Shown here: one piece after another, positions 1 through 64,000 of the stretch | Layout of the letters: each line of letters starts with the position of its first letter | How positions within the stretch are numbered: the first letter of the stretch is position 1 | Origin: Nitrososphaerota archaeon | GTDB taxonomy: Archaea > Thermoproteota > Nitrososphaeria > Nitrososphaerales > Gagatemarchaeaceae | DNA length: 64,000 nt | Reading direction: 5' to 3' | Assembly: GCA_028866945.1 (NCBI GenBank) | Contig: JAGWHE010000002.1 | Coordinates: 1-64,000 of the forward strand | Made by a program: the position numbers and the translations under genes | Notes under the pieces: generated by a model | Seen by the model: the letters and a program-made list of their open reading frames with translations, nothing else | The model's database searches: none | What the model was told of the DNA's origin: nothing

Positions 1-935
1 AATGGAAGAGCGCAGCCGACCGCTCCCCCTTCCACGTCGAACTTGTCAGCAAGCTCCCCGAGGGAAAGAAGACCGAAATCCGCCTGCTGAAATCCTTCAT
101 GGACGGGGTCGGAGTGTACGGAGCCGAGATCCAGAGGAGAGGGTTCAGCGGCTACGTGGCCGAGGTCCTCGTCGCGAGACTGGGCGGTTTCAAGGAGGTG
201 CTCGATTGGTTCGCCGCCTACACTCCCCCGGCGGTAGGCAGGGCGTTCTCCCTCCCGGACCCCGTGGACGTAAGGAGGGACCTGGGCACAGCTGTCTCCG
301 GCGAAAGCCTCGGGCGCATGGTGCTCGCGTCCAGAGAGTTTCTAAGCACCCCGAGCCTGGCCTACTTTCACAGGATGTCAGGTAAGGAGCGCCCATCGGT
401 CCGAAGAGATGTGCTGGCCGTGGTCTTCTCCCACAAGGAGCTGAGCGAAGACACCCTCTGGGGGGAGCTGAGGAGGACCACGAGGCACATTGTAAGGAAC
501 CTCGAGCTCCGGGGCTTCGTGATTGCCAGGTCGATTGCCGCCTCGGACAACCGGACTTCTAGCGCCATACTTCTGATCCCCGAGTCAACGACCCTCCCCT
601 CAAAGGAGCAGCGGGTAGGCCCCACGGTCGACCGGCGGAAGGACCTTGACTCCTTCCTCGCCGCCAACTCGAAGGGGTCGAAGCTTGTCTGGGTTGATGA
701 CGACGCCAGGGTCCGAATCCTAGTCCCGCGCAGGTACGTCGAGCTGTCTCGGACGATTTCAGACCTCGTCAAGGGCAGGGCGGGCCCTGTGGGTGCCTCC
801 AAAGAGCTCGAGGCAGGGATGAAGAAGGGAGCAAGGGTGCTCTCCGGCAGTTCACTCGTCCGGGCCGCCTCCTCCGCCGGTTGGTTGAAGGATGGGATCA
901 GGGAAATCACGACCGATGCCATCGGAACGAGCTAG
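1..935 (+). CDS. cca: CCA-adding tRNA nucleotidyltransferase, C-terminal part (5' truncated by window edge)
   Basis: This is the end of an archaeal class I CCA-adding enzyme, which adds or repairs the 3' CCA of tRNAs. The reading frame is already open at base 3. It covers the central and tail domains, including an 'RSPFH' segment, then 'LLKSFMDGVGVYGAE' and 'GFSGYVAEVL', which are typical of archaeal CCA enzymes. The nucleotidyl-transfer head domain lies upstream of the window. About 311 residues are visible. An internal ATG at base 99 would cut through the conserved domain and is not the start. The next gene overlaps its 3' end. Neither of the two tRNA genes in the window encodes a complete 3' CCA, so this enzyme is needed to mature both. 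Confidence 0.9.
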   Translation, partial: WKSAADRSPFHVELVSKLPEGKKTEIRLLKSFMDGVGVYGAEIQRRGFSGYVAEVLVARLGGFKEVLDWFAAYTPPAVGRAFSLPDPVDVRRDLGTAVSGESLGRMVLASREFLSTPSLAYFHRMSGKERPSVRRDVLAVVFSHKELSEDTLWGELRRTTRHIVRNLELRGFVIARSIAASDNRTSSAILLIPESTTLPSKEQRVGPTVDRRKDLDSFLAANSKGSKLVWVDDDARVRILVPRRYVELSRTISDLVKGRAGPVGASKELEAGMKKGARVLSGSSLVRAASSAGWLKDGIREITTDAIGTS

Positions 936-1686
936 CCTCGGCCTACTGACCAAGACGCCGTACATCCGGGTGCTCACCTACCCGCGGGTCTCTCTCAAGG
1001 ACGCGAAGGCTCGGATAAGGCAGCTAAGGGCGCTGAAGGTGGACGAGCTCGTCTTCGAGGGCCCGTCGAAGGTCGGCAGGCTGGGGATCCTCGGGCTTGG
1101 GACGGTGGGAATCGTGGTGAAAGCGAGTTCAGGGGGCAGGCTCTTCGCGCTCAAGATCAGAAGGACCGACGCCAACCGCCCGGACATGGAAGACGAGGTC
1201 AGCCTGGCGGCCATGGCCAACAGGGTGGGGGTAGGCCCGAAGGTCTTCGCGCACAGCCGCGACATGATCCTGATGGAGCTGCTCGACTCGGAGGAGCTCA
1301 TCATTTGGCTGAGGGAGCTCAAGGGGGAGGGGAAGAGGGCCACGGTGAAGGCGCTGGTCCACTCGCTGCTCAACCAGTGCCGGACTCTGGACATCATGGG
1401 GATTGACCATGGGCAGCTGAGCGACCTTCGGAAGCACGCCGTGGTGTCCGGGGGTGAGCCTCGGATCATCGACTTCGAGTCCGCGAGCAGAGGCAGGAAG
1501 CCCAGGAACGTGACAGCCGCGACCCAGTACCTGTTCATCGGGGGCGCCCTGTCCCCCGCGCTTCGGAGGGCCCTGGGCATCAGAGACACGGAGAAGCTGA
1601 AGGGGCTCCTGGCGGACTACAAGAAGGACCTGACCGACTACTCGTACTCGAAGATACTCGAGAACCTGAAGCTGGCGCGCGGTTGA
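892..1686 (+). CDS. Small Ser/Thr-type protein kinase (COG2112-like)
   Basis: This 264-residue protein looks like the small archaeal predicted Ser/Thr kinases (COG2112 type). A glycine-rich turn 'GLGTVG' is followed about 15 residues later by a lysine in 'FALKIRR'. A hinge-like 'MILMELL' comes next, then a catalytic-loop-like 'IDHGQLSDLRKH' and a metal-binding 'IIDFE' segment. The HRD motif is degenerate (IDHGQL), as in RIO and other atypical kinases. The ATG at 892 overlaps the end of cca by 44 bases; an in-frame ATG at 916 is an alternative start. The overlap implies translation coupled to the CCA-adding enzyme. Its substrate cannot be read from the sequence. Confidence 0.7.
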   Translation: MGSGKSRPMPSERASLGLLTKTPYIRVLTYPRVSLKDAKARIRQLRALKVDELVFEGPSKVGRLGILGLGTVGIVVKASSGGRLFALKIRRTDANRPDMEDEVSLAAMANRVGVGPKVFAHSRDMILMELLDSEELIIWLRELKGEGKRATVKALVHSLLNQCRTLDIMGIDHGQLSDLRKHAVVSGGEPRIIDFESASRGRKPRNVTAATQYLFIGGALSPALRRALGIRDTEKLKGLLADYKKDLTDYSYSKILENLKLARG

Positions 1687-1708
1687 CGCACTCCGGCCTC
1701 GCCTAACC

Positions 1709-1714
1709 TTTAAA
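1709..1714 (+). promoter_or_regulatory. TATA-like box of tRNA-Pro
   Basis: TTTAAA lies about 28-33 bases before the first base of the mature tRNA. That is the expected archaeal TATA spacing for transcription starting at or just before the tRNA 5' end. It sits just after the stop of the kinase gene. Confidence 0.55.
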
Positions 1715-1741
1715 CCGACTCTGGCTTCGGCCCGACCCAGC

Positions 1742-1838
1742 GGGGCCGTAGTGTAGCTTGGTCCAGCATACCAGTGTGAGCAAACTCACGGTGAGCCTGG
1801 GGCGCTGGCGATCTCGGGTTCAAATCCCGACGGCCCCA
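1742..1838 (+). tRNA. tRNA-Pro (GGG) with a 21-nt intron at non-canonical position 30/31
   Basis: The acceptor arms GGGGCCG and CGGCCCC pair fully, with discriminator A. The D arm is GTGT/GCAT, and the T arm is TCGGG-TTCAAAT-CCCGA. The anticodon stem CCAGC/GCTGG forms only if bases 1775-1795 are removed. That leaves the loop CTGGGGC with anticodon GGG. The removed segment has its own hairpin (GTGAG, loop CAAA, CTCAC). A bulge-helix-bulge can be drawn: bulge AGT at 1773-1775, a four-pair helix of 1769-1772 with 1790-1793 (one G-T pair), and bulge AGC at 1794-1796. This predicts cuts at 1774/1775 and 1795/1796. The intron sits inside the 5' strand of the anticodon stem rather than at 37/38. A complete CCA tail is not encoded. 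Confidence 0.88.
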
Positions 1839-1918
1839 TCTCGATAGAGCACTTCTTGTCTCCACTTCCGGAGCGGATTCGGTCATTCGGTTATATCTGA
1901 GCGCATAGTCTGACGGCC

Positions 1919-2404
1919 GTGGGCAAGAAGACCATCCACCACATGGGCCTCGACGACCTCGTCGCCGTTAACAAGGCGGTCGTCGCGCTTACAGGCGAAA
2001 CCCACTCCTATTCCGAAGCCGACGGGAAGAAGCTTTCATCCCTGGTCAAGGAGGTCGAAGCCAGGGCCGACAACGTCTCCCCGGACGAAGCGATCCCGGA
2101 GAAGGCGTCGCTGCTCGTCTTCAAGATCGCCAGCGGCCAGTACTTCCACGCGGGCAACAAGCGGACCGCCCTGGTGTCCGGAGTGGCCTTCCTCCAGAAG
2201 AACGGGTACGCGCTGAACCTGAGGGACCCCGCCCTGGTGGACACGGTCGACAGGGTCGGCGTCGCTGCCGCTTCCCTCGACGACCTGTTCGCGGTCATAG
2301 GGAATCTCCTGTCGAAGACCAAGACAGACCGGAAGGGCTGGGACGGTGTGGTCGGAACAGTGGTGGACGCCAACAAAGACTTCCTGACCGGGCTGGCGGC
2401 CTAG
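1919..2404 (+). CDS. Doc/Fic-family protein
   Basis: This 161-residue protein carries the Fic/Doc core 'FHAGNKRTALVSGVAFLQKNGY'. It matches the Doc form of the Fic motif (H-x-x-x-GNKRTA), in which the usual second arginine is missing. Doc proteins phosphorylate EF-Tu; other Fic proteins transfer AMP. The substrate here is unknown. The GTG at 1919 is chosen because TTATAT at 1891-1896 sits about 26 bases upstream, giving a nearly leaderless start. No antitoxin-like gene (Phd/AbrB/MazE type) is visible on either side, so a classical toxin-antitoxin role is not supported. It lies alone between tRNA-Pro and the hydrogenase operon. Confidence 0.75.
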   Translation: MGKKTIHHMGLDDLVAVNKAVVALTGETHSYSEADGKKLSSLVKEVEARADNVSPDEAIPEKASLLVFKIASGQYFHAGNKRTALVSGVAFLQKNGYALNLRDPALVDTVDRVGVAAASLDDLFAVIGNLLSKTKTDRKGWDGVVGTVVDANKDFLTGLAA

Positions 2405-2492
2405 GTCTCACATTCTCACCCATAGGAAACGTCTCGACCTTTATCTGGCGCCCGAAGCCCGCGAAGCTTCGTTGGGGCATGGAGGAGAAGCT

Positions 2493-2515
2493 CAGGCGCG
2501 TAAATATCGCGCCTG
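2493..2515. promoter_or_regulatory. Perfect 8-bp inverted repeat around the TATA box of the hydrogenase operon
   Basis: The arms CAGGCGCG (2493-2500) and CGCGCCTG (2508-2515) are perfect inverted repeats. They flank the 7-base core TAAATAT (2501-2507). The core is the only good TATA-like box for hypA: its centre is 27 bases before the hypA ATG at 2531, so transcription should begin at or next to the start codon. A dimeric regulator bound here would cover both the TATA box and the BRE. That is a classic repressor position in archaea, and it probably controls the twelve-gene run from hypA to the M/N-like subunit. Confidence 0.6.
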
Positions 2516-2530
2516 CGAAAGGTTGGACGG

Positions 2531-2881
2531 ATGCACGAGTACGTCTACGCCGACAGGATCCTCCAGTCGGTGCTGGAAGATATCGGCAGGACGGGGAAGC
2601 CGTCCGCCGTCACCGTGGAGGTGGGGGAGATGCTCGGCCTCACGAGAGAATCGCTGACTTCGGCCTACGAACTCCTGTCGAAGGGGACCAGGGCGGAAGG
2701 CTCGAAGCTGAAGGTCAAGTTCGCGAAGGGGGCCGTGGAGTGCCCGAAGTGCGGCTTCCACGGGAGACTCCAGCTGAGTCGCCACCTCCACGCGGTGGAC
2801 CCGGCCTTCGCCTGCCCAAAGTGCGGGTCGTCCCTCAGGGTCTCGGCCGGACTGGGAGCTCGGTTGATCCGGGTAGAATGA
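2531..2881 (+). CDS. hypA: Hydrogenase nickel-insertion protein HypA
   Basis: HypA delivers Ni2+ to the large subunit of [NiFe] hydrogenases together with HypB. This 116-residue protein starts with the nickel-binding MHE motif. Near residues 74-98 it has the zinc site, two CPKCG motifs about 20 residues apart. The MHE N-terminus fixes the start at 2531, which agrees with the TATA box at 2501-2507 and implies a leaderless transcript. It is the first gene of the operon. The following protease gene overlaps it by 4 bases (ATGA). No hypB, hypD, hypE or hypF is in the window, so those must be elsewhere. Confidence 0.92.
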   Translation: MHEYVYADRILQSVLEDIGRTGKPSAVTVEVGEMLGLTRESLTSAYELLSKGTRAEGSKLKVKFAKGAVECPKCGFHGRLQLSRHLHAVDPAFACPKCGSSLRVSAGLGARLIRVE

Positions 2882-3381
2882 GCGAACAAAAGCTCGGCGG
2901 CGACTGGCGCAGCAAGCTCGACGTTGCCCTCGAGTTCAGCGGGACCATCGACCTGGTCGGGGTCGGGAACTCCATCAGAGGGGACGACGGGGTAGGCATC
3001 GAGATAGCGTCGAGCCTCCGTAGGAAGCTCCGTGGAGCCGGAGGGCTGAAGGTCCATCCGACTGCGCAGATGCCCGAGAGGCTGCTGTCGAAGCTCGCGT
3101 CGACCGCCCAAAGGGTCATCCTCTTCGACGCCGTGGAAGTTGACCGGCCCCCGGGGACCATAGTCTGCCGGAAGCTAGGCGAATCCAGGCACGGATTCTT
3201 CGCGACCCACAACGTCCCGCTGAACCTGGTACCGGGCCTGTCGGCACGGCTCGACGACTTCTACGTAGTCGGGGTCCAGCCGGAGTCCCTCGAGGTGAAG
3301 GAGGGGATCTCCCAAACGGCGCGAGCGGCGGCCGGGACCATAGTCGAGTTCCTCGTGGCAAGGTCGGAGGCGAGGAGATGA
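2878..3381 (+). CDS. Hydrogenase maturation protease (peptidase M52, HycI-like)
   Basis: This endopeptidase would remove the C-terminal tail of the [NiFe] large subunit after nickel insertion. The 167-residue protein has the M52 signature 'GVGNSIRGDDGVG' near residue 28, an internal acidic position in 'LFDAVE', and a histidine in 'FATHN'. These correspond to the nickel-sensing Asp/Glu, Asp and His residues of HycI/HybD. Its ATG overlaps the hypA stop (ATGA). The large subunit encoded at 4614-5849 keeps a 32-residue tail after its CxxC motif, so the enzyme has a substrate in the same operon. The next gene overlaps by 4 bases. Confidence 0.9.
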   Translation: MSEQKLGGDWRSKLDVALEFSGTIDLVGVGNSIRGDDGVGIEIASSLRRKLRGAGGLKVHPTAQMPERLLSKLASTAQRVILFDAVEVDRPPGTIVCRKLGESRHGFFATHNVPLNLVPGLSARLDDFYVVGVQPESLEVKEGISQTARAAAGTIVEFLVARSEARR

Positions 3382-3722
3382 CCGACTTCTTCGACTCCCT
3401 CCTGGGTCCGCTCATCATCGTGGCCGCGGACATTCTGGTCTTCCTCCTCGTGGGCCGGCTGGGGAAGCGCACGAAGGGGACAGGGACCAAGTACCAGCCC
3501 TTCACCGGAGGGGAGGGCTCTGTGCCCGCGAGGGGGGTCTACCAGTCGAGCCTCTTCATCTTCGCGGCCCTCTTCCTTGTTGTGGAGACCTTCGCGCTGC
3601 TCCTCGCCAGCTCCTTCGAAGCCGCTTCGTCCTACTACCCGCTCCTCTTCCTCCTGGGGGGAGGGAGCGTGATGACCGTCAGCGTCGTCTGGTTCCTGAC
3701 TGCCGGGGGTGGCAAGTTTTAG
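3378..3722 (+). CDS. NuoA-like membrane subunit of the hydrogenase complex
   Basis: This 114-residue protein has three predicted membrane segments, near residues 8-25, 55-77 and 85-107. The loop between the first two ('KYQPFTGGEG') corresponds to the loop of complex I subunit A/ND3 that reaches the quinone-site region. It is the first structural gene and is followed directly by B- and C-like genes, the position NuoA holds in nuo and fpo operons. Most group 4 hydrogenases of the Hyc, Ech and Mbh types have no subunit readily called NuoA, so its presence is informative. The sequence is too divergent to be certain, and the assignment rests partly on order and topology. Confidence 0.7.
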   Translation: MTDFFDSLLGPLIIVAADILVFLLVGRLGKRTKGTGTKYQPFTGGEGSVPARGVYQSSLFIFAALFLVVETFALLLASSFEAASSYYPLLFLLGGGSVMTVSVVWFLTAGGGKF

Positions 3723-4173
3723 GTCCGGGCTGACCCAGTGGGCCAGGAAGCGCTCCATCTGGGTCTTCCACGTCAACGCAGCCTCATGCAACGGCTGCGA
3801 CATCGAGATTCTCGCGGCCCTCACGCCGAGGTACGACGCCGAGAGGCTCGGGGTCGAGCTTGTGCCTAGCCCCAGGCACGCCGACGTGCTGCTGGTCACC
3901 GGCACCCTCAACCCGCTGATGCGCGACAGGCTCAAGACCGTCTACGAGCAGATGCCCGAGCCCAGACACGTGGTGGCCATCGGGGCATGCGCCCTGGGCG
4001 GAGGGGTCATGAAGGACTGCTACAACGTCGGCCATGGCATAGACGCGGCCGTCCCCGTCGACCTCTACATCCCTGGGTGCCCTCCCAGGCCTGAGGCAAT
4101 CATCTTCGGCATTCTCAAGCTGGTGACAGGGACCCCCGACCCTGTGATGGCAGGTGAGGCGCACGTCGGCTGA
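3709..4173 (+). CDS. [NiFe] hydrogenase small subunit (NuoB/HycG-like)
   Basis: This subunit carries the [4Fe-4S] cluster next to the nickel site and passes electrons between it and the ferredoxin-like subunit. In 154 residues it has CNGC (C27, C30), GAC (C94) and GCPPRPE (C124), the four proximal-cluster ligands. The first pair is spaced CxxC as in hydrogenases such as HycG. True complex I NuoB has two adjacent cysteines instead. The GTG at 3709 overlaps the previous gene by 14 bases, and the next gene starts inside its 3' end. Confidence 0.88.
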   Translation: MASFRSGLTQWARKRSIWVFHVNAASCNGCDIEILAALTPRYDAERLGVELVPSPRHADVLLVTGTLNPLMRDRLKTVYEQMPEPRHVVAIGACALGGGVMKDCYNVGHGIDAAVPVDLYIPGCPPRPEAIIFGILKLVTGTPDPVMAGEAHVG

Positions 4174-4621
4174 CCCCCTCCAGCGGCTGAGCGCAAAGCT
4201 CGGCGGGGCCCTGCATCCCGAGCGAAGGACCACCCTCCTGACCGTGGACCCTAGCAAGGTCGAGGAGGCGTGCCTGGGCGTGGCGTCCCTCCCGGGGCTC
4301 TACCACCTGAGCACGATCACCGGGGTGGACCTCGGCGACCAGATCGGGATCCTCTATCACTTCTGGGAGGGGAGGCGGTTCGTCACCGTGAAGACGGCGG
4401 TGCCCAAGACCGCTCCCCGGATCCGGTCGGTAGCCGGCGCCCTGCCGGCCGCCACTCTCTACGAGGCCGAAATCCAGGACCTCTTCGGAGTAGCCTTCGA
4501 CGGAAACCCCTACGCAGGCAAGCGGCTCCTCCTCCCGGACGACTATCCGGCAGAGGCGCCCCCGCCGATGAGAAAGGAGGCCGACCCGGAAAAGATCAGG
4601 AGGATGATGAAGCTTGAGTGA
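4154..4621 (+). CDS. NuoC-like 30-kDa subunit
   Basis: This 155-residue protein matches the complex I 30-kDa family (NuoC; N-terminal part of HycE). The conserved run 'SVAGALPAATLYEAEIQDLFGVAFDGNPYAGKRLLLPDDYP' region, near residues 95-137, holds the family motif E-x-x-D-x-F-G. It is a separate gene rather than fused to the large subunit as in HycE, which is the complex I/Fpo arrangement. The GTG start at 4154 lies inside the preceding gene (20-base overlap), and the next gene starts 8 bases before its stop. Translational coupling is therefore likely. Confidence 0.87.
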   Translation: MRRTSADPLQRLSAKLGGALHPERRTTLLTVDPSKVEEACLGVASLPGLYHLSTITGVDLGDQIGILYHFWEGRRFVTVKTAVPKTAPRIRSVAGALPAATLYEAEIQDLFGVAFDGNPYAGKRLLLPDDYPAEAPPPMRKEADPEKIRRMMKLE

Positions 4622-5849
4622 CGCCCCAGCGGGCGACCGGAAGGAGACAGGCGCCGGCCTCATGCAGTACTCCCCCGAGGGCATGATGCCCTTCGGGCCG
4701 GTGCACCCGTCTCTGAAGGAACCCGAATACTTCAAGCTCATACTCGAAGGCGAGAAGATCGTCCAGGTCGTCCCACGCATCGGCTACGTCCACAGGGGCA
4801 TCGAGCGGGCAGCCCAGGAGCGGACCTGGGTGAAGGACATCTACCTGTTCGAGAGGATCTGCGGGATCTGCAGCTTTGCCCACAGCATCTCCTTCACCCA
4901 GGCGGTGGAGTCGATGTCGCCCTTCGAGGTCCCCGACCGGGCCCGGTACATCCGGGTAGTGGTCGCCGAGCTAGAGAGGATTCATTCCCACCTGCTCTGG
5001 CTCGGGCTCGTCGGACACTGGGCAGGCTTCGACACCCTGTTCATGTGGGTCTGGAAGGACAGAGAGCACGTCCTGGACCTGGAAGAGGGGATCACCGGCA
5101 ACAGGGTGCACAAGTCATACTCGACCTTCGGCGGGGTCAGGAAGGACCTCCCGGAAGGCATCGGTGCGAAGGTGACCGCCGAGCTCGGCTACATCGAGAA
5201 GCGGGTCGCCTACTACAAGGACCTGGTCCAGTCGGAGCAGACCCTGACGGTCAGGACGAGGGGGGTGGGGCGGATATCTCAGGACACGGCCAGGAAGCTC
5301 TCGCCCGTGGGGCCGCTCCTCCGCTGCACAGGCATCGGGAGGGACGTGAGGACCGAGGATCCCTACGCCGCCTATGACGAGGTCCGGCCCGAGGTCCAGA
5401 CTTCGAAGGATGGGGACATCGCATCTCTCCTCGTGCTGAGGCTCAACGAAGTCCTCGACTCCTGCAGGATGGTCAAGGAGGCCCTGGAGAAGATCCCGTC
5501 AGGTCCATTCAAGGTCCCGTTCCCCAGGACCGTCCCCGAAGGGGAGGCGGCCTTCCACGTGGAGGCGCCCCGGGGGGAACTCTTCTACTTCGTGAAGTCC
5601 GCCGGGGGGAGTGTCCCGGAGAGGGTGAAGATACGGACGCCGACCATGGCCAACCTCCTCACCGCCACGGAGATGCTCAAAGGCCAGACCCTGGCAGACG
5701 TCCCGGTGGTCCTCACCGGGATGGACCCCTGCTTCGGCTGCATGGACCGGGTCTCCGTCTTCGATGTCGACAAGTCCAAGGAGTGGTCCCTCAGTGGCGA
5801 AGAACTTCGCGACTACGGCATAGAGTACTATCGGGGGAGGCGCGGTTGA
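4614..5849 (+). CDS. Group 4 [NiFe] hydrogenase large (catalytic) subunit, NuoD/HycE-like
   Basis: This is the nickel-binding subunit that makes or uses H2. In 411 residues it has the N-terminal ligand motif RICGIC (C83, C86) and the C-terminal motif DPCFGC (C373, C376). All four nickel ligands are therefore present. In complex I NuoD and in Fpo these positions are not all cysteine. After MDR379 a 32-residue tail (VSVFDVDKSK onward) resembles the tail of HycE that HycI removes, so this should be made as a precursor and clipped after R379 by the protease encoded at 2878. The start is TTG 4614, overlapping the C-like gene; ATG 4662 is an alternative. The framework otherwise follows the 49-kDa/NuoD family. 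Confidence 0.93.
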   Translation: MSDAPAGDRKETGAGLMQYSPEGMMPFGPVHPSLKEPEYFKLILEGEKIVQVVPRIGYVHRGIERAAQERTWVKDIYLFERICGICSFAHSISFTQAVESMSPFEVPDRARYIRVVVAELERIHSHLLWLGLVGHWAGFDTLFMWVWKDREHVLDLEEGITGNRVHKSYSTFGGVRKDLPEGIGAKVTAELGYIEKRVAYYKDLVQSEQTLTVRTRGVGRISQDTARKLSPVGPLLRCTGIGRDVRTEDPYAAYDEVRPEVQTSKDGDIASLLVLRLNEVLDSCRMVKEALEKIPSGPFKVPFPRTVPEGEAAFHVEAPRGELFYFVKSAGGSVPERVKIRTPTMANLLTATEMLKGQTLADVPVVLTGMDPCFGCMDRVSVFDVDKSKEWSLSGEELRDYGIEYYRGRRG

Positions 5850-6814
5850 CCCCCGTCCAGCTCGCAGAGCTCCTCCTGTTCCCCGGACTGACGTTCTTCG
5901 TCTGGCTTGCCTTCCTCTTCGAATGGCTGGAAAGGAAGACGGCAGCCAGGATGCAGGGGAGGCTCGGGCCTGTCGTCGCCGGCCCATTCGGAATCCTGCA
6001 GCCCGTGGCCGACTTCTTCAAGCTAGCCTCGAAGGAGGAGATAGTCCCTTCCGAGTCCGACCCCTTCGTCCTCCGGTGGGGCCCCGCGCTCTACTTCGCA
6101 GCCCCCGCCATCGGCATCGCGTTCATCCCTGTCCTCGGCTACCAGTCCGTCCTCTACCACCCGCTCGACCTCCTCTTCATGTTCTTCGTCCTCGGCTTCT
6201 CCACCCTCATGGCGGGGCTCCTCGGGTACGCCTCGGCGGGGAGGTACGCGACCATCGCCATGGGGAGGCTCGTGGTCCAGTACACCAGCTACGAAGTCCC
6301 ACTGCTGATCTCCATGGTGACTCCCGCGGTCCTGGCGGGGAGCCTCTCGCTGCAGGGGGTCGCCCAAGCCCAGGCCCCTCTCTGGTACATCTTCCTCGCT
6401 CCGATGGCTTTCGCCGTCTTCATCCTCGCTTCCCTCGCCGAGCTCGAGAAGCCCCCCTTCGACATCCCCAGCGCGTCGACGGAGATCGTGGGGGGATGGA
6501 TGACCGAGTTCTCCGGGAACGCCCTTGCCTACGTGAAGCTGACAAAGAACCTGAGCTACGTCTTCCTTTCGGCCCTCGCCGTCACACTCTTCCTGGGGGG
6601 CGCAGGCGGTCCAGTGCTTACCGCGGACTCGGACGTCCAGGCGCTCGCCTACGTCTGCTACTTCTTGCTGAAGCTCTTCGCGGTCGGCTTCCTCATCTTC
6701 GCCATCAAGACCGGGCTGGCGCGTGTCCGCATAGACCAGGCGGCGAAGGTTTTCTGGACCGTCGTCACCCCGCTGAGCCTCGCGCAGCTGGCCCTGGTGA
6801 TCCTCCTCAGGTGA
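5846..6814 (+). CDS. NuoH-like membrane subunit
   Basis: This 322-residue integral membrane protein has about eight predicted segments. It holds the NuoH/HycD signatures 'EWLERKTAARMQGRLGP' near residue 25 and 'LAELEKPPFDIPSASTEIVGGWMTEFSG' near residue 200, which carry the glutamates and lysine at the junction of the peripheral and membrane arms. It anchors the hydrogenase module and links electron transfer to ion movement. TTG 5846 overlaps the large-subunit stop by 4 bases (TTGA) and gives a normal N-terminus. An upstream ATG in the same frame would run 63 bases into the previous gene and is less likely. Confidence 0.9.
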   Translation: MTPVQLAELLLFPGLTFFVWLAFLFEWLERKTAARMQGRLGPVVAGPFGILQPVADFFKLASKEEIVPSESDPFVLRWGPALYFAAPAIGIAFIPVLGYQSVLYHPLDLLFMFFVLGFSTLMAGLLGYASAGRYATIAMGRLVVQYTSYEVPLLISMVTPAVLAGSLSLQGVAQAQAPLWYIFLAPMAFAVFILASLAELEKPPFDIPSASTEIVGGWMTEFSGNALAYVKLTKNLSYVFLSALAVTLFLGGAGGPVLTADSDVQALAYVCYFLLKLFAVGFLIFAIKTGLARVRIDQAAKVFWTVVTPLSLAQLALVILLR

Positions 6815-6815
6815 G

Positions 6816-7214
6816 ATGATGCCACGAAAGAAGCTCGGCGGCGCCCTGGGGGAGATGTTCAAGACCGCCCTCGAGCCCCCAGTCACCGAACAGTACCCCT
6901 TCGGAAGGAAGGTGGTCGCTGAGAGGTTCAGGGGGAGGCTGGACGTCGACCCTGTGAAGTGCACCGGGTGCAGCGTCTGCGAGGTCGTCTGCCCCGCCGG
7001 CGTGATCACCATGGTCCCCGTGGGGAAGAAGACCATCGGGAGCCGCGAGGTGGAGGTGAAGAGGCCTTCCTTCGACCTCTACACCTGCATATCGTGCGGC
7101 CAGTGCGTGGACGACTGCAGGTTCGGCGCCCTTACCCTCACCCACGACTTTGAGCTGGCTGTCTTCGACAAGAAGTCGCTGATAATGAAGAAGGCGTTGC
7201 AGGTTGGCAAGTGA
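6816..7214 (+). CDS. NuoI-like 2x[4Fe-4S] ferredoxin subunit
   Basis: This 132-residue protein carries two classical [4Fe-4S] motifs: C49-x2-C52-x2-C55-x3-C59 followed by a proline, and C91-x2-C94-x2-C97-x3-C101. Both match NuoI/FpoI and the ferredoxin-like subunits of Mbh and Ech. It is the likely entry point for electrons from reduced ferredoxin. No NuoE, NuoF or NuoG (NADH module) and no FpoF is present in the window. The start ATG is 1 base after the H-like gene's stop, preceded by GGTGA. Confidence 0.9.
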   Translation: MMPRKKLGGALGEMFKTALEPPVTEQYPFGRKVVAERFRGRLDVDPVKCTGCSVCEVVCPAGVITMVPVGKKTIGSREVEVKRPSFDLYTCISCGQCVDDCRFGALTLTHDFELAVFDKKSLIMKKALQVGK

Positions 7215-7680
7215 GCTGGTCCCCCTCCTCCTGTCGGGGGGACTCTTCGCGACGGTGGCCGCGGCGCTCGCTTCGCGCAAGGTCTCCAACTCCCTCATCG
7301 CGCTCTTCTACACCTCCATGGTCCTTGGCGTCACCTTCACCTTCTACGGCGACGCGCTGCTAGGGCTCCTCACGATGATCACCTTCGCCGGCGCCATCTC
7401 CGTGCTCCTGCTCAGCGTCGTGCTGATCACGGGGGAGTCGAAGCTCGACCTCGGCGCGCGGAAGCTCGCCCTGGCCGCGGTCCCTCTCGCCGCGCTGATC
7501 GGCGCCCTGGCCGCAGCCATGGTCTTCTCCGGCCAGGCGGGGGGCCAGGAGACGGCTGACACGTCGTTCGGCGTCCTCGCATTCCTCTGGACCCTGAGGC
7601 CCTGGGACCTCCTCATCCTGGTGACCGTGTTCGGCGCGGCGATGCTCTCAGTCATCAGCCTCCTCGGAGGAGAGGACTGA
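7204..7680 (+). CDS. NuoJ-like membrane subunit
   Basis: This 158-residue hydrophobic protein has five predicted membrane segments. It contains the NuoJ/ND6 pattern 'LLTMITFAGAISVLLLSVVL', the third-helix region with the pi-bulge glycine, near residues 58-77. It is a single complete J gene, whereas methanogen fpo operons split J in two. TTG 7204 overlaps the I-like gene by 11 bases, and the next gene follows 2 bases after the stop. Together with K it would link the E-channel to the antiporter-like subunits. Confidence 0.85.
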   Translation: MASELVPLLLSGGLFATVAAALASRKVSNSLIALFYTSMVLGVTFTFYGDALLGLLTMITFAGAISVLLLSVVLITGESKLDLGARKLALAAVPLAALIGALAAAMVFSGQAGGQETADTSFGVLAFLWTLRPWDLLILVTVFGAAMLSVISLLGGED

Positions 7681-7682
7681 CC

Positions 7683-7991
7683 ATGGCTTCAGACCAGGCG
7701 ATCCTCCTCGTCACCGGGACCGCCCTCCTGTTCGTCGGGATCGCGTCCACCGCCGTCTCGAAGAACCTGATGAAGAGCATCATGTCCTTCCAGGTGGCGG
7801 TCTTCGGGGCGAACCTCGCCCTGTTCGCTTCCGGGCTGGGGTTCGGCTCGAGGCTCGTCTCCGACACCTTCGTCGCTCTCTCTATCCTGGTGGGGGCTTC
7901 GGTGGAGGCAGTCGGCCTTGCCATCGTCGTGGTCGTCTACAGGAGGTATCACACCCTGAACCCCGATGAAATCAGGAGGCTCCGGCGTTGA
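7683..7991 (+). CDS. NuoK-like membrane subunit
   Basis: This 102-residue protein has three predicted membrane segments, the size and topology of NuoK/ND4L and MrpC. A 'SIMSFQVAVFGANLAL' segment in the middle and 'ILVGASVEAVGLAIVVVVYRRY' near the end match the family. The glutamate in 'ASVEAVGLAI' corresponds to one of its membrane-buried glutamates. The start ATG is 2 bases after the J-like stop, and the next gene overlaps it by 4 bases. Confidence 0.87.
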   Translation: MASDQAILLVTGTALLFVGIASTAVSKNLMKSIMSFQVAVFGANLALFASGLGFGSRLVSDTFVALSILVGASVEAVGLAIVVVVYRRYHTLNPDEIRRLRR

Positions 7992-9736
7992 TCTACGCGG
8001 CCTGGCTGTCGTGGCTCCTCCCCCTCGTCGGGGTCCCCTTCGCCGCCATCGCGGCGAGGCGAAGCGGCAGGGCGGGGGGTTGGTTCGCCGTCGCGTTCTC
8101 CGGAGGTAGCATGGCCGCCGCATTCTACTCAGCCATCAGCCTGGGGCCGCCTGCCACCGAAGGATTCACCACCTGGTTCCCTCCTCTCGGCGTGACCCTG
8201 CAGGTCCAGGTCGACCAGCTGTCCGTGCTCGTGGCCGCCTTCGTCTCTTTCGTGTCTTTCCTCGTCGTCGTCTACTCCCTAGGTTACATGAAGGACGAAC
8301 CGGGGCTGGCCAGGTACTACTCCCTGGTCCTCCTGTTCATAGGGTCCATGATGGGGCTCGTGATGTCCGGGAACCTGGTCCAGTTCTACTTCTTCTGGGA
8401 GGTGATGGGGGTCTGCTCCGCGCTCCTCATCGCCTTCTGGAGCGACCGGCCTGCCGCTAGGAGGGCGGGCATGAAGGCCTTCGTCGTGACCCGGCTGGGG
8501 GACTCGGCGCTGCTCATCGCCGTGGTCTTCGTCGCAGTCACCTTCGGGACCACGAGCTTCGCTGCAATCCTCGGCCCCGGGGGCATACCTTCGCTGGGGA
8601 CCGGCGCCATCTTCGCGCTCGGCCTGCTCATGTTCATCGGCTCCATGGGGAAATCGGCCCAGGTCCCGCTCCACGTCTGGCTCCCCGACGCCATGGAGGG
8701 TCCTACGACCGTCTCGGCCCTCATACACGCCGCGACCATGGTGAACGCCGGCGTGTTCCTCATGCTCAGGATGTATCCCATCATCGTCCTCCCTCAGCTC
8801 TCAGGGTCCTTGGTTGACGTCGTCCTGGCAGTGGGGCTGCTGAGCGCCCTGGTCGGAGGGGCCTGCGCCCTGGCGGCCGACGATATCAAAAGGGTCCTCG
8901 CCTACTCCACCATAAGCCAGCTCGGGCTGATGTTCGCCGCCATAGGGCTGGGGGGCCTGGCCGCAGCCGCCTACCAGATGATCTCGCAGGGGCTTTTCAA
9001 GGCGCTTTCTTTCCTCGCCGCCGGGTCCGTGATCACAGCCGTGGGGACCAGGGAGATCGACAAGTTGGGAGGGCTGGCGAAGGCCCTGAAGTTCACCTAC
9101 GCCGGGTTCCTGGTCTCCATCCTTGCCATGGCGGGACTCCCGCCGTTGGTCGGCTTCTGGAGCAAGGACGCCATCCTGACCTCGGCCATGACCTCAGGGT
9201 TTCTACAGACGGCTGCGGTCCTCGTCGTCTTCGCGTTCACTTCCCTCTACGGTTTCAGGCTCCTCTTCCGGGTCTTTCACGGTCCCGTCCCCGGAGGCGC
9301 GAAGGCGCCGTCGGAACCTCCGGCTTCGATGCTCGTACCCATAGGGGCGCTCACGGTCTCCGTCCTCGGCGCGTGGTATGTGATCCAGGCCCAGCCCTTC
9401 CTGTCATCCGAGTCCTGGCTTCCCGACGCCTACGCGCTTGCGTCCTCGCTCGCCGTCCTCGGAGTCTCCCTCGCGGCGGCCTACTTCGTCTTCCTCGTCG
9501 GCCATCGTAAGATGGCATCCATGGTGAGCGCGGACAGGGGGCTCGCCGGGCTGCGCGACTTCCTCCACGACGGGCTCTGGTTCGACCGGGCCTACGGCGC
9601 GCTCTACGACGGCGCTCTGCGCCCGCTGGCGTCGGCCGTCTCCCGCCTGCAGACCGGCCTGGTGGAGGGGAACACGGCTCTCCTGCTCCTGGCCGTGGGC
9701 GCCCTGTTCGTCCTCTTCGCCCTGGGGGTGCTCTGA
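7988..9736 (+). CDS. NuoL-like antiporter-type subunit
   Basis: This 582-residue protein has about 16 membrane segments and belongs to the NuoL/MrpA family of ion-translocating subunits. The segment 'MGKSAQVPLHVWLPDAMEGPTTVSALIHAATMVNAGVF' (near residue 220) carries the conserved TM7 lysine and the family signature. 'FYFFWEVMG' supplies the TM5 glutamate, so the pumping residues are intact. The C-terminal third extends past the antiporter fold, as expected for the lateral helix of L. TTG 7988 overlaps the K-like stop by 4 bases (TTGA). Confidence 0.9.
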   Translation: MIYAAWLSWLLPLVGVPFAAIAARRSGRAGGWFAVAFSGGSMAAAFYSAISLGPPATEGFTTWFPPLGVTLQVQVDQLSVLVAAFVSFVSFLVVVYSLGYMKDEPGLARYYSLVLLFIGSMMGLVMSGNLVQFYFFWEVMGVCSALLIAFWSDRPAARRAGMKAFVVTRLGDSALLIAVVFVAVTFGTTSFAAILGPGGIPSLGTGAIFALGLLMFIGSMGKSAQVPLHVWLPDAMEGPTTVSALIHAATMVNAGVFLMLRMYPIIVLPQLSGSLVDVVLAVGLLSALVGGACALAADDIKRVLAYSTISQLGLMFAAIGLGGLAAAAYQMISQGLFKALSFLAAGSVITAVGTREIDKLGGLAKALKFTYAGFLVSILAMAGLPPLVGFWSKDAILTSAMTSGFLQTAAVLVVFAFTSLYGFRLLFRVFHGPVPGGAKAPSEPPASMLVPIGALTVSVLGAWYVIQAQPFLSSESWLPDAYALASSLAVLGVSLAAAYFVFLVGHRKMASMVSADRGLAGLRDFLHDGLWFDRAYGALYDGALRPLASAVSRLQTGLVEGNTALLLLAVGALFVLFALGVL

Positions 9737-9738
9737 CG

Positions 9739-11193
9739 GTGTGGCCGATCACCGTCATGGAGATACTCTTCGCCGCCGCCTTCCTCGCCCTGCTCGCCGA
9801 CATTGCCGGAGGCGCCGTGAAGAGGTATGGCCCGGGGCTGGTGGTCGCTTCTGCCATCGCCTCGTCCCTGGCCGTGCTCGGCCTGGACTGGCCCTCGTCC
9901 CTGGGGGCCGTGGTCCAGCTGCAGCCCGTCGCCGAGCCCTTCGCGGCGCTGTACGTCGTCGACAGGTATACCACCTTCACCGCGTTCACAGCCCTCGTCG
10001 TCGGCCTCGCGGTGGTCGCCTACTCCGTGCGGTTCTTCGACTCCGGCCGCCGGGGGTCCTTCTACGCCCTCTTCTCCATCTTGATGTGCACTCTGATGGG
10101 GGTCGTCTCTGCCGGGGATCTGCTTACCCTATTCCTCTTCTGGGAAGGGATGACGGTCTCGGCCTACGGCCTGGTGACTTTCGGCAGGGCCCAGCTCTCC
10201 ATGGAGGCGGGGATCAAGTACTTCTTCATGGCGGGCATAGGGAGCCTCCTCGCACTCTACGGGGTCGCCGCCATCTACTTCTCGAGCGGGTCGATCCTCA
10301 TCCAGTCCGTCGGGGTGTCTCTCTCCTCGAGCTTCGGACAGCTCGGGGTCGCCATACTCCTGCTCGGGCTCGGGGTCGAAGCGGCCGTGGTGCCACTGCA
10401 CACCTGGCTCCCGGACGTCTATTCCGCCTCCCCCATCCCCACGGCTTCCGTGGTCTCGGGGGCCGTCACCGGTGTCGCGGTGTTCGGGATCTTCAAGGTC
10501 GTGCAGCCCCTCGTGCCGGGAGGGGGGTACCTCCCTGCCGGGCTCCCCCTTGGAGGGGGGGTGGCCGCCATCGAGCTGATTCTCGCAGCACTGGCGCTCC
10601 TGACTATGTTCGTAGGCAACCTCTCCGCCTTGGTCCAGGGCAACCTGAGGCGGATGCTCTCCTTCAGCTCGGTTGCCCAGACTGGGTACATGCTCGCGGC
10701 CCTGTCCACCATGAGCGTCCCCGGCCTGGTGGCGGCCGTCTTTGCCGTCTGGAACCACGGCCTCCTAAAGTCGAACTTCTTCATGGCCATCGGCAGACGG
10801 GGGTCGACCATCGAAGGGTCAGAGTTGGACGGCCTTAGGGGAGCCGGGCGAACTGACAGGGCCTTCGGCTTCGTCTTCGCTTCGTCGTCCCTCGCGATGA
10901 TGGGTGCTCCGCCCTTCGGCATGTTCTGGAGCGAGATCCTCGTCGTCCAGGCGCTCCTCATCGCAGGCTCCGCCTCGGGGGCCATCTTCTACCTGCTCGC
11001 CGCAGCCGTGGTCGTCAACATCGTGATGTCCATCGGCTACTACTTCCGGATCATCAACACCGTGGTCTTCGGAGAAGCCGCCGCCGGCCAGCCCCCGCAA
11101 CCGCGCCTGGACCTCGTGCCGTCGGTGTCCCTCCTCGTGCTGAGCCTGGTAACGGGGATCGTCCCCTTCGTGATACTCGGGAAGGTGCTGTAA
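9739..11193 (+). CDS. NuoM/NuoN-like antiporter-type subunit lacking conserved lysines
   Basis: This 484-residue, roughly 14-helix protein belongs to the NuoM/NuoN/MrpD family. The TM5 glutamate is present (FWEGM, E136). The TM7 motif reads 'GVEAAVVPLHTWLPDVY', with E214 where NuoM/NuoN have the pump lysine, and the TM8 lysine position reads T244 ('SGAVTGVAVFG'). It is therefore a divergent member that may not pump by the standard route. It is the last gene of the hydrogenase operon and the only M/N-type subunit, so the complex has two antiporter-like subunits against three in complex I. GTG 9739 starts 2 bases after the L-like stop. Confidence 0.85.
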   Translation: MWPITVMEILFAAAFLALLADIAGGAVKRYGPGLVVASAIASSLAVLGLDWPSSLGAVVQLQPVAEPFAALYVVDRYTTFTAFTALVVGLAVVAYSVRFFDSGRRGSFYALFSILMCTLMGVVSAGDLLTLFLFWEGMTVSAYGLVTFGRAQLSMEAGIKYFFMAGIGSLLALYGVAAIYFSSGSILIQSVGVSLSSSFGQLGVAILLLGLGVEAAVVPLHTWLPDVYSASPIPTASVVSGAVTGVAVFGIFKVVQPLVPGGGYLPAGLPLGGGVAAIELILAALALLTMFVGNLSALVQGNLRRMLSFSSVAQTGYMLAALSTMSVPGLVAAVFAVWNHGLLKSNFFMAIGRRGSTIEGSELDGLRGAGRTDRAFGFVFASSSLAMMGAPPFGMFWSEILVVQALLIAGSASGAIFYLLAAAVVVNIVMSIGYYFRIINTVVFGEAAAGQPPQPRLDLVPSVSLLVLSLVTGIVPFVILGKVL

Positions 11194-11241
11194 TTCGGGC
11201 TCAGTCTTAAATCGAGAGAGGGGTTCCAGGGGCCGAGGGCC

Positions 11242-11679
11242 TTGAGCGACGGAACCTCGTTCAGGAAGATACTCGTCGCCGTGGACGGCTCAGATGTGTC
11301 CATGCGCGCGATGTCCCACGCGGTCCGGATGGCGAAGGAGGAAGGCTCCGAGCTTTACGCGGTCCACGTCGTCCCTTCGCCTCCCTTCGAGTACCAGGGG
11401 GAGGTGGCCGACTACTTCGACCAGGCGCGGTCCTCCGCTGCGCGCTGGATGAAGGGCATAGAGGGCGAGGCCGCCAGGCGGAACCTCTCAGTGAGGACCG
11501 AGGTGATAGTCGGGGCGTCCTCCGTGGTGGACACCATAGTCGGCTATGCCGACACGATCTCGGCCGATCTAATCGTCACCGGGACTCGGGGGAGGACCCC
11601 CTCGACCCATGTCCAGGTGGGGAGCGTGGCGATCGGACTTGTGCAGGCGGCCAGATGTCCCATCCTGGTCGTAAGGTGA
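11242..11679 (+). CDS. Universal stress protein (UspA family)
   Basis: This 145-residue single-domain Usp begins with 'KILVAVDGSDVSMRAMSHAV'. It ends with the ATP-binding type signature G-x2-G-x9-G-S ('TGTRGRTPSTHVQVGSVA') followed by 'CPILVVR'. It is thus an ATP-binding rather than a nucleotide-free Usp. A CTTAAAT box near 11206 lies about 35 bases before the TTG start. It follows the hydrogenase operon by 48 bases in the same direction and may form a unit with the downstream ATPase subunit gene, whose ATG is 16 bases after its stop. Confidence 0.88.
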   Translation: MSDGTSFRKILVAVDGSDVSMRAMSHAVRMAKEEGSELYAVHVVPSPPFEYQGEVADYFDQARSSAARWMKGIEGEAARRNLSVRTEVIVGASSVVDTIVGYADTISADLIVTGTRGRTPSTHVQVGSVAIGLVQAARCPILVVR

Positions 11680-11695
11680 ACGGGGGCCACCGGGC

Positions 11696-13303
11696 ATGGC
11701 AGTCGTTCCACTCACCCAGGTCGCTCTCATCTGCCCCAGGAGCGAACTGGATGTCATGTTGGCGAAGCTCTGCGAGACCGGGATGTTCCACCCCTCCGAC
11801 CGCCAGGGGCTGGTGCAGGACACCCAGCTGGTCCTCCTGAGCTCCAAGGCCCACTCCGTCTACTCCGAGGCGGGGATGCTAGTCAAGAAGTGGGGGGCGG
11901 GCGAGTCCGTCCCCGCCACGGTCTTCGGCGCCCGCTCCATGGGCGAGCTCGTCGAGTCGCTGCGTCAGAGGGCCTCGGACCTCGCCGTGGAGCTCGCGAG
12001 CACCCAGGAAGGGGCAAGGGCCGCGCTCCTCGCCGCGCTGGTTTCTGTGCGGGATGCCGCCCTCGCGATCTTCAGGGACCTCAACAGGATACGCGTCCGC
12101 CCCGGCTCCAGAAGGTTCCTCATCCTCGAAGGGTTCGCCCCCACCCCCCGGCTCGCTGAATTCACCTCGGCCCTCCGCCGCTACCTCCTCTCCACCGAGC
12201 CGGTGCCACGGAACCAGCCGGGGGTGCCCTACGTCCCCTCGCTTCTGGTGAACCCCGGGGCGGTCAGGATCTTCGAAGGGATAACGCTCTCGCTGGGGGT
12301 CCCCAAGTACAACGAGGTCGACCCGACCCCCATCGTGGCGTTCGTCTTTCCGCTCTTCTTCGGCATAATGTTCAGCGACCTCGGGAGGGGGCTTGTGCTT
12401 CTCTTCGGAGGGCTCTACCTCCGCAACAACAAGGGCGAGAGCCTCAGGTACCTCGGCAGGCTGCTGATCGTCCTCGGAGCCGCCGCCGCGGTGTTCGGCG
12501 CGCTCAGGGGGGACTTCTTCGGGGTCGTGCTCCCCTACCCTGCGCCTCTCGCCCTTCCGAGCCTGATTTCCCAGGGCCCTACCCTCCAGACGGCGACGTT
12601 CTGGTTCGAGGTGGGCATAATCTTCGGCACCTTCCACCTGGCGACCGGGTACATCCTCGCTATAACGAACCGGCTGCTCTCAAAGGACTACGCCGAGGCT
12701 CTTTTGGGCTATGTCCCCACCTTCGTCCTCTACGCCGCGACCATCCCCTTCGTCTTCGCGCTCGTCGCAGCCGGCGTGGACCTCCAGGACGTCTTCCTCA
12801 GCAGCCAGCCAACCCCGTTCTTCTCCACGCTTCTGGGGGCGCAGCTCCCCGCGTCCTATGTGGCCGCCGTCACCTTCCCTGTAATCGTCGCCTCCCTCCT
12901 GGTCCTCCTCCTGGGCCGCGCGGCCTACAGTCTGTACTCAACCCACAGGAAGGGGCCCACCATCCGGTCGCTCCAGGCCGGCGTCGTGGAGGCCGTGGTC
13001 AGGCCGGCGGAGCTCCTCATCCACACGGTGAGCTACGTCCGCCTCGGCATCCTCCTCGTCGTGGGCTCGGTGCTAGGTGAGCTGATGTCGGGGCTGCTCA
13101 GCCAGGGAGTCTTCGGGATCATCATCGCGATCCCTGGGAACCTCGCGGTGATAGCCATCGAGGCGTTCATAGTGTACGTCCAGGACCTGAGGCTCAACGT
13201 CTACGAGTGGTTCTCGAAGTTCTACTCGGGACTCGGCAAGGCCTTCGTCCCCCTGCTGTCTCGGGGCGCGACCTTCGAGGTGAGATGGGCCTTCTCGCCT
13301 TAG
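11696..13303 (+). CDS. atpI: V/A-type ATP synthase subunit I (a subunit), stand-alone
   Basis: This is the membrane stator subunit that carries ions to the c-ring. The 535-residue protein is shorter than usual (archaeal AtpI is often about 650-700); the cytosolic N-terminal part looks reduced to about 200 residues. The membrane half is well conserved: 'PTPIVAFVFPLFFGIMFSDLGRG', then 'LIHTVSYVRLGILL', which holds the essential arginine, and a C-terminal 'LRLNVYEWFSKFYSGLGKAFVPL'. No other ATPase subunit gene is near. It follows uspA closely and lies beside the hydrogenase operon, so it may belong to the main ATP synthase encoded elsewhere or to a second assembly. Confidence 0.87.
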   Translation: MAVVPLTQVALICPRSELDVMLAKLCETGMFHPSDRQGLVQDTQLVLLSSKAHSVYSEAGMLVKKWGAGESVPATVFGARSMGELVESLRQRASDLAVELASTQEGARAALLAALVSVRDAALAIFRDLNRIRVRPGSRRFLILEGFAPTPRLAEFTSALRRYLLSTEPVPRNQPGVPYVPSLLVNPGAVRIFEGITLSLGVPKYNEVDPTPIVAFVFPLFFGIMFSDLGRGLVLLFGGLYLRNNKGESLRYLGRLLIVLGAAAAVFGALRGDFFGVVLPYPAPLALPSLISQGPTLQTATFWFEVGIIFGTFHLATGYILAITNRLLSKDYAEALLGYVPTFVLYAATIPFVFALVAAGVDLQDVFLSSQPTPFFSTLLGAQLPASYVAAVTFPVIVASLLVLLLGRAAYSLYSTHRKGPTIRSLQAGVVEAVVRPAELLIHTVSYVRLGILLVVGSVLGELMSGLLSQGVFGIIIAIPGNLAVIAIEAFIVYVQDLRLNVYEWFSKFYSGLGKAFVPLLSRGATFEVRWAFSP

Positions 13304-13351
13304 GCACTGCTCTTAATACAAAGAACCGCCTCGAGCCGAGCCAGTGGGACT

Positions 13352-13663
13352 TTGAAGAACAGGGTCCTGACTGAGTTCGACAGCACTGTAGACGCCAAGA
13401 AGGTGGAGGAGACGGTGAAGACCGGCTACATCGACACGACTGTCGAGAACCTGGTCCAGTGGTGCGCGGTCGAGGACGACCTCGCCGACACCTATGGAAG
13501 GCTCGCTGACGCCGCCAAGGGCCAGGCCGAGAAGGCCGCCTTCAAGCAGCTCCGCGACGAATCGGAGCGCAACAAGGCGGAGCTCTCGAAGCTCCTGAAG
13601 GTGGTCGAAGAGCTCGACAGGGCAAGGGTCGGCAGGATCGAGAGGCTCGCCGGGCTTTCCTAG
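13352..13663 (+). CDS. Small helical protein of unknown function
   Basis: I do not recognise this 103-residue protein. It is almost entirely helical and rich in Glu, Lys and Ala. Patterns such as 'AVEDDLADTYGRLADAA' and 'LRDESERNKAEL' suggest a helical bundle resembling half of a rubrerythrin/ferritin-like domain, but the paired E-x-x-H metal motifs are missing. TTG 13352 follows a CTTAATAC box near 13313, consistent with a short leader. It stands between the ATPase subunit I gene and the converging hypC operon. Confidence 0.5.
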   Translation: MKNRVLTEFDSTVDAKKVEETVKTGYIDTTVENLVQWCAVEDDLADTYGRLADAAKGQAEKAAFKQLRDESERNKAELSKLLKVVEELDRARVGRIERLAGLS

Positions 13664-13665
13664 GC

Positions 13666-14430
13666 CTACTTGCTTCTCCGGGACCTGTCGGCGGAAATGA
13701 GTCGGTTGGCCAGCGTGAGGTCCAGGGCGGTGTACCTTTCGATGTTCCTCGCCTGCCTCCGAGAAAGGACGTCGCACGCGTAGTTCCAGTGGATCGAGAC
13801 CACGTCCCCTGCCTTGACCCTGTCGAAGGGCTCTACCCGTGGGTCGTACCTCACCTTCTTCTCCGCCGGGGCGCCGAGCGACAGCCCGTCGCCAAGGGCG
13901 AGCGGCTGATGCAGGACGACGAGCTCCTCCCTGTCCGCCCTCCGCACCGTCCCCCAGGAGATGCGGCAGTCGTCCATCAGCCGTGCGACCTTCTTCGCGG
14001 CCCCGTTCCCCAGGCTCGGCCCATCCCCTGCGCTTCCCGCGTAGGTCCCCAGAACATAGAGCGTGTGGTGTGGGACCCCTGCGCCGTCCAGCGGTTTGAG
14101 GCTCATCTCGAGGTTCCTCATCCCGTTCCCCTTCAGCTCCCCGCGTGAGAATCTCAGGAAGTCGGCGGGGTCCACCCGCCCAAGGAGGTCGTTCCCGATC
14201 CAGTAGGCTTCGGGGACCGAGTAGTCGAAGACCTCCCTGCCGCTGTTCCTCGCTATGAGCTTGAGGAACGGGTAGGCCGCCTCGAACCCCTGCAGGGTCC
14301 TGACCAGGTCCTCCCCTCCCTTCCCGGCCTCCAGGTGGCCGAGGATCTTCCCGTTCTCGTCCGGGCCGCAGTAGCCCAGGCTGTTCGGCATGTAGGCGTG
14401 CTTGGCGTGGAAGAGGATTCCGTCCTTCAT
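13666..14430 (-). CDS. Uncharacterised protein coupled to hypC
   Basis: This 254-residue soluble protein has no signal or membrane segment. Features include 'FHAKHAYMPNSLGYCGP' at the N-terminus, 'FLKLIARNSGREVFDYSVPEAYWIGNDLL' and a C-terminal 'VVSIHWNYACDVLSRRQARNIERYTALDLTLAN'. It resembles a family that I recall (not firmly) as DUF6390 and as found beside hydrogenase genes. Its ATG overlaps the hypC stop by 4 bases, so the two are translationally coupled. That suggests an accessory role in hydrogenase maturation. The reaction cannot be inferred. Confidence 0.55.
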   Translation of the reverse strand: MKDGILFHAKHAYMPNSLGYCGPDENGKILGHLEAGKGGEDLVRTLQGFEAAYPFLKLIARNSGREVFDYSVPEAYWIGNDLLGRVDPADFLRFSRGELKGNGMRNLEMSLKPLDGAGVPHHTLYVLGTYAGSAGDGPSLGNGAAKKVARLMDDCRISWGTVRRADREELVVLHQPLALGDGLSLGAPAEKKVRYDPRVEPFDRVKAGDVVSIHWNYACDVLSRRQARNIERYTALDLTLANRLISADRSRRSK

Positions 14431-14678
14431 GACCGCCTGGCCTCGGCTTCCGCGAGACGCGCCCCCTTCCTCACCTCGTCCCAGGCCCTCTTTCTGACCC
14501 GGGCTTCGGATTCGCTAAGCACGGAGAGGGCCAGGTTGCCGAAGACCTCGACGTAGTCCCCCTTCGCCGCCCTGGCCAGCGTCACGTCCACCCCGTCCAG
14601 TGCCCGCCCGTCGAAGAACTCCACCCTGGCCCTCCCCCTGGCGACCTCCACCGCCCTGCCGACCCTGGTTACGCACAT
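14427..14678 (-). CDS. hypC: Hydrogenase assembly chaperone HypC/HupF
   Basis: HypC carries the Fe(CN)2CO group from HypD to the hydrogenase large subunit. This 83-residue protein starts with MC, placing the essential cysteine at position 2, and has the small beta-barrel pattern 'GRAVEVARGRARVEFFDGR' followed by 'AAKGDYVEVFGNLALSVLSESEA'. A TTTATAG box (minus strand, near 14704-14711) lies about 29 bases upstream, giving a leaderless start. It heads a two-gene unit on the strand opposite to the hydrogenase operon, about 3.5 kb beyond that operon's end. Confidence 0.85.
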   Translation of the reverse strand: MCVTRVGRAVEVARGRARVEFFDGRALDGVDVTLARAAKGDYVEVFGNLALSVLSESEARVRKRAWDEVRKGARLAEAEARRS

Positions 14679-14702
14679 CGGGAAGTTTTTGCCTCCCTTT
14701 CT

Positions 14703-15962
14703 CTATAAATCGTTGGCTCCTAATCGCGCAGCCGCCTTCCTGGGCTCTAGCAGGAACAGCGCGGCCACTAGCATCAGGGCCGCGGGCAACATCGCGCCGA
14801 AGGCTATCGCCCTCCCCACCCCGAGGTAGAACAGCGAGCCTGGGAGCAGGGTCCCGACGACCCCTGCCGCCGACTGAAAGGTCGTGGTGAGCCCCAGGGC
14901 CGTGCCTGTCCTCCCGGCGGAAGAGTCAGACGCCAGCGCCTGCATCACAGGGAAGATGGCCCCGCTGAAGAAGCCGATGAATAGGGCGCTCGCCAGACCC
15001 GCGCCGAAGTCGGCGGTCGAGAAGAAGACCGCATACGCCGCCACGACCGCCAGCGAAAGGCCGACGAGCAGCCTGTCTCTTCTGAGCCTGTCGGAGAGCC
15101 GCCCCAGCACCACCTTCCCGAACAGCCCGGCCACTAGGACCGCGGCCGCTATCAGCCCGGCCACCGGCACGCTCGCGCCGAGGGCCTCCGAGTAGTAGTA
15201 CGGCAGGTACGCCACCTGCCAGATCGACGCCCAGGTCGCCAGGAACGCGAAGGCCATGACGACGGGGACGCGGGGCCGCCTGAGCACCTCGACGGCGCCC
15301 CTGCCCAGGGAGAGGCTCGCGGCTCGGCTGGGCGCTCCGGCGAAGGCCTTCCCCGAGGCGGCCATCCCTGCTATCACAGGAAGGCCCACCAGGGGCGCTA
15401 CGAAGAAGGCCGTCCTCCAGTCCGACGTCAGGGCGTAGGAGGCGGAGCCGATGGAATTCCCCGCCGCGCCCCCAAGGTCGAAGCCGGCATAGAATATACC
15501 GAGGGTCAGTCCCTTGCTCGCGCCGAAGTAGTTCGCCACCGCCGACATGGCCGCGGGCCAGAACAACCCCTCCCCGAAACCGCTCGCAAGGCGGAGGGCG
15601 AAGGCCTCCTGGAAGTCCGCGGCGTAGCCGATGAGCCAGGTGAACGCCGTGAAGACCACCACCCCCGCCAGGATCACCTTCCTCTGCCCGTACCTGTCTG
15701 ACAGGTACCCCGAAACAAGGACGAAGCAGAGCACCCCTATGAACTGCGCCGACGCGAGCCACGAAGTCGCCGCGACCCCGAGGTAACTGGAGCCCTCCGC
15801 GCCGACGGCGGCCGAGAGCGGTTTCAGCACAGACGAAAGCACCGTCCGGTCCGCGGTGAAAGCGAAGTAGCCCAGGAACATCACCGCCAGGAACCCCGCC
15901 CCGCCCCCCAGCCCCCTGACAACGTGGCTGCGTCGATCCCCATCCTTATGCGAGGCTGGCAC
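14703..15962 (-). CDS. MFS transporter
   Basis: This 419-residue protein has 12 predicted membrane segments and belongs to the major facilitator superfamily. The loop 2-3 motif reads 'GYLSDRYGQRKVILAG', and a second copy in the C-terminal half reads 'GRLSDRLRRDRLLVG'. The overall layout resembles MFS carriers of sugars or organic/aromatic acids, but the substrate cannot be read. It stands alone between hypC and the pyruvate:ferredoxin oxidoreductase genes. Its stop lies at the hypC promoter. Confidence 0.85.
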   Translation of the reverse strand: MPASHKDGDRRSHVVRGLGGGAGFLAVMFLGYFAFTADRTVLSSVLKPLSAAVGAEGSSYLGVAATSWLASAQFIGVLCFVLVSGYLSDRYGQRKVILAGVVVFTAFTWLIGYAADFQEAFALRLASGFGEGLFWPAAMSAVANYFGASKGLTLGIFYAGFDLGGAAGNSIGSASYALTSDWRTAFFVAPLVGLPVIAGMAASGKAFAGAPSRAASLSLGRGAVEVLRRPRVPVVMAFAFLATWASIWQVAYLPYYYSEALGASVPVAGLIAAAVLVAGLFGKVVLGRLSDRLRRDRLLVGLSLAVVAAYAVFFSTADFGAGLASALFIGFFSGAIFPVMQALASDSSAGRTGTALGLTTTFQSAAGVVGTLLPGSLFYLGVGRAIAFGAMLPAALMLVAALFLLEPRKAAARLGANDL

Positions 15963-16020
15963 CCCAGCTCACCATCTGGCCGGTGGGATAAAGTTCAGCA
16001 GAAGCCCGACACGGCGGCGT

Positions 16021-16989
16021 CTACGCGCTGTCTGGAACTTTGACTGAGAAGCCCTCGCGCGCCCCCGCCTCGGCCCAGTAGGCGTTGACGGAGCTCTGTA
16101 TCGTCCGGATCACATCCGTCATCTCCGCGGGCTCGAACAGGTGCGAGAACCTCTCCTGTCTCTTGAGGTACTCCTTCACCGGGAGCAGCGACCTCGGGAC
16201 GAGGGTGTGCTTGACCACCCCGTCTACCGCCTCTTTGAGGGGCCAGACCCCCGTCTGCACCGCCAGCTTCTCGAGCTCGATCGAGTCCTTCGGGTCGTAC
16301 CCCCACCCCGTCGGGCACGCGGCGAAGTCGATGTAGAGCTTCGGCCCCTTGACGGTCCCGCCCTTCTCCACCTTCTTCAGGAAGTCCACCCCGTGGGAGT
16401 TGGAGAGGGTGGCGACGTAGGGCGCACCCTGGGCCCTCCAGACCTCGAAGAGGTCCATCTTCTTGTGAGTATTTCCTATCGGGTTTGCCGCCGTTGGCGG
16501 GGTCGTCTTCGAAGCCGACCCGTAGGGGGTCGATGACGACATCTGGAACCCCGTGTTCCCGTAGGCTTCGTTGTCGTAGCAAAGGTAGTAGAAGTCGAGG
16601 TGCCTGTCGATGGCCCCGGCGGTGGACTGGAACCCGATGCCGTAGGCTGCGCCGTCCCCGGTCACGACCACCACCTTCATGTCTTCGGACACAGGCAGCT
16701 TCCCTTTCGCCACCAGGACGTCGAGCGCGTCCCTGACCCCCTGCGCCCCCGCCGGAGCGGAAGCGAAGGCGGTGTAGATCCAGTTCGACTTCAGCGGGCT
16801 CAGAGGGTACGACATGGCGATGGTCATACACCCTGCGGCGTTGACCCAGGCGACGTTGGGCCCGAGCACCTTGTGGAATATCCTTACGGCCAGGATGCCT
16901 CCGCACCCCGCGCACATGGTGTTCCCAGCCGAGAGGTAGTCCTCCTTCGGCATGTCCTTCAGGGTCCTGAACCTGGTGGCCGTCGACAT
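16021..16989 (-). CDS. porB: Pyruvate/2-oxoacid:ferredoxin oxidoreductase beta subunit
   Basis: This is the thiamine-diphosphate subunit that decarboxylates pyruvate (or another 2-oxoacid) and passes electrons to the subunit's [4Fe-4S] cluster. In 322 residues it has 'MCAGCGG' near residue 25, and the ThDP/Mg motif 'GDGAAYGIGFQSTAGAIDR' through 'CYDNEAYGNTGFQ'. ATG 16989 shares its first base with the porA stop (TGATG), so translation is coupled. A longer frame upstream is only the shadow of porA. The spacing matches pyruvate-type enzymes better than 2-oxoglutarate types. Confidence 0.9.
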   Translation of the reverse strand: MSTATRFRTLKDMPKEDYLSAGNTMCAGCGGILAVRIFHKVLGPNVAWVNAAGCMTIAMSYPLSPLKSNWIYTAFASAPAGAQGVRDALDVLVAKGKLPVSEDMKVVVVTGDGAAYGIGFQSTAGAIDRHLDFYYLCYDNEAYGNTGFQMSSSTPYGSASKTTPPTAANPIGNTHKKMDLFEVWRAQGAPYVATLSNSHGVDFLKKVEKGGTVKGPKLYIDFAACPTGWGYDPKDSIELEKLAVQTGVWPLKEAVDGVVKHTLVPRSLLPVKEYLKRQERFSHLFEPAEMTDVIRTIQSSVNAYWAEAGAREGFSVKVPDSA

Positions 16990-18212
16990 CAGCTCCCCCC
17001 CTCCGCCAGGGCGACCGCGCGCTTCACCTTGGCCATCTCCTCGCTCCTCATCAGGAACATGGGCGCCAGTGGCTTGCTCCCGCTGTTCACCGCAATCATC
17101 TCTTCGAAGATCGACGTCATCTCGTCGGAGGTCAGCTGCTTCCCTCCGAGGCCCCCAACCACGGGGAGAATCGTCTGCGGCCTGTCCCGCACATGGTACA
17201 TGGACGCCGCGACCTCGGGGAAGAGGATCCCCCCCGAGCCCGGCGACAGGTTCTGATCGAACACGGCAGCCGCCTTCCTCCCCTTGAGCAATGCCACGAC
17301 CTCCTCTGTGGGGAACGGCCTGACCATCCTCAGCTTCAGGAGCCCGGCCGGCACCCCCCTTTCCCTCATCCTGTTCACCGCCTGTCTCCCCAGGGTGGTG
17401 AACGAGTTGGACATCACGATGACATACTCTGCGTCGTCCAGCCTGTACCCCTCGACCGGGCCGTAGTCTCGTCCGAAGAGCTCCTTGTAGTCCCTGGCCG
17501 CCTCGCTGAAGACCTTCTTGGCCCTGACCGCGGCAGCGTGCATGTTGTACTTGAAGTAGCTGTACACGAACCCCTCCATGACCGCCGTCCCCTTGGCCAC
17601 AGGCTGGCTCGCCCTGAGCGGGTGCGGGGGCTGGTAGGGCGGGAGGAAACTGTCCACCCCCTTCTGGTCGGGGAGGACCACCCTCTCCCTGGTGAACGAG
17701 AGATAGAACCCGTCGAGGTTCACGATCGCTGGGAGCATCACCCTGCTGTCTTCCGCCACCCTGTAAGCGAGGAGCACCATGTCTGCAACTTCCTGGCAGG
17801 TCTCGGAGTGGAGCTGGATGAAGCCGCTGTCCCTGGCCGCCAGCACGTCGTTGTGGTCGGGCTCCAGCACGATGGGCGCGGCCAGCGCCCTCGACACGTT
17901 GACCAGCACCATGGGCGCGCGCCACCCCGACACGTTGTAGAGCATCTCCATGGCGTACAGGAGACCCTGGCTCGAAGTGGCGGTGAACACCCTGGCCCCC
18001 GCCAGGGAGGCGGTCCCCGCCGCCGTCATCATCGAGTGCTCTGACTCGAGCTGCACGAACTTCGCGTCCATGGTCCCCTCCCTGACCCAGTCGGCAATTG
18101 TCTCGATTATCTCGGTCTGGGGGGTGATGGGGTACGCTGGGATGTAGTCCACCCTGGCGAGCCTGGCCGCAGACGCGGCTGCCGCGTTCCCTGTGAGGAG
18201 CTTCCCCTTCAC
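16989..18212 (-). CDS. porA: Pyruvate/2-oxoacid:ferredoxin oxidoreductase alpha subunit
   Basis: This 407-residue alpha subunit contains the substrate and ThDP pyrimidine-binding domains. Landmarks are 'LLTGNAAAASAARLARVDYIPAYPITPQTEIIE' near the N-terminus, 'ESEHSMMTAAGTASLAGARVFTATSSQGL', and a C-terminal 'LLKLRMVRPFPTEE'. GTG 18212 is preferred because it overlaps the stop of the gamma-delta gene (GTGA) and begins just before the conserved 'GKLLTGN'. A longer start at 18278 would add 22 unconserved residues that overlap the upstream gene. Confidence 0.9.
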   Translation of the reverse strand: MKGKLLTGNAAAASAARLARVDYIPAYPITPQTEIIETIADWVREGTMDAKFVQLESEHSMMTAAGTASLAGARVFTATSSQGLLYAMEMLYNVSGWRAPMVLVNVSRALAAPIVLEPDHNDVLAARDSGFIQLHSETCQEVADMVLLAYRVAEDSRVMLPAIVNLDGFYLSFTRERVVLPDQKGVDSFLPPYQPPHPLRASQPVAKGTAVMEGFVYSYFKYNMHAAAVRAKKVFSEAARDYKELFGRDYGPVEGYRLDDAEYVIVMSNSFTTLGRQAVNRMRERGVPAGLLKLRMVRPFPTEEVVALLKGRKAAAVFDQNLSPGSGGILFPEVAASMYHVRDRPQTILPVVGGLGGKQLTSDEMTSIFEEMIAVNSGSKPLAPMFLMRSEEMAKVKRAVALAEGGS

Positions 18213-19099
18213 CGCGTGCCCCCCTCCATCGTCTGCGAGATCGCCCTCAGTGGGCATTCCGTGAGGCAGATCATGCACCCCTTGCAGTTGTCGTAATCAA
18301 TCGCGACCCTACCGTCCTCCCGCACAGACATGGCCGACTCCGGGCAGTAGGCGTAGCAGATCATGCAGTCGGTGCACTTCTCGTAGTCGATGACCGGCTT
18401 GAAGGTCCGCCAGTTCCCGGTGTGCCTTACGGCAGAGTTGCCGGTCCGCGTCACGTCCTCCATCCCCTCACCTGACACCACCACTGCCAGGGGGACGAGC
18501 TCGAGTTTCGTCGGGAGCTCCTCGGTCCGGAGTTCGAGCGGCGCCAGCTGACCGTAGACCGCCATGGCGAGCTCCACGTTCTTCCTGACCATCTCCTCCG
18601 ACAGCCCCACCTCCCTGAGCTCCTCGGCCACCGCCGCCAGGAACTGGCTCTCTCCGATCCCCGCCACCCTTGCTACCGCAGCCGCTATCCCAGAGCTTAG
18701 CACCGCCTTCCCCAGCATCTTCAGCGCCATCCCAGTGAGGTCGACGGCGATGATAGTCGCGTCCTTCCTGTCAGCGAGCAGGGCGTCCGAGCGCTTCGTG
18801 GTGTTCACGACCGCGCACCCTCCCTTCCTCAGCCCGGCGAAGGGGTTTGCGAGCGGGTCGTCGATGAGGGAGTCGTCCATCACCCCGACGATGTCGGGCG
18901 AGAAGATGAAGCCCCTCTCGGTGATCTCGCCGTCGGAGAACCTGGTGAAGGCGGCCACCGGCGCGCCCCTCCTCTCCGCGCCATAGATGGGGAAGTCCTG
19001 GCTGTAGTAACCGTCGTTGAATGCCGCGTCCCCCAGGATCCTGCTCGCAGTCTTCGCTCCCTGGCCCCCCCTCCCGTGGAACCTGACCCTGAGCATCAT
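18209..19099 (-). CDS. Pyruvate/2-oxoacid:ferredoxin oxidoreductase gamma-delta fusion
   Basis: This 296-residue protein joins the gamma subunit (about residues 1-190; 'RFHGRGGQGAKTASRILGDAAF', 'IYGAERRGAPVAAF') to a delta-type ferredoxin domain with two [4Fe-4S] motifs near the C-terminus (CTDCMICYAYCP and CKGCMICLTECP). The fused order differs from the four-gene POR of Pyrococcus. It is the first gene of the operon, and a CTTTAAC box near 19134 precedes it. The complex would supply reduced ferredoxin for the hydrogenase encoded upstream. Confidence 0.9.
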   Translation of the reverse strand: MMLRVRFHGRGGQGAKTASRILGDAAFNDGYYSQDFPIYGAERRGAPVAAFTRFSDGEITERGFIFSPDIVGVMDDSLIDDPLANPFAGLRKGGCAVVNTTKRSDALLADRKDATIIAVDLTGMALKMLGKAVLSSGIAAAVARVAGIGESQFLAAVAEELREVGLSEEMVRKNVELAMAVYGQLAPLELRTEELPTKLELVPLAVVVSGEGMEDVTRTGNSAVRHTGNWRTFKPVIDYEKCTDCMICYAYCPESAMSVREDGRVAIDYDNCKGCMICLTECPLRAISQTMEGGTR

Positions 19100-19184
19100 G
19101 ACCTAACGACTTAGGGAAGCCGTCATTCTGCAGTTAAAGGGGGGTTACGATTCTCAGAGGTGAAAATCGTCGGCCAGGGGGGGA

Positions 19185-21851
19185 TTAGGTCGTGACTGCG
19201 TTCGTCTTCTGGGCCATCGCGGCGTGGGCGGCGGCAAGCCGGGCGACGGGCACCCTGAACGCGGAGCAGCTTACGTAGTCGAGCCCCGCCTCCGCGAAGA
19301 ACGATATGCTCTTCGGGTCCCCGCCATGTTCCCCGCAGATCCCGATCTCCAGCTTCCCCTTCGCCTTCCTCCCCTCCTCCACGGCGGTCCTGACGAGCCT
19401 CCCCACCCCCGCGGCGTCGACAGAGTCAAAGGGGCTCTGGGGCAGTATCCCCATCTCGATGTAGATGGGGATGAACCTCGCCTCAACGTCGTCCCTGCTG
19501 AACCCGAACGTGGTCTGGGTCAGGTCGTTGGTGCCGAAGGAGAAGAAGTCCGACTCCGTCGCAATCTCGCGCGCGGTGAGCGCCGCCCTGGGGGTCTCTA
19601 TCATTGTCCCAACCTGGTAGTCAACCCTCGAGCCCGCCTCGCGGAACAGGTTCTCAGCTGCCTTGTCGATGACCCCCCTCAGGTACCTGAACTCTCCCGC
19701 GAGCGCGACCAGGGGGATCATGATCTTCACCCTCGCGCTCTGCTTCCCCTCCTTTCTGAGCTCCATTGCGGCCTGAAGTATCGCCTTCGTCTGCATCTCG
19801 TAGATCTCAGGGTAGGTCACGGCGAGCCTGCACCCCCGGTGTCCGAGCATGGGGTTGTGCTCTGCCAGCTGGCTCACCCGGCTCAGTATCGCCTCCGCCC
19901 GATGTATGTCGTCGGCGGCCGCCCCGTTCTCCTTTAGCGACTGTATGTCGAGCAGGAGCTCCTCGAGCGGCGGGAGGAACTCATGAAGGGGCAGGTCCAG
20001 GAGCCTGACCACGACAGGCTGGCCCCCCATGGCCTCGAAGATGGCCCTGAAGTCGGAGAGCTGGAACGGGAAGAGCCTGTAGAGGTGCTCCCTCCTCGCC
20101 TCGGCGTCCCTGCTCATGATCATGTCCCGCACGATGGGGAGCCTGTTCGGCGCGTTGAACATCCTCTCGGTCCGGCAGAGGCCTATCCCCTCGGCGCCGA
20201 ACTCCCTCGCCTTGCGGGCCGCCTCCGGGGTGTCGGCGTTGGCCCAGACTCCGAGCCTCTTGATCCCGTCGGCGTACTTCAGCAGGGTCGTGAGCTCGGG
20301 GGACGGCTCGGGTTCCACCATCTTCACCTCGCCCCGGTAGATTTTGCCCGTGGTGCCGTCTATGGTCACCGTCTCTCCCTTCTCGATCCTCTCCCCGGTC
20401 TTTGTGGTGAAGGACCCTGCCTCCATGTCGATCTCGATTTCGCTGCACCCTACCACTGCCGGCTTCCCCATCCCCCTGGCCACCACAGCGGCGTGGGAGG
20501 TCATCCCTCCCCTGACCGTCAGTACCCCCTGGGCGGCGATTAGCCCTTTGATGTCCTCCGGGGTCGTCTCGGGCCTCACCAGTATGATCTTCTTCCCGAT
20601 CCCAACCTTCGCGGCTTCGTCGGTGTCGAACACGACCACCCCGGATGCGGCGCCCGGCGACGCGTCCAGCCCCTTCGCGAGCGGCTTGTCCTTCGCCGTG
20701 GGGTCCAGCCTCCTGTGGAGGAGCGACTCGAGGGCCTCTGGCTCGACCCTCAACACCGCCTCATGCTGGGAGACGAGGCCCTCCTTCGCCATGTCGACCG
20801 CGATCTTGACCGCGGCCTGGGCGGTCCTCTTCCCATTCCTCGTCTGGAGGGTGTAGAGCTTCCCGTCTTCGACGGTAAACTCGAAATCCTGCATGTCCTT
20901 GAAGTGCGCCTCGAGGTTCTTGGCGACCTCCTGCAGCTGCGACCTTACCCTCGGGTCCATCCTGTCGATCCCTATGGGGGTCCTGACGCCTGCGACGACG
21001 TCCTCCCCCTGCGAGTTGGGGAGGTACTCCCCGAACAGCCTGTTCTCCCCCGTCGACGGGTTCCTGGTGAACCCCACTCCTGACCCCGACGTCTCTCCGA
21101 AGTTGCCGAAGACCATGGACTGTATGTTGACGGCAGTGCCGAGCGCCTCGCTGATCTTGTAGTACCTCCGGTACTCCTTCGCCCTCTCGTTGTTCCAAGA
21201 CTTCAGTACCGCCTCCACTGCCAACTCCAGCTGGGTGTACGGGTCCTGCGGGAACTCCTTCCCCGTCTTCTGCTTCACTATGCGCTTGAACTCCTCCGCC
21301 ACCTCCCTCAGCTCCCTCGGGGAGAGGTCGATGTCCATCTTCGCCCCCGCCCTGTTCCGCCGGTCTTCCAGCACCCTCTCGAAGGACTCGGCGTCCACCC
21401 CCATGGAGATCTTCCCGAACATCTGGATCAGCCTCCTGTAGGAGTCGTAGGCGAACCTCTCGTTCCGGGTTATGGCCGCTAGGCGCTCGGTCGTCCTGTC
21501 GTTGAGGCCGAGGTTCAGCACCGTGTCCATCATCCCCGGCATGGAGTAGGGGGCCCCGGACCTGACCGAGAACAGAAGCGGCCTGTCCTCGCCCCCGAAG
21601 ACCTTGCCGGTCTGCCTTTCGACTTCGGCTATCTTGGCGCGGACCTGGTCGAACAGCCCCGCCGGGACCTTCCCGCCTGCCGCGTAGAACTGCTTGCAGA
21701 CGTCGGTCGTGATCACGAACCCCGGAGGGACCGGGAGCCCCAGCGAGGTCATCTCGACCAGGCCGTACCCCTTCCCGCCTAGGAGGAACTTGTCGCCGCC
21801 CCGGGCTTCCTGGAAGAGCATGACGGTTTCCATCAATGACCCGACTTCCAA
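19185..21851 (-). CDS. ppdK: Pyruvate, phosphate dikinase
   Basis: PPDK interconverts pyruvate, ATP and phosphate with PEP, AMP and PPi. The 888-residue protein is full length. The N-terminal ATP-grasp domain has 'GGKGYGLVEM' and 'FSVRSGAPYSMPGMMDTVLNLG'. The central domain has the phosphohistidine motif 'GGMTSHAAVVARGMGKPAVVGC'. The C-terminal TIM barrel ends with 'FGTNDLTQTTFGFSRDD' and 'GICGEHGGDPKS', which contains the catalytic cysteine. An AAATATAT box (minus strand, near 21873-21880) lies about 26 bases before TTG 21851; ATG 21833 is also possible. It lies downstream of the por promoter in the same direction. Confidence 0.95.
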   Translation of the reverse strand: MEVGSLMETVMLFQEARGGDKFLLGGKGYGLVEMTSLGLPVPPGFVITTDVCKQFYAAGGKVPAGLFDQVRAKIAEVERQTGKVFGGEDRPLLFSVRSGAPYSMPGMMDTVLNLGLNDRTTERLAAITRNERFAYDSYRRLIQMFGKISMGVDAESFERVLEDRRNRAGAKMDIDLSPRELREVAEEFKRIVKQKTGKEFPQDPYTQLELAVEAVLKSWNNERAKEYRRYYKISEALGTAVNIQSMVFGNFGETSGSGVGFTRNPSTGENRLFGEYLPNSQGEDVVAGVRTPIGIDRMDPRVRSQLQEVAKNLEAHFKDMQDFEFTVEDGKLYTLQTRNGKRTAQAAVKIAVDMAKEGLVSQHEAVLRVEPEALESLLHRRLDPTAKDKPLAKGLDASPGAASGVVVFDTDEAAKVGIGKKIILVRPETTPEDIKGLIAAQGVLTVRGGMTSHAAVVARGMGKPAVVGCSEIEIDMEAGSFTTKTGERIEKGETVTIDGTTGKIYRGEVKMVEPEPSPELTTLLKYADGIKRLGVWANADTPEAARKAREFGAEGIGLCRTERMFNAPNRLPIVRDMIMSRDAEARREHLYRLFPFQLSDFRAIFEAMGGQPVVVRLLDLPLHEFLPPLEELLLDIQSLKENGAAADDIHRAEAILSRVSQLAEHNPMLGHRGCRLAVTYPEIYEMQTKAILQAAMELRKEGKQSARVKIMIPLVALAGEFRYLRGVIDKAAENLFREAGSRVDYQVGTMIETPRAALTAREIATESDFFSFGTNDLTQTTFGFSRDDVEARFIPIYIEMGILPQSPFDSVDAAGVGRLVRTAVEEGRKAKGKLEIGICGEHGGDPKSISFFAEAGLDYVSCSAFRVPVARLAAAHAAMAQKTNAVTT

Positions 21852-21959
21852 ATCAAGCCCGGACTACGGGGATATATTTGTGAACGCTGGAACTTTTCAC
21901 ACTAACATGAAAACTGGCCTGGCCGGCGCCTGGAACCGCCTCCCGCCCGCTCGGTCTTG

Positions 21960-22442
21960 CTACGCCTTCTTCGGGAGCCTCTCGAGCCCCTTCTCGTCCA
22001 GCCTGTAGACGTACCACTCGGAAAGCCGCCTCGCCCCCAGCCTCTCGTAGAACTTCAGCGCCTTCTCGTTCCACGCCAGGACGGACCACTCCATCCGGCC
22101 GCACCCCTCCGTCATCGCTTCATCCACGCAGCGCCTGAACAGGGCGAACCCCACCCCGCTCTTCCTGTGCTCCTCGAGCACGTAGAGGTCCTCGAGGTAG
22201 AGCGTCGGCTTTGCCAGGAACGAGGAGTACGAGTAGAAGTAGAGCGCGTAGCCGATGAGCCTCCTCCCCCTGGCCGCCACGAACAGGTTGACCCGCTTCT
22301 TCGCGAACACGTCCTCGAGGATCCGCTTCTTCCCGGCTTCGGAGGGGGGCTTCAGCCGCTCGAACTTGGCTAGGGCTAGAAGGAGGCCGATGAACTGGCC
22401 GGAGTCTGAGGGCCTGCCGCGCCTGACCGTGACCCCTGTCAT
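21960..22442 (-). CDS. GNAT-family N-acetyltransferase
   Basis: This 160-residue GNAT domain has 'FVAARGRRLIGYALYFYSYSSFLAKPTLYLEDLYVLEEHRKSGVG' and an acetyl-CoA loop of the Q/R-x-x-G-x-G/A type modified to 'RKSGVGFALF'. 'WSVLAWNEKALKFYERLGARRL' follows. The pattern is close to the spermidine/spermine-N1-acetyltransferase (SSAT)-like group, which often acetylates polyamines or thialysine. The substrate is inferred only from family resemblance. It stands alone between ppdK and a SHOCT-domain gene. Confidence 0.82.
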   Translation of the reverse strand: MTGVTVRRGRPSDSGQFIGLLLALAKFERLKPPSEAGKKRILEDVFAKKRVNLFVAARGRRLIGYALYFYSYSSFLAKPTLYLEDLYVLEEHRKSGVGFALFRRCVDEAMTEGCGRMEWSVLAWNEKALKFYERLGARRLSEWYVYRLDEKGLERLPKKA

Positions 22443-22518
22443 GGATGTGAGGCGGAGCCTTCCGCAGGCTCGATAAATCAGTTGGGTCGGTCCTGTAAAA
22501 AGGGAGCGAGGCCGGGAG

Positions 22519-22839
22519 CTAGTGCTGCTCCAGGTCTCTCGTCATCTGGTCGAACTGCTCTTTCGTTATCTCTCCCCTGGCGTATCTCTGGCGGAGTATC
22601 TCCCTGGCGTCGCCGTATCCGTAAGGGTAGTAGCGGCGCCTCCAGCCTCCTCCCCATCCCCAGAATGCCACCCTGAAGATGAAGAAGATGAAGATGAAGA
22701 AGAAGATGAAGCCGAACGGGAAGAACCCCCAGCCGTAGAACGGATAGCCGTATACCGCCATCGGCATGTATGGGTACGGATGTGCGAACATGGACGCCGC
22801 GAACGCGATGACCGCTACCGCTGCCAGAGCCAAGATCAC
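22519..22839 (-). CDS. Membrane protein with C-terminal SHOCT domain
   Basis: This protein of about 106 residues has two hydrophobic stretches: residues 1-18, and a long Phe/Ile-rich one near residues 38-60. Glycine/tyrosine-rich loops follow, and the C-terminal short helical hairpin 'REILRQRYARGEITKEQFDQMTRDLEQ' is the SHOCT motif. SHOCT domains are short oligomerisation or anchoring modules of uncertain role. GTG 22839 is the best start. Codons upstream stay open to about 22897 after a GGAGG but have no normal start. It is divergent from the padR gene and shares an intergenic region holding an inverted repeat. Confidence 0.7.
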   Translation of the reverse strand: MILALAAVAVIAFAASMFAHPYPYMPMAVYGYPFYGWGFFPFGFIFFFIFIFFIFRVAFWGWGGGWRRRYYPYGYGDAREILRQRYARGEITKEQFDQMTRDLEQH

Positions 22840-22938
22840 CCATGCGAAGGTGTTCCTCGCGTGGGCGTGCCCGCCGTCGTAGGTGTTCTGCGTGTTTCTC
22901 GCCTCCTAATCCGGTGGGGATCGCGCCCTCTTTAAGCA

Positions 22939-22954
22939 TATTGGTTTTCCGATA
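22939..22954. promoter_or_regulatory. Inverted repeat between the SHOCT and padR genes (candidate PadR operator)
   Basis: TATTGG and CCGATA flank TTTT, a 16-base repeat with one mismatched pair. It lies just upstream of the padR TATA box (TTATAAAT near 22961-22968) and beside the CTTTAAG box that would serve the SHOCT gene on the other strand. PadR regulators usually bind palindromes of this size in their own promoters. Autoregulation and control of the SHOCT gene are inferred. Confidence 0.45.
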
Positions 22955-23000
22955 CTGCGGTTATAAATTCCTATAAACGACGGCCAGGCGACACCCGTTC

Positions 23001-23447
23001 ATGTGGCCATTCAGGTTCGCAATGCGGAACAAACGCGGGCTCCCCAACATGGTTGTCTACCTGCTCTCGTCTTCACCCAAGAACGGGGTCGAACTCATGG
23101 ACGGTGTCGAGTCGATAACACGCGGCTGGTGGCGCCCGACGCCGGGTTCAATCTATCCTCTTCTGAAGGAGATGTCCGACCAGGGTATCGTCAAGAAGAG
23201 GGACGACGGCAAGTATGAGCTCACTGACAAAGGGAAGTCGCAATTCGAGGGCCCGACCCGCCATCGTCCGCATTGGCCACGCACCTCGGGGGACATGGTC
23301 ACGCAGATGAACAGCTTCGTCTCTTACATGGAGGACCTGAAGGGCACAGAGCCCGAGGAGTTGAAGCCGCACGCCGGCGCCCTCAAGGAGCTCTCCAAAC
23401 GGATCTCAGCGCTGCTCGAGTCCGAAGACGATCGGGCCAAAGGGTAA
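23001..23447 (+). CDS. PadR-family transcriptional regulator
   Basis: This 148-residue protein has a PadR winged helix in residues 1-80: 'VVYLLSSSPKNGVELMDGVE', then 'GSIYPLLKEMSDQGIVKKRDDGKYELTDKG'. A helical dimerisation tail follows ('MNSFVSYMEDLKGTEPEELKPHAGALKELSKRISALLES'). PadR proteins often answer to phenolic compounds or drugs, which is suggestive because an aromatic-degradation module begins 500 bases downstream. A TTATAAAT box near 22961-22968 sits about 35 bases before the ATG, so the leader is short or absent. Confidence 0.88.
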   Translation: MWPFRFAMRNKRGLPNMVVYLLSSSPKNGVELMDGVESITRGWWRPTPGSIYPLLKEMSDQGIVKKRDDGKYELTDKGKSQFEGPTRHRPHWPRTSGDMVTQMNSFVSYMEDLKGTEPEELKPHAGALKELSKRISALLESEDDRAKG

Positions 23448-23454
23448 GCCCCTC

Positions 23455-23838
23455 TCACTTCTTCTCCCGCTTCTCTATCTCCCGCTCTATCTCCTCGACC
23501 TTCTCTTCCCCCGCCCTGACGACCCTGCCGAGGAACGGCCCGAAGAGAAACAGCAGGGCGGTGATGACCGTCCCCACGGAGACGAAGGCGAGCACTGAAG
23601 CGACTATCTTCCCTCCCGCGTCGTTGACGACGAGGTTGGCCGGGGGGCCCTGGCCCGTCGCAATGAAGCTGGTGAAGTAGAAGGAGTCTAGGTAGCTCCA
23701 ACCTTCAAGCGCGTGCATGGTCAGCGTCCCGATGACGACGATAGCGGCCAAGAGCAGGAAAGAGTAGGCCGCCCTCCGCCAGAACGACCTAGGGATCCTC
23801 CTGACCTCCCCGCCCCTCGGCGCAAATCCTCCACTCAT
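23455..23838 (-). CDS. Two-TM ion channel subunit with atypical filter
   Basis: This 127-residue protein has the layout of a KcsA-type channel: TM1 near residues 20-38, a pore helix 'LEGWSYLDSFYFTSFIATGQGPP', TM2 near residues 68-95, and a charged C-terminal coiled coil. The filter position reads TGQGP where potassium channels have TVGYGD, so the selectivity is uncertain. ATG 23838 is chosen because the shared TATA-like box at 23869-23875 lies about 33 bases upstream; the longer frame would run through it. It is divergent from the flavin reductase gene. Confidence 0.72.
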   Translation of the reverse strand: MSGGFAPRGGEVRRIPRSFWRRAAYSFLLLAAIVVIGTLTMHALEGWSYLDSFYFTSFIATGQGPPANLVVNDAGGKIVASVLAFVSVGTVITALLFLFGPFLGRVVRAGEEKVEEIEREIEKREKK

Positions 23839-23867
23839 GCGACCTCTCCCTGACTCGGCCGGGGAAC

Positions 23868-23876
23868 GTTTTAAAC
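23868..23876. promoter_or_regulatory. Symmetric TATA-like box shared by the channel and flavin reductase genes
   Basis: GTTTTAAAC reads almost the same on both strands (GTTTAAAAC). It lies about 33 bases before the channel ATG and about 43 bases before the flavin reductase TTG. No second TATA-like element is seen in the gap, so both divergent genes probably use it. Confidence 0.4.
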
Positions 23877-23914
23877 AACTCAACGGGCACACGCCCCTTC
23901 CGGAGCTGAATGGC

Positions 23915-24433
23915 TTGGACAACGAGATTCAAAGCGGCCTCAAGCAGGCCATGCGCGTCTATCCCCAGGGGGTGACGGTGGTCACCACCGACTCCAATGG
24001 CCCGAAGGGAATCACCGTCAGCTCGTTCACGAGCGTGTCCCTGGACCCCCCTCTCGTCATGGTCTCCATCGCGAAGGGATCTGCCCTGCACGACCTCCTC
24101 AGGGGGGCCAAGTCGTTCGCGGTCAACTTCCTCGCCGACGACCAGAAGTCAGTGTCCGACAGGTTCGCGGGGAGGACCCAGGCGAAGGAGAAGTTCGAGG
24201 GGCTGAAGTTTTCGAAGGGAGTCACCGGTTCGCCAGTGATCTCAGGGGCGAGGGCGGTCCTCGAGTGCACCCTGTGGAAGGCATACGAGGGAGGGGACCA
24301 CTCCGTCCTGATCGGGGAAGTGGTGTCGGCAAAGACCCTCAACTCCAAGCGGCCCCTGGTCTACTACCTCCAGCAGTACACGACCACCGAGCAGGTGGAG
24401 TATCCCGCTCCGCCCTCGGACATCGTCTGGTAG
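23915..24433 (+). CDS. hpaC: Flavin reductase (HpaC-like)
   Basis: This is the short-chain flavin reductase that supplies FADH2 to a two-component monooxygenase. The FMN-binding split-barrel family features are 'AMRVYPQGVTVVTTDSNGPKGITVSSFTSVSLDPPLVMVSIAKGS' near the N-terminus, and 'FAVNFLADDQKSVSDRFAG'. The length is about 172 residues. TTG 23915 is preferred to ATG 23837 because the only TATA-like box (23869-23875) lies downstream of that ATG; the true start remains uncertain. The partner HpaB-like oxygenase gene is 1.0 kb away, and the HpaD-like gene ends 3 bases from this gene on the opposite strand. Confidence 0.82.
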   Translation: MDNEIQSGLKQAMRVYPQGVTVVTTDSNGPKGITVSSFTSVSLDPPLVMVSIAKGSALHDLLRGAKSFAVNFLADDQKSVSDRFAGRTQAKEKFEGLKFSKGVTGSPVISGARAVLECTLWKAYEGGDHSVLIGEVVSAKTLNSKRPLVYYLQQYTTTEQVEYPAPPSDIVW

Positions 24434-24436
24434 GCC

Positions 24437-25438
24437 CTACTTCGCAGAGAGCAGGTAGTCGGGCCTGTCCTTGATCTTCGGGGCTGAAGTCTTCGCGAAC
24501 CTCCCCGTCCCGGGGGACCTGACCAGCATCGCCTCGTCGAACCAGCTCTGGGGGGTAGGCGCGCCCCAGAAGGTCTGCCGCTGGGGGTCGTTGAGCTTCC
24601 ACCTGACGGGGGTCCAGTCTGGGTCCGCGCTGATGTAGTCCCCGGTGTAGAGCTCTATCCTGTTGCCGTCCGGGTCCCTGAGATACAGGAAGAATGCGTT
24701 GGACACTCCGTGCCTCCCCGGCCCTCGCTCCATGCTCTTGAGGTACCCGCTGGCGGCCAGGAGGTCTGCGGCGTCCATGATGGAGCTGCGGTCGGAGACG
24801 GTGAAGCCCGCATGGTGCACCCTCGGCCCCTTCCCGGTCGTGAGCGCGATGTCGTGGCAGGTGTGCTTCCGCCTCAGCCACGCCGCCCAGAGGTCCGGCT
24901 TCGGGCCCTCCGTCTCGGTCACCTCCGTGCACCCGAACCCCAGGCCGTTGACGTACCAGTCGTAGGCGGCGGCGGCGTCCGGGAGCATGATGTTGAAGTG
25001 GTCCAGCCTCATCACCTTCGCCCCGCGGTAGCTCTGGAACTTCTGGAGCATCCACTCCTCCTTGGCCATCTCCGAGTAGAACTCCACCGGGAACCCGAAC
25101 TGGTCTTCCACCAGAAGGGCCCTCCCCTGCCCCTTCTCGGCGCCCGGCTCGACCCACCTCGTGGCCCCTCCCTTGGACTTCGCCAGCCTCTCGATCGCGT
25201 TCAGACCGCCTTCGTCCGCGACCCTGAACGCGAAGTGACCCACCCCGGGGGCGTCCGACTTCGTCAACGTCAGGCAGTGGTGGGACCTGTCCTCCAGCCC
25301 CCTGAGGTAGACGTGGCTCATGTCCGCCTCGGTGACTATCAACCCCAGCGTGTCGACGTAGAACCTGCTCGCCTCCTTCAGGTCGGTGACCAGGAACTCG
25401 ATGTGCCCGGCCTTCACTATGTCGAATCCTCTCTCCAT
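24437..25438 (-). CDS. hpaD: Extradiol ring-cleavage dioxygenase (homoprotocatechuate 2,3-dioxygenase-like)
   Basis: This enzyme would open a catechol ring next to its hydroxyls using O2. The 333-residue protein has two VOC-type domains. The active C-terminal one supplies the iron ligands His ('RLDHFNI'), His ('RVHHAGF') and Glu ('NRIELYTGDY'). The tail 'ISADPDWTPVRWKLNDPQRQTFWGAPTPQSWFDEA' matches the C-terminal lid region of 3,4-dihydroxyphenylacetate 2,3-dioxygenase of the Brevibacterium/Arthrobacter type. It follows the hpaB-like gene by 7 bases on the same strand, so the two are probably co-transcribed. A closely related catechol substrate is possible. Confidence 0.87.
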   Translation of the reverse strand: MERGFDIVKAGHIEFLVTDLKEASRFYVDTLGLIVTEADMSHVYLRGLEDRSHHCLTLTKSDAPGVGHFAFRVADEGGLNAIERLAKSKGGATRWVEPGAEKGQGRALLVEDQFGFPVEFYSEMAKEEWMLQKFQSYRGAKVMRLDHFNIMLPDAAAAYDWYVNGLGFGCTEVTETEGPKPDLWAAWLRRKHTCHDIALTTGKGPRVHHAGFTVSDRSSIMDAADLLAASGYLKSMERGPGRHGVSNAFFLYLRDPDGNRIELYTGDYISADPDWTPVRWKLNDPQRQTFWGAPTPQSWFDEAMLVRSPGTGRFAKTSAPKIKDRPDYLLSAK

Positions 25439-25445
25439 TCTGTGG

Positions 25446-26891
25446 TCAGTCCCCCCGGTGCAGGAGCTCCTTCACCCTCTCCTTGTACGGCTCCTTGTTG
25501 TACCACGCATAGTAGGCGCTCGCCATCCTGACGGGGTCGCCGAAGAAGAACCTCTCATAGAGGTCCTGCCTCCCTCCGAACGAGCTCCCGGCCGCGTCCC
25601 AGGCCAGTTTGAACAGCCTGATGCGCTCCGGCCCGTCCGCCAGCTTGGCCTGGAAGTACTTCTCCACGTCCGGCGCTGCCGGCGAGCCAAGGATCCCCTC
25701 CGGCGGGATCGCCATGAGCCCGCTGGCTCCCACCTGCTTCAGAACGGTGGCGAACGACGGCGCGAGCCTCGGCCACAGGTTCCTCGCCGAGTTGATGGGG
25801 GTGTAGTCCGGTGTCATCAGCCCCCACCTGTTCGGCTTGGCGTTGGCCTCGCTGGCCGCCAGGAACGCCTTCATGGTCTCTGCGGTCAGGAGTATCTCGG
25901 TGATCTTCTCCTGGACCTGCGGGAACTGGTCTGCTCCGATGGTCTCGGCGACAAGGGTCACGAGCCCGGCGATGAACTCCGCCTTCACCGCCTCCCTGAC
26001 GGTGGCCTGGTGCGCCATGAACACTATGGCGTCCGTGGCATCGTTCACCCTGTTCGCCCTCTCCGGGTCCTCGAGTATGAACACCCGCTCCCAGGGGACG
26101 AGCACGTCGTCGAACACCACCACCGCGTCCTGCTCGTCGAACCTCGAGGCCAGGGGGTGGTCGTACTTCGACTCCGAGGCGAACGACTCCCTGCAGATGA
26201 ACTTGAGCCCCTTGGCGCTCACCGGGAGCGCGAAGGCGATCGAGTAGGGCACGTCGTCCTGCCCCGACCTGATCACCGTCGAGGGAAACACCACGATCTC
26301 GTCGGCGATGGGCAGCGTCGCGAGCATCCTCGCCCCCCTGACCACCACCCCACCGGCAGTCTTCTCCACCACTCGCGCTGCGATGAAGGGGTCCGCCTGC
26401 TTCGACGGCCCGACGCTCCGGTTCGACTGGGGGTTGATCAGTGTGTGCGTGAGGACAAGGTCGTTCTCCCTGACATATTCGTAGTATCCCTCTATGTTGG
26501 CGGCGTAGTCCCTGCCCTCGTTTCCGAAGAATTCTTTTGCCGCCGCCATCGCCATGACCGAGCTGTTCAGGTAGTCCGCGGTCCTTCCCATGATGCCCCC
26601 GGAGTACTCGGCCCAGGCTCTCATGGCGCGCGTCCTCTGCGCGAGCTCCTCCTTCGTCCTCGGCTGCATGAAGCTTGACCCGACCCGCTCCCCGCTCTTG
26701 GGGGACTTGTACGTCATGAACTCGTTGCCCGGCTTCAGCTGCATCTCATAGAGCGCGGCGATGGATTTCGCCACTCCGCTGAACGCCGGGTGCTCGGACA
26801 CCGAGCCAGTGATCTTCTTGTCCCCGCACCAGACCTCGCGGGGAGTTGAGTCCAGTCTCTGGAGGAACTGCTTCCCGCTTCTTGCCCCCAA
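25446..26891 (-). CDS. hpaB: 4-hydroxyphenylacetate 3-monooxygenase oxygenase component (HpaB-like)
   Basis: This is an FADH2-dependent monooxygenase that would hydroxylate a phenol to a catechol. The 481-residue protein has the acyl-CoA-dehydrogenase-like fold of HpaB: 'LTHTLINPQSNRS' in the flavin region, 'ETAGGVVVRGARMLATLPIADEIVVFP'-type strands, and 'FDDVLVPWERVFI' in the middle. A TTTATC box on the minus strand near 26918-26925 gives a leaderless start. It leads the unit hpaB-hpaD. The flavin reductase on the other strand would be its partner. The substrate could be 4-hydroxyphenylacetate or another phenol. The related 4-hydroxybutyryl-CoA dehydratases have [4Fe-4S] cysteine ligands that I do not see here. 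Confidence 0.87.
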   Translation of the reverse strand: MGARSGKQFLQRLDSTPREVWCGDKKITGSVSEHPAFSGVAKSIAALYEMQLKPGNEFMTYKSPKSGERVGSSFMQPRTKEELAQRTRAMRAWAEYSGGIMGRTADYLNSSVMAMAAAKEFFGNEGRDYAANIEGYYEYVRENDLVLTHTLINPQSNRSVGPSKQADPFIAARVVEKTAGGVVVRGARMLATLPIADEIVVFPSTVIRSGQDDVPYSIAFALPVSAKGLKFICRESFASESKYDHPLASRFDEQDAVVVFDDVLVPWERVFILEDPERANRVNDATDAIVFMAHQATVREAVKAEFIAGLVTLVAETIGADQFPQVQEKITEILLTAETMKAFLAASEANAKPNRWGLMTPDYTPINSARNLWPRLAPSFATVLKQVGASGLMAIPPEGILGSPAAPDVEKYFQAKLADGPERIRLFKLAWDAAGSSFGGRQDLYERFFFGDPVRMASAYYAWYNKEPYKERVKELLHRGD

Positions 26892-27003
26892 CTGGCTACC
26901 GGCTCAGCAATCCGAGTTCGATAAATGAACCTTTGCGGCGTGGAAACCTCCGGGCCGGGTCCGTATCTTTAAAGTGGAATCGGGCCGGGGCCGACATCTT
27001 CCA

Positions 27004-27639
27004 ATGCAGTTCCTGCCATTGATGGCCGCCGCAGCTTTGGTGGGCATACTCCATATGTCTGCCCCCGACCACTGGATGACCGTCTGCGTCATGGGCCAAA
27101 AGGCGAACTGGTCCAGACCGAGGCTGCTCTGGTTCGGCGCAGTCACCGCCGGGGGCCACGCCCTTCTCTCCGTGCTGCTGGGGTTCGGCGTCGTCTTCGT
27201 CGGCCTCGTCTTCTCCCAGGCCCTCTCCGGCTACATCACCATTGCCACGGGGGCGGTGATGGTTGTCGTGGGCCTCGTCTATGGGGTGAAGACGCTCCTC
27301 TCAGAGGACGGAGGAGCCCACGAAGGGGAAGGGGCGCACGACCGCAACCCAAAGCCCCAGGACAAAGGGGCCGCCTACTTCGCAGTGCTGGGGGGCGCCC
27401 TCTCGCCTGACCTCAGCATCCTTCCGATCTTCCTAATCGCGTCCCAGGTCGCCCTTGGGCTCGTCATCGACACCGCAGTCGTCTTCGCCGTCGCCTCGGT
27501 CCTTTCGCTCCTGGTCCTCGTCACCGTGGGTTCCTTGGGCGTAGCCAAGATCATGTCACGGATCCCGCCCAAGTACAACGACAGCCTGGTCGGGTTCGTC
27601 ATCGCGGCGGTCGGCGCCTACGTCTTGGTCTTCGGCTGA
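27004..27639 (+). CDS. Nickel/cobalt-type transporter with HX4DH motif (NicO/UreH-like)
   Basis: This 211-residue membrane protein has about six segments. The first carries 'ILHMSAPDHWMT', an HX4DH motif as in nickel/cobalt permeases (NiCoT, NicO, UreH). A second histidine is in 'AGGHALLSVLLG'. A hydrophilic loop with His and Asp (residues 103-122) separates the halves, and the second half has 'LGGALSPDLSILPIFLIAS'. ATG 27004 is chosen because a CTTTAAA box near 26968-26974 sits about 32 bases upstream. It is divergent from hpaB and its stop overlaps the converging FAH-family gene. Nickel supply for the hydrogenase is inferred. Confidence 0.68.
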   Translation: MQFLPLMAAAALVGILHMSAPDHWMTVCVMGQKANWSRPRLLWFGAVTAGGHALLSVLLGFGVVFVGLVFSQALSGYITIATGAVMVVVGLVYGVKTLLSEDGGAHEGEGAHDRNPKPQDKGAAYFAVLGGALSPDLSILPIFLIASQVALGLVIDTAVVFAVASVLSLLVLVTVGSLGVAKIMSRIPPKYNDSLVGFVIAAVGAYVLVFG

Positions 27640-28553
27640 GCGCCCGCGCCCTGCTTCAGGGTCGATACCGGGTTCAGCAACTTCCCGATGCCTTCAACCT
27701 CCAGCTCCAGGGCGCCCTCCTTCTTCGGGAGCACGAACTCGGTCGGGTCCAGATCCCCCAGGGCCTCCTTCGTCCACCCGACGCTCCCGCACGATATCAC
27801 GTCCCCGGGCTCGAGGGTGAGGAACCCGGAGAGGTACGACGCGATCTTCGCCGGGCCGAACAGATACTCCGACGTCGAGCCTTCCTGCACCTTGAATCCT
27901 CCGAACCAGGTGCTCATCTCCAGGTCGGACACGTCGAGCTCGTCAGCCGTGACGATCCACGGGCCCATGGGGCAGAAGGTGTCATGGTTCTTGGACCGGA
28001 AAAGGGGGCCGCGCATGACTGACTTCCTGATCACGCCGGTGGTCCTGTCCCTTCGGTACGCCTCGTAGGCGTCCTCGCGCGAGTCTGCGGGGGCCGTCAC
28101 GTCGTTGAGCACCGTGTAGCCTGCGATCCCCTTCGCTGCTTCGCTTTCCGACGCCCCGGCCAGCATCCTCCCCACTATGGCGGCCAGCTCGACCTCTGGC
28201 CTCACCCCCGAGGGGGGCGCGAGCACCGTCTCTCCCGGCCCGATCACAGTGCTGGGGACCTTCATATCGAGGCGTGGCCTGTCGAGGCGTACGTCCTCCC
28301 CTCCGAGCATCGCCTGCGTGTTCACGATCGTCGCGAAGATCTTCCCCGGGCGAGGCACGGGGGCGTAGAGCCTGACCCTGGAGACTTCATACCCGCCCCC
28401 CTTGGTCTTGAGCCCGGCCAGGGACCTTCCCGAGGCGAGCAGTTCGTGCATGCTCCCCCCAGCCTCGAGCTCGAACACCATTTGCCCCACCACGGCCCCC
28501 ACGCGCTGTCTCCGCTCGTCTTCCCCGCGGAGGGTGAAGGTACAGAGGCGCAT
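27618..28553 (-). CDS. Fumarylacetoacetate hydrolase-family enzyme (HpaG-like)
   Basis: Members of this family hydrolyse, decarboxylate or isomerise the products of ring cleavage. The 311-residue protein has the metal site 'RPEVELAAIVG' (E-x-E) near residue 120 and 'GYTVLNDVTA' with a metal-binding Asp. 'GDVISCGSVGW' near residue 275 takes the place of the usual 'GTPAGVG' turn. In 4-hydroxyphenylacetate catabolism the equivalent is HpaG (decarboxylase/isomerase). Together with the hpaB, hpaC and hpaD homologues this suggests a meta-cleavage role, but the exact reaction is not fixed by the sequence. It is divergent from the acetoacetate-decarboxylase-like gene across 53 bases. Confidence 0.85.
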   Translation of the reverse strand: MRLCTFTLRGEDERRQRVGAVVGQMVFELEAGGSMHELLASGRSLAGLKTKGGGYEVSRVRLYAPVPRPGKIFATIVNTQAMLGGEDVRLDRPRLDMKVPSTVIGPGETVLAPPSGVRPEVELAAIVGRMLAGASESEAAKGIAGYTVLNDVTAPADSREDAYEAYRRDRTTGVIRKSVMRGPLFRSKNHDTFCPMGPWIVTADELDVSDLEMSTWFGGFKVQEGSTSEYLFGPAKIASYLSGFLTLEPGDVISCGSVGWTKEALGDLDPTEFVLPKKEGALELEVEGIGKLLNPVSTLKQGAGAQPKTKT

Positions 28554-28606
28554 GAAGCCCGCGAGTCCGCCAACCCTTTTTACCCTTTGGCCTCGCCCAG
28601 ATCGCG

Positions 28607-29353
28607 TTGCTCGACCACCCGCTGGTCCCGGGGGAGACTTCAGCCATCGAGAAGGGCCCCTGGCACTATGGCGCTGACTACGTCGCCGTCTACTTCCGCG
28701 GAGATAGGGACTCGCTTCGCGACCTCGTACCGCGGCCCTTCGAAGTGGGCGACGGCACTTGCATCGCCTACGTCTGCGAGATAGTCTCCGTCGCCGACTC
28801 GGGGCGTGGCATGGTCGCGAGCAGGCCGGACAGGACCCTCTACAGCGAGGCTGCGGTGGGGGTGAAGTGCAGTTTCGGGGAGAAGCAGGGGGTCTACTAC
28901 CCGGTCATGTGGGTAACGTCGGAGTGGTCCCTGCTCAGGGGCCTGTTGAACGGCTACCAGAAGAGGCTCGCCGACAGGATATCGATGACGAAGCTCCACC
29001 CGTTGAACCCCGGCCTCGGCCCCGTCGCCCCGGGGATGGAGTTCGGGGGGTTCTGCGTCAAGGGCCCATCCCGTGCCCTCTCGCTCACAGTCACCGTCCT
29101 GAAGCAGGGGGCTCCCTCCGACCTGGTGCAGTTCGGCTCGACCTTCGGCATGAGGCGCTTCCCTCGCACCGAGGGGAGCCAGGGGAGCGTGGACGAGCCG
29201 GTCGAGATACTGAAGTCCAACTCAAGGGTCTCCGACGTCTGGACCGGGACCGGCGCCGTGGAGACCGGGCTCGGAGTGGGGGATGTCCGGCCGATCTCGG
29301 GGGCGGTGTACCGGAGCGGGTTCACGATCTCCGGCTCGAGGGTCCTGCGCTGA
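28607..29353 (+). CDS. Acetoacetate decarboxylase-family protein
   Basis: This 248-residue protein fits the acetoacetate decarboxylase (ADC) fold: 'AVYFRGDRDSLRDLVPRPFEVGDGTCIAYVCEIV' near the start and 'GVYYPVMWVTSEWSLLRGLLNGYQKRLADRISMTKLHP' in the middle. The lysine in 'GYQKRLA' sits where ADC has its Schiff-base lysine ('PKK-A'), although only one lysine is present. ADC-like proteins can decarboxylate, dehydrate or condense other 2-oxo or 3-oxo acids. Its position between the FAH-family gene and an aldehyde dehydrogenase suggests an unusual step in ring-fission product processing. TTG 28607 is the start. Confidence 0.78.
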   Translation: MLDHPLVPGETSAIEKGPWHYGADYVAVYFRGDRDSLRDLVPRPFEVGDGTCIAYVCEIVSVADSGRGMVASRPDRTLYSEAAVGVKCSFGEKQGVYYPVMWVTSEWSLLRGLLNGYQKRLADRISMTKLHPLNPGLGPVAPGMEFGGFCVKGPSRALSLTVTVLKQGAPSDLVQFGSTFGMRRFPRTEGSQGSVDEPVEILKSNSRVSDVWTGTGAVETGLGVGDVRPISGAVYRSGFTISGSRVLR

Positions 29354-29415
29354 ACTTCAGCCGCCGGTCTGGCGCCATATCAGACTTATATCAAAACCCC
29401 TGCACGACCTGAACG

Positions 29416-30903
29416 ATGCAGACAAGCTACGAGCTCCGCACTTACTCGAACTACATCGGCGGAAAGTGGGTCGATACCAAGGGAGGGACCATCGAGGGCA
29501 AGAACCCTGCTACCGGAGAGCTTGTCACAAAGTCGGCGAAGTCCACACCCGAAGACGTGGCCTTCGCCATCGACGAGGCCCGGAAGGCCTTCGACTCGGG
29601 CACCTGGAGCTCGAAGCGGCCCTCGGACCGCGCGAGGATCCTACGTGAAATCTCGGAGCTCATCCGCCGGGACATCGACAACCTCACAGTCCTTCTGACA
29701 TTGGAGAACGGCAAGCCCCTCGCCGACGCCAAGGGGGAGCTCCTCAACGCCGCCAACGTGCTCGAGTACTACTCGTCCGCAGCGAGGCACATAGTGGGGA
29801 AGGTCCCCCGCTACAGCGGCACCGACATCAGCCTGGTGGTCCACGAGCCGGTGGGGGTCTGCGGGCTCATCGTCCCCTGGAACTCGCCCATCTCTCTCCT
29901 GTCCTGGAAGCTGGGCCCGGCCCTGGCCGCCGGGTGCACCGTCGTGATCAAGCCCTCCAGCCACACTTCGGGCATCACCATGGAGCTCATGAAACTGGTC
30001 AGCACCGTGCAGGGCATCCCGCCCGGCGTGGTCAACGCGGTGACCGGCCCCGGTGAATCTGTCGGGATGGAACTCGTCAGGAGCCTCAAGGTGGACAAGG
30101 TCTCCTTCACGGGGTCCACGGAGACCGGGCGGAAGATAATGGAGCAGGCTTCGGTGAACCTCAAGAAGATCAACCTGGAGTGCGGGGGCAAGTCGGCCAA
30201 CGTCGTCTTCGACGACGCGAACATGGAGGCCGCCCTTCGCGGCTCCGTCTGGTCGATCTTCAGGAGCGCGGGCCAGTCCTGCAACGCGGGCTCTCGGCTC
30301 CTGGTGCAGGAGACGGTGTACGGCCCGTTCATGAGGAGCTTCCTGCAGGCTGCCGCTGCCATCAAGGTCGGCAACGGCATGGACCCGGCGACTGAGATGG
30401 GTCCGATCATCTCCGAGGGCCAGATGAAGCGCGTCCTCGGCTACGTCCAGTCCGGGGCCGACGAAGGCGCCCACCTCTCGCTAGGAGGGAGGAGGCTGGT
30501 GGACGGGGACTACGGGAAGGGATTCTTCGTGCAGCCGACGGTGTTCGAAGAGGTGGAGAGGGGGATGAAGATATTCAAGGAAGAGATCTTCGGCCCGGTC
30601 CTCAGCGTCCTCCCCTTCAGGGACGAGGACGACGCCATAGCCATAGCCAACGACACGAGCTTCGGGCTCGCAGGTGACATCTGGTCGAAGAGCCTGACGA
30701 GGATCATGAAGGTGGCCCAGGGGACGCGTACCGGGACCGTCTGGGTCAACAGGCACCTGAACCCGGGGCCCGAGGTCCCCTTCGGAGGCTACAAGCAGAG
30801 CGGCCTCGGCCGCGAGACGGGGATGGAGGGGCTCATGGAGTTCCTGCAGACGAAGCACATCTCCCTGCAACTGAGCGAGTCGGCAGACAGGGTCAGAAGG
30901 TAG
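29416..30903 (+). CDS. Aldehyde dehydrogenase (candidate HpaE)
   Basis: This NAD(P)-dependent dehydrogenase of 495 residues has 'PWNSPISLLSWKLGPALAAGCTVVIKPS' (cofactor site), 'FTGSTETGRKIM', the general base in 'NLECGGKSANVVF', and the catalytic cysteine in 'AGQSCNAGSRLL'. A TTATAT box near 29384-29389 puts a leaderless start at ATG 29416. In the 4-hydroxyphenylacetate route the step after ring opening is oxidation of 5-carboxymethyl-2-hydroxymuconate semialdehyde by HpaE, and this gene is placed to do that. Sequence alone does not separate this from other semialdehyde substrates. Confidence 0.88.
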   Translation: MQTSYELRTYSNYIGGKWVDTKGGTIEGKNPATGELVTKSAKSTPEDVAFAIDEARKAFDSGTWSSKRPSDRARILREISELIRRDIDNLTVLLTLENGKPLADAKGELLNAANVLEYYSSAARHIVGKVPRYSGTDISLVVHEPVGVCGLIVPWNSPISLLSWKLGPALAAGCTVVIKPSSHTSGITMELMKLVSTVQGIPPGVVNAVTGPGESVGMELVRSLKVDKVSFTGSTETGRKIMEQASVNLKKINLECGGKSANVVFDDANMEAALRGSVWSIFRSAGQSCNAGSRLLVQETVYGPFMRSFLQAAAAIKVGNGMDPATEMGPIISEGQMKRVLGYVQSGADEGAHLSLGGRRLVDGDYGKGFFVQPTVFEEVERGMKIFKEEIFGPVLSVLPFRDEDDAIAIANDTSFGLAGDIWSKSLTRIMKVAQGTRTGTVWVNRHLNPGPEVPFGGYKQSGLGRETGMEGLMEFLQTKHISLQLSESADRVRR

Positions 30904-30920
30904 CCGGGAGCCTCTGGCTC

Positions 30921-32051
30921 CTAGCCGCCAGAGGACCTGACGATCTTCACGCCCCGCTTCGAGTGCTCTGAGATCAGCTTGTCCACTGCCTTTCCCGAGA
31001 CGGCGATTTCAGGTGGGACGACCCCCTTGCCTCCAATTGCTCCTGCCCCCACCCTCTGGGCGACGATCGAGGCAGTGTACCCCGTCGTCTTCCCCATGGA
31101 CGTCACTCCGTTCTTCTCGTCGTACCTGTCTACCATTTCGTATACGACCCGCCCCCGCTTCCCCTTGGCTATCACCCGCATCACCGTTATGTCGTGCGGA
31201 TCCCCTTCGGAGAGCATCTTCCCGAGCACCTCCCAGGAGACCTCCAGGGGAGACACCTCCACTCCTCCCACGCGCACCTTCTCCCTCGAAAAGAACCCCG
31301 ACTCCATCAGGACGTTCATCTTCTCCGCGTGTCCCGGGTATCTCAGTGTGATCTCGTCCAACGTCTTCATCCCCTTCATGGTGTACACCAGGCTCGCGAG
31401 CCCATCCGTCGCGAACCCCTCCAGCCGGCCGATGGGCGCCGGGAAGTCGTAGGCCTCCACGGTGGAGAACGGCCTGACCTTGACCATCTTCCCGTTCCTG
31501 ACGACCCGGGCGTCTTCGATGTACTCCCTCAGCAGCCCCACTATCGAGAACACGAGCTTGTAGTCGAACGGAGGCCTGGGGTGCTCCGGTATTCCACCTA
31601 CCAGGATATGCCCCTCGTCCCCTCCCCCGAGCTCGCCCAGGGCGTGGGTGAGCAGTATACCGCCGAGCCCGGGCGCGACCCCGCACCCGGGGATCAGCAG
31701 CGCCCCCGACTTCCTTGCTGCCGCGTCCAGCTCCATCTGCTCGTCCTCGAAGGCGATGTTCACCATCTTGGCTCCGGCATCGACTGCAGCCAGGTCTGAG
31801 TGGTGCACTATGCCGTGAGGCAGGGCTGACGCGGCGACGTCGAACCTCTTGAGGAACGCCGCCGCCTTCCCCCTCTCCTTGATGTCGAGCTTCTCCACCG
31901 ACAGCTTCCTCCCCGGGGCCTTCCGCTTCAGCGCGCTCAGCCTCTCTTCGTCGATGTCCGCTACCACGACACCGTCCACGTCCCCCGACTTCGCAAGGTC
32001 CCACCCGATGACCGAGCCCATGAGCCCGGACCCCAGCACCGCGGCTTTCAT
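30921..32051 (-). CDS. Saccharopine dehydrogenase-like oxidoreductase
   Basis: This 376-residue protein begins with a Rossmann motif 'VLGSGLMGSVIGWDLA' and belongs to the saccharopine dehydrogenase / carboxynorspermidine synthase / lysine 6-dehydrogenase superfamily. 'PGCGVAPGLGGILLTHALGEL' and 'RYPGHAEKMNVLMESGFF' are typical of the lysine-6-dehydrogenase-like branch. ATG 32051 is preferred to the longer start at 32096 because the Rossmann motif follows directly. It lies after the aldehyde dehydrogenase gene and converges with it. A lysine or polyamine-linked role is likely but not proven. Confidence 0.82.
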   Translation of the reverse strand: MKAAVLGSGLMGSVIGWDLAKSGDVDGVVVADIDEERLSALKRKAPGRKLSVEKLDIKERGKAAAFLKRFDVAASALPHGIVHHSDLAAVDAGAKMVNIAFEDEQMELDAAARKSGALLIPGCGVAPGLGGILLTHALGELGGGDEGHILVGGIPEHPRPPFDYKLVFSIVGLLREYIEDARVVRNGKMVKVRPFSTVEAYDFPAPIGRLEGFATDGLASLVYTMKGMKTLDEITLRYPGHAEKMNVLMESGFFSREKVRVGGVEVSPLEVSWEVLGKMLSEGDPHDITVMRVIAKGKRGRVVYEMVDRYDEKNGVTSMGKTTGYTASIVAQRVGAGAIGGKGVVPPEIAVSGKAVDKLISEHSKRGVKIVRSSGG

Positions 32052-32125
32052 GCCGTCCTCCCTCGCGCCCCGGCTTAATGAACGAACCGAGGACATAAGT
32101 AGGAGAAGCGGTCCGCCCCGATTTC

Positions 32126-32671
32126 ATGGGGCTGAAGGAGTCGCTCGAGGAGCCGGTATCGACCTTCATGACGAAGGGGTTCGTGAAGGTGGAGGCCGAC
32201 GACTCGATCTTCCGGGCGGCCGAGGCCATGGTCAGGCTCGGTGCGACGGAGGCCATAGTCATGAAAGAGGGCTCGCCTGTGGGGATCATCACGGAGCGCG
32301 ACATCCTGTACAAGGTCGTGGCTGCCGGGCTCTCTCCTCAGCAGGTGAAAGCCAAGGAGGTCATGAGCACCCCCCTTCAGACCGTGGATGAGTCGGTGAA
32401 GGCCCAGGAGGCCATCTCGAAGATGTCGAAGCTCGGCCTGAGGAGGCTGGTGGTCACCAAAGGTGGGGACCCCGTCGGCATGATAACGCAGAAGGCGGTC
32501 GTTGCCGGCCCCCGCGGGGAGCACATCGTCCTGCCGGAGCTTGCGTCGCCGAAGAGCTTCGCGTGCCCCTACTGCGACGCGACCATGAAGACGAGAGAGG
32601 AGCTCTCGAAGCACATAGACCAGGTCCACCTGGGTCCGGGACTGCTCGAGGGCGACAGGTCGAAGTGGTAG
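32126..32671 (+). CDS. CBS-domain pair fused to a C2H2 zinc finger
   Basis: This 181-residue protein has two CBS domains (about residues 10-65 and 75-130), which usually bind adenine nucleotides: 'GSPVGIITERDILYKVV' and 'GDPVGMITQKAVV'. They are followed by a C-terminal C2H2 finger 'CPYCDATMKTREELSKHIDQVH' near residues 151-172. The fusion suggests an energy-sensing regulator that contacts nucleic acid or protein. A CATAAG box near 32092 precedes ATG 32126 by about 33 bases. It is divergent from the saccharopine-dehydrogenase-like gene. Confidence 0.85.
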   Translation: MGLKESLEEPVSTFMTKGFVKVEADDSIFRAAEAMVRLGATEAIVMKEGSPVGIITERDILYKVVAAGLSPQQVKAKEVMSTPLQTVDESVKAQEAISKMSKLGLRRLVVTKGGDPVGMITQKAVVAGPRGEHIVLPELASPKSFACPYCDATMKTREELSKHIDQVHLGPGLLEGDRSKW

Positions 32672-32672
32672 C

Positions 32673-34031
32673 CTAGGACGCTGCGAATATCTCTATCGTC
32701 TCTGCTATCCAGAGGATCCCTTTCCTGAGATTCTCCAGTTTCAGATGCTCGTTGGGGGCGTGTATCCCGCCGTCGATGGATGACACCCCGATGTCCACCG
32801 AAGGCACGTTGTACCTCCTCGTGAACAGGTACAGGGGCCCTGTCCCGGCGGACCCGAGCTCGATGGTGGGCTCCGTGCCGTAGGTCTTGGCGGCAGCCTT
32901 GATCGCCGCCTGGGCGAAGGGGTGCTTGTAGGAGGTCCTCGCCGCCGGCTCCATGCTTTCGAGGTGCATCTCGACGTCCTTGAACCCGTTATCGTCCAGG
33001 TGCTTCCTCAGTTTCTTCAGCAGGTCGTCCGGGTCCTGCTCCGGCACCAGCCGGAAGTCTATCCTAACGTGAATCTCCTTCGGAAGCACTGTCTTTGACC
33101 CGGGCCCTGTGTAGCCCGCCCAGATGCCTGCGATGTTGCCCGTCGGCCTCTGGATCAGGGCCTTCTTCGCCAGGTCGTCTCCCATGTCGCCCAGGAACTT
33201 CTCCGCCCCATAGGACTCCTTGTACCCGGCGCCGTCGAAAGGCATCGCCTGGAGGACCCCGAGCTCGTCCTCGGCGAGGTTGGTGACGCCATCGTACCAC
33301 CCTGGGACCAGTATCCGCTCGTTCTCGTCCTTCAGGATGTTCAGGAGGCGCACCATCCTCCACGACGCGCTCGGCAGTATCGCCGCCAGGCTGCTGTGCG
33401 CGTCCTGGGACAAGGACTTCAGTATGAACTCCACGTAGATCATCCCCTTGACCCCCAGGGTGACAATGGGGGCGCCCTTCGTGTCGACGGTCCCGAACTC
33501 CCAGATGACCGCGTCTGCCTTGAACAGGTCCGGGTACTTCGAGATGTAGTCTCCGAGGTGGACGCTCCCGGTCTCCTCTTCCCCCTCGAAGCAGAACTTC
33601 ACGTTGCAGGGAAGGTCCCCGTCAGCCTTGAGGAACGACTCCACTATCTTGAGCCTCGACACCAGCTCCCCCTTGTCGTCCGAGACCCCCCTGCCGTAGA
33701 TCGCTCCGTCCCTGATCTCCGGCTTGAACGGCGGGGACTTCCAGAGCTCCAGAGGCTCCTCGGGCTGGACGTCGTAGTGGTTGTAGAACATCACGGTCTT
33801 CCCCCCCTTCTTCGACTTCAGCTCCCCGTAGATGAGCGGCGGCGCTCCTTCCATCTTCAGCACCTTGGTGGACGCCCCCGTCTCCCTGAGCATCTTCTCC
33901 ACGAGGACCGCGCATTCCTCGACCCCCTCGTTCCTCGCCGACACGCTGCGCTGGGAGGCGAGCTTGATGACTTCTTTCGCAAAGCCGTTCAAGTTGTCCG
34001 CGACATACTTCTCGAACTTCTGTGAAACCAT
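32673..34031 (-). CDS. M20-family metallopeptidase
   Basis: This zinc-dependent peptidase or deacylase (M20/M28/M40 clan) has 452 residues. The metal ligands are visible in 'VMFYNHYDVQP' (His), 'GRGVSDDKGELVSR' (bridging Asp), and 'FEGEEETGS' (catalytic and ligand Glu). A lid/dimerisation domain occupies the middle. It resembles CNDP-type dipeptidases. ATG 34031 gives the usual N-terminus 'MVSQKFEKYVADNLNGFAKEV'. The longer frame (to 34214) overlaps the divergent YHS gene and is rejected. It converges with the CBS-zinc finger gene, with 1 base between them. Confidence 0.9.
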   Translation of the reverse strand: MVSQKFEKYVADNLNGFAKEVIKLASQRSVSARNEGVEECAVLVEKMLRETGASTKVLKMEGAPPLIYGELKSKKGGKTVMFYNHYDVQPEEPLELWKSPPFKPEIRDGAIYGRGVSDDKGELVSRLKIVESFLKADGDLPCNVKFCFEGEEETGSVHLGDYISKYPDLFKADAVIWEFGTVDTKGAPIVTLGVKGMIYVEFILKSLSQDAHSSLAAILPSASWRMVRLLNILKDENERILVPGWYDGVTNLAEDELGVLQAMPFDGAGYKESYGAEKFLGDMGDDLAKKALIQRPTGNIAGIWAGYTGPGSKTVLPKEIHVRIDFRLVPEQDPDDLLKKLRKHLDDNGFKDVEMHLESMEPAARTSYKHPFAQAAIKAAAKTYGTEPTIELGSAGTGPLYLFTRRYNVPSVDIGVSSIDGGIHAPNEHLKLENLRKGILWIAETIEIFAAS

Positions 34032-34137
34032 CTCTCTCAGAAATCCACCTTCTGCCCGGTTCCCGGCCGAGATAAACGTTGAAGGCGTCTCGGCCAAGAA
34101 GGGAACGTCTAAATCGCAGGGGCTCCCATCGCCCTGC

Positions 34138-34290
34138 ATGCAAAAGGACCCGGTCTGCGGTATGATGGTGGACGACAAGAAGGCCAAGCTCACCTCGGAG
34201 CACGACGGCGCCACGTTCTACTTCTGCTCACCGGGGTGCAAGAGCGCCTTCGACAGGGACCCCCACAGGTACGGCCACGCTCACCCCTAG
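34138..34290 (+). CDS. Small YHS-domain protein
   Basis: This 50-residue protein consists of a single YHS domain: 'DPVCGMMVDDKKAK', a Tyr/Phe-rich strand 'ATFYFCSPGCKSAF' with C30 and C34, and a His-rich tail. YHS domains occur in heavy-metal-linked proteins and are thought to bind metal through these cysteines. The ATG at 34138 is the only sensible start. It stands alone, divergent from the peptidase gene. Confidence 0.82.
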   Translation: MQKDPVCGMMVDDKKAKLTSEHDGATFYFCSPGCKSAFDRDPHRYGHAHP

Positions 34291-34354
34291 GGCTCCTTTT
34301 CCAGACCTGAGAATCAGCATCAATCCTTAAAGCGACTTTGCCGGCGCGGCCGCA

Positions 34355-35821
34355 GTGCCCTTGAAGTCGAGCCACGTCGTCTCGGTGGGCGTCACGAATG
34401 CCCAGTCGTGCCCGGGGGGCGGGGCGTCACGCCGGCTCCTCCACGAGCAGGTCGAAAGAGCACAAATAGCCGGGAAGGGCCGGGACTCTTCCTTGGTCAA
34501 GAGGCCTAAGGAGGACTTCTCAAGGAAGGCGCTGGCCTACTCGAAGTTCTACGGAGGGAAGGTCGGCTTCTCGCCCAAGGTGCCCGTGAGGTCCCTGGAC
34601 GACTTCTCCATCTGGTACACCCCGGGCGTCGCGGCGGTGTCGAAGGCGATTGAGGCCAACCCGGAGCTGTCCTTCGAATACACCGGAAGGTGGAACACCA
34701 TAGCGGTGGTCAGCGACGGCACGAGGGTGCTGGGCCTGGGGAACATCGGCCCCGAGGGGGCTCTCCCGGTCATGGAAGGGAAGGCGCTGATCTACAACTA
34801 TCTCGGAGGGGTGAACGCGATCCCGCTCCCCGTGAAGGTCGGGAGCCAAGAAGAGCTCATCTCGTTCGTCAGGGCGCTCGAGCCTTCTCTCGGCGGGGTG
34901 AACCTCGAGGACATCGAGTCCCCGAAGTGCTTCGAGGTCCTGGACCGGCTCAGGTCTGAGATGAACATCCCGGTGTGGCACGACGACCAGCAGGGGACTG
35001 CGGGGGTCACCCTGGCCGCACTCTACAACGCGCTGGAGCTCACGGGGCGCAAGCTTAGGGGCTCCAAGGTCGTGCTCTTCGGTGCCGGCGCGGCGAACGT
35101 GGCGGCGGAGCGGCTCCTGGTGAAGGCGGGCGCCGACCCAAAGGACCTGATCGTGGTGGACTCCAAGGGGATCCTCCACCCTGAGAGGGAGGACATCGAC
35201 CAGCTCATGCTCAAGAACAAGTGGAAGTACGAGATCGCCATCCACACCAACGGGGACAGGGTGACCGGGGAGCTGAAGGACGCCCTCAAAGGCGCGGACG
35301 CCCTGGTCGCGGCCGCGGGCCAGGGGCCCGAGATGATCAAGCCCGACCAGATCGCGGTGATGAACAGGAGGGCGATCACCTTCTTCCTCGCCAACCCGGT
35401 GCCAGAGATGCTCCCCGACGCCGCCCGGGCCGGTGGCGCCGAGATCATCGCCACGGGAAGGTCCGACTACCCCAACCAGGTGAACAACAGCCTGCTCTTC
35501 CCCGCAATCTTCAGGGGCGCCCTCGACGTCAGGGCGAAGACGATAACCGACTCCATGGTGATCGAAGCCGCCAAGGAGCTGGCAGCCTTCGCCAGGGACA
35601 AGGGCATCAGTGACCGCTACATCCTCCCGACCATGGTCCAGTGGGAGGTCTTTCCGCGGATCGCTGCGAAGGTGGGCCAGGCCGCCATCAGGGAGCGGGT
35701 CGCCAGGAAGAGGCTCTCTGCCGCGGGGTCGCTCGACGCCGCCATGTCGATGATCGAGCATTCTAGGAAGGTGATGCGCACGCTGAGGAGGAGCGGAGTG
35801 ATACTTGACCCGCCAGAATAG
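34355..35821 (+). CDS. Malic enzyme (NAD(P)-dependent malate dehydrogenase, decarboxylating)
   Basis: This enzyme makes pyruvate and CO2 from malate. The conserved parts are 'WYTPGVAAVSKAIEANPELSFEYTGRWNTIAVVSDGTRVLGLGNIG', the catalytic-lysine region 'LPVKVGS', 'NIPVWHDDQQGTAGVTLAALYNAL', and an NAD(P) motif 'VVLFGAGAANVAAERLL'. From GTG 34355 it has 488 residues. TTG 34493 gives 442 residues, closer to other archaeal malic enzymes, and has its own AAATAG-type box about 30 bases upstream. The first 46 residues therefore may not be translated. With PPDK and POR it forms the pyruvate node of this window. Confidence 0.92.
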   Translation: MPLKSSHVVSVGVTNAQSCPGGGASRRLLHEQVERAQIAGKGRDSSLVKRPKEDFSRKALAYSKFYGGKVGFSPKVPVRSLDDFSIWYTPGVAAVSKAIEANPELSFEYTGRWNTIAVVSDGTRVLGLGNIGPEGALPVMEGKALIYNYLGGVNAIPLPVKVGSQEELISFVRALEPSLGGVNLEDIESPKCFEVLDRLRSEMNIPVWHDDQQGTAGVTLAALYNALELTGRKLRGSKVVLFGAGAANVAAERLLVKAGADPKDLIVVDSKGILHPEREDIDQLMLKNKWKYEIAIHTNGDRVTGELKDALKGADALVAAAGQGPEMIKPDQIAVMNRRAITFFLANPVPEMLPDAARAGGAEIIATGRSDYPNQVNNSLLFPAIFRGALDVRAKTITDSMVIEAAKELAAFARDKGISDRYILPTMVQWEVFPRIAAKVGQAAIRERVARKRLSAAGSLDAAMSMIEHSRKVMRTLRRSGVILDPPE

Positions 35822-35855
35822 GCGTAAATCGGGAGGAGCCGGAGCCGGCGAGGGG

Positions 35856-36323
35856 ATGCCGATGCAGATCCGACACGCGAAGAAGGAGGAGCTCGCAGCA
35901 GCGGCTGACCTCATAGTCCGGACAAAGCGGCTGAACAACGAGTTCGACCCCCTGTTCGCGGTCGTGGGGGACGCCAAGCCACGCGCCGAGAGGTACGTGC
36001 TGAACACCATGGCCGCCCCAGACAAGCTGCTCCTCGTCGCGGCAGAGGGCTCCAAGGTCGTCGGTGTCCTCAGGGCTGAGATCCGAGAGAGGACGTTCTA
36101 CGAGCCGCACATGGAGGGGTTCATCTCCGACTTCTACATCCTCCCCGAGTTCAGGAGGAAGGCCCTGGGGAACGAGATGCTGGAGCACGCTTCAGCGGAG
36201 CTCAAGAAGATGGGGGCCGAGTTCATAGTCGCCGACGTCCCCGCCCAGAACGAGATCGCCAACCGCTTCTACGTGAAGCGCGGGTTCAGGGCCCTCACGA
36301 GCCTCTTCGGCAGAGCGCCCTAG
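35856..36323 (+). CDS. GNAT-family N-acetyltransferase
   Basis: This protein of about 155 residues has a GNAT fold: 'IRHAKKEELAAAADLIVRTKRLN' at the start, 'LLVAAEGSKVVGVLRAEIRERTF', then 'ISDFYILPEFRRKALGNEMLEHA' with the acetyl-CoA loop altered from the usual R-x-x-G-x-G/A to RRKALGN. It ends in 'VPAQNEIANRFYVKRGFRAL'. ATG 35856 follows a GGCGAGGGG stretch; a longer start at 35805 is possible. Its stop overlaps that of a small converging gene by a few bases. The substrate is unknown. Confidence 0.8.
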   Translation: MPMQIRHAKKEELAAAADLIVRTKRLNNEFDPLFAVVGDAKPRAERYVLNTMAAPDKLLLVAAEGSKVVGVLRAEIRERTFYEPHMEGFISDFYILPEFRRKALGNEMLEHASAELKKMGAEFIVADVPAQNEIANRFYVKRGFRALTSLFGRAP

Positions 36324-36472
36324 TAGTCTAGAAGGGTCCCCAGCTTCGGCTCGTCGGAGGCTCCGAGGAGCATCCCGCACCTGTAGCAGACGAGGTTGTC
36401 CCCCGACCGTACCGGCACGTGCTCCTGCGTCCTGAGGCAGTAGGTCTCTTCGGGGATCGCACTCAGAAGCAT
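36320..36472 (-). CDS. 50-residue putative zinc-ribbon protein
   Basis: This small gene reads MLLSAIPEETYCLRTQEHVP, then a segment with CYRCG, and ends LGTLLDY. The cysteines C12, C29 and C32 plus H18 could bind one zinc in a ribbon. A clear TTATATA box on the minus strand (near 36496-36502) lies about 27 bases before the ATG at 36472, the spacing of leaderless archaeal genes. I do not recognise a family. It converges on the acetyltransferase gene and overlaps its stop codon. Confidence 0.6.
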   Translation of the reverse strand: MLLSAIPEETYCLRTQEHVPVRSGDNLVCYRCGMLLGASDEPKLGTLLDY

Positions 36473-36539
36473 TTGCGGCCTCGGCCCCGCTTCGGTATAT
36501 AACCTTCGGCGGGTTCGACACTTCGATTCGTCGTTTGAC

Positions 36540-37283
36540 TTAGTATTTCCTCGTGACTATCCCTTTCAGGGACCCGGAGCCGTTCACCTCCACGACCGTC
36601 TCAAAGGACCTCGGGTCCTCTACCGCCAGCCCCCCGCTGACCTCCCACTCCCTGAACGACGCATCCTCTGTCAGCTCGGCCCTCAGCTTGTGGCTTGAAG
36701 TGAGCGCAAATGTCCTCGTCTTCCCGGTGTAGTCCTTTCCGTCCACGATGACCCGCAGGAGGCCCGGGTCCTGGCTCTCCACAGTCACCGGGCGGGTGTA
36801 CCGCCCGTAAAGCCTCGCCATGACGTAGCCGAACAGCGCCGACCAGGCTATCAGGAACGCGTCGGTGACGAGGGTGGTCTCGTAGTTGAAGGCGTATCCA
36901 TAGGGAAGACCGACGACGAGGAAGCTGACCAGCACCATGACCGCGGCCAGGACCTCTGCCTTCGTGACGGCGTTCTGTCCCGGGAGCCTCTCGTACCAGA
37001 TCCCGAAGAGGGCAGCCCAGAATAGTACGACGAAGAAGATCGCGAAGGCCATGAACGGCACGAAGAGAGAGAACTGCGACGAGTAGCAGAGCTCGAGGGC
37101 GGTGCCGTTGATCGCCGAGCCGGTCACCCCGCAGGCGATGGCGAACTCCTGGGGCTGCGCGATGTAGGCAAGCACATCGGCCTTGAAGGCGACGAGCACG
37201 GCCACCGCGAAGGCCGAAAGCCCGCCCGCATAGAGGATCCCTGAAAGAGTCCCTGCCTTTACTCCGGCGAAGAAAGAGCCCAA
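36540..37283 (-). CDS. Membrane protein of unknown function
   Basis: This 247-residue protein has four or five predicted membrane segments in its first 165 residues (near 12-32, 73-95, 110-130 and 140-158). A soluble C-terminal beta-rich domain follows (about residues 166-247; 'LLRVIVDGKDYTGKTRTFALTSSHKLRAELTEDASFREWEVSGGL'). That domain looks like a small Ig-like or carbohydrate-binding sandwich. It is not a family I recognise. The peroxiredoxin gene ends 10 bases upstream of its start on the same strand, so the two may share a transcript. Confidence 0.65.
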   Translation of the reverse strand: MGSFFAGVKAGTLSGILYAGGLSAFAVAVLVAFKADVLAYIAQPQEFAIACGVTGSAINGTALELCYSSQFSLFVPFMAFAIFFVVLFWAALFGIWYERLPGQNAVTKAEVLAAVMVLVSFLVVGLPYGYAFNYETTLVTDAFLIAWSALFGYVMARLYGRYTRPVTVESQDPGLLRVIVDGKDYTGKTRTFALTSSHKLRAELTEDASFREWEVSGGLAVEDPRSFETVVEVNGSGSLKGIVTRKY

Positions 37284-37293
37284 GCCGGAGTTC

Positions 37294-37770
37294 CTATGAC
37301 TTCAGGGCAGCCAGGACTTCGACCTCGTGCCCCCTGGGAGACACTTTCCTGAATATCTTCTTGACTTTGCCGTCCTCGCCGATCACGAAGGTCGACCTCT
37401 CTGTCCCCATGTACTTCCTGCCATAGTTCATCTTCTCCTTCCAGGTGTCGTAAAGTGCGTGCGCCTCGAGGTCCTCGTCGCTCAGGAGGGTGAAGTTGAG
37501 CGAATACTTGTCGATGAACTTCGCGTGCGAGTCGAGAGAGTCCTTGCTCACTCCGAGGACGACGGCGTCGAGCTTGTCGAACTTCGGGAGGTTGTCCCTG
37601 AATGAGCAAGCTTCGAGCGTGCACCCCGCTGAGTCGTCCTTGGGGTAGAAGTACAGTACCACCTGCTTCCCCTTCAGCGAGCTCAGCCGGACCGGCTTCC
37701 CGGATGACGACGGAAGCTCGAAGTCAGGGGCCCTGTCCCCTGCGGCAAGCTCCTTGCGCTTGGAGGGCAA
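37294..37770 (-). CDS. Peroxiredoxin, BCP/PrxQ type
   Basis: This thiol peroxidase of 158 residues has the peroxidatic cysteine in 'YPKDDSAGCTLEACSFRD' and a second cysteine five residues on, the atypical two-Cys PrxQ/BCP arrangement. 'APDFELPSSSGKPVRLSSLKGKQVVLYFYP' precedes it. TTG 37770 is chosen because the AT-rich element at 37794-37806 sits about 27 bases upstream on this strand. The longer frame reaching 38025 crosses into the divergent gene and is rejected. It fits defence against peroxide in an organism that has both oxygenases and oxygen-sensitive iron-sulfur enzymes. Confidence 0.9.
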   Translation of the reverse strand: MPSKRKELAAGDRAPDFELPSSSGKPVRLSSLKGKQVVLYFYPKDDSAGCTLEACSFRDNLPKFDKLDAVVLGVSKDSLDSHAKFIDKYSLNFTLLSDEDLEAHALYDTWKEKMNYGRKYMGTERSTFVIGEDGKVKKIFRKVSPRGHEVEVLAALKS

Positions 37771-37834
37771 CGGAGAGTTCCCGAACGGCCTGCAAAAAAA
37801 GTTAATGATTGCACCCGGGAGTCGCCCTCCGCCC

Positions 37835-38680
37835 TTGATCGTCGACGTCCACGTGCATCCATGGACGCGGGTATTCATGAAAAAGAACGGCCCCATAGTG
37901 AAGGCATGCGACTTTTTCAAGCTAGACATGGACAAGCTGCCGACGTCCACGGACCAGATCCTCGACGAAATGGACGAGGCGGGGGTAGACAAGGCCGTGA
38001 TCTTGGGCCAGGACACCAGCGCCACGAAGAGCCCTGCCTTCAGGAACTACACCCTCAAGAACGACGATGTCGCGAAGATCGCCTCCAGGTCGAAGGACCG
38101 CCTCATCCCGTTCGCCGGGGTCGACCCCAACGCCGGAAGGGCTGCGGTCCGGGAGCTGAAGCGGGCCGTGGCATCGCTGGGGATGAGGGGGCTGAAGGTG
38201 CACAGCAGCGCCAGCTCGGTGTACCTCAACGACAGGAAGCTGATGTTCCCCATCTACGAGTTCTGCCAGGACGCCGGGATCCCTGTCCTCTTCCACACAG
38301 GTACTACGGGGCTGGGGGACACAGAGATCAGGTACAGCAAGCCGGAGCTCGTCGACGAAGTCTGCCAGAGCTTCCCTGACCTCAGGGTGGTGATGGCCCA
38401 CTTCGGGTGGCCCTGGCCGGAGGTGACGGTCGCCATAGCCCTGAGGAGTCCCAACGTTTTCATCGACGTTTCCGGGTGGAAACCGAGGTACCTCCCCACC
38501 AGCATAATGCCCTACCTGAATGGCAACCTCCAGGACAGGTTCCTCTTCGGGACCGACTACCCGATGCTGAGGCAGAAGGAGTGGATGGACGACTTCCGGC
38601 AGAACCTCGCCCCCAAGCTCAAGCCCGGGGTCTCAGACAAGCTCCTCGGCGGAAACGCGATGAAGATGTTGCGGCTCTAG
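37835..38680 (+). CDS. Amidohydrolase-2 family metal-dependent hydrolase/decarboxylase
   Basis: This TIM-barrel enzyme of about 281 residues has the HxH motif in 'IVDVHVHPW' at its N-terminus. A metal or substrate His is in 'IPVLFHTGTTGLG', another in 'VVMAHFGWPWPE', and the catalytic Asp in 'FLFGTDYPM'. This is the ACMSD/amidohydrolase-2 branch, many members of which decarboxylate or hydrolyse aromatic-pathway intermediates. TTG 37835 is preferred given the AT-rich element at 37794-37806 shared with the divergent peroxiredoxin gene; ATG 37805 is possible. A link to aromatic catabolism is only suggestive. Confidence 0.8.
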   Translation: MIVDVHVHPWTRVFMKKNGPIVKACDFFKLDMDKLPTSTDQILDEMDEAGVDKAVILGQDTSATKSPAFRNYTLKNDDVAKIASRSKDRLIPFAGVDPNAGRAAVRELKRAVASLGMRGLKVHSSASSVYLNDRKLMFPIYEFCQDAGIPVLFHTGTTGLGDTEIRYSKPELVDEVCQSFPDLRVVMAHFGWPWPEVTVAIALRSPNVFIDVSGWKPRYLPTSIMPYLNGNLQDRFLFGTDYPMLRQKEWMDDFRQNLAPKLKPGVSDKLLGGNAMKMLRL

Positions 38681-39027
38681 GGCTGTATCAGCTGGATCTT
38701 CAGGGACCTGCGACCGTTGTAGCCTTCGTTCGGCTTGTGCCAGAACGAGACGTCCGCTTCTCCGTACCGCCAGCAGAGCATCACGCTCTCACCATACCTC
38801 TCCGCAGGGAAATCCACCAGGCCGTAGTCGAGGTCCTTCACTTCGACCCCTAGGTCTTCCAGCTCGGCTATCTTCCTGGTCATGTCTTCGACGAGGGCGT
38901 CGAGCTGGGCTGCCCTTTCCACCACCTCGGCCGTCTTGAACCCCAGCAGGTTGTACTTCTCTATCTCATTGTGGAGCTTCGCCACCACCTTCTTGCGCTC
39001 GATGAGTTCCTTCACCTTCGGCTTCAC
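38677..39027 (-). CDS. DUF2203-type small protein
   Basis: This protein of at least 116 residues matches the DUF2203 pattern. A charged helical N-terminal part is followed by 'VEDMTRKIAELEDLGVEVKDLDYGLVDFPAERYGESVMLCWRYGEADVSFWHKPNEGYNGRR'. The family normally begins with a motif like 'LFTPQEASKLLPDV', and exactly that is encoded just upstream (39028-39069) in the same frame. No ATG, GTG or TTG precedes it before the in-frame stop, so the true start may be non-standard and lie near 39070-39090. The GTG at 39027 is the first normal start. Function unknown. Confidence 0.75.
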   Translation of the reverse strand: MKPKVKELIERKKVVAKLHNEIEKYNLLGFKTAEVVERAAQLDALVEDMTRKIAELEDLGVEVKDLDYGLVDFPAERYGESVMLCWRYGEADVSFWHKPNEGYNGRRSLKIQLIQP

Positions 39028-39267
39028 GTCAGGGAGGAGCTTGGAGGCTTCCTGCGGCGTGAACAGATGAGTGTCCTGCTTGTCGATTGTCGTTTTTTGA
39101 CTCGCCTCTCAGTTTGTCCGTGCACTCCATAAGAAACTTCTGACTGGAAATCCCATGACCAAACATACCAATTCGGTTGACCCAAAGAGTCACCATGCAA
39201 GCGGCGGGAGGCCGCGACCCAAGGGGCCCTGTTAGCGTTATTAGTTCGCGGCCGGGGCGGACGCCTG

Positions 39268-39801
39268 TTGTACACGCGGAAGGGGGACGGCGGTGAGACC
39301 TCGCTATTCGGGTCGCGCAGGGTCATGAAGGACGACCCCCGGGTCGAGGCCTACGGCACCATCGACGAGCTGAACAGCGTGATCGGGGCGGTCATCGCCG
39401 CCTCCAGGAACCGCAGGGTCGTCGCTCAGCTCAAGGACGTCCAGAGGCTCCTCTTCGTCGCCGGCGGCGACGCTGCGACGGAGCTCTCCAGCCCCCAGAA
39501 GGTGCCCAGGATCGCCGACTCTGACACTCTGGCGCTCGAGAAGATGGCCGACGACCTCGCCGAGAAGCTCCCGACCCTGAAGAGCTTCATCCTCCCCGGC
39601 GGGGGCCAGACGGGGGCTCTCATCCACCTCGCCCGCTCTGTCTGCAGGCGGGCCGAGAGGCGCGTAGTGTCAGCCTCCAGGACGGAGGAGCTCAACCCTG
39701 CCCTGCTGCCGTTCCTGAACAGGCTCTCCTCATACCTCTTCAACCTCTCAAGGTGGGTCAACAAGCTGGAAGGGAAGAAGGAAGAGGTCTGGACGCGCTA
39801 G
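39268..39801 (+). CDS. Cob(I)alamin adenosyltransferase, PduO type
   Basis: This enzyme makes adenosylcobalamin from ATP and reduced corrinoid. The 177-residue helical-bundle protein starts with 'YTRKGDGGETSLFGSRRVMKDDPRVEAYGTIDELNSVIG' and contains 'FILPGGGQTGALIHLARSVCRRAERRVV', both PduO signatures. A TTATTAG box near 39238-39244 precedes TTG 39268 by about 27 bases, giving a leaderless start. Its stop overlaps the end of the converging aldehyde dehydrogenase gene by 4 bases. It implies a B12-dependent enzyme elsewhere. Confidence 0.92.
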   Translation: MYTRKGDGGETSLFGSRRVMKDDPRVEAYGTIDELNSVIGAVIAASRNRRVVAQLKDVQRLLFVAGGDAATELSSPQKVPRIADSDTLALEKMADDLAEKLPTLKSFILPGGGQTGALIHLARSVCRRAERRVVSASRTEELNPALLPFLNRLSSYLFNLSRWVNKLEGKKEEVWTR

Positions 39802-41258
39802 TCCAGGTTGACTGAGACGTTCTTCGTCCTCACGTAGGCGAGGACGGCCTCCATCCCCTGCTCGGACGAGTTGCCGCTGTTCTTGAACCCCCCGAACGGG
39901 GTCTGGGGGAATGTGATCGGCTCCTCGTTGACCGTGACTATCCCGGACTCCAGCCTCCCTGCCACGCTGTGGGCCCTCCTGAGGTCCCTGGTCCATACCC
40001 CGGCCCATAGGCCGTACTCCGAGTCGTTGGCCTTGGCCACGGCGTCGTCATCCCCTCTGAACGTGGTGACCGTGAGCACGGGGCCGAATATCTCCTCTCT
40101 GGCCACCCTCATGTCCTGCGTCACCCCGTCGAGTATCGTCGGCCTGTAGAAGTACCCCGAGCCCAGCTCCCCATCCGTTGGGGCAGACCCGCCCGCCGCC
40201 ACCGTCGCCCCTTCCCCAGTCCCCACCTCGACGTAGCCCGCGACCCGCTTCCTGTGCGACTCCGCCACCAGTGGGCCCATGGCCGAGTCGGGCCTGAGGC
40301 CGTCCCCGAGCTTCATGCCGTTGGCCCCGTCGACGAGCCTCTGCAGCACCGCCTCCTTCACCGCCTCGTCCACGAGGAGGCGCGACCCCGCCCAGCACAT
40401 CTGCCCGGCGTTGGTGAATATCCCGTTCAGCACTGCGGCGGCCGCCTTCTCAAGGTCCGCGTCCCCGAAGACTATGTGCGGGTTCTTCCCCCCGAGTTCG
40501 AGTATCACCCTCGAGAGGTTGTGCGACGCCGCCTCCATCATCTTAACCCCCGTCTCCACCGACCCGGTGAGAGCGACAAGCTCCACGTCCGGGTGCCTCG
40601 CCAGCTCGCCTCCTACCTCCTCGCCGCCCCCGGTGACCACGTTCACGACCCCGTCTGGGAGCCCGGCCTCCTTGCAGAGCTCCGCGAACTTCAGCAGCGT
40701 GAGCGGCGTGAATGACGCAGGCTTGGCCACCACCGTGTTCCCGGCCGCGAGCGCAGGCGCCATGCTCCTGGCCGCCATCACCAGCGGGTAGTTCCACGGC
40801 ACCACGTGGGCGGTGACCCCGAGTGGCTCCTTCAGGGTGTAGTCCAGCCTGTTCCCCGGGACCGGGATAGTGCTCCCCTGGATCTTGTCCGCCAGCCCGG
40901 CGAAGTACTCGAAGTGCCTGGCCGCCATGGCCATGTCCCCCTTCGCCTGCCCCAGGGGCTTCCCGTTGTTCAGCGTCTCCAGTTTGGCGAAGTCCGCCAG
41001 CCTGTCTCTGAGCGCCTGCGAGACCTTGAAGAGCAGCCTCCCCCTCTTGCTCGGGTCCATGGACCTCCAGGCCGGGTTCTCGAAGGCCCCCTTGGCTGCG
41101 TCGACCGCGGCCCTGACGTCGTCCGCATCCCCCTTCGGCACGTGGGCGAAGACCTTCCCAGTCGCGGGGTTGAACACCGGGTAGCTCCTCCCGGAGTGCG
41201 AATCCACCCAGCCGCCGGCGACGAACATCTGAGAGGTCGGAGCCGTCTCTGCCTGCAT
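39798..41258 (-). CDS. Aldehyde dehydrogenase (second copy)
   Basis: This 486-residue NAD(P)-dependent aldehyde dehydrogenase has 'PWNYPLVMAARSMAPALAAGNTVVAKPASFTPLTLL', 'ALTGSVETGVKMM', the general base in 'ILELGGKNPHIVF', and the catalytic cysteine in 'NAGQMCWAGSRLLVDE'. It differs clearly from the copy at 29416 (LELGGK rather than LECGGK). It precedes the thiolase gene on the same strand with 35 bases between them, though transcription runs from the thiolase side. It may oxidise an aldehyde feeding the CoA-ester genes; the substrate is undetermined. Confidence 0.88.
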   Translation of the reverse strand: MQAETAPTSQMFVAGGWVDSHSGRSYPVFNPATGKVFAHVPKGDADDVRAAVDAAKGAFENPAWRSMDPSKRGRLLFKVSQALRDRLADFAKLETLNNGKPLGQAKGDMAMAARHFEYFAGLADKIQGSTIPVPGNRLDYTLKEPLGVTAHVVPWNYPLVMAARSMAPALAAGNTVVAKPASFTPLTLLKFAELCKEAGLPDGVVNVVTGGGEEVGGELARHPDVELVALTGSVETGVKMMEAASHNLSRVILELGGKNPHIVFGDADLEKAAAAVLNGIFTNAGQMCWAGSRLLVDEAVKEAVLQRLVDGANGMKLGDGLRPDSAMGPLVAESHRKRVAGYVEVGTGEGATVAAGGSAPTDGELGSGYFYRPTILDGVTQDMRVAREEIFGPVLTVTTFRGDDDAVAKANDSEYGLWAGVWTRDLRRAHSVAGRLESGIVTVNEEPITFPQTPFGGFKNSGNSSEQGMEAVLAYVRTKNVSVNLD

Positions 41259-41293
41259 TCCTTGCCTCCCGAGTTCCTCCCCGGAGTTAACTC

Positions 41294-42493
41294 TTACTTC
41301 AGGAGCTCAAAGGCGGTCGAGATCCCCTGGCCGACCCCGATGCACATCGTCGCCAGCCCATAGCGGGTCCCCGTCCTCTTCATCTCGTGCAGTAGGGTGG
41401 TGGCCAGCCTCGCCCCGCTGCACCCCAGCGGGTGGCCCAGGGCGATCGCCCCCCCGTTGGGGTTCATCCTCCGCAGGTCCAGCTCAGGCATCTCCGCGGT
41501 GCAGGCGAGGACCTGGGCCGCGAAGGCTTCGTTCAGCTCGATGATGCCGAACTCTTCCATGCTCATCCCCAGTTTCGAAAGGAGCTTCCGGGTGGAGTGC
41601 ACCGGCCCTATCCCCATGTAGCTCGGGTGCACCCCCGCCGTCGCTGACCCGAGGACCCTGGCGATGGGCTTCAGTCCCATCCCCTCCGCCCTCTCCTGTT
41701 TCATCAGCAGGAGCGCCGACGCTCCGTCGTTGATCCCCGACGAGTTGCCGGCCGTCACCGTTCCGCCCTTCCGGAAGGCCGGCTTCAGCTTCGCCAGCTT
41801 CTCCATGGAGGTGTCGGGCCGGGGGCCCTCGTCCTCGGCAACCCCTTCGGGGTTCTCGGGGGTGCCCACGGGCGTAATCTCTTCCTTGAACCTCCCCTTC
41901 CTCGCTGCGTCCACGGCTTTCCGGTGGCTTGCGAGCGCGAACTCGTCCTGGGCCTCCCGCCCGATCCTGTGCTTCTCGGCGAGGTTCTCGGCCGTCTCGC
42001 CCATGGAGAGCGGAGGATAGTCGGCGGTCATCGACGGGTTCACGAACCGCCACCCGATGGTCGAGTCGACGAGGGCCGCTCCCCCTCTCCCGAAGGCAGC
42101 GTCGGGCTTCAGCATCACCAGGGGCGCACGGGTCATGCTCTCCACCCCGCCTGCGATGAGGACCTCGCCCTCTCCCGCGGCCACCACCCTTGAAGCGGAG
42201 TTGACCGCCTCCAGCCCCGACCCGCAGAGCCTGTTGACAGTGGTCGCCGGGACCGAGTACGGCATCCCAGCGAGCAGGGTGGCCATCCTCGCCACGTTCC
42301 TGTTGTCCTCGCCAGCCTGGTTCGAGCACCCGAAGTACACGTCGTCCACCGACGACGGGTCCACCCCTGACTTTGCAAGCACGGCTTTCAGGACGACCGC
42401 GGCGAGGTCGTCCGGCCGCACGGACCGCAGGACTCCGCCGTACCTGCCTATGGGGGTCCTCGCAGCTGCGACGACGACCGGCCCGTCCTTCAC
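41294..42493 (-). CDS. Acetyl-CoA acyltransferase (thiolase)
   Basis: This enzyme cleaves 3-oxoacyl-CoA with CoA, or runs in reverse. The 399-residue protein has the nucleophilic cysteine in 'TTVNRLCGSGLEAVNSA', 'NEAFAAQVLA', 'NGGAIALGHPLGCSGARL' (catalytic His), and a C-terminal 'GLATMCIGVGQGIS' with the second cysteine. These are signs of a catabolic degradative thiolase (FadA/PaaJ type). It begins the leftward arm away from the small gene at 42538. With the enoyl-CoA hydratases and hydroxyacyl-CoA dehydrogenase nearby it completes the last steps of beta-oxidation. Confidence 0.93.
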   Translation of the reverse strand: MKDGPVVVAAARTPIGRYGGVLRSVRPDDLAAVVLKAVLAKSGVDPSSVDDVYFGCSNQAGEDNRNVARMATLLAGMPYSVPATTVNRLCGSGLEAVNSASRVVAAGEGEVLIAGGVESMTRAPLVMLKPDAAFGRGGAALVDSTIGWRFVNPSMTADYPPLSMGETAENLAEKHRIGREAQDEFALASHRKAVDAARKGRFKEEITPVGTPENPEGVAEDEGPRPDTSMEKLAKLKPAFRKGGTVTAGNSSGINDGASALLLMKQERAEGMGLKPIARVLGSATAGVHPSYMGIGPVHSTRKLLSKLGMSMEEFGIIELNEAFAAQVLACTAEMPELDLRRMNPNGGAIALGHPLGCSGARLATTLLHEMKRTGTRYGLATMCIGVGQGISTAFELLK

Positions 42494-42537
42494 GATTCGC
42501 AGCGCCCGTCGGGGCGCTTATCTCCTTTGCTGGGGAC

Positions 42538-42711
42538 CTAGGCCGGCTTCCTTGCCCAGGCGGCCAGCATGGCCCGCTTCGCCTCGTTGGCGTGGAACTC
42601 GGCCCTCATCCTCGGGACCTCGTTCATCGTGTGGTAAGGGATCCCCATCAGCCCGCTCCCGTAGACATAGTAGACGGTCCGTCCGCGGACCTTGGCGCTT
42701 ATTTCGCTCAT
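42538..42711 (-). CDS. 57-residue protein of unknown function under the ArsR-like operator
   Basis: This gene reads MSEISAKVRGRTVYYVYGSG followed by 'LMGIPYHTMNEVPRMRAEFHANEAKRAMLAAWARKPA'. I do not recognise it. It is basic and has no membrane segment. ATG 42711 is preferred because the longer frame (to 42966) would read through the promoter region and into the regulator gene on the other strand. A TTTTATTAAG box on the minus strand near 42743-42752 lies about 35 bases upstream, flanked by the repeated operator motifs. The regulator made from the other strand probably controls it. Confidence 0.55.
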   Translation of the reverse strand: MSEISAKVRGRTVYYVYGSGLMGIPYHTMNEVPRMRAEFHANEAKRAMLAAWARKPA

Positions 42712-42719
42712 TTGATTAA

Positions 42720-42805
42720 ACCAAACGTAGATTTGGTAGGGTCTTAATAAAACCAGCGTTTGGTAAGTAAAGTAGATATATGCTCCATACAAATGTAATT
42801 TTGGT
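42720..42805. promoter_or_regulatory. Repeated ACCAAA/TTTGGT operator in a divergent promoter
   Basis: Three related sites are visible. A perfect inverted repeat ACCAAA-6 bases-TTTGGT is at 42720-42737. ACCA with TTTGGT is at 42752-42764. A degenerate site ending in TTTGGT is at 42800-42805. They bracket the minus-strand TATA (near 42743-42752) and the plus-strand TATA (GATATAT near 42775-42781), and the last one overlaps the expected transcription start of the regulator. The region is clearly AT-richer than its surroundings. The layout suggests autorepression and joint control of the 57-residue gene. Confidence 0.6.
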
Positions 42806-42813
42806 TCGCGAAG

Positions 42814-43410
42814 TTGAGGGCCTTCAAGTACGTGAGCGACCCCAAGGCCTTCGAGCTCCTGGGGGACGAGACGAGGCGCAGGATCATCTATCTCCTCAGG
42901 GCGAACGAGCTGACGGTCAGCCAGCTGGCCCAGGCCCTTCACCTCACCACCCAGGCGGTATATCACCAGGTCAACAAGCTCAAGGAGGTGGGGCTAGTCG
43001 AAGTAGCCCGAGAAGAGCGCGTGGACCACTTCATCGAGACCTACTACAGAGCTGCGGCCGAGGTGTTCGAGTTCCGCAACGGGGATGTGGGCGCCTCTGA
43101 AGCGTCGAAGCACGTAGCCGAGGCCTTCGAAGCCCTGAAGACCGTCGGAGTGGACATCTCCGCCGACGACGAGGTCGTCGCCAAGGCCGCCGAGCTCGAC
43201 ACCGAGATGGTGAAGCAGGGCCTCCCCCGCGAGCTCGAGGAGAGGATATCCGCCCTCGACGACGTAGCTTTCTTCACAAAGTCCAAGATGTACGAGCTCG
43301 CGCAGATGGCTCTGATGTCTGACAGGCAGTTCGAGAAGTTCATCTCGACCTACAAGGAGCTCCGCGCGCTGGTCACCAAGGCACTGGTCAAGAGACCGGT
43401 GAAAGGCTGA
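42814..43410 (+). CDS. ArsR-like winged-helix transcriptional regulator
   Basis: This 198-residue protein has an N-terminal winged helix (about residues 8-75): 'FELLGDETRRRIIYLLRANELTVSQLAQALHLTTQAVYHQVNKLKEVGLVEVAREERVDHFIETYY'. A helical C-terminal region of about 120 residues is probably a ligand or dimer domain. No clear metal-binding cysteine or histidine cluster is seen, so the signal is probably organic. TTG 42814 follows the GATATAT box by about 35 bases. The repeated operator upstream makes it a likely autorepressor. The MFS gene starts at or overlaps its stop, suggesting control of transport. Confidence 0.87.
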   Translation: MRAFKYVSDPKAFELLGDETRRRIIYLLRANELTVSQLAQALHLTTQAVYHQVNKLKEVGLVEVAREERVDHFIETYYRAAAEVFEFRNGDVGASEASKHVAEAFEALKTVGVDISADDEVVAKAAELDTEMVKQGLPRELEERISALDDVAFFTKSKMYELAQMALMSDRQFEKFISTYKELRALVTKALVKRPVKG

Positions 43411-44690
43411 GCGGCGAACAAAGTGGACCAGCCATAGCCGAGCCGGCTGCACCCCAGCCGCCCCCTCTCACCAGGGACGGTAACTTCCTGAAGTTCTGGG
43501 CCGGCGATACGATAACCCAGTTCACCGGCCAGGTCTCGGGGCTCGCGATCCCCACCGTGGCCGTCTTCGCCCTGCAGGCCACCGGGTTTCAGATAGGGGT
43601 CATCGAGGCCCTTGGGTTCATCGCCTTCCCCGTCCTCGGGCTCTTCGTCGGGGTTTGGATGGACAGGTCCAGGCGCAGGCCCATCCTCATCGCCATGGAC
43701 CTCGTCCAGGTCGCGGCGCTGGCGACCGTCCCTGCGGCGTTCCTCTTCGGCGTCCTCGGGCTGTATCAGCTCTACGCCGTCTCCCTGGCCATGGGGACCA
43801 CGACGCTGTTCTTCGACGTGGCCTACCAGTCGTACCTCCCGAGCCTCGTCGGGAGGCACCAGCTCGTAGAAGGGAACCAGAAGCTCCAGATCAGCGGGTC
43901 GGCCGCCCAGGTGATGGGGCCGACCATCGCCAGCGCCCTGATGGGGCTGTTCGGAGCCCCCCAGGCCGTCACCGCCGACGCCCTGGGGACCATGGCGGCG
44001 GCCATGCTCCTGCTGTCCATCCGGAAGCGCGAGCCCCCCATCGAGTCGGCGGGGACGGAGAGGCACTTCTTCGCAGAGATGAAGGAGGGCATCCGGGTCA
44101 TCACCTCGAACAAGCTGCTCTGGACCCAGGCTGGGTGCACCGGGACCTCTAACTTCGGGAGCAACATGTTCAACGTGGCGCTGATACTCTTCGCCTATCG
44201 GACGCTGGGGATCACCCCGTCGACCATCGGCCTCGCCTTCTCCCTGGGCTCGGCTGGCTTCCTGCTCGGCGCGCTGGTGTCCTCAAGGGTCACCAGCTAC
44301 CTCGGGCTCGGGCGGACCGTCGCCATCTCCATCTCGGGTAACTTCGGGCTCCTCATCGCCCTCCTGGCGTCGGGGGGTTCGGCCGTCTTCGTCCTCGGCT
44401 TGGCCTTCTTCGTGAGCTTCTTCGGGGTCCCGATCTACAACATCAACATGGTGAGCCTGCGCCAGATCATGACGCCGAACCGCCTTCAGGGGAGGATGAA
44501 CGCGACCATGAGGACGATAATCTGGGGGACCATACCCGCGGGCTCCTTCGTCGGCGGGATCATGACGGTGAGCCTCGGCCTCGTCCCCACCATGGTGGCA
44601 GGGGGGGTGATCTCGGGGTCCGCCTTCCTGTGGGTGGTGCTCGGCCCGATCTACAGGCTGAAGAAGCAGCCCGAGCCCGCGAACGACTGA
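43407..44690 (+). CDS. MFS transporter (drug/metabolite exporter-like)
   Basis: This 12-helix MFS protein of about 427 residues resembles the DHA3/enterobactin-exporter branch: 'RDGNFLKFWAGDTITQFTGQVSGLAIPTVAVFALQATGFQIGVIEALGFI' and 'GVWMDRSRRRPILIAMDLVQ'. The conserved first helix begins upstream of the first normal start (GTG 43557), so that start is too late. The frame is open back to the end of the regulator gene. A CTG at 43407, overlapping the regulator's TGA and preceded by GGTGAAAGG, is a possible coupled start. Paired with the regulator, it probably exports or imports the regulator's ligand. Confidence 0.75.
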   Translation: MSGEQSGPAIAEPAAPQPPPLTRDGNFLKFWAGDTITQFTGQVSGLAIPTVAVFALQATGFQIGVIEALGFIAFPVLGLFVGVWMDRSRRRPILIAMDLVQVAALATVPAAFLFGVLGLYQLYAVSLAMGTTTLFFDVAYQSYLPSLVGRHQLVEGNQKLQISGSAAQVMGPTIASALMGLFGAPQAVTADALGTMAAAMLLLSIRKREPPIESAGTERHFFAEMKEGIRVITSNKLLWTQAGCTGTSNFGSNMFNVALILFAYRTLGITPSTIGLAFSLGSAGFLLGALVSSRVTSYLGLGRTVAISISGNFGLLIALLASGGSAVFVLGLAFFVSFFGVPIYNINMVSLRQIMTPNRLQGRMNATMRTIIWGTIPAGSFVGGIMTVSLGLVPTMVAGGVISGSAFLWVVLGPIYRLKKQPEPAND

Positions 44691-44697
44691 CCTTCCC

Positions 44698-45492
44698 TTA
44701 CTCCCCGGTGAAGCTCGGGTCTCTCTTGTCGAAGAACGCCTTGACCCCTTCTACGTGGTCCCGAGTCCTCCCGGCGATGTCCTGAAGGTACATCTCGTAC
44801 TCAAGGGCCGACTCCATGTCGACCACCACGGCCCTGTTCAGCGCTCTCTTGGTCAGTCCCATGGCCTTCGTGGGCCCCTTGGCGAGCCGCTCCGCCAGCT
44901 TCGCGACGTTCGCCCTGAACCCCTCTTCGGGGAAGACCCAGTTGACCAGTCCGAGGCTCATCGCCCTCGCCGCGTCGATGGGTTCCCCCAGCAGCCCGAC
45001 CTCCATCGCCCTCCCCAGCCCCAGTATCCGCGTGAGCCAGAAGCTGGTCCCCGAGTCGGGCGCCAGCCCCACCTTGATGAACGCCTCGTGGAACGTCGCC
45101 TTCTCCGAGGCGGCCCGGAGGTCGCAGGCCAACGCGAGGCCGAGCCCCGCCCCGGCGGTGACCCCGTTGACCCCCGCGAGCACCGGCTTGTCCATCTTCC
45201 TGATCCTCCCTACTATGGGGTTGTACTTCCTCTTCAGCACCTCCCCGAGCAGCATCGGCTTCCCGCGCTCGTAGCCTTCCCTGTTCGCTCCGAGGTCCTC
45301 ACCCACGGAGAACGCCTTCCCTTCACCAGTGAGGACGACGCAGCGGACCTCCGGCGACCTCTCCCCCTCCTTCAGGGCCTCGAGCAGGTCGTTTCCCATC
45401 TGCTCGTTGAAGGCGTTCAGCTTGTCCGGCCTGTTCAGGCTGATCCAGAGGACGCCGCCGGCCTGCTCGGTCTTCACCGTCTCGAGCTGCAT
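44698..45492 (-). CDS. Enoyl-CoA hydratase/isomerase family protein
   Basis: This 264-residue crotonase-fold enzyme has 'WISLNRPDKLNAFNEQMGNDLLEAL', an oxyanion-hole segment 'GEGKAFSVGEDLGANREGY', and 'AGVNGVTAGAGLGLALACDLRAASEKATF'. 'HEAFIKVGLAPDSGTSFWLTRILGLGRAMEVGLLGEPI' follows. In the second catalytic position it has Asp-Ser rather than the Glu/Gly pattern of classical hydratases, so isomerase activity (PaaG-like) is possible. It is the downstream member of a tandem pair. Its start abuts the stop of the other hydratase gene. Confidence 0.87.
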   Translation of the reverse strand: MQLETVKTEQAGGVLWISLNRPDKLNAFNEQMGNDLLEALKEGERSPEVRCVVLTGEGKAFSVGEDLGANREGYERGKPMLLGEVLKRKYNPIVGRIRKMDKPVLAGVNGVTAGAGLGLALACDLRAASEKATFHEAFIKVGLAPDSGTSFWLTRILGLGRAMEVGLLGEPIDAARAMSLGLVNWVFPEEGFRANVAKLAERLAKGPTKAMGLTKRALNRAVVVDMESALEYEMYLQDIAGRTRDHVEGVKAFFDKRDPSFTGE

Positions 45493-46269
45493 CTACTTCC
45501 CCTTGAAGTCCGGCTTCCGCTTCTCCATGAATGCGTGCATCCCTTCCTTCGCGTCCTCCGAGGCGAACAGCATGTAGAACAGCTCCCGTTCGAAGTCGAG
45601 GCCGTCTGAAAGCCCCATCTCGAACGCCTTGTTGACCGCCATCTTCGCGAGCTTCACGGCGACAGGGGACTTGGTCGCTATCTCCGCGGCCACCTTCTTC
45701 GCTTCCTCGACGCACGCTTCCTTGGGGACCACCCTGCTGACCAGTCCCAGGGTCTTCGCCTCCTCCGCGCCGAGCCTCCTGTCCGAGAGTATCATCTCCA
45801 TCGCCTTCGACTTCCCCACGGCCCTGGTCAGCCTCTGGGTCCCTCCGCCGCCGGGGATGACGCCGATGTTGATCTCCGGTTGCCCGAGCTGGGCCGTCTC
45901 AGAGGCGACCAAGATGTCGAGGCTCATGGCGAGCTCCAGCCCCCCGCCGAGTGCGAACGACGTTATCGCCCCCACCGTGGGCTTCGGATAGTGGCCCACC
46001 TTGTCCCAGAGCGGGAAGAAATGCTCGCCCATCACCATCTGCACCGCCGTCATGTCTGCCATCTCCTTGATGTCCGCGCCTGCCGAGAACGCCCTGTCGT
46101 TCCCCGCTATCACGACCGCCCTTACTTCTTCGTCCTTCTCGAACGCGTCCAGCGCAGATATGAGCTCGGAAACCATCTTGGTGCTCAGGGCGTTGAGCGC
46201 CTGGGGGCGGTTGAGGGTGATTACCCCCACCCTGCCTTCCTTAGCGACCAGGACCGTCTCGTAGCTCAT
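45493..46269 (-). CDS. Enoyl-CoA hydratase
   Basis: This 258-residue crotonase-family protein has 'VITLNRPQALNALSTKMVSELISALD', 'NDRAFSAGADIKEMADM', and 'AITSFALGGGLELAMSLDILVASETAQLGQPEINIGVIPGGGGTQRLTRAVG'. The last segment contains both catalytic glutamates in the usual hydratase positions (GGGLELA and the E-I-N-I-G segment). It adds water to 2-enoyl-CoA. It is the first gene of the two-gene unit with the other crotonase. With the hydroxyacyl-CoA dehydrogenase and thiolase it forms a beta-oxidation set. Confidence 0.92.
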   Translation of the reverse strand: MSYETVLVAKEGRVGVITLNRPQALNALSTKMVSELISALDAFEKDEEVRAVVIAGNDRAFSAGADIKEMADMTAVQMVMGEHFFPLWDKVGHYPKPTVGAITSFALGGGLELAMSLDILVASETAQLGQPEINIGVIPGGGGTQRLTRAVGKSKAMEMILSDRRLGAEEAKTLGLVSRVVPKEACVEEAKKVAAEIATKSPVAVKLAKMAVNKAFEMGLSDGLDFERELFYMLFASEDAKEGMHAFMEKRKPDFKGK

Positions 46270-46327
46270 GTGCGCCCGTGGCAGGCGGTTCCGCTAAAAA
46301 CTCTCTCTCGGCCGCGCTTCGATGGGC

Positions 46328-46741
46328 CTATTCCAGGCGCTTGCCGTGGAACACCGACCTCCTGTCTGCGGAATACCCCAACTTCCTGAAGAGGCTCAGC
46401 GACGCTGTGTTGTCGTCGTACACGATGGCGTTGACCTTGAGGACCCCCTTGGCCCGCATCCGCCTCTCGATCTCCCCCACGAGCCTGGCGGCTATCCCTT
46501 TCCGCTGGTGGCCGGGGAGCACCCCGAGGTGGTAGATCCAGCCCCTCCTGCCGTCCCAGGCCCCCATGGCCGCGCCGACGACGGTCCCGCCCTCTTCGGC
46601 CACCAGGAACAGGTCCCTGTCCCTGATAATCTTCCTCCTGACCTCATCACGGGAGTCCCCAGGGAGTATCTCCAGGCCGCTGTCCTCCCAGACCCTCCTG
46701 ACCTGGGCGTAGTCACTCATCGAGAACCCCCTGATCTTCAT
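46328..46741 (-). CDS. GNAT-family N-acetyltransferase
   Basis: This 137-residue GNAT domain is of the RimI-like/YpeA type: 'IRGFSMSDYAQVRRVWEDSGLEI' at the start, and 'AWDGRRGWIYHLGVLPGHQRKGIAARLVGEIERRMRAKGVLKVNAIVYDDNTASLSLFRKLGYSADRRSVFHGKRLE'. The acetyl-CoA loop is a good Q-R-K-G-I-A. The tail 'FHGKRLE' resembles YpeA-type acetyltransferases. The substrate is unknown. It lies between the hydratase genes and the thioesterase gene and is divergent from the latter. Confidence 0.85.
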   Translation of the reverse strand: MKIRGFSMSDYAQVRRVWEDSGLEILPGDSRDEVRRKIIRDRDLFLVAEEGGTVVGAAMGAWDGRRGWIYHLGVLPGHQRKGIAARLVGEIERRMRAKGVLKVNAIVYDDNTASLSLFRKLGYSADRRSVFHGKRLE

Positions 46742-46797
46742 CTTCCCCCGGAGCGGCAGGCAGGGGTTTTAAGGAGTGGACGAGGGACGGCTTCCAG

Positions 46798-47202
46798 ATG
46801 GGCGGCTGGCACGAGCAGAAGCTGCGGGTCCGCTATGAGGAGACTGACACCATGGGGGTCGTGTACTACGCGAAGTACTTCGTCTGGATGGAGGTGGGGA
46901 GGGTCGCCCTCATGAGGGACGCGGGCTTCGGGTACAAAGAGTGGGTCAGGCACGAGCTCGAGTTCCCGGTAGTCCAGGCCCACGCAGAGTACAAGGCCCC
47001 CGCCGTGTTCGACGACGAGGTCCTGGTGAAGACGAAGATCGCCCACATCGGCAACAGCAGCATTCGGTACGAGAACGAAATCTACAAGCTCCCCGACATG
47101 ACCCTTCTGGCCATCGGGCATACCGTCCACGTGCTCACCAGCAGGGGCGGAGAGAAGGTCCCGTTCACCCCCGAGCTGAAGGAAAGGCTCACTTCTGCTT
47201 AG
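46798..47202 (+). CDS. Acyl-CoA thioesterase (4-hydroxybenzoyl-CoA thioesterase/YbgC family)
   Basis: This 134-residue single-hotdog protein starts with 'EQKLRVRYEETDTMGVVYYAKYFVWMEVGRVALMRDAGFGY'. It carries the Asp/Glu-T-D-x-M-G-V-V-Y-Y signature of the YbgC/4-HBT family, in which the Asp ('ETDTMG') is catalytic. It would hydrolyse an acyl- or aryl-CoA. A TTTTAAG box near 46767-46773 gives a nearly leaderless ATG 46798. Its stop overlaps the end of the converging 3-hydroxyacyl-CoA dehydrogenase gene. Confidence 0.9.
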   Translation: MGGWHEQKLRVRYEETDTMGVVYYAKYFVWMEVGRVALMRDAGFGYKEWVRHELEFPVVQAHAEYKAPAVFDDEVLVKTKIAHIGNSSIRYENEIYKLPDMTLLAIGHTVHVLTSRGGEKVPFTPELKERLTSA

Positions 47203-48076
47203 TGGCGCCCGGCGAGCCCCACTCGTAGAACCCCTTCCCAGACTTCCTCCCCATCATCCCGGCCCTCACCATCTCTTTCAGGAGCGGGCTAGGCCTGTAC
47301 TTCGAGTCCTGGAACTCGTTCATGAACACCTGGGTGATGTTCAGCGTAGTGTCCAGGCCGACGTAGTCGAGGAGCTGCAGCGGGCCCATGGGCCAGTTCA
47401 GCCCCAGCTTGACCGCCTTGTCGATGTCCTCGGGGTCGGCGACTCCCTCCTGGACCAGGAATATCGCCTCGTTGAGCGCTGGGACGAGTATCCTGTTGAC
47501 TATGAACCCCGGAGAGTCGACCTTACAGAGGACAGTCTCCTTCCCGAACTTCGCCGACGCCTCCCTGACCCTCTGGACCGTGGCGTCAGAAGTCTTCTTC
47601 CCCTTGATGATCTCGACGAGGGGCATGAGCTGCGGTGGGTTGAAGAAGTGCATCCCGCACACGTTCTCCGGCCTCTTCGTCGCCGAGCCTAGCAGGGTGA
47701 TGCTGATGGACGAGGTGTTGGACGCAAGTATGGTGTCGCCGCCGGCGAGCTCCGACAGCTTCCTGTAGAGCTCGAGCTTCAGCTTCGGGTCTTCGGTGGC
47801 CGCTTCTATGACCAACCCGCTCCCGCGGACAGCCTCCGCCAGGTCCAGCGTGGGGTGGATCCGGCCCAGCACCGCCTCTCCCTGGTCTTTCGCCAGCTTC
47901 CCCTTCTCGACGAACTTGCCGACGCTGTCCTTGATCATCTTCATCCCCCTGTCCACGAAGCTCTGCTCGACGTCGAGCAGGGAGACTTCGTACCCGCCCA
48001 CCTGTGAGGAGACCTGGGCGATGCCGTGTCCCATCAGCCCGGCCCCCAGAACTGTGACCTTCTCGCCGCTGACCAT
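47189..48076 (-). CDS. 3-hydroxyacyl-CoA dehydrogenase
   Basis: This single-function 3-hydroxyacyl-CoA/3-hydroxybutyryl-CoA dehydrogenase of 295 residues has an NAD Rossmann motif 'VLGAGLMGHGIAQVSS', 'ILASNTSSISIT', and 'GMHFFNPPQLMPLVEII' with the catalytic His. The C-terminal domain has 'PGFIVNRILVPALNEA' and ends in 'GRKSGKGFYEW'. ATG 48076 is preferred because a GGTTAAGG box near 48100 sits about 26 bases upstream. It oxidises the product of the enoyl-CoA hydratases. No acyl-CoA ligase or acyl-CoA dehydrogenase gene lies in the window. Confidence 0.93.
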   Translation of the reverse strand: MVSGEKVTVLGAGLMGHGIAQVSSQVGGYEVSLLDVEQSFVDRGMKMIKDSVGKFVEKGKLAKDQGEAVLGRIHPTLDLAEAVRGSGLVIEAATEDPKLKLELYRKLSELAGGDTILASNTSSISITLLGSATKRPENVCGMHFFNPPQLMPLVEIIKGKKTSDATVQRVREASAKFGKETVLCKVDSPGFIVNRILVPALNEAIFLVQEGVADPEDIDKAVKLGLNWPMGPLQLLDYVGLDTTLNITQVFMNEFQDSKYRPSPLLKEMVRAGMMGRKSGKGFYEWGSPGATKQK

Positions 48077-48102
48077 GGTGCCTCGGGTCCCGAAACTCGT
48101 CC

Positions 48103-48948
48103 TTAACCTTTGGCGGCCCTGCGTTCGAACAGGATGTTGGAGTAGTTCCGCCTGAACCCCGCAAGTCTGAGCTGGCGGATTATGGGGGAGCCTTGTGGAA
48201 GAAAGATCCATCGCTCGGTCGCCTTCTCCCATCCCGCCGTCAGCCCCTTCGCCAGCCTGACCGCGTCCCCCGGGTCGCCGCCAAGGAAGCAGATCTGCTT
48301 CCAGGCCTCGGGCTCTCTGCCCCCGTCGCGGACCACCGCCGCTGCCCGACCGAGGCGCCAGACTGCCCCTTCGCAGACAAGGAGGTCGACGACCTCCGGT
48401 GTCAGCGACGCTGCCGCGAAGTCGTGCCAGAAGACCCCGCCCCCCAGGCGATACTCAGCCGACCCCCTGATCGCTGCGTAGGCATCGGCCGTTTCGCCCA
48501 GTCCGACCCGCCTGGCATCACCGGCTCCCCGGCTGACCCGCGGCGGTTCGTAGACGCTGAACCTGGCTGTCTCCCTGAATTCTATCCTGGCGATCTGCCT
48601 GTGCGCCGTGTGGTTCCTCGACCCGCTCGTGAGCCGGAACGTTGTGATCCCGAGCCCCTTCGCCACCCTCATCGAGTTCTCCCCCAGCATCGAAGCTAGG
48701 CCCCTGCTCCTGTACTCCGGGTGCACCCTGACGCCCTCGAACCACGCCGACCCGTCCTCCATGAGTCTCATCCTGTTCATGCCTACTGGGACCCCATCGA
48801 CGACCACGACGTACATCCTGTTCTTCGTGTCCCGTATCCACCTATCCCAGACCGTGGGGATGTAATCGTGCCCGCCCCAGACGTCCTTGATGAAGCTCAT
48901 CAGCGGGGCCTTGTCGGACCTGCGCGCCGGGCGGATTCTCGCGTCCAT
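48103..48948 (-). CDS. GNAT-family N-acetyltransferase
   Basis: This 281-residue protein has an N-terminal GNAT domain: 'IRPARRSDKAPLMSFIKDVWGGHDYIPTVWDRW', and 'WFEGVRVHPEYRSRGLASMLGENSMRVAKGLGITTFRLTSGSRNHTAHRQIARIEFRE' with the R-S-R-G-L-A acetyl-CoA loop. A second domain of about 120 residues has no clear motif but looks like a decayed GNAT repeat. ATG 48948 fits the domain start; the longer frame would run into the tRNA gene on the other strand. The substrate is unknown. Confidence 0.82.
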   Translation of the reverse strand: MDARIRPARRSDKAPLMSFIKDVWGGHDYIPTVWDRWIRDTKNRMYVVVVDGVPVGMNRMRLMEDGSAWFEGVRVHPEYRSRGLASMLGENSMRVAKGLGITTFRLTSGSRNHTAHRQIARIEFRETARFSVYEPPRVSRGAGDARRVGLGETADAYAAIRGSAEYRLGGGVFWHDFAAASLTPEVVDLLVCEGAVWRLGRAAAVVRDGGREPEAWKQICFLGGDPGDAVRLAKGLTAGWEKATERWIFLPQGSPIIRQLRLAGFRRNYSNILFERRAAKG

Positions 48949-49027
48949 GGCCTCCCCGCGGCCCTTCCGCTTATCAACCCGTCCCCGGCTAAAGGATAAG
49001 AACTCAGGAACAGACGTGGACGTCAGG

Positions 49028-49124
49028 GCCGGGGTGGCAGAGCGGTTATTGCGCGGGCCTTGAGTCCAACGCAAGACAGCCCGTGACCTCATCGGTCGCG
49101 TGGGTTCGAATCCTACCCCCGGCG
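49028..49124 (+). tRNA. tRNA-Ser (TGA) with a 13-nt intron at 37/38
   Basis: The acceptor arms GCCGGGG (49028-49034) and CCCCGGC (49117-49123) pair fully. Discriminator G and a long variable arm (GACC/GGTC hairpin) indicate serine rather than leucine. The anticodon stem is CGGGC (49054-49058) with GCCCG (49079-49083). The loop reads C-T-TGA-G, then an intron of 13 bases at 49065-49077, then A. A splice site can be drawn: CTTG (49059-49062) pairs with CAAG (49072-49075), with 3-base bulges AGT (49063-49065) and ACA (49076-49078). The expected cuts are at 49064/49065 and 49077/49078, the canonical position. The T arm is GTGGG-TTCGAAT-CCTAC. A complete CCA is not encoded. Confidence 0.88.
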
Positions 49125-49136
49125 CCTGAACTCACA

Positions 49137-49874
49137 CTAGCTTTCGCGCCACTTCATCCTGAACGATACGGCCAGCAGCATGATGAAGGTCGCAGCGAGG
49201 AGGGCCCCGAACCCCCAGGCGGGTTCGATCGAATAGCCGAGCCCTATGGCCCCCTGGAAGAGCGAGGACGCCTCCGTTGTCGGGATCACCACCGCCAGGG
49301 GGACAAGGTATGGGGGAAGGACGTTCACCGAGTAGTACACCGGGGGGAGGACCGACAGCATGGTGGTGATGAACCCGTTGATTATGAACGCGTTCTGGGT
49401 GTTCGGGGCATAGGCCGAGAAGAAGAAGCCGAGGCTGGTGGTGGTCACCCAGAGGAGTATCACAACCCCGAGGCAGGAGACCAGCGCGGCCAGCGACGCC
49501 CCCTGGCCGGCAATCAGCCCGAAGAGTATTATCAGGGCGGGGGCCCCGAAGATCAGCTCGGAGAGGGCGACGCCGAACATGTAGATCAGCGGGGACACCG
49601 GGGACGCGACCACCATGTCCTGGAACCTGTTCTGCAGCTTGTAGGAGGCCAGGTCCGTCCCGACGAAGAGCCCCAGCTCGGTGGTTATCATCGTCAGGGC
49701 GCCCGCCAGCCCGTAGGGAAGGGCAGTCCCGTTGCTCGCAACGAACAGTATGAACAGCAGCGTGAACGGCGTGGAGAACACGAACGCCATGAAGAGCGGG
49801 TTCCTGATCATCGGGGTGAACCCCAGGTAGTACATTATCGCCCAGAGGGACCTCAGGGTCTTCCTAGCTCCCAT
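49137..49874 (-). CDS. ABC-2 type exporter permease
   Basis: This 245-residue membrane protein has six predicted segments and is the permease half of an ABC-2 (DrrB-like) exporter. The C-terminal part 'LPPVYYSVNVLPPYLVPLAVVIPTTEASSLFQGAIGLG' has the P-x-x-Y-P/S-turn typical of the family before the last two helices. It overlaps the ATP-binding gene by 11 bases. The pair would move a lipid, drug or polysaccharide out of the cell; the substrate is unknown. Confidence 0.85.
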   Translation of the reverse strand: MGARKTLRSLWAIMYYLGFTPMIRNPLFMAFVFSTPFTLLFILFVASNGTALPYGLAGALTMITTELGLFVGTDLASYKLQNRFQDMVVASPVSPLIYMFGVALSELIFGAPALIILFGLIAGQGASLAALVSCLGVVILLWVTTTSLGFFFSAYAPNTQNAFIINGFITTMLSVLPPVYYSVNVLPPYLVPLAVVIPTTEASSLFQGAIGLGYSIEPAWGFGALLAATFIMLLAVSFRMKWRES

Positions 49875-50787
49875 TCTCCCCCTCCCTCTCCGCCTCTCCG
49901 ACTATGTCCACGAACACGTCGTCGAGCGTCACCGGGCTTATCGCGATACTCGCGTTTCGGGCCACCGCCTCGTCGCCGAGCCTCCTCGCCCCGGACGCGT
50001 CGGTGAGCACCCTGTACCGCCCCGCGATGGTCACCACGTGGCCGAAGGCGCCAAGCTCACTCCTGTCGAAGCTGTCGAAGACGTCTACCCTGGTCGTCCT
50101 GCTCGTGACCGCAGCCTTCACACTCCGAGGGGTGCCCGCGGCCATGACCTTCCCCTTGTTGATGATCACCAGGCTGTCGGAGAGGGCCTCGGCCTCGTCC
50201 ATGTAGTGAGTCGTGAGGATGATGGTCTTTCCGGTCCTCTTCAGGCGGGTCAGCTGGTCCCAAACTCTCCGGCGGTTCACCGGGTCCAGGCCGATGGTGG
50301 GCTCGTCCAGGAAGATCAGGTCCGCGTCTGTCCTCACCACCATGGCGACGATCACCCTCTGCTTGAGCCCCCCAGACAGCCAGTCCGAGTTCGTGTCCGC
50401 CACATCCGTCAACTCGAGGTCCTCCAGCGCCTCCCGCGCCCTCTTCGCCGCCTCCTCCTTCTCCATCCCCCGCATCCTCAGGCCGAGGAGGACGTGATCC
50501 CTCGGGGTGAGAGGGTAGATGGTCTCGGCCTCCTGGGGCGCGATGGCGATCCTCTCCCTCAGCGCCTTCGCCTCCTTCACCGCGTCCAGCCCCAAGACGG
50601 TCACGCTCCCGGACGTGGGGAGGAGCTGGGTGCTGGCGATCCTCAGAAAGGTGGTCTTCCCCGCCCCGTTCCTCCCGAGCATGGTGAATATCTGGCCCGA
50701 CTCTATCTCCAGGTCTAGGCTGTCGAGCGCAGGCTGCTTCCCCTTTCTGTAGACCTTCGTGAGCCCCCGCGCAGTCAGCGCCTTCAA
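49864..50787 (-). CDS. ABC transporter ATP-binding protein (DrrA-like)
   Basis: This 307-residue ATPase has Walker A 'LGRNGAGKTTFLR', the Q-loop in 'IAPQEAETIYPLTPRDHV', signature 'LSGGLKQRV', Walker B 'ADLIFLDEPTIGLDP' and the H-switch 'LTTHYMDEAEALSD'. A C-terminal domain of about 80 residues follows, as in DrrA-type exporters. The signature has L in place of the usual Q (LSGGL rather than LSGGQ). It precedes and overlaps the permease gene. It is divergent from the ferrochelatase gene with 94 bases between them. Confidence 0.93.
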   Translation of the reverse strand: MKALTARGLTKVYRKGKQPALDSLDLEIESGQIFTMLGRNGAGKTTFLRIASTQLLPTSGSVTVLGLDAVKEAKALRERIAIAPQEAETIYPLTPRDHVLLGLRMRGMEKEEAAKRAREALEDLELTDVADTNSDWLSGGLKQRVIVAMVVRTDADLIFLDEPTIGLDPVNRRRVWDQLTRLKRTGKTIILTTHYMDEAEALSDSLVIINKGKVMAAGTPRSVKAAVTSRTTRVDVFDSFDRSELGAFGHVVTIAGRYRVLTDASGARRLGDEAVARNASIAISPVTLDDVFVDIVGEAEREGENGS

Positions 50788-50881
50788 GCTGGCTCCGCCG
50801 CCGCCTGGCCTGAATTAATACCGATTCCCTCCCGCCGAACCTATTTATCGAGGGCGCGAGCCGGCGTGAAACGCCTTCCTC

Positions 50882-51829
50882 ATGGAAAGAGTGGGAGTCG
50901 TCCTCATGACCTACGGGTCCCCGAAGACCCTTTCTGACATACCCGCGTATCTGAAGAAGGTGAGAGGGGGGAGGGACCCCGACGAAGGCCTCGTCGCCGA
51001 GTTCAAGCGCAGGTACAGGCTGATAGGTGGTTCCCCGCTCCTCCGTATCACACGGGCCCAGGCGGCCGCTCTCCAGAAGGAGCTCAATCGGTCGCACCCC
51101 GAAAGGCGGCACAGGGTGGTGGCCGGGATGAGGTTCGCCCCACCATTCGTGGCCGACGTCGTCACCGAAGCCGCCGAAGGCTCCGACATGGTGGTAGGCC
51201 TGGTGATGTCCCCGCAGTTCTCGCCGATCATAATGGGCGGCTACCTCGAAGCCATCAGAGGGGCCGTATCCGCCCTGAAGGGAGAGCGTCCGGAGCTCCG
51301 GGTCGCGGGCGAGTGGCACCTCGAGCCTCACTTTGTCGAGGCTCTTTCCAAGAACCTGAGGCGCGGCCTGGAGAGTTTCGACCGCGGGGTCCGCGATGAC
51401 GTCCAGGTGCTCATGACCGCGCACAGCATGCCGAAGCGCGTGATACGGAAGGAGGACTACTACATCGAGCAGCTGAAAGATACGGCCGCTGCCGTAGCCT
51501 CGGCCGCCGGGCTCCCGAAGGAAAGGTGGGGCTTCTGCTACCAGAGCGCGGGGCACACCCCTGAAGAGTGGCTGAGGCCAGACTTCGCCGACATCATGCC
51601 TGCCCTGGCCGCGGCGGGCCGCAGGCACGTGCTGATCTCGCCCGTCCAGTTCCTGGCAGACCACCTCGAGACGCTCTACGACATCGACATAGCAGCCCGC
51701 AAGCAGGCGGAGGACGAGGGGATCGAGTTCAGGCGCGTGGCCGCGCTCAACGACTCCCCCCTGTTCGTGAAGGCGCTGGCGGCGGTCGTCGAGAAGACAA
51801 TCTCAGAGCCGCCGGTCCTCGCTGCCTGA
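50882..51829 (+). CDS. hemH: Ferrochelatase, coproporphyrin (CpfC) type
   Basis: This enzyme inserts Fe2+ into a porphyrin. The 315-residue protein starts 'VGVVLMTYGSPKTLSDIPAYLKKVRGG', with Y11 in the place of the axial tyrosine of Bacillus coproporphyrin ferrochelatase (…AYGTP…). 'RYRLIGGSPLLRITRAQAAAL' follows. The catalytic His is in 'LMTAHSMPKRVI' and the Glu in 'FLADHLETLYDID'. The start resembles CpfC more than the protoporphyrin enzymes, which lack that Y-G-T/S-P. A TTTATCG box near 50842-50848 precedes it. It faces the other heme genes (converging with hemE), and a ChdC/HemQ gene in the cluster supports the coproporphyrin route. Confidence 0.92.
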   Translation: MERVGVVLMTYGSPKTLSDIPAYLKKVRGGRDPDEGLVAEFKRRYRLIGGSPLLRITRAQAAALQKELNRSHPERRHRVVAGMRFAPPFVADVVTEAAEGSDMVVGLVMSPQFSPIIMGGYLEAIRGAVSALKGERPELRVAGEWHLEPHFVEALSKNLRRGLESFDRGVRDDVQVLMTAHSMPKRVIRKEDYYIEQLKDTAAAVASAAGLPKERWGFCYQSAGHTPEEWLRPDFADIMPALAAAGRRHVLISPVQFLADHLETLYDIDIAARKQAEDEGIEFRRVAALNDSPLFVKALAAVVEKTISEPPVLAA

Positions 51830-51850
51830 CCCCTCCGGGGGTCTCAGGGC

Positions 51851-52882
51851 CTACCTGCGCTTCGACGTGGCCCCGTGGACGAGCTGGACCAGCCGTCTCA
51901 GGTTCTCCGGCGGGGTCTCCCTCAGCACGCCGTGGCCGAGGTTGAACACGTGCCCCCTCCTCCCAGCCGCCTCCTCGAGGATCCGGTTCGCCCCCTTCTC
52001 CATCACCTTCCCCCCCGCCGCAGCGGCCGCCGGGTCGAGGTTCCCCTGGACCCCCTTGGTCCCCGCGGTCCTCTCCCAAACTGTCCCGATGGGCACCCTC
52101 CAGTCCACGCTCAGCACGTCGGGCCCAGTCCGAGCGAAGTCCTCGACCAGGGTCCCCGAGTTGGCGCAGAAGTGAATGGTCGGCACCTTCCTCCCCAGGG
52201 CCCCGAAGATCTCCTTCGTGTACGGCATGGCGAACGTCCGATAGTCCTCCGGGGACAGGCACCCCACCCAGCTGTCGAAGAGCTGGGCCGCGCTGACCCC
52301 GTCCCTCACCTGGGCCCTCAGATAGACAATCACCAGCCTGGTGAGGCGCGACATGAGCGACCTCCACACGTCCGGTTCTGTGTACATCAGGCTCTTCGTC
52401 TTCTGGAAGTCGCGGGTGGGGGACCCCTCGACGAGGTAGCTGGCGAGGGTGAATGGCGCCCCCGAGAACCCCACCAGGGGCGTCCCGCGCAGCTTCTTGA
52501 CCGCCAGCCTGATAGTGCCGAGGACGTTGTCCACATGCCTGTCCGGGTCGAACTCCGAAAGGGCCTCGACGTCCTTCATGGTCCTGATGGGGTTCTGTAT
52601 CACCGGCCCGAGGTTCTCCTCGATCCTGAACTTGACCCCGACCCCTTCGAGGGGGAGCATGATGTCGGCGAACATCACCGCGGCGTCGACTCCCAGCCGC
52701 CTCACCGGGTCCACGGTCACGTCCGACGCGAGCTCTGGGTCTTTGGCGATTTCGAGAATGCCCTTGGTGGTCCTGAGCTTCCTGTAGCTCGGGAGGTACC
52801 TCCCGGCCTGGCGCATGAACCAGACGGGGGTGTGGTCCACTTGCTTTCTGCGGCACGCGTCTACGAAGGTGCTCTCAGTCAA
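51851..52882 (-). CDS. hemE: Uroporphyrinogen III decarboxylase
   Basis: HemE converts uroporphyrinogen III to coproporphyrinogen III by four decarboxylations. The 343-residue protein has 'TPVWFMRQAGRYLPSYRKLR' at the N-terminus, including the substrate-binding R-Q-A-G-R, then 'AVMFADIMLPLEGVGVKFRIEENLGPVI' with the key Asp, and 'FSGAPFTLASYLVEG'. The C-terminal part has 'FNLGHGVLRETPPENLRRLV'. It is the last gene of the seven-gene operon. Its ATG overlaps the hemL stop by 4 bases. Most archaea make heme through siroheme and lack hemE, so its presence is significant. Confidence 0.94.
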   Translation of the reverse strand: MTESTFVDACRRKQVDHTPVWFMRQAGRYLPSYRKLRTTKGILEIAKDPELASDVTVDPVRRLGVDAAVMFADIMLPLEGVGVKFRIEENLGPVIQNPIRTMKDVEALSEFDPDRHVDNVLGTIRLAVKKLRGTPLVGFSGAPFTLASYLVEGSPTRDFQKTKSLMYTEPDVWRSLMSRLTRLVIVYLRAQVRDGVSAAQLFDSWVGCLSPEDYRTFAMPYTKEIFGALGRKVPTIHFCANSGTLVEDFARTGPDVLSVDWRVPIGTVWERTAGTKGVQGNLDPAAAAAGGKVMEKGANRILEEAAGRRGHVFNLGHGVLRETPPENLRRLVQLVHGATSKRR

Positions 52883-54165
52883 TGTCCGAGGACCTCCAGG
52901 GACTTGGCTGCCGCGGCTGCAGTTCGGCCTATGTCGGCCTCTGTGTGAGCCAGCGAGACGAAGATGGTCTCGAAGGCTGAAGGGGGGAGGTACGCCCCTT
53001 CTTCGAGCATCCTCCAGAAGAACCTGCCGTAGAGCTTCGCGTCCGTCTTCTTGGCCTCGGCGAAGTTGCGGACGGGGCCGGCCGTGAAGAAGAGCCCGAG
53101 CATCGACCCCACCCTGCTAAGGGTCACGTCCACCCCCGCCGCTTCGGCCGCCGAGCGCAGCCCTTCCTCCAGGGCACTCGCCCTTTTCTCAAGCAAGGAA
53201 TAGGACCCGCTCCCAATGAGCTCCAGCGCCTTCAGCCCCGCCGCCATGGCCACAGGGTTCCCCGAGAGCGTCCCCGCCTGGTACACCGGCCCCTCTGGCG
53301 ACACCATCTCCATGACCTCCTTCCGCCCGCCGTAGGCGCCCACCGGAAACCCCCCGCCGATCACCTTCCCGAGGGTCGTCAGGTCTGGCTTGATCCCGAA
53401 CGCCCCCTGGGCGCCCTGGGGCCCGACCCTGAACCCGGTTATCACCTCGTCGAATATCAGGAGCGAGCCGCTGTCCGAGCATGCCCTCCTAAGGGCCTGC
53501 AGGAACCCCCTCTCCGGAGGGACGACCCCCATGTTCCCTGCCACCGGCTCGACGATCGCCGCGGCGATGCCGCTCCCCTCCTTTCTGAAGGCCTCCTCCA
53601 CTGCCCCAACGTCGTTGTACGGGACCGTCACGGTGTCCGCTACGCTCCCCGGCGTGACCCCCGCCGATGTTGGGAGGTCGAGGGTGGCCATCCCCGAGCC
53701 CGCCTTCGTAAGGAAGGGGTCGGCGTGCCCGTGGTAGCACCCTTCGAACTTCAGCACCTTGTTCCTCTTCGTGTACCCTCTCGCCACCCGCAGCGCGGAC
53801 ATCGTCGCCTCGGTCCCTGAGTTGACGAAGCGCACCTTCTCGATTGACGGGACGGATCTGCATATATTCTCCGCGAGGAGGACCTCGTCCTCGGTCGGCG
53901 CGCCGAAGCTCGTCCCGTTCTTCATCCTCTGGGTGACGTAGGCCGCGATCCTCCCGTCCGCGTGCCCGTGAATCAACGCCCCCCATGAACAGACGTAGTC
54001 CACGTATCTGTTCCCGTCGGCGTCCCAGATGCGGGCTCCCTTCCCCCTGGCGATGAACTTTGGGGTCCCCCCCACGGACCTGAACGCCCGCACGGGGCTC
54101 GAGACCCCGCCTACCATGACCTTCGTCGCCCTGCTGTAGAGCCCCACGGACCTCCGCTGCTTCAT
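52879..54165 (-). CDS. hemL: Glutamate-1-semialdehyde 2,1-aminomutase
   Basis: This PLP enzyme makes 5-aminolevulinate from glutamate-1-semialdehyde. The 428-residue protein has 'MVGGVSSPVRAFRSVGGTPKFI' near the N-terminus, 'FVNSGTEATMSALRVARGYTKRNKVLKFEGCYHGHAD', 'DEVITGFRVGPQGAQG' and the PLP lysine in 'TTLGKVIGGGFPVGAYGG'. ATG 54165 is chosen 7 bases after the hemQ stop; the longer frame overlaps hemQ and is rejected. It works directly after HemA in the C5 pathway. Confidence 0.95.
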   Translation of the reverse strand: MKQRRSVGLYSRATKVMVGGVSSPVRAFRSVGGTPKFIARGKGARIWDADGNRYVDYVCSWGALIHGHADGRIAAYVTQRMKNGTSFGAPTEDEVLLAENICRSVPSIEKVRFVNSGTEATMSALRVARGYTKRNKVLKFEGCYHGHADPFLTKAGSGMATLDLPTSAGVTPGSVADTVTVPYNDVGAVEEAFRKEGSGIAAAIVEPVAGNMGVVPPERGFLQALRRACSDSGSLLIFDEVITGFRVGPQGAQGAFGIKPDLTTLGKVIGGGFPVGAYGGRKEVMEMVSPEGPVYQAGTLSGNPVAMAAGLKALELIGSGSYSLLEKRASALEEGLRSAAEAAGVDVTLSRVGSMLGLFFTAGPVRNFAEAKKTDAKLYGRFFWRMLEEGAYLPPSAFETIFVSLAHTEADIGRTAAAAAKSLEVLGH

Positions 54166-54172
54166 GGCCTCT

Positions 54173-54895
54173 CTACCCCAGCAGCCTGACCATCGACTGG
54201 TGGTCCACGGCGGCGCAGGTGAAGATCGGGGTCTCCCTTTCGGTGTACTTGCTCGCGTCGGAAGACCGCAGCTCCTCCACAAGATCGAGGAACTCGCCGG
54301 GGTCGTCTCCCTCGAATGCGAGGACGAACTCCTGGTCGTCCAGCCCGAAGGAGTACCCCGTGTTGATCTTGATGGAGGGGTACTTGTGGCCGATCTTGAA
54401 GTGCTCCGCCATGATCCTCTGGCGCTCGACGAAGGGGACCTTGTACCACTCCCTCTTCTTCACCAGAGGGTATACGAAGGCGTACTTCGTCTGCCGTCTG
54501 GGCCCTTCCTCCGTCTCACCCTCCTGGCCCGGGTGGCGGTGCGAGCCGATATACTTCGACTTCCTCGTCATCGCAAGGAACGAATACGGCACGTCGAGGC
54601 GCTTGCCCAGCCCCGTGGCCAGCAGCTCTGCGACGAGCTCCTGGACGGGCGCCAGGTCCTCGGCTACGATCCAGAGCATGAAGTCGACGTCCCCCCTTGT
54701 CCCCACGAGGGTGTAGGTGCGGATGTCGAGGGTCCGAGAGTACTTCTCGAGGACGGACAGGAACTCCGCCGCCCCTTCCGACTTCTCGTCCTCCTGCAGC
54801 GACCGCCACTCCCTCGCGGCCTTGAAGAAGACGTAGCGCATGAACCTCCTCTTCCCCTGCTCCTCCGCCGCCGGGCGCGTCGTCTGCTCCTCCAT
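54173..54895 (-). CDS. hemQ: Coproheme decarboxylase (ChdC/HemQ), chlorite dismutase family
   Basis: This enzyme would turn coproheme into heme b by two oxidative decarboxylations. The 240-residue protein has 'FVYPLVKKREWYKVPFVERQRIMAEHFKIGHKYPSIK' near residue 135: a Tyr in 'YPLVKKREWY' at the position of the catalytic tyrosine of ChdC, and a His in 'MAEHFKIG' at the heme ligand position. 'GYSFGLDDQEFVLAFEGDDP' follows. No arginine is present in the segment before GLDDQEF, where true chlorite dismutases have their distal Arg. ATG 54895 overlaps the hemB stop (TGATG). Its place within a heme operon strongly supports the role. Confidence 0.9.
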   Translation of the reverse strand: MEEQTTRPAAEEQGKRRFMRYVFFKAAREWRSLQEDEKSEGAAEFLSVLEKYSRTLDIRTYTLVGTRGDVDFMLWIVAEDLAPVQELVAELLATGLGKRLDVPYSFLAMTRKSKYIGSHRHPGQEGETEEGPRRQTKYAFVYPLVKKREWYKVPFVERQRIMAEHFKIGHKYPSIKINTGYSFGLDDQEFVLAFEGDDPGEFLDLVEELRSSDASKYTERETPIFTCAAVDHQSMVRLLG

Positions 54896-55890
54896 CACCA
54901 CCCCTCCTCGATCCACCTGGACGCCTGCTCGGCGAAGTAGGTGATTATCAGGTCCGCTCCCGCCCCCCTTATCCCGGTGAGCACCTCCTGGACAGCCAGC
55001 TTCTCGTCGAGCCAGCCGTTGAGCGCAGCGGCCTTCAGCATCGAGTACTCTCCGCTGACGTTGTACGCCGCCAGGGGGACGTCGAACCTCCTCCTGGCCT
55101 CCGCTATCACGTCAAGGTAGGCGAGCGCAGGCTTGACCATCACCATGTCCGCCCCCTCCTCGACATCCAGGCGGATCTCCCTCATCGCCTCTCTCCTGTT
55201 CCCCGGCTGCATCTGGTAACTTCGCCTGTCACCGAACGAAGGTGCCGACCCGGCGGCGCTCCTGAACGGCTTGTAGAAGGCTGAGGCGTGCTTCGCCGAA
55301 TAGCCCATCACTATCGTGTCGTCGCTCCCGGACTCCTCCAGGGCCTTCCTGATGGCGAGCACCTGGCCGTCCATCATGGCGCTGGGGGCCACTACGTCCG
55401 CCCCGGCCCTGGCGTATTCGACCGCGGCCCTGGCCAGCAGGGGGAGCGTCCTGTCGTTGTCGACCTCCTTCCCTGCGAGGACCCCGCAGTGGCCGTGGGA
55501 GGTGTACTCGCACATACACACGTCCGCCATCGCCACCAGCTCCGGGAAGCTGGGCTTTATCGCGCGGAGCGTCCTGGGGATGATACCGTCCCTGGCGTAG
55601 GCGCCGGTCCCAGCCTCGTCCTTGGAGTCAGGGACCCCGAAGAGCAGGACCCCCCTTATCCCTGCCCCGGTGAGCCTTTCGAGGTACTTCGGGAGCTCGT
55701 CGACAGAGTGCCTCGACACCCCGGGCATCCCTTCTATCTCTTCGACCCTGCCCTCCCCCTCGGTCACAAAGACGGGAGCGACGAGCATGTCCTGGTGCAG
55801 CCGGGTCTCCCTAAGCATCCTCCGGATCGACTCGGTCCTCCTCAGGCGGCGCGCCCTGCCCTCTATCCTCAACCGCTGCTCCTCAAGCAT
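54895..55890 (-). CDS. hemB: Porphobilinogen synthase (5-aminolevulinate dehydratase)
   Basis: This enzyme joins two 5-aminolevulinate molecules to porphobilinogen. The 331-residue protein has the zinc-ligand cysteine cluster 'DVCMCEYTSHGHCGV' near residue 120, and the two Schiff-base lysines in 'IVMGYSAKHASAFYKPFR' and 'GADMVMVKPALAYLDVI'. 'PLAAYNVSGEYSMLKAAA' follows. All three cysteines of the zinc site are present, so it is the Zn type. Its ATG overlaps the hemD stop by 8 bases. Confidence 0.96.
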   Translation of the reverse strand: MLEEQRLRIEGRARRLRRTESIRRMLRETRLHQDMLVAPVFVTEGEGRVEEIEGMPGVSRHSVDELPKYLERLTGAGIRGVLLFGVPDSKDEAGTGAYARDGIIPRTLRAIKPSFPELVAMADVCMCEYTSHGHCGVLAGKEVDNDRTLPLLARAAVEYARAGADVVAPSAMMDGQVLAIRKALEESGSDDTIVMGYSAKHASAFYKPFRSAAGSAPSFGDRRSYQMQPGNRREAMREIRLDVEEGADMVMVKPALAYLDVIAEARRRFDVPLAAYNVSGEYSMLKAAALNGWLDEKLAVQEVLTGIRGAGADLIITYFAEQASRWIEEGW

Positions 55891-56635
55891 GGACCATCAT
55901 CCCCCCGATCTTCTCGGCCAGCGCTTCGAGCGCGTGCTCCTGCGAATACACGACCGACCTGAACCCTGCCTCCTTCGCGGCCCGCGCCGTGACAGGTCCG
56001 ATGCAGGCCGCCGTCGCGCTCGACGCAAGCTCCCCGAAGCCGCCTGCCCCGAGCCTCCTGCGGAACCCTTCTACTTCCGACGGGCTGGCGAACGCTACGA
56101 CCTTTGCGTCCCTCAAAATCTCCTCCTCCACGGGCCCAGAGACGAATCTGGTGTGATAGGCGACGACGTCCTCCACTTCAAACCCCCTCCCTTCAAGCGA
56201 TGCGACCAGCTTCTTGTCCCCGATGTCCGCCCTCAGCAGGAGGACCCGGTCACCGCGCCCCCCTGGCAGCCCCTCTCCCAGGGCCGAGGTCAGGAACTCG
56301 GCAGGCACGTACTCCGCCTCGATCCCGACCCTCTTTAGTGCCAGTGCGGTCTTCGCCCCGACCGCGGCGAACTTGGGGCCGAGGCCCTCCGCAGGCAGAC
56401 GGAGCGCCCTCAGCCGTCTCCCGAATGCTTCCACGGCCCTCGGCGATGTGAACGCGACCCAGTCGAAGCGAGAGATGCCAGCGATGGCCGAGTCTACGGC
56501 GGTCCACGACTCCGGGTCTTCGAGCGTGATGGTCTCTACGGCCGACGCGGTGACCCCGCGCTTCGCCAGCATTTCACTCAGCTCCGCATTCCCTTCTCGT
56601 GACCGGGCGACCACGACACCCCAGCCGCCCTTCAC
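55883..56635 (-). CDS. hemD: Uroporphyrinogen III synthase
   Basis: HemD inverts ring D and closes hydroxymethylbilane to uroporphyrinogen III. The 250-residue protein is divergent, as is usual for this family, but has the two-domain pattern: 'FDWVAFTSPRAVEAFGRRLRAL' early, 'KFAAVGAKTALALKRVGIEAEYVP', and 'AKVVAFASPSEVEGFRRRLG' plus 'AACIGPVTARAAKEAGFRSVVYSQEHALEALAEKI' in the second domain. Its position between hemC and hemB with 4- and 8-base overlaps confirms it. Confidence 0.92.
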   Translation of the reverse strand: MKGGWGVVVARSREGNAELSEMLAKRGVTASAVETITLEDPESWTAVDSAIAGISRFDWVAFTSPRAVEAFGRRLRALRLPAEGLGPKFAAVGAKTALALKRVGIEAEYVPAEFLTSALGEGLPGGRGDRVLLLRADIGDKKLVASLEGRGFEVEDVVAYHTRFVSGPVEEEILRDAKVVAFASPSEVEGFRRRLGAGGFGELASSATAACIGPVTARAAKEAGFRSVVYSQEHALEALAEKIGGMMVHA

Positions 56636-57555
56636 CCTGCCAGCCTCCTCATGATGTCGTCCCCGCCCGACGCCAGGACCCTGGCAGCGAGCTCCCTTCC
56701 CAGGTCGCCGGCCCTTGCCCCGGACCCCGTCGCCGAGGCCCTCGCGAGCCGAGTCCCGTCCGGGTACGCGAGGACCCCCACCGCCGTCAGCCCCTCAGAG
56801 CCGCCGCTGGCGAATGCACCGAGGGGAACGTCGCAGTCCCCTCCGAGCGCCTCGGAGAACGCGCGCTCGCACTCGCTCGCCGCCCTCGTAGCCGAATCGT
56901 CGATCATCTTCAGCAGCGCCAGCGTCTCGCTGCTGTCCCTTCTCGCCTGCACCGCGAGGATTCCCTGGCACGGCGCCGGGACCATCTCCTCTGCGCCGAA
57001 CAGCTGGGTGGCCCTCGCCCCGAGCCCGAGCCTCTCAAGCCCGGCCGCCGCGAGGACTATACCGTCCAACATCTCCGTGTCAAGCTTGCGAAGCCTGGTC
57101 TCGACGTTGCCGTGCAGCTCCACCACTTCGATGTCCTTCCTGGCTGCGAGGAGCTGCGCCCTCCGCCGCGCGCTGGAGGTCCCCACCCTTGCGCCCTTCT
57201 TCAGGTCGGCGAACCTCGACCCCGTCGCGGTCACCAGGGCGTCCCTGGCGTCCCCCCTCTGGGGTGTCGCCGCGACCACGAGCCGGTCGTCCGCTGCCGG
57301 GGGGAGGTCCTTCATGCTGTGGACAGCGAAGTCGATCTTCCCATCCGCGAGCTGCGCCTCTATCTCGCCGGTGAAGGCCGTCTTCCCGTCCATGGCTCCC
57401 AGGCCCCCGGGCGGCGGCGCGTCTCCCATGGTCTTGATCGGCACCAGCTCGAACCCATACCCTCCGCCGGCCTTCTCAAGCATCCCAAGGACGATCCTGG
57501 TCTGCGCGAGGGCGAGCTTGCTCCCTCTGGTACCCACCAACAGCCTATCTGCCAT
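56632..57555 (-). CDS. hemC: Hydroxymethylbilane synthase (porphobilinogen deaminase)
   Basis: HemC joins four porphobilinogens to hydroxymethylbilane. The 307-residue protein starts 'LLVGTRGSKLALAQTRIVLGML' and has 'DFAVHSMKDLPP' with the catalytic Asp, 'VGTSSARRRAQLLAARKDIEVVELHGNVETRLRKL', and the dipyrromethane-cofactor cysteine in 'AASECERAFSEALGGDCDVPLGAFA'. ATG 57555 overlaps the hemA stop by 11 bases. A longer in-frame start at 57621 lies inside hemA and is unlikely. Confidence 0.95.
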   Translation of the reverse strand: MADRLLVGTRGSKLALAQTRIVLGMLEKAGGGYGFELVPIKTMGDAPPPGGLGAMDGKTAFTGEIEAQLADGKIDFAVHSMKDLPPAADDRLVVAATPQRGDARDALVTATGSRFADLKKGARVGTSSARRRAQLLAARKDIEVVELHGNVETRLRKLDTEMLDGIVLAAAGLERLGLGARATQLFGAEEMVPAPCQGILAVQARRDSSETLALLKMIDDSATRAASECERAFSEALGGDCDVPLGAFASGGSEGLTAVGVLAYPDGTRLARASATGSGARAGDLGRELAARVLASGGDDIMRRLAG

Positions 57556-58831
57556 CCGAAGAGTCAGCCCCGAAGACAGACCTGAGGAGCTCGAGCTTCT
57601 CTTCCTCGGAGAGAGCTCCATGCCTCTTCCTGGCGAACCTCGTCGGTCTTGCGAGGAGCTTGCTCACTATCCTCCGGCTCATCGCGTCCAGCACGCGCCT
57701 GTCCCTGGCCGAGTCGGAGGTCAGCTTCCCGAGGGCGCGCTTCAACTCCTCCGCCCTGACGGCGTCCGCCCACGAATAGAGGTCGGCCAAGGCGGACGAC
57801 AGCCTCGTCTGCACCAGCCAGTCGTAGAAGCCGTCGGCCTCCCTGGCGGTGGCGTTCTCTGCCCTCCTCAGGACCGCGGGGACCTTCCTCGCCTTGGCTA
57901 TCTCCGCCAGGTCGTCCAGGTCGATCAGTCGCACGTTTGCCAGCTCCCTCGTCTCCGGAGCCACGTTCCTGGGCATCCCCAGGTCGATCACGAGCTTCCT
58001 CCGCCTCCCCCTGAGGTCCGCCGCCTTCAGCACGGGATGGTCGGCGGAGGTTGCCGAGATGATCACGTCGCAGCCGGCCGCGGTCTTCCTCATGGCTGCG
58101 TAAGGGACGAGCACGGCGTCGTCCAGCCCCTTCGGTGGGGTCTTCCGCCTGGTGACCACGAATATCTTGTCGGCGCCCCGGCTCAGCTTCCTTGCGGCGA
58201 GCCTGACCATCTTCCCAGTCCCGATGAGCATCACCCTATGCCTTCCGGGCGACATCCTGCGGACGGCGTCCACCGCCAGGTCGCTGAGCGAAGCCTCCTC
58301 CCCCTCGAGGCCGTAGTCAGTCCTCACCCTGGACCCCACTCTGTATGCGCGGTCGAACAGGGGCGCGAGGATCGCGCCTGCGGTGCCGTCCCTCCTGGAC
58401 CTTATCCCTGCTGCCCTCACCTGCGCAAGGATCTGCGGCTCCCCGAGCACCACGGACTCGAGCCCTGTCGCCACCCTGAACAGGTGCCTCGCGGCTTCGG
58501 CGCCCCTGGCCTGGTAGAAGGCGTGGCTGGCCCCCTGGACCCCCGTGGCGTCGGCGACAGACCTGAAGAACGAAGCGGAAGTCTCCTCCGGGGAGCTCGA
58601 AGCCACGTAGAGCTCGAACCTGTTGCAGGTGGAGAGGACGGCGGTCTCCTTCGCCGCTCCCAGGGACGCCAGCATGTGGTCGGCCCCCACGGCACGCACC
58701 AGGCTTTCTCTGAACGTTATGTCGGCCGATTTGTGCGACGTCCCGATCATCATGAGCTGCGGCACGGCCCTCGCGCCCTCCTGCGGTGCAGGTTCAGGGA
58801 GCACACTGGGAGGTTGGCTTGCGATGCCCAA
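57545..58831 (-). CDS. hemA: Glutamyl-tRNA reductase
   Basis: This is the first committed step of tetrapyrrole synthesis, reducing glutamyl-tRNA to glutamate-1-semialdehyde. The 428-residue protein has 'MIGTSHKSADITFRESL', the catalytic cysteine in 'AVLSTCNRFELYV', 'ILAQVRAAG' and the NADPH domain 'VMLIGTGKMVRLAARKLS'. A C-terminal dimerisation helix follows. TTG 58831 is the operon start: a TTAAATAAAA box (58857-58866, minus strand) is about 28 bases upstream. It is the first gene of hemA-C-D-B-Q-L-E. Confidence 0.95.
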   Translation of the reverse strand: MGIASQPPSVLPEPAPQEGARAVPQLMMIGTSHKSADITFRESLVRAVGADHMLASLGAAKETAVLSTCNRFELYVASSSPEETSASFFRSVADATGVQGASHAFYQARGAEAARHLFRVATGLESVVLGEPQILAQVRAAGIRSRRDGTAGAILAPLFDRAYRVGSRVRTDYGLEGEEASLSDLAVDAVRRMSPGRHRVMLIGTGKMVRLAARKLSRGADKIFVVTRRKTPPKGLDDAVLVPYAAMRKTAAGCDVIISATSADHPVLKAADLRGRRRKLVIDLGMPRNVAPETRELANVRLIDLDDLAEIAKARKVPAVLRRAENATAREADGFYDWLVQTRLSSALADLYSWADAVRAEELKRALGKLTSDSARDRRVLDAMSRRIVSKLLARPTRFARKRHGALSEEEKLELLRSVFGADSSDGR

Positions 58832-58856
58832 AGGCGTCGCCGGCGGTGCCTGCGGA

Positions 58857-58866
58857 TTTTATTTAA
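58857..58866 (-). promoter_or_regulatory. TATA-like box of the heme operon
   Basis: On the minus strand this reads TTAAATAAAA, centred about 30 bases before the hemA TTG at 58831. It is the strongest AT-rich element in the gap between hemA and the divergent carbamate kinase gene. A CTTAAAT box near 58924-58929 serves the other direction. Confidence 0.55.
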
Positions 58867-59001
58867 CGTTTGTTAGCGTGCGCCAGGCCCTCCGCTTGCC
58901 ACCCCTGAGAATTGGGTTCCCGCCTTAAATCTCCACGGGGCTGCCGATTCAGACATGTGCGCGTTGAAGGAGCCGCCGGCGCCTACCAGGGGGGGCCTCT
59001 G

Positions 59002-59955
59002 ATGCCTCCGAGGGGGAGGCAGCTCGAGGTCACCATAGCTCTCGGGGGGAACGCCATCCTGCGCCGGGGCGACCACGGGACCGCGGAGGAGCAGATCGAC
59101 CGCGTCAGGGCCACCGCCAGGGCACTGGTGCACCTGATCGAAAAGGGGGACAGGATCCTGCTCACCCACGGCAACGGCCCCCAGGTGGGAGACATCCTGG
59201 TCCAGAACGAGGCCGCCAAAGACCAGGTGCCGCAGATGCCCCTGGACGTGTGCGGTGCCCAGAGCCAGGGGATGATCGGGTACATGCTGCAGCAGGCGCT
59301 ACGGGGGGAGCTGGACGCCGAGGGGATCGACATGCCGGTGGTGACCGTGCTGACACAGGTGCTGGTGGACCGGGGAGATCCGGCGTTCCGCAACCCGACG
59401 AAGCCGGTCGGCCCTTTCTATTCCGCCCAGGAGTCGTCTCGCCTCTCGAAGTCGAAGGGGTGGGCGATGGCAGAGGACTCGGGGAGGGGGTACAGGAGGG
59501 TCGTCCCCTCACCCGTGCCGAAAGACATAGTGGAGAAGGGAACTGTGGCGAGGCTCTTCCGGGCGGGCGTCCTGGTCATCGCCGCCGGGGGCGGGGGCAT
59601 CCCCGTCGTCGGGGGGAGGGGCCGACTCCGGGGGGTGGAAGCGGTGCTCGACAAGGACCGGACCGCTTCCCTGCTGGCGACGACCATGAAGACCAAGGTC
59701 CTCCTGATCCTGACCGACGTCGACGGGGTCTACCTCGACTACGCCGGCCCCAGGCGGCGGAAGTTGGACGCCCTCGACGTGAAGGCCTGCGAAAGATACC
59801 TCCGCGCGGGCCAGTTTCCTCCCGGGAGCATGGGGCCGAAGATCGAGAGTGCGGTGTCCTTCCTGAAGGCGGGCGGGGTCAGGGCCGTCATCGCCTCCCT
59901 CGAAGAGGCGGAGGCCGCCCTGGCCGGCAGGGCAGGGACGACGATCACCCGCTAG
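59002..59955 (+). CDS. arcC: Carbamate kinase
   Basis: This enzyme converts carbamoyl phosphate and ADP to ATP, CO2 and NH3, or runs in reverse. From ATG 59002 it has 317 residues, with 'LEVTIALGGNAILRRGD', 'LLTHGNGPQVGDILVQNEA', 'CGAQSQGMIGYMLQQAL', 'VIAAGGGGIPVV', 'LDKDRTASLLA' and 'LTDVDGVYLDY', all typical. GTG 58957 would make it leaderless relative to a CTTAAAT box near 58924-58929 and add 15 residues. No arginine deiminase or ornithine carbamoyltransferase gene is nearby, so the carbamoyl phosphate source is unknown. Confidence 0.94.
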   Translation: MPPRGRQLEVTIALGGNAILRRGDHGTAEEQIDRVRATARALVHLIEKGDRILLTHGNGPQVGDILVQNEAAKDQVPQMPLDVCGAQSQGMIGYMLQQALRGELDAEGIDMPVVTVLTQVLVDRGDPAFRNPTKPVGPFYSAQESSRLSKSKGWAMAEDSGRGYRRVVPSPVPKDIVEKGTVARLFRAGVLVIAAGGGGIPVVGGRGRLRGVEAVLDKDRTASLLATTMKTKVLLILTDVDGVYLDYAGPRRRKLDALDVKACERYLRAGQFPPGSMGPKIESAVSFLKAGGVRAVIASLEEAEAALAGRAGTTITR

Positions 59956-59994
59956 GATGCCCGCTCGATCGGGACCACGGACGTCGGAACTGGC

Positions 59995-60807
59995 CTAGTT
60001 CCACTGCACCCAGTTGACCCTGGGAGCCCGCGGCGTGGCGAAGTCGGCGTATGCCTGGACGATGTCCCTGGCCGTGACCACTCCGACGCCTTCCCCCTCG
60101 ACCCAGAGCGGCAGACGCTTGAACCCGTGCAGCGACATCGTCCCCGCCGCCTCCCTTCCGAAGATCCCTGGCTCGGCTGTGATCAGGGGGGTGGTTGCGA
60201 CCTCAGACACGGGGGTGTGCAGGCTCCTCCTCTTCGCAAGTATCCGCTTGACAAGGTCCCTCTCAGTGAATATCCCTGTCCACTTCCCGTCCTCGGCGAC
60301 GATGACGCTGCCTATCTTCCTCTCGTCCATGAGCTTGACGACCACGTCGATGGGCGTCTCGGGCATCGCCGTGACGACCTTCGTGGAGATGACCTTCAAG
60401 ATGGAGAAGTCCCTGTCCACTCCCTTCAGCACCTTCATGAGGTCTGTCGGAGTTACTATGCCGACCAGGTCCGCGCCTTCGAACACCATCAGCCTGCTCT
60501 TCTTCGTAATCATGGCCGAAGCGGCCTCGTCCAGGCTCATGGTCGACCCTATGGCGGGGAAGCGGGGGGACGCGACCTCTGAAATCACCGTGGCTGCGGG
60601 GTCCTTCCCCTTGGCCAGCACCCGGCTAATGAGGTCCCTCTCGGCGAAGACGCCGCAGGGCCCGAGTGTGTCGACCACCACCACGCTCCCGATGTTGTGC
60701 TCGTCCATGGCCTGAATCGCCTTCTGGACGTTGGACTCTTGGTAGACCGTGACGACTCCCCTTCCCATGAAGTCCTTGACCAGCGGTCCAGCGTGCTTCA
60801 GCGACAT
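59995..60807 (-). CDS. Protein with four CBS domains
   Basis: This 270-residue protein is made of two CBS pairs: 'VTVYQESNVQKAIQAMDEHNIGSVVVVD', 'SRFPAIGSTMSLDEAASAM'-like, then 'STKVVTAMPETPIDVVVKLMDERKIGSVIVAEDGKWTGIFTERDLVKRIL' and a last CBS ending near the C-terminus. Such proteins sense AMP, ADP or ATP. ATG 60807 is preferred because a TTTATTAT box on the minus strand (near 60838-60845) lies about 33 bases upstream. It is divergent from deoC. Its target is unknown. Confidence 0.88.
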   Translation of the reverse strand: MSLKHAGPLVKDFMGRGVVTVYQESNVQKAIQAMDEHNIGSVVVVDTLGPCGVFAERDLISRVLAKGKDPAATVISEVASPRFPAIGSTMSLDEAASAMITKKSRLMVFEGADLVGIVTPTDLMKVLKGVDRDFSILKVISTKVVTAMPETPIDVVVKLMDERKIGSVIVAEDGKWTGIFTERDLVKRILAKRRSLHTPVSEVATTPLITAEPGIFGREAAGTMSLHGFKRLPLWVEGEGVGVVTARDIVQAYADFATPRAPRVNWVQWN

Positions 60808-60961
60808 GTTCAGTCGGAAAAACGGCCCCGTCCGCATAATAAACGGGGATTACAATTCCCAACGTTGAGAAACCCTTGCAGCCGGCCCGAATCTGGGCCT
60901 GCGGGCGCTCGGTTTCAGGGGTAGGAATCGTCATACCGGTTTATCAGCCGTCGGAGGCTCT

Positions 60962-61669
60962 TTGCCCCCTGACATGACCGGCCTACAGGCGCCTGCAGAC
61001 GTGACGCCCCGGGCGACCCTGGCCCGGGTCATCGACCACACCCTTCTGAGGGCCACCGCGACCCCCCTGGAAATCGAGAGGCTCTGCGACGAGGCGCGCC
61101 GCTACGGGTTCTGGAGCGTCTGCGTGGCCCCCATCCACGTCGAGCGGGCCTTCGACCGGCTCCGGGGGAGCAGCTCCAGGGTCTGCGCAGTGGTGAGCTT
61201 CCCTCTCGGGACGAGCACGACCGCGGCCAAGCTGTTCGAAGCCCATCAGGCAGTCGCTAGCGGCGCCAGGGAGTTGGACATGGTCTCGAACATCGGCGCG
61301 CTGAAGTCGGGGAACGAGTGGGGGTTCTTCGAGGACATCAGGCAGCTCGCCGCATACTCCCACGGTGCCGGCGTCCTGCTCAAGGTGATCCTGGAGTGCT
61401 GCTACCTGACCGACGACGAGAAGGCCGCCGGAGCCAGGCTTGTCGAGCGGGCCGGCGCGGACTTCGTCAAGACTTCGACCGGCTTCGGGCCGGGGGGCGC
61501 CACCGCCGCAGACGTCTCGCTCCTGCGGAGGACGCTCTCGAGGAAGGTGGGGGTGAAGGCGGCCGGAGGGATCGGGACCCTGGCCAAGGCCAGGGAGATG
61601 CTCGACGCCGGGGCGGACAGGATCGGCACCAGCTCGGGTGCCAGCATCCTGGAGGAGATTCCCGGCTAG
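60962..61669 (+). CDS. deoC: Deoxyribose-phosphate aldolase
   Basis: DeoC splits 2-deoxyribose 5-phosphate to glyceraldehyde 3-phosphate and acetaldehyde. The 235-residue protein has 'VIDHTLLRATATPLEIERLCDEA', 'SVCVAPIHVERAF', 'VVSFPLGTSTTAAKLFEAHQAVASGARELDMVSNIGAL' and the Schiff-base lysine in 'GADFVKTSTGFGPGGAT', followed by 'VGVKAAGGIGTL'. A TTTATC box near 60938-60943 precedes TTG 60962. Its stop lies 6 bases from the converging HerA-like gene. Confidence 0.95.
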   Translation: MPPDMTGLQAPADVTPRATLARVIDHTLLRATATPLEIERLCDEARRYGFWSVCVAPIHVERAFDRLRGSSSRVCAVVSFPLGTSTTAAKLFEAHQAVASGARELDMVSNIGALKSGNEWGFFEDIRQLAAYSHGAGVLLKVILECCYLTDDEKAAGARLVERAGADFVKTSTGFGPGGATAADVSLLRRTLSRKVGVKAAGGIGTLAKAREMLDAGADRIGTSSGASILEEIPG

Positions 61670-61675
61670 AGCGGA

Positions 61676-63304
61676 CTAGAACACGAGCTCCTTCCCGCTG
61701 CGGCCGTCGACGACCAGTTGCCTGTGCTTCCTCCTCACCGTCAGCTCGACCCCAAAGGTCGGATAGAGGAACGGCTCGAAGGAATCCACGTCCGCACCCT
61801 CCCACAGACCCTTCACCACGCCCTTCACATTCGACTCTTTCACCTTCGGCGGGACGACTTTGGCTCCGCCGAGGTCCAGCGGGACGAGCTCGAGGGGGAC
61901 GAACTCCGACGGCCTCCCCGGGAGGTCCACCAGCCTCCTGTAGAGCTTCCTGTTCCTCACCTCTATGGACCTCACGAGCCTCTTGTCGTCGAGGTTCGCC
62001 AGGACCCTCGAGACCGTGGACCTCGACTCCCCCAGCTCGCTCGCCACGTCGATGGCGCTGGTGTCGCTCTCCGCCTTCACCTCTCTGAGCACCTCCACCT
62101 GGAGCGTGGTCAGGTTCAGGAGCTTCTGGAACCCGTCGAACACCTGGAGCCCCCTGTCTATCGACACCCCCTTCCCAGTCACCCCGTCGAGGCAGACGTA
62201 CACCGTCTCGAACCTCCGCTTGAGCAGCCCCCTCCTGAGCCTGACCCCGAGCTGGATCAGCGTCCTATAGCGCGGAGTCACCGCTGTGACAGTCTCCTTG
62301 GGGCCGAAGATCCCGAAGCTCCGCTCCCGCTTCACCATCACCGGGATGTCGTCGGCCCTGATGGACGGGGGGAGCCCCACGTAGGGGTTCTCGGCCTCCG
62401 GCCCCCTTTCTGCGCCGTCGCCCTCAACCTCGACCTTCAGGTTCGTCGGCCCCGAGTACTTCCTCACCGCCCGCTTCGCAAGGGACGGGGTCACCCCTCC
62501 GGGCCTCGTGATCCTCTTCTTGACGGCGACGAGCATGGGAGGGGCGGCGAGGCCTCCCATGGCGAAGAACTGCCCAGCCCTCAGGCCCGTGAGCTCCTTG
62601 GGGAGCCCCTTGCCCGGGAAGAACTGGGCCACCGACTGCAGGTCGTTCTGTATGATCAGCTTCCCGATGAGCTGGTTCCCGCACTGGCTCAAGACGTTCT
62701 TGTCGACGAGGGAGGGACGCTGCGAACAGATCATCAGCCCCATCCCCCGCTTTCTCCCCCTCCGCGCCACCTCCCCGAAGATCGGTATCCGCGAGCCGTA
62801 CTGGGGGACGAACTTGTCCGCCTCCTCGACGACCAGGAGGTATGGCGTCCTCCTCTCCGTGAGCGTCGCATAGAGGGCCTCGACGAAAGCCCCGACCTTC
62901 TCCTTCGGGTCCGCCACGTCCGACACGTCGAGGATCAGCGGCGCGATGTCAGGCGCCTGCTTCGCCAGGTCGGCGAGGTCCAGGCCTTCCCAGCCGAGGT
63001 CGCACCCAGCTTCCTCCCCAACCCAGATCGCCTCGAACTTCTCCTTCAGCCCCGTGTGCTCCCCCTCGGTGTCGACAACCGCGAAGGGGATCTCGTTCCT
63101 GCAGAGCTCCTCGCAGAGGACCCCCACGGCGTAGCTCTTCCCGCTCCCGCTACTCCCGAGCACGCAGGTCCGCCCAGTGACCAGCAGGTTGGCGTCGATG
63201 ACGAACGGCCCCGTCGGGCCCGTGCCCACCTCAAGCTTCGACTCCGCTATCGCCGGTTCTGACATTCTCCCTTCACGAAGCTCCGGCGCCACAGGTAAAT
63301 CCAT
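61676..63304 (-). CDS. HerA-like ATPase with C-terminal winged helix
   Basis: This protein of about 542 residues belongs to the HerA/FtsK P-loop superfamily. Walker A is 'VLGSSGSGKSYAVGVLCEELC', Walker B is 'TPYLLVVEEADKFV', and 'GRKRGMGLMICSQRPSLVDKNVLSQCGNQLIGKL' holds the sensor Gln region. After the ATPase (to about residue 280) comes a MarR-like winged helix 'LTTLQVEVLREVKAESDTSAIDVASELGESRSTVSRVLANLDDKRLV' and a C-terminal domain of about 100 residues. No nurA is adjacent. The start at 63304 follows a TTTTATCGG-region box; 63265 is an alternative. It may pump DNA or remodel complexes; the role is unproven. Confidence 0.85.
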   Translation of the reverse strand: MDLPVAPELREGRMSEPAIAESKLEVGTGPTGPFVIDANLLVTGRTCVLGSSGSGKSYAVGVLCEELCRNEIPFAVVDTEGEHTGLKEKFEAIWVGEEAGCDLGWEGLDLADLAKQAPDIAPLILDVSDVADPKEKVGAFVEALYATLTERRTPYLLVVEEADKFVPQYGSRIPIFGEVARRGRKRGMGLMICSQRPSLVDKNVLSQCGNQLIGKLIIQNDLQSVAQFFPGKGLPKELTGLRAGQFFAMGGLAAPPMLVAVKKRITRPGGVTPSLAKRAVRKYSGPTNLKVEVEGDGAERGPEAENPYVGLPPSIRADDIPVMVKRERSFGIFGPKETVTAVTPRYRTLIQLGVRLRRGLLKRRFETVYVCLDGVTGKGVSIDRGLQVFDGFQKLLNLTTLQVEVLREVKAESDTSAIDVASELGESRSTVSRVLANLDDKRLVRSIEVRNRKLYRRLVDLPGRPSEFVPLELVPLDLGGAKVVPPKVKESNVKGVVKGLWEGADVDSFEPFLYPTFGVELTVRRKHRQLVVDGRSGKELVF

Positions 63305-63392
63305 TATGGGCTCCGGGATATGAGGTTGCTGCAAACTCTTTTATCGGAAATGCGCCTTGCGGCGCCGTGATTTCATCCGCCGGGCGCGCTTC

Positions 63393-63878
63393 GTGCCCGG
63401 AGCGGGGGCTAGATTGACCGAGAACCTCCAGGACAGATACGCCCCGAACAGCGTCTGCTTCGGTTGCGGGCCGAAGAACACCGCGGGCCTCCACCTGAAG
63501 AGCGTCCCCTTCGGCGACTCGGTCCTCGCCTCCTGGACCCCGCGCAAGGAGCACGTGGCCTTCGGCAAGTTCGGGAGCGGCGGGATCATCTCCGTCCTGA
63601 TGGACTGCCATGGCAACTGGGCCGCGACCTACGCCCTGATGAAGTCCAAGGGGCTCGAGAGCCCTCCGGGGACTGTCACCGCCGAGTACACGGTCAGGTT
63701 CCTCAAGCCTTCTCCCATCGACAGGGGGTGGCAGCTCACCGCCTGGGCGACCAAGATAGAAGGCGACAGGGCCTGGGTGTCCGGGGAGCTGAAGGTGGAC
63801 GGAATCGTGACCGCGACCATGAGCGGGCTGTTCGTGGCCGTCAAGGAGAGCCACCCGGCCTTCCACCGCTGGCAGTGA
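63393..63878 (+). CDS. Hotdog-fold thioesterase-like protein
   Basis: This protein of about 161 residues fits the PaaI-like/4HBT hotdog family: 'CFGCGPKNTAGLHLKSVPFGDSVLASWTPRKEHVAFGKFGSGGIISVLMDCHGNWAATYAL', where the helix 'SGGIISVLMDCHGNW' holds the active-site Asp and His. 'PGTVTAEYTVRFLKPSP' follows. It begins with a C-x-x-C-G pair, seen in some members. TTG 63357 lies too close to the TTTTAT box at 63339-63344, so GTG 63393 or TTG 63414 is preferred. The HerA-like gene is divergent across the same gap. Confidence 0.82.
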   Translation: MPGAGARLTENLQDRYAPNSVCFGCGPKNTAGLHLKSVPFGDSVLASWTPRKEHVAFGKFGSGGIISVLMDCHGNWAATYALMKSKGLESPPGTVTAEYTVRFLKPSPIDRGWQLTAWATKIEGDRAWVSGELKVDGIVTATMSGLFVAVKESHPAFHRWQ

Positions 63879-63891
63879 GGGGTGCAGGGGG

Positions 63892-64000
63892 TTGGATGGA
63901 GCGGCTGCGGTGCAGTACCCGACGGCGGGAGCCCTCGTCCGAGCCTACTCCAAGGGGACCGCGACCCCGTCCGAAGTGGTGCGCGAGCGCCTCAGGCGGA
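63892..64000 (+). CDS. Possible amidase, N-terminal fragment (cut by window edge)
   Basis: A reading frame begins at TTG 63892 or GTG 63910 and continues off the window. It reads 'VQYPTAGALVRAYSKG', then 'TATPSEVVRERLRR'. This resembles the N-terminal helix pair of amidase-signature enzymes such as GatA ('…G-x-x-T-x-x-E-V-V'). Only 36 residues are visible, so the assignment is tentative. Confidence 0.4.
   Translation, partial: MDGAAAVQYPTAGALVRAYSKGTATPSEVVRERLRR

Follow-up and report, generated by a model that had tools for sequence, protein, structure and literature searches.

A conserved dyad element as the probable regulatory site of a hydrogenase operon in Nitrososphaerales, upstream of a probably fortuitous palindrome

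The hydrogenase operon and its promoter region

The window analysed here is a stretch of 64,000 nucleotides from a Nitrososphaerota archaeon (contig JAGWHE010000002.1, positions 1 to 64,000). Near its beginning lies a hydrogenase operon in which hypA is followed by a gene for a HycI-like maturation protease and then by genes for NuoB/C/D-like subunits, as identified with Pfam (Table 1). The operon has the features of a Group 4-type NiFe hydrogenase, namely a large subunit with both nickel-binding CxxC motifs, partner subunits resembling those of complex I, and the maturation proteins HypA and HycI. A first-pass annotation had noted that no regulator gene is adjacent to hypA, and this is correct; the upstream neighbour, at 1919-2404, has a marginal Pfam match to Fic/DOC. 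Similar proteins are also encoded upstream of hypA in three other genomes of the genus (G021, G016 and G002).

Table 1. Coordinates of the features discussed, numbered from the first nucleotide of the window.
Feature	Position	Strand	Remarks
Upstream dyad TTCTCA-N4-TAGGAAACG (putative regulon element)	2413..2431	+	conserved in 5/5 hypA loci; class enriched genome-wide
P1 TATA-like box TTTATC, element position 28-33	2440..2445	+	same spacing in 5/5 genomes
Reported palindrome	2493..2515	.	CAGGCGCG-TAAATAT-CGCGCCTG, perfect 8-bp arms; arms without conservation
P2 TATA box, predicted leaderless hypA transcript	2501..2507	+	identical TAAATA at -30 in 5/5 genomes
hypA	2531..2881	+	Pfam HypA, 66.2 bits
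hycI-like hydrogenase maturation protease	2878..3381	+	Pfam HycI
Hydrogenase large subunit (NuoD-like)	4614..5849	+	RICGIC and DPCFGC motifs
Element class before 2-oxoacid:ferredoxin oxidoreductase gene (18209-19099)	19148..19166	-	
Element class before malic enzyme gene (34355-35821)	34298..34316	+	
Element class before carbamate kinase gene (58957-59955)	58896..58914	+	
Element class before four-CBS protein gene (59995-60837)	60853..60871	-	
Weaker element copy before deoC (60962-61669)	60912..60930	+	3 mismatches to the hypA version

We compared the five genomes of the genus that carry this HypA (our own, G021, G016, G002 and G001), and their aligned promoters have two sequence features in common. 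The first is the box that we call P2. TAAATA is invariant in all five promoters at -30, that is, 30 bp before the start codon, which supports the TATA box as well as the leaderless start of hypA proposed in the first-pass annotation. Transcription from P2 would be predicted to yield a leaderless HypA mRNA.

The second is a two-fold symmetric dyad located approximately 80 bp upstream of the palindrome on which the first-pass annotation had focused. All five promoters have TTCYCA-N4-YRRGAAACG followed by TTTATC, TTATC or TTAAAC, a TATA-like box (P1). In our own genome this box, TTTATC, is weaker than P2. P1 would be predicted to start transcription near 2467-2470 and to give a leader of approximately 60 nt; in each of the five genomes the P1 leader contains upstream AUGs that do not share the hypA reading frame.

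An ATG at 2479 (element position 67/68) opens a reading frame that overlaps hypA (window 2479-3381; loci L057, L058, L005 and L059). This alternative frame is stop-free through hypA in all five genomes (the chance of this being 0.12-0.17 each under random synonymous codons), continues into hycI in four of them, and ends at the hycI ATG in G001. A protein product was considered and rejected. Between our genome and G021 the predicted products are identical at 56 of 115 positions, against 80% identity for HypA, with the changes falling mainly at hypA third positions, and this comparison gave no sign of selection on an overlapping protein.

A class of dyad elements upstream of TATA boxes

Sequences resembling the hypA dyad are found well beyond the hydrogenase operon. 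With three or fewer mismatches, TTCTCA-N4-TAGGAAACG occurs in five places in the window, compared to an expected 0.74. Genome-wide counts were obtained by pattern searches, with the reversed pattern as control. TTCYCA-N4-TGRGAA with at most one mismatch was found in 26 places in our 1.27-Mb genome versus three for the reversed pattern, and an element of the form TTCYCA-N4-TGRGAATCG-N10-TATA (also -N10-TTAWAT) precedes approximately 18 promoters. At most of the TATA-bearing sites TCG directly follows the dyad and an A/T box begins at about position 30; the hypA copy deviates from this consensus at TAGGAAACG. Matches to the element are present in all 31 genomes of the genus, with 548 matches versus 93 for the control across the 28 that were tallied. 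Beyond the genus, in other families of Nitrososphaerales, a strong excess was seen in G036, G033, G060 and G076, and the spacing to the TATA box is the same there.

This spacing was checked independently on 20 regions from four other genomes of the genus, chosen by the dyad alone, which contain 21 oriented sites. An A/T five-mer starts at element position 28-32 in 18 of the 21, compared to 0 or 1 in each of six control windows. At most of these sites and at all five hypA loci, a conserved dyad stands at a fixed distance upstream of a TATA box, as archaeal upstream-activator sites do.

The promoters that carry the element are functionally related to one another, again as is the case for upstream-activator sites. 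In our own genome they include those of the hydrogenase operon (hypA), a universal stress protein (Usp), a ferredoxin, GDH, a COX2/cupredoxin protein, AsnA, a P-type ATPase, a GltD-like flavoprotein, malic enzyme, carbamate kinase, a four-CBS protein, 2-oxoacid:ferredoxin oxidoreductase (POR), an HTH_10 regulator and, with a weaker copy, DeoC. The targets in G076 are similar (Usp, CBS proteins, GDH, a GltD-like protein and ferredoxins, together with a response regulator and an HTH_20 protein), and those in G036 include the small subunit of an uptake-type NiFe-hydrogenase, HypC, TatA and the nickel transporter NicO. That hydrogenase and nickel genes recur in separate lineages is the best clue to function, and gene content suggests that the cue of the putative regulon would be oxygen, redox or energy.

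An 80 kb stretch of G076 (C65:10001-90000; loci L153-L156) is unusually dense in elements, which lie before many Usp, CBS and redox genes, and the same contig encodes the hypA homolog of this genome. A 22-kb contig of G036 (C49, locus L157) contains at least five elements and encodes a NiFe-hydrogenase small subunit with a Tat signal, HypC, TatA, NicO and two HTH_20-type genes.

Alternatively, the element could be common to strong promoters throughout this order, read by the basal machinery and not acting as a regulated switch. Its very rigid spacing to the TATA box would fit such a role, and several targets, GDH and POR among them, are probably expressed at high levels. However, there are only approximately 18 TATA-bearing sites in a 1.27-Mb genome, the strength of enrichment varies widely among families, and the dyad symmetry suggests a dimeric regulator. 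We therefore consider a basal promoter feature unlikely, and favour the reading of the element as the operator of a regulon.

Candidate regulators

Synteny and co-occurrence point to a small putative winged-helix regulator of the HTH_20 (ArsR-like) type as the most likely binder of the element. The gene is truncated at a contig end in our own genome, whereas G022 has a complete copy (L192:1625-1987). At 17 of 22 loci in the genus, and also in G033, the element lies 9-12 bp downstream of an HTH_20 gene, in the promoter of the next gene, and in G076 it lies within the promoter of the HTH_20 gene itself. In our genome and G022 the HTH_20 gene belongs to a conserved block with genes for Usp and a membrane protein, joined in our genome by a CBS protein gene. 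The recognition helix is near-invariant. Enrichment of the element is higher in genomes that have HTH_20 (p = 5e-6, and p = 0.003 outside the genus), with the caution that the genomes are related and these p-values are overstated. Among 18 HTH_20-bearing genomes from outside the genus, seven showed little or no enrichment. Against the HTH_20 model P0003, the protein of G076, scored 26.1 bits, below the curated cut-off of 27, and a search with P0003 among solved structures found no relative.

The main competitor for this role is the HTH_10 (Bat-like) protein P0002, which would leave the element real and change only its binder. In all 17 close HTH_10 orthologs the element is found 58-66 bp upstream of the start codon, and across 81 genomes the presence of HTH_10 is correlated with enrichment (p = 5e-7, a value likewise overstated by the relatedness of the genomes). 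HTH_10 was the binder that we favoured at first. It was set aside since, at the cut-offs used, no HTH_10 ortholog was found in the element-rich genomes G036 and G060; moreover, its orthologs scarcely reach outside the genus. We retain it as a target and as a rival binder, in which latter role it seems improbable to us, and the HTH_20 regulator is preferred. Besides the element, the HTH_10 orthologs of the genus (L061-L077) share a second motif, CCCTAA, which is situated between their TATA box and start codon.

The palindrome around P2 and a model of the regulon

The first-pass annotation had described perfect 8-base arms around TAAATAT, 27 bases before the hypA start, and had proposed them as a dedicated switch, perhaps for oxygen, redox or nickel, at which a bound protein would block TBP. 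The arms are present as described, with the box centred at 2504 and the hypA ATG at 2531. The sequence and its position therefore stand, but neither a special frequency in the window nor conservation of the arms was found. Perfect 8-bp inverted repeats with a loop of 0-20 nt number 34 in the window, versus a mean of 42 in dinucleotide shuffles, and those with a 7-nt loop number two versus approximately 1.8. Such arms enclose an A/T run of at least six bases once in the window, against 0.017 cases expected per window (one in 60 shuffles); this test is post hoc, having been devised once the sequence was known, and the enclosure is mildly unusual and only a mild argument for function. The genome search that had been suggested as a check returned a single occurrence of the exact arms, the palindrome itself. 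With up to two mismatches our genome has four arm matches versus none for the reversed control, the other three having spacers that are not TATA-like, and in most genomes of the genus such matches occur at about the frequency of the reversed control.

None of the other four hypA promoters retains the full arms. In G021, the closest relative, three of the 16 arm bases differ, none of them compensating, which leaves five of the eight pairs, and there is no trace of the arms in the G016, G002 and G001 promoters. As the arms are not maintained in relatives, an outcome that the first-pass annotation had itself named as refuting, the idea of an operator is by that criterion refuted beyond our own species, and we rejected the palindrome as a conserved operator. 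Archaeal repressor operators that overlap the TATA box are known, for example those of MDR1 and Phr, and the palindrome resembles them in being placed where a bound protein would exclude TBP. It differs from them in that its arms are not conserved at orthologous promoters, occur only once and have no known regulator, and the likeness is unsupported.

A dedicated repressor that blocks TBP at the palindrome, at least in our own species, would be suggested by perfect arms centred on a TATA box and by the rarity of A/T-enclosing cases, but it has against it the loss of the arms in four relatives, the single perfect copy in our genome, the chance frequency of inverted repeats in the window and the lack of an adjacent regulator, and we regard it as very unlikely. 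Least credible of all, and rejected as unsupported in relatives, is an RNA hairpin in the P1 leader that controls hypA translation: the predicted fold of our own leader contains the 8-bp stem and 7-nt loop, but this leader shows no folding advantage over shuffles (z = -0.28), and the four relatives' leaders have no matching hairpin. The palindrome is most likely fortuitous, surrounding a genuine and conserved TATA box.

Overall, we consider it probable that the palindrome arose by chance, that the P2 TATA box is real, and that the conserved regulatory site of the hypA operon is the upstream dyad, as one operator of a regulon extending across Nitrososphaerales. A switch for oxygen, redox or nickel at the head of this operon may still hold, yet for the dyad and not the palindrome, and as a switch shared by a regulon and not dedicated to the hydrogenase.

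Our model starts from the observed sequence, conservation, enrichment, rigid spacing and gene content of the element, and adds to them a putative binder, cue and direction of control. The element, TTCYCA-N4-TGRGAATCG-N10-TTAWAT, would act as an operator at a fixed distance upstream of P1, and P2, with its fortuitous palindrome, would give rise to the leaderless hypA mRNA. A dimeric helix-turn-helix protein, most likely HTH_20, would bind immediately ahead of the TBP/TFB site and would activate transcription in response to redox, oxygen or energy. Activation is favoured over repression since the element is placed upstream of the TBP/TFB site, at approximately 41-59 bp from the predicted start. 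The regulon would comprise genes related to hydrogenase and nickel, as well as genes for ferredoxin-linked oxidoreductases, for universal stress and CBS proteins, and for enzymes of amino-acid metabolism or fermentation.

In kind, the element is comparable to known archaeal upstream-activator sites just upstream of the BRE/TATA, such as those of Ptr2 in Methanocaldococcus and of Bat at the bop promoter of Halobacterium, with binding and activation presumed in our case. Like them, it is a dyad that precedes the TATA box by a short, fixed distance, suited to the recruitment of TBP/TFB. It differs from them in sequence and lineage, and the candidate HTH_20 winged-helix protein is neither Lrp-type nor Bat-type. 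The DosR dormancy and hypoxia regulon of Mycobacterium, which comprises universal stress proteins, CBS-domain proteins, ferredoxin and redox enzymes, is similar in gene content only and not by descent; here the promoters are archaeal, the DNA site is different and there is no DosR-type regulator. In the literature searched we found no description of the element, nor of a thaumarchaeal regulon with such content.

The palindrome by itself is an ordinary finding. More tentatively, and with somewhat more doubt than confidence, we suggest that the element may mark an ancient Nitrososphaerales regulon for H2, redox and dormancy under a small winged-helix activator, into which different hydrogenase groups may have been wired lineage by lineage. 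The element supplies specific promoters, a consensus and a single candidate protein, all open to in vitro tests that need no cultured host, and it would offer a handle on when the Nitrososphaerales, known almost only from metagenomes, turn on their hydrogenase and fermentative genes.
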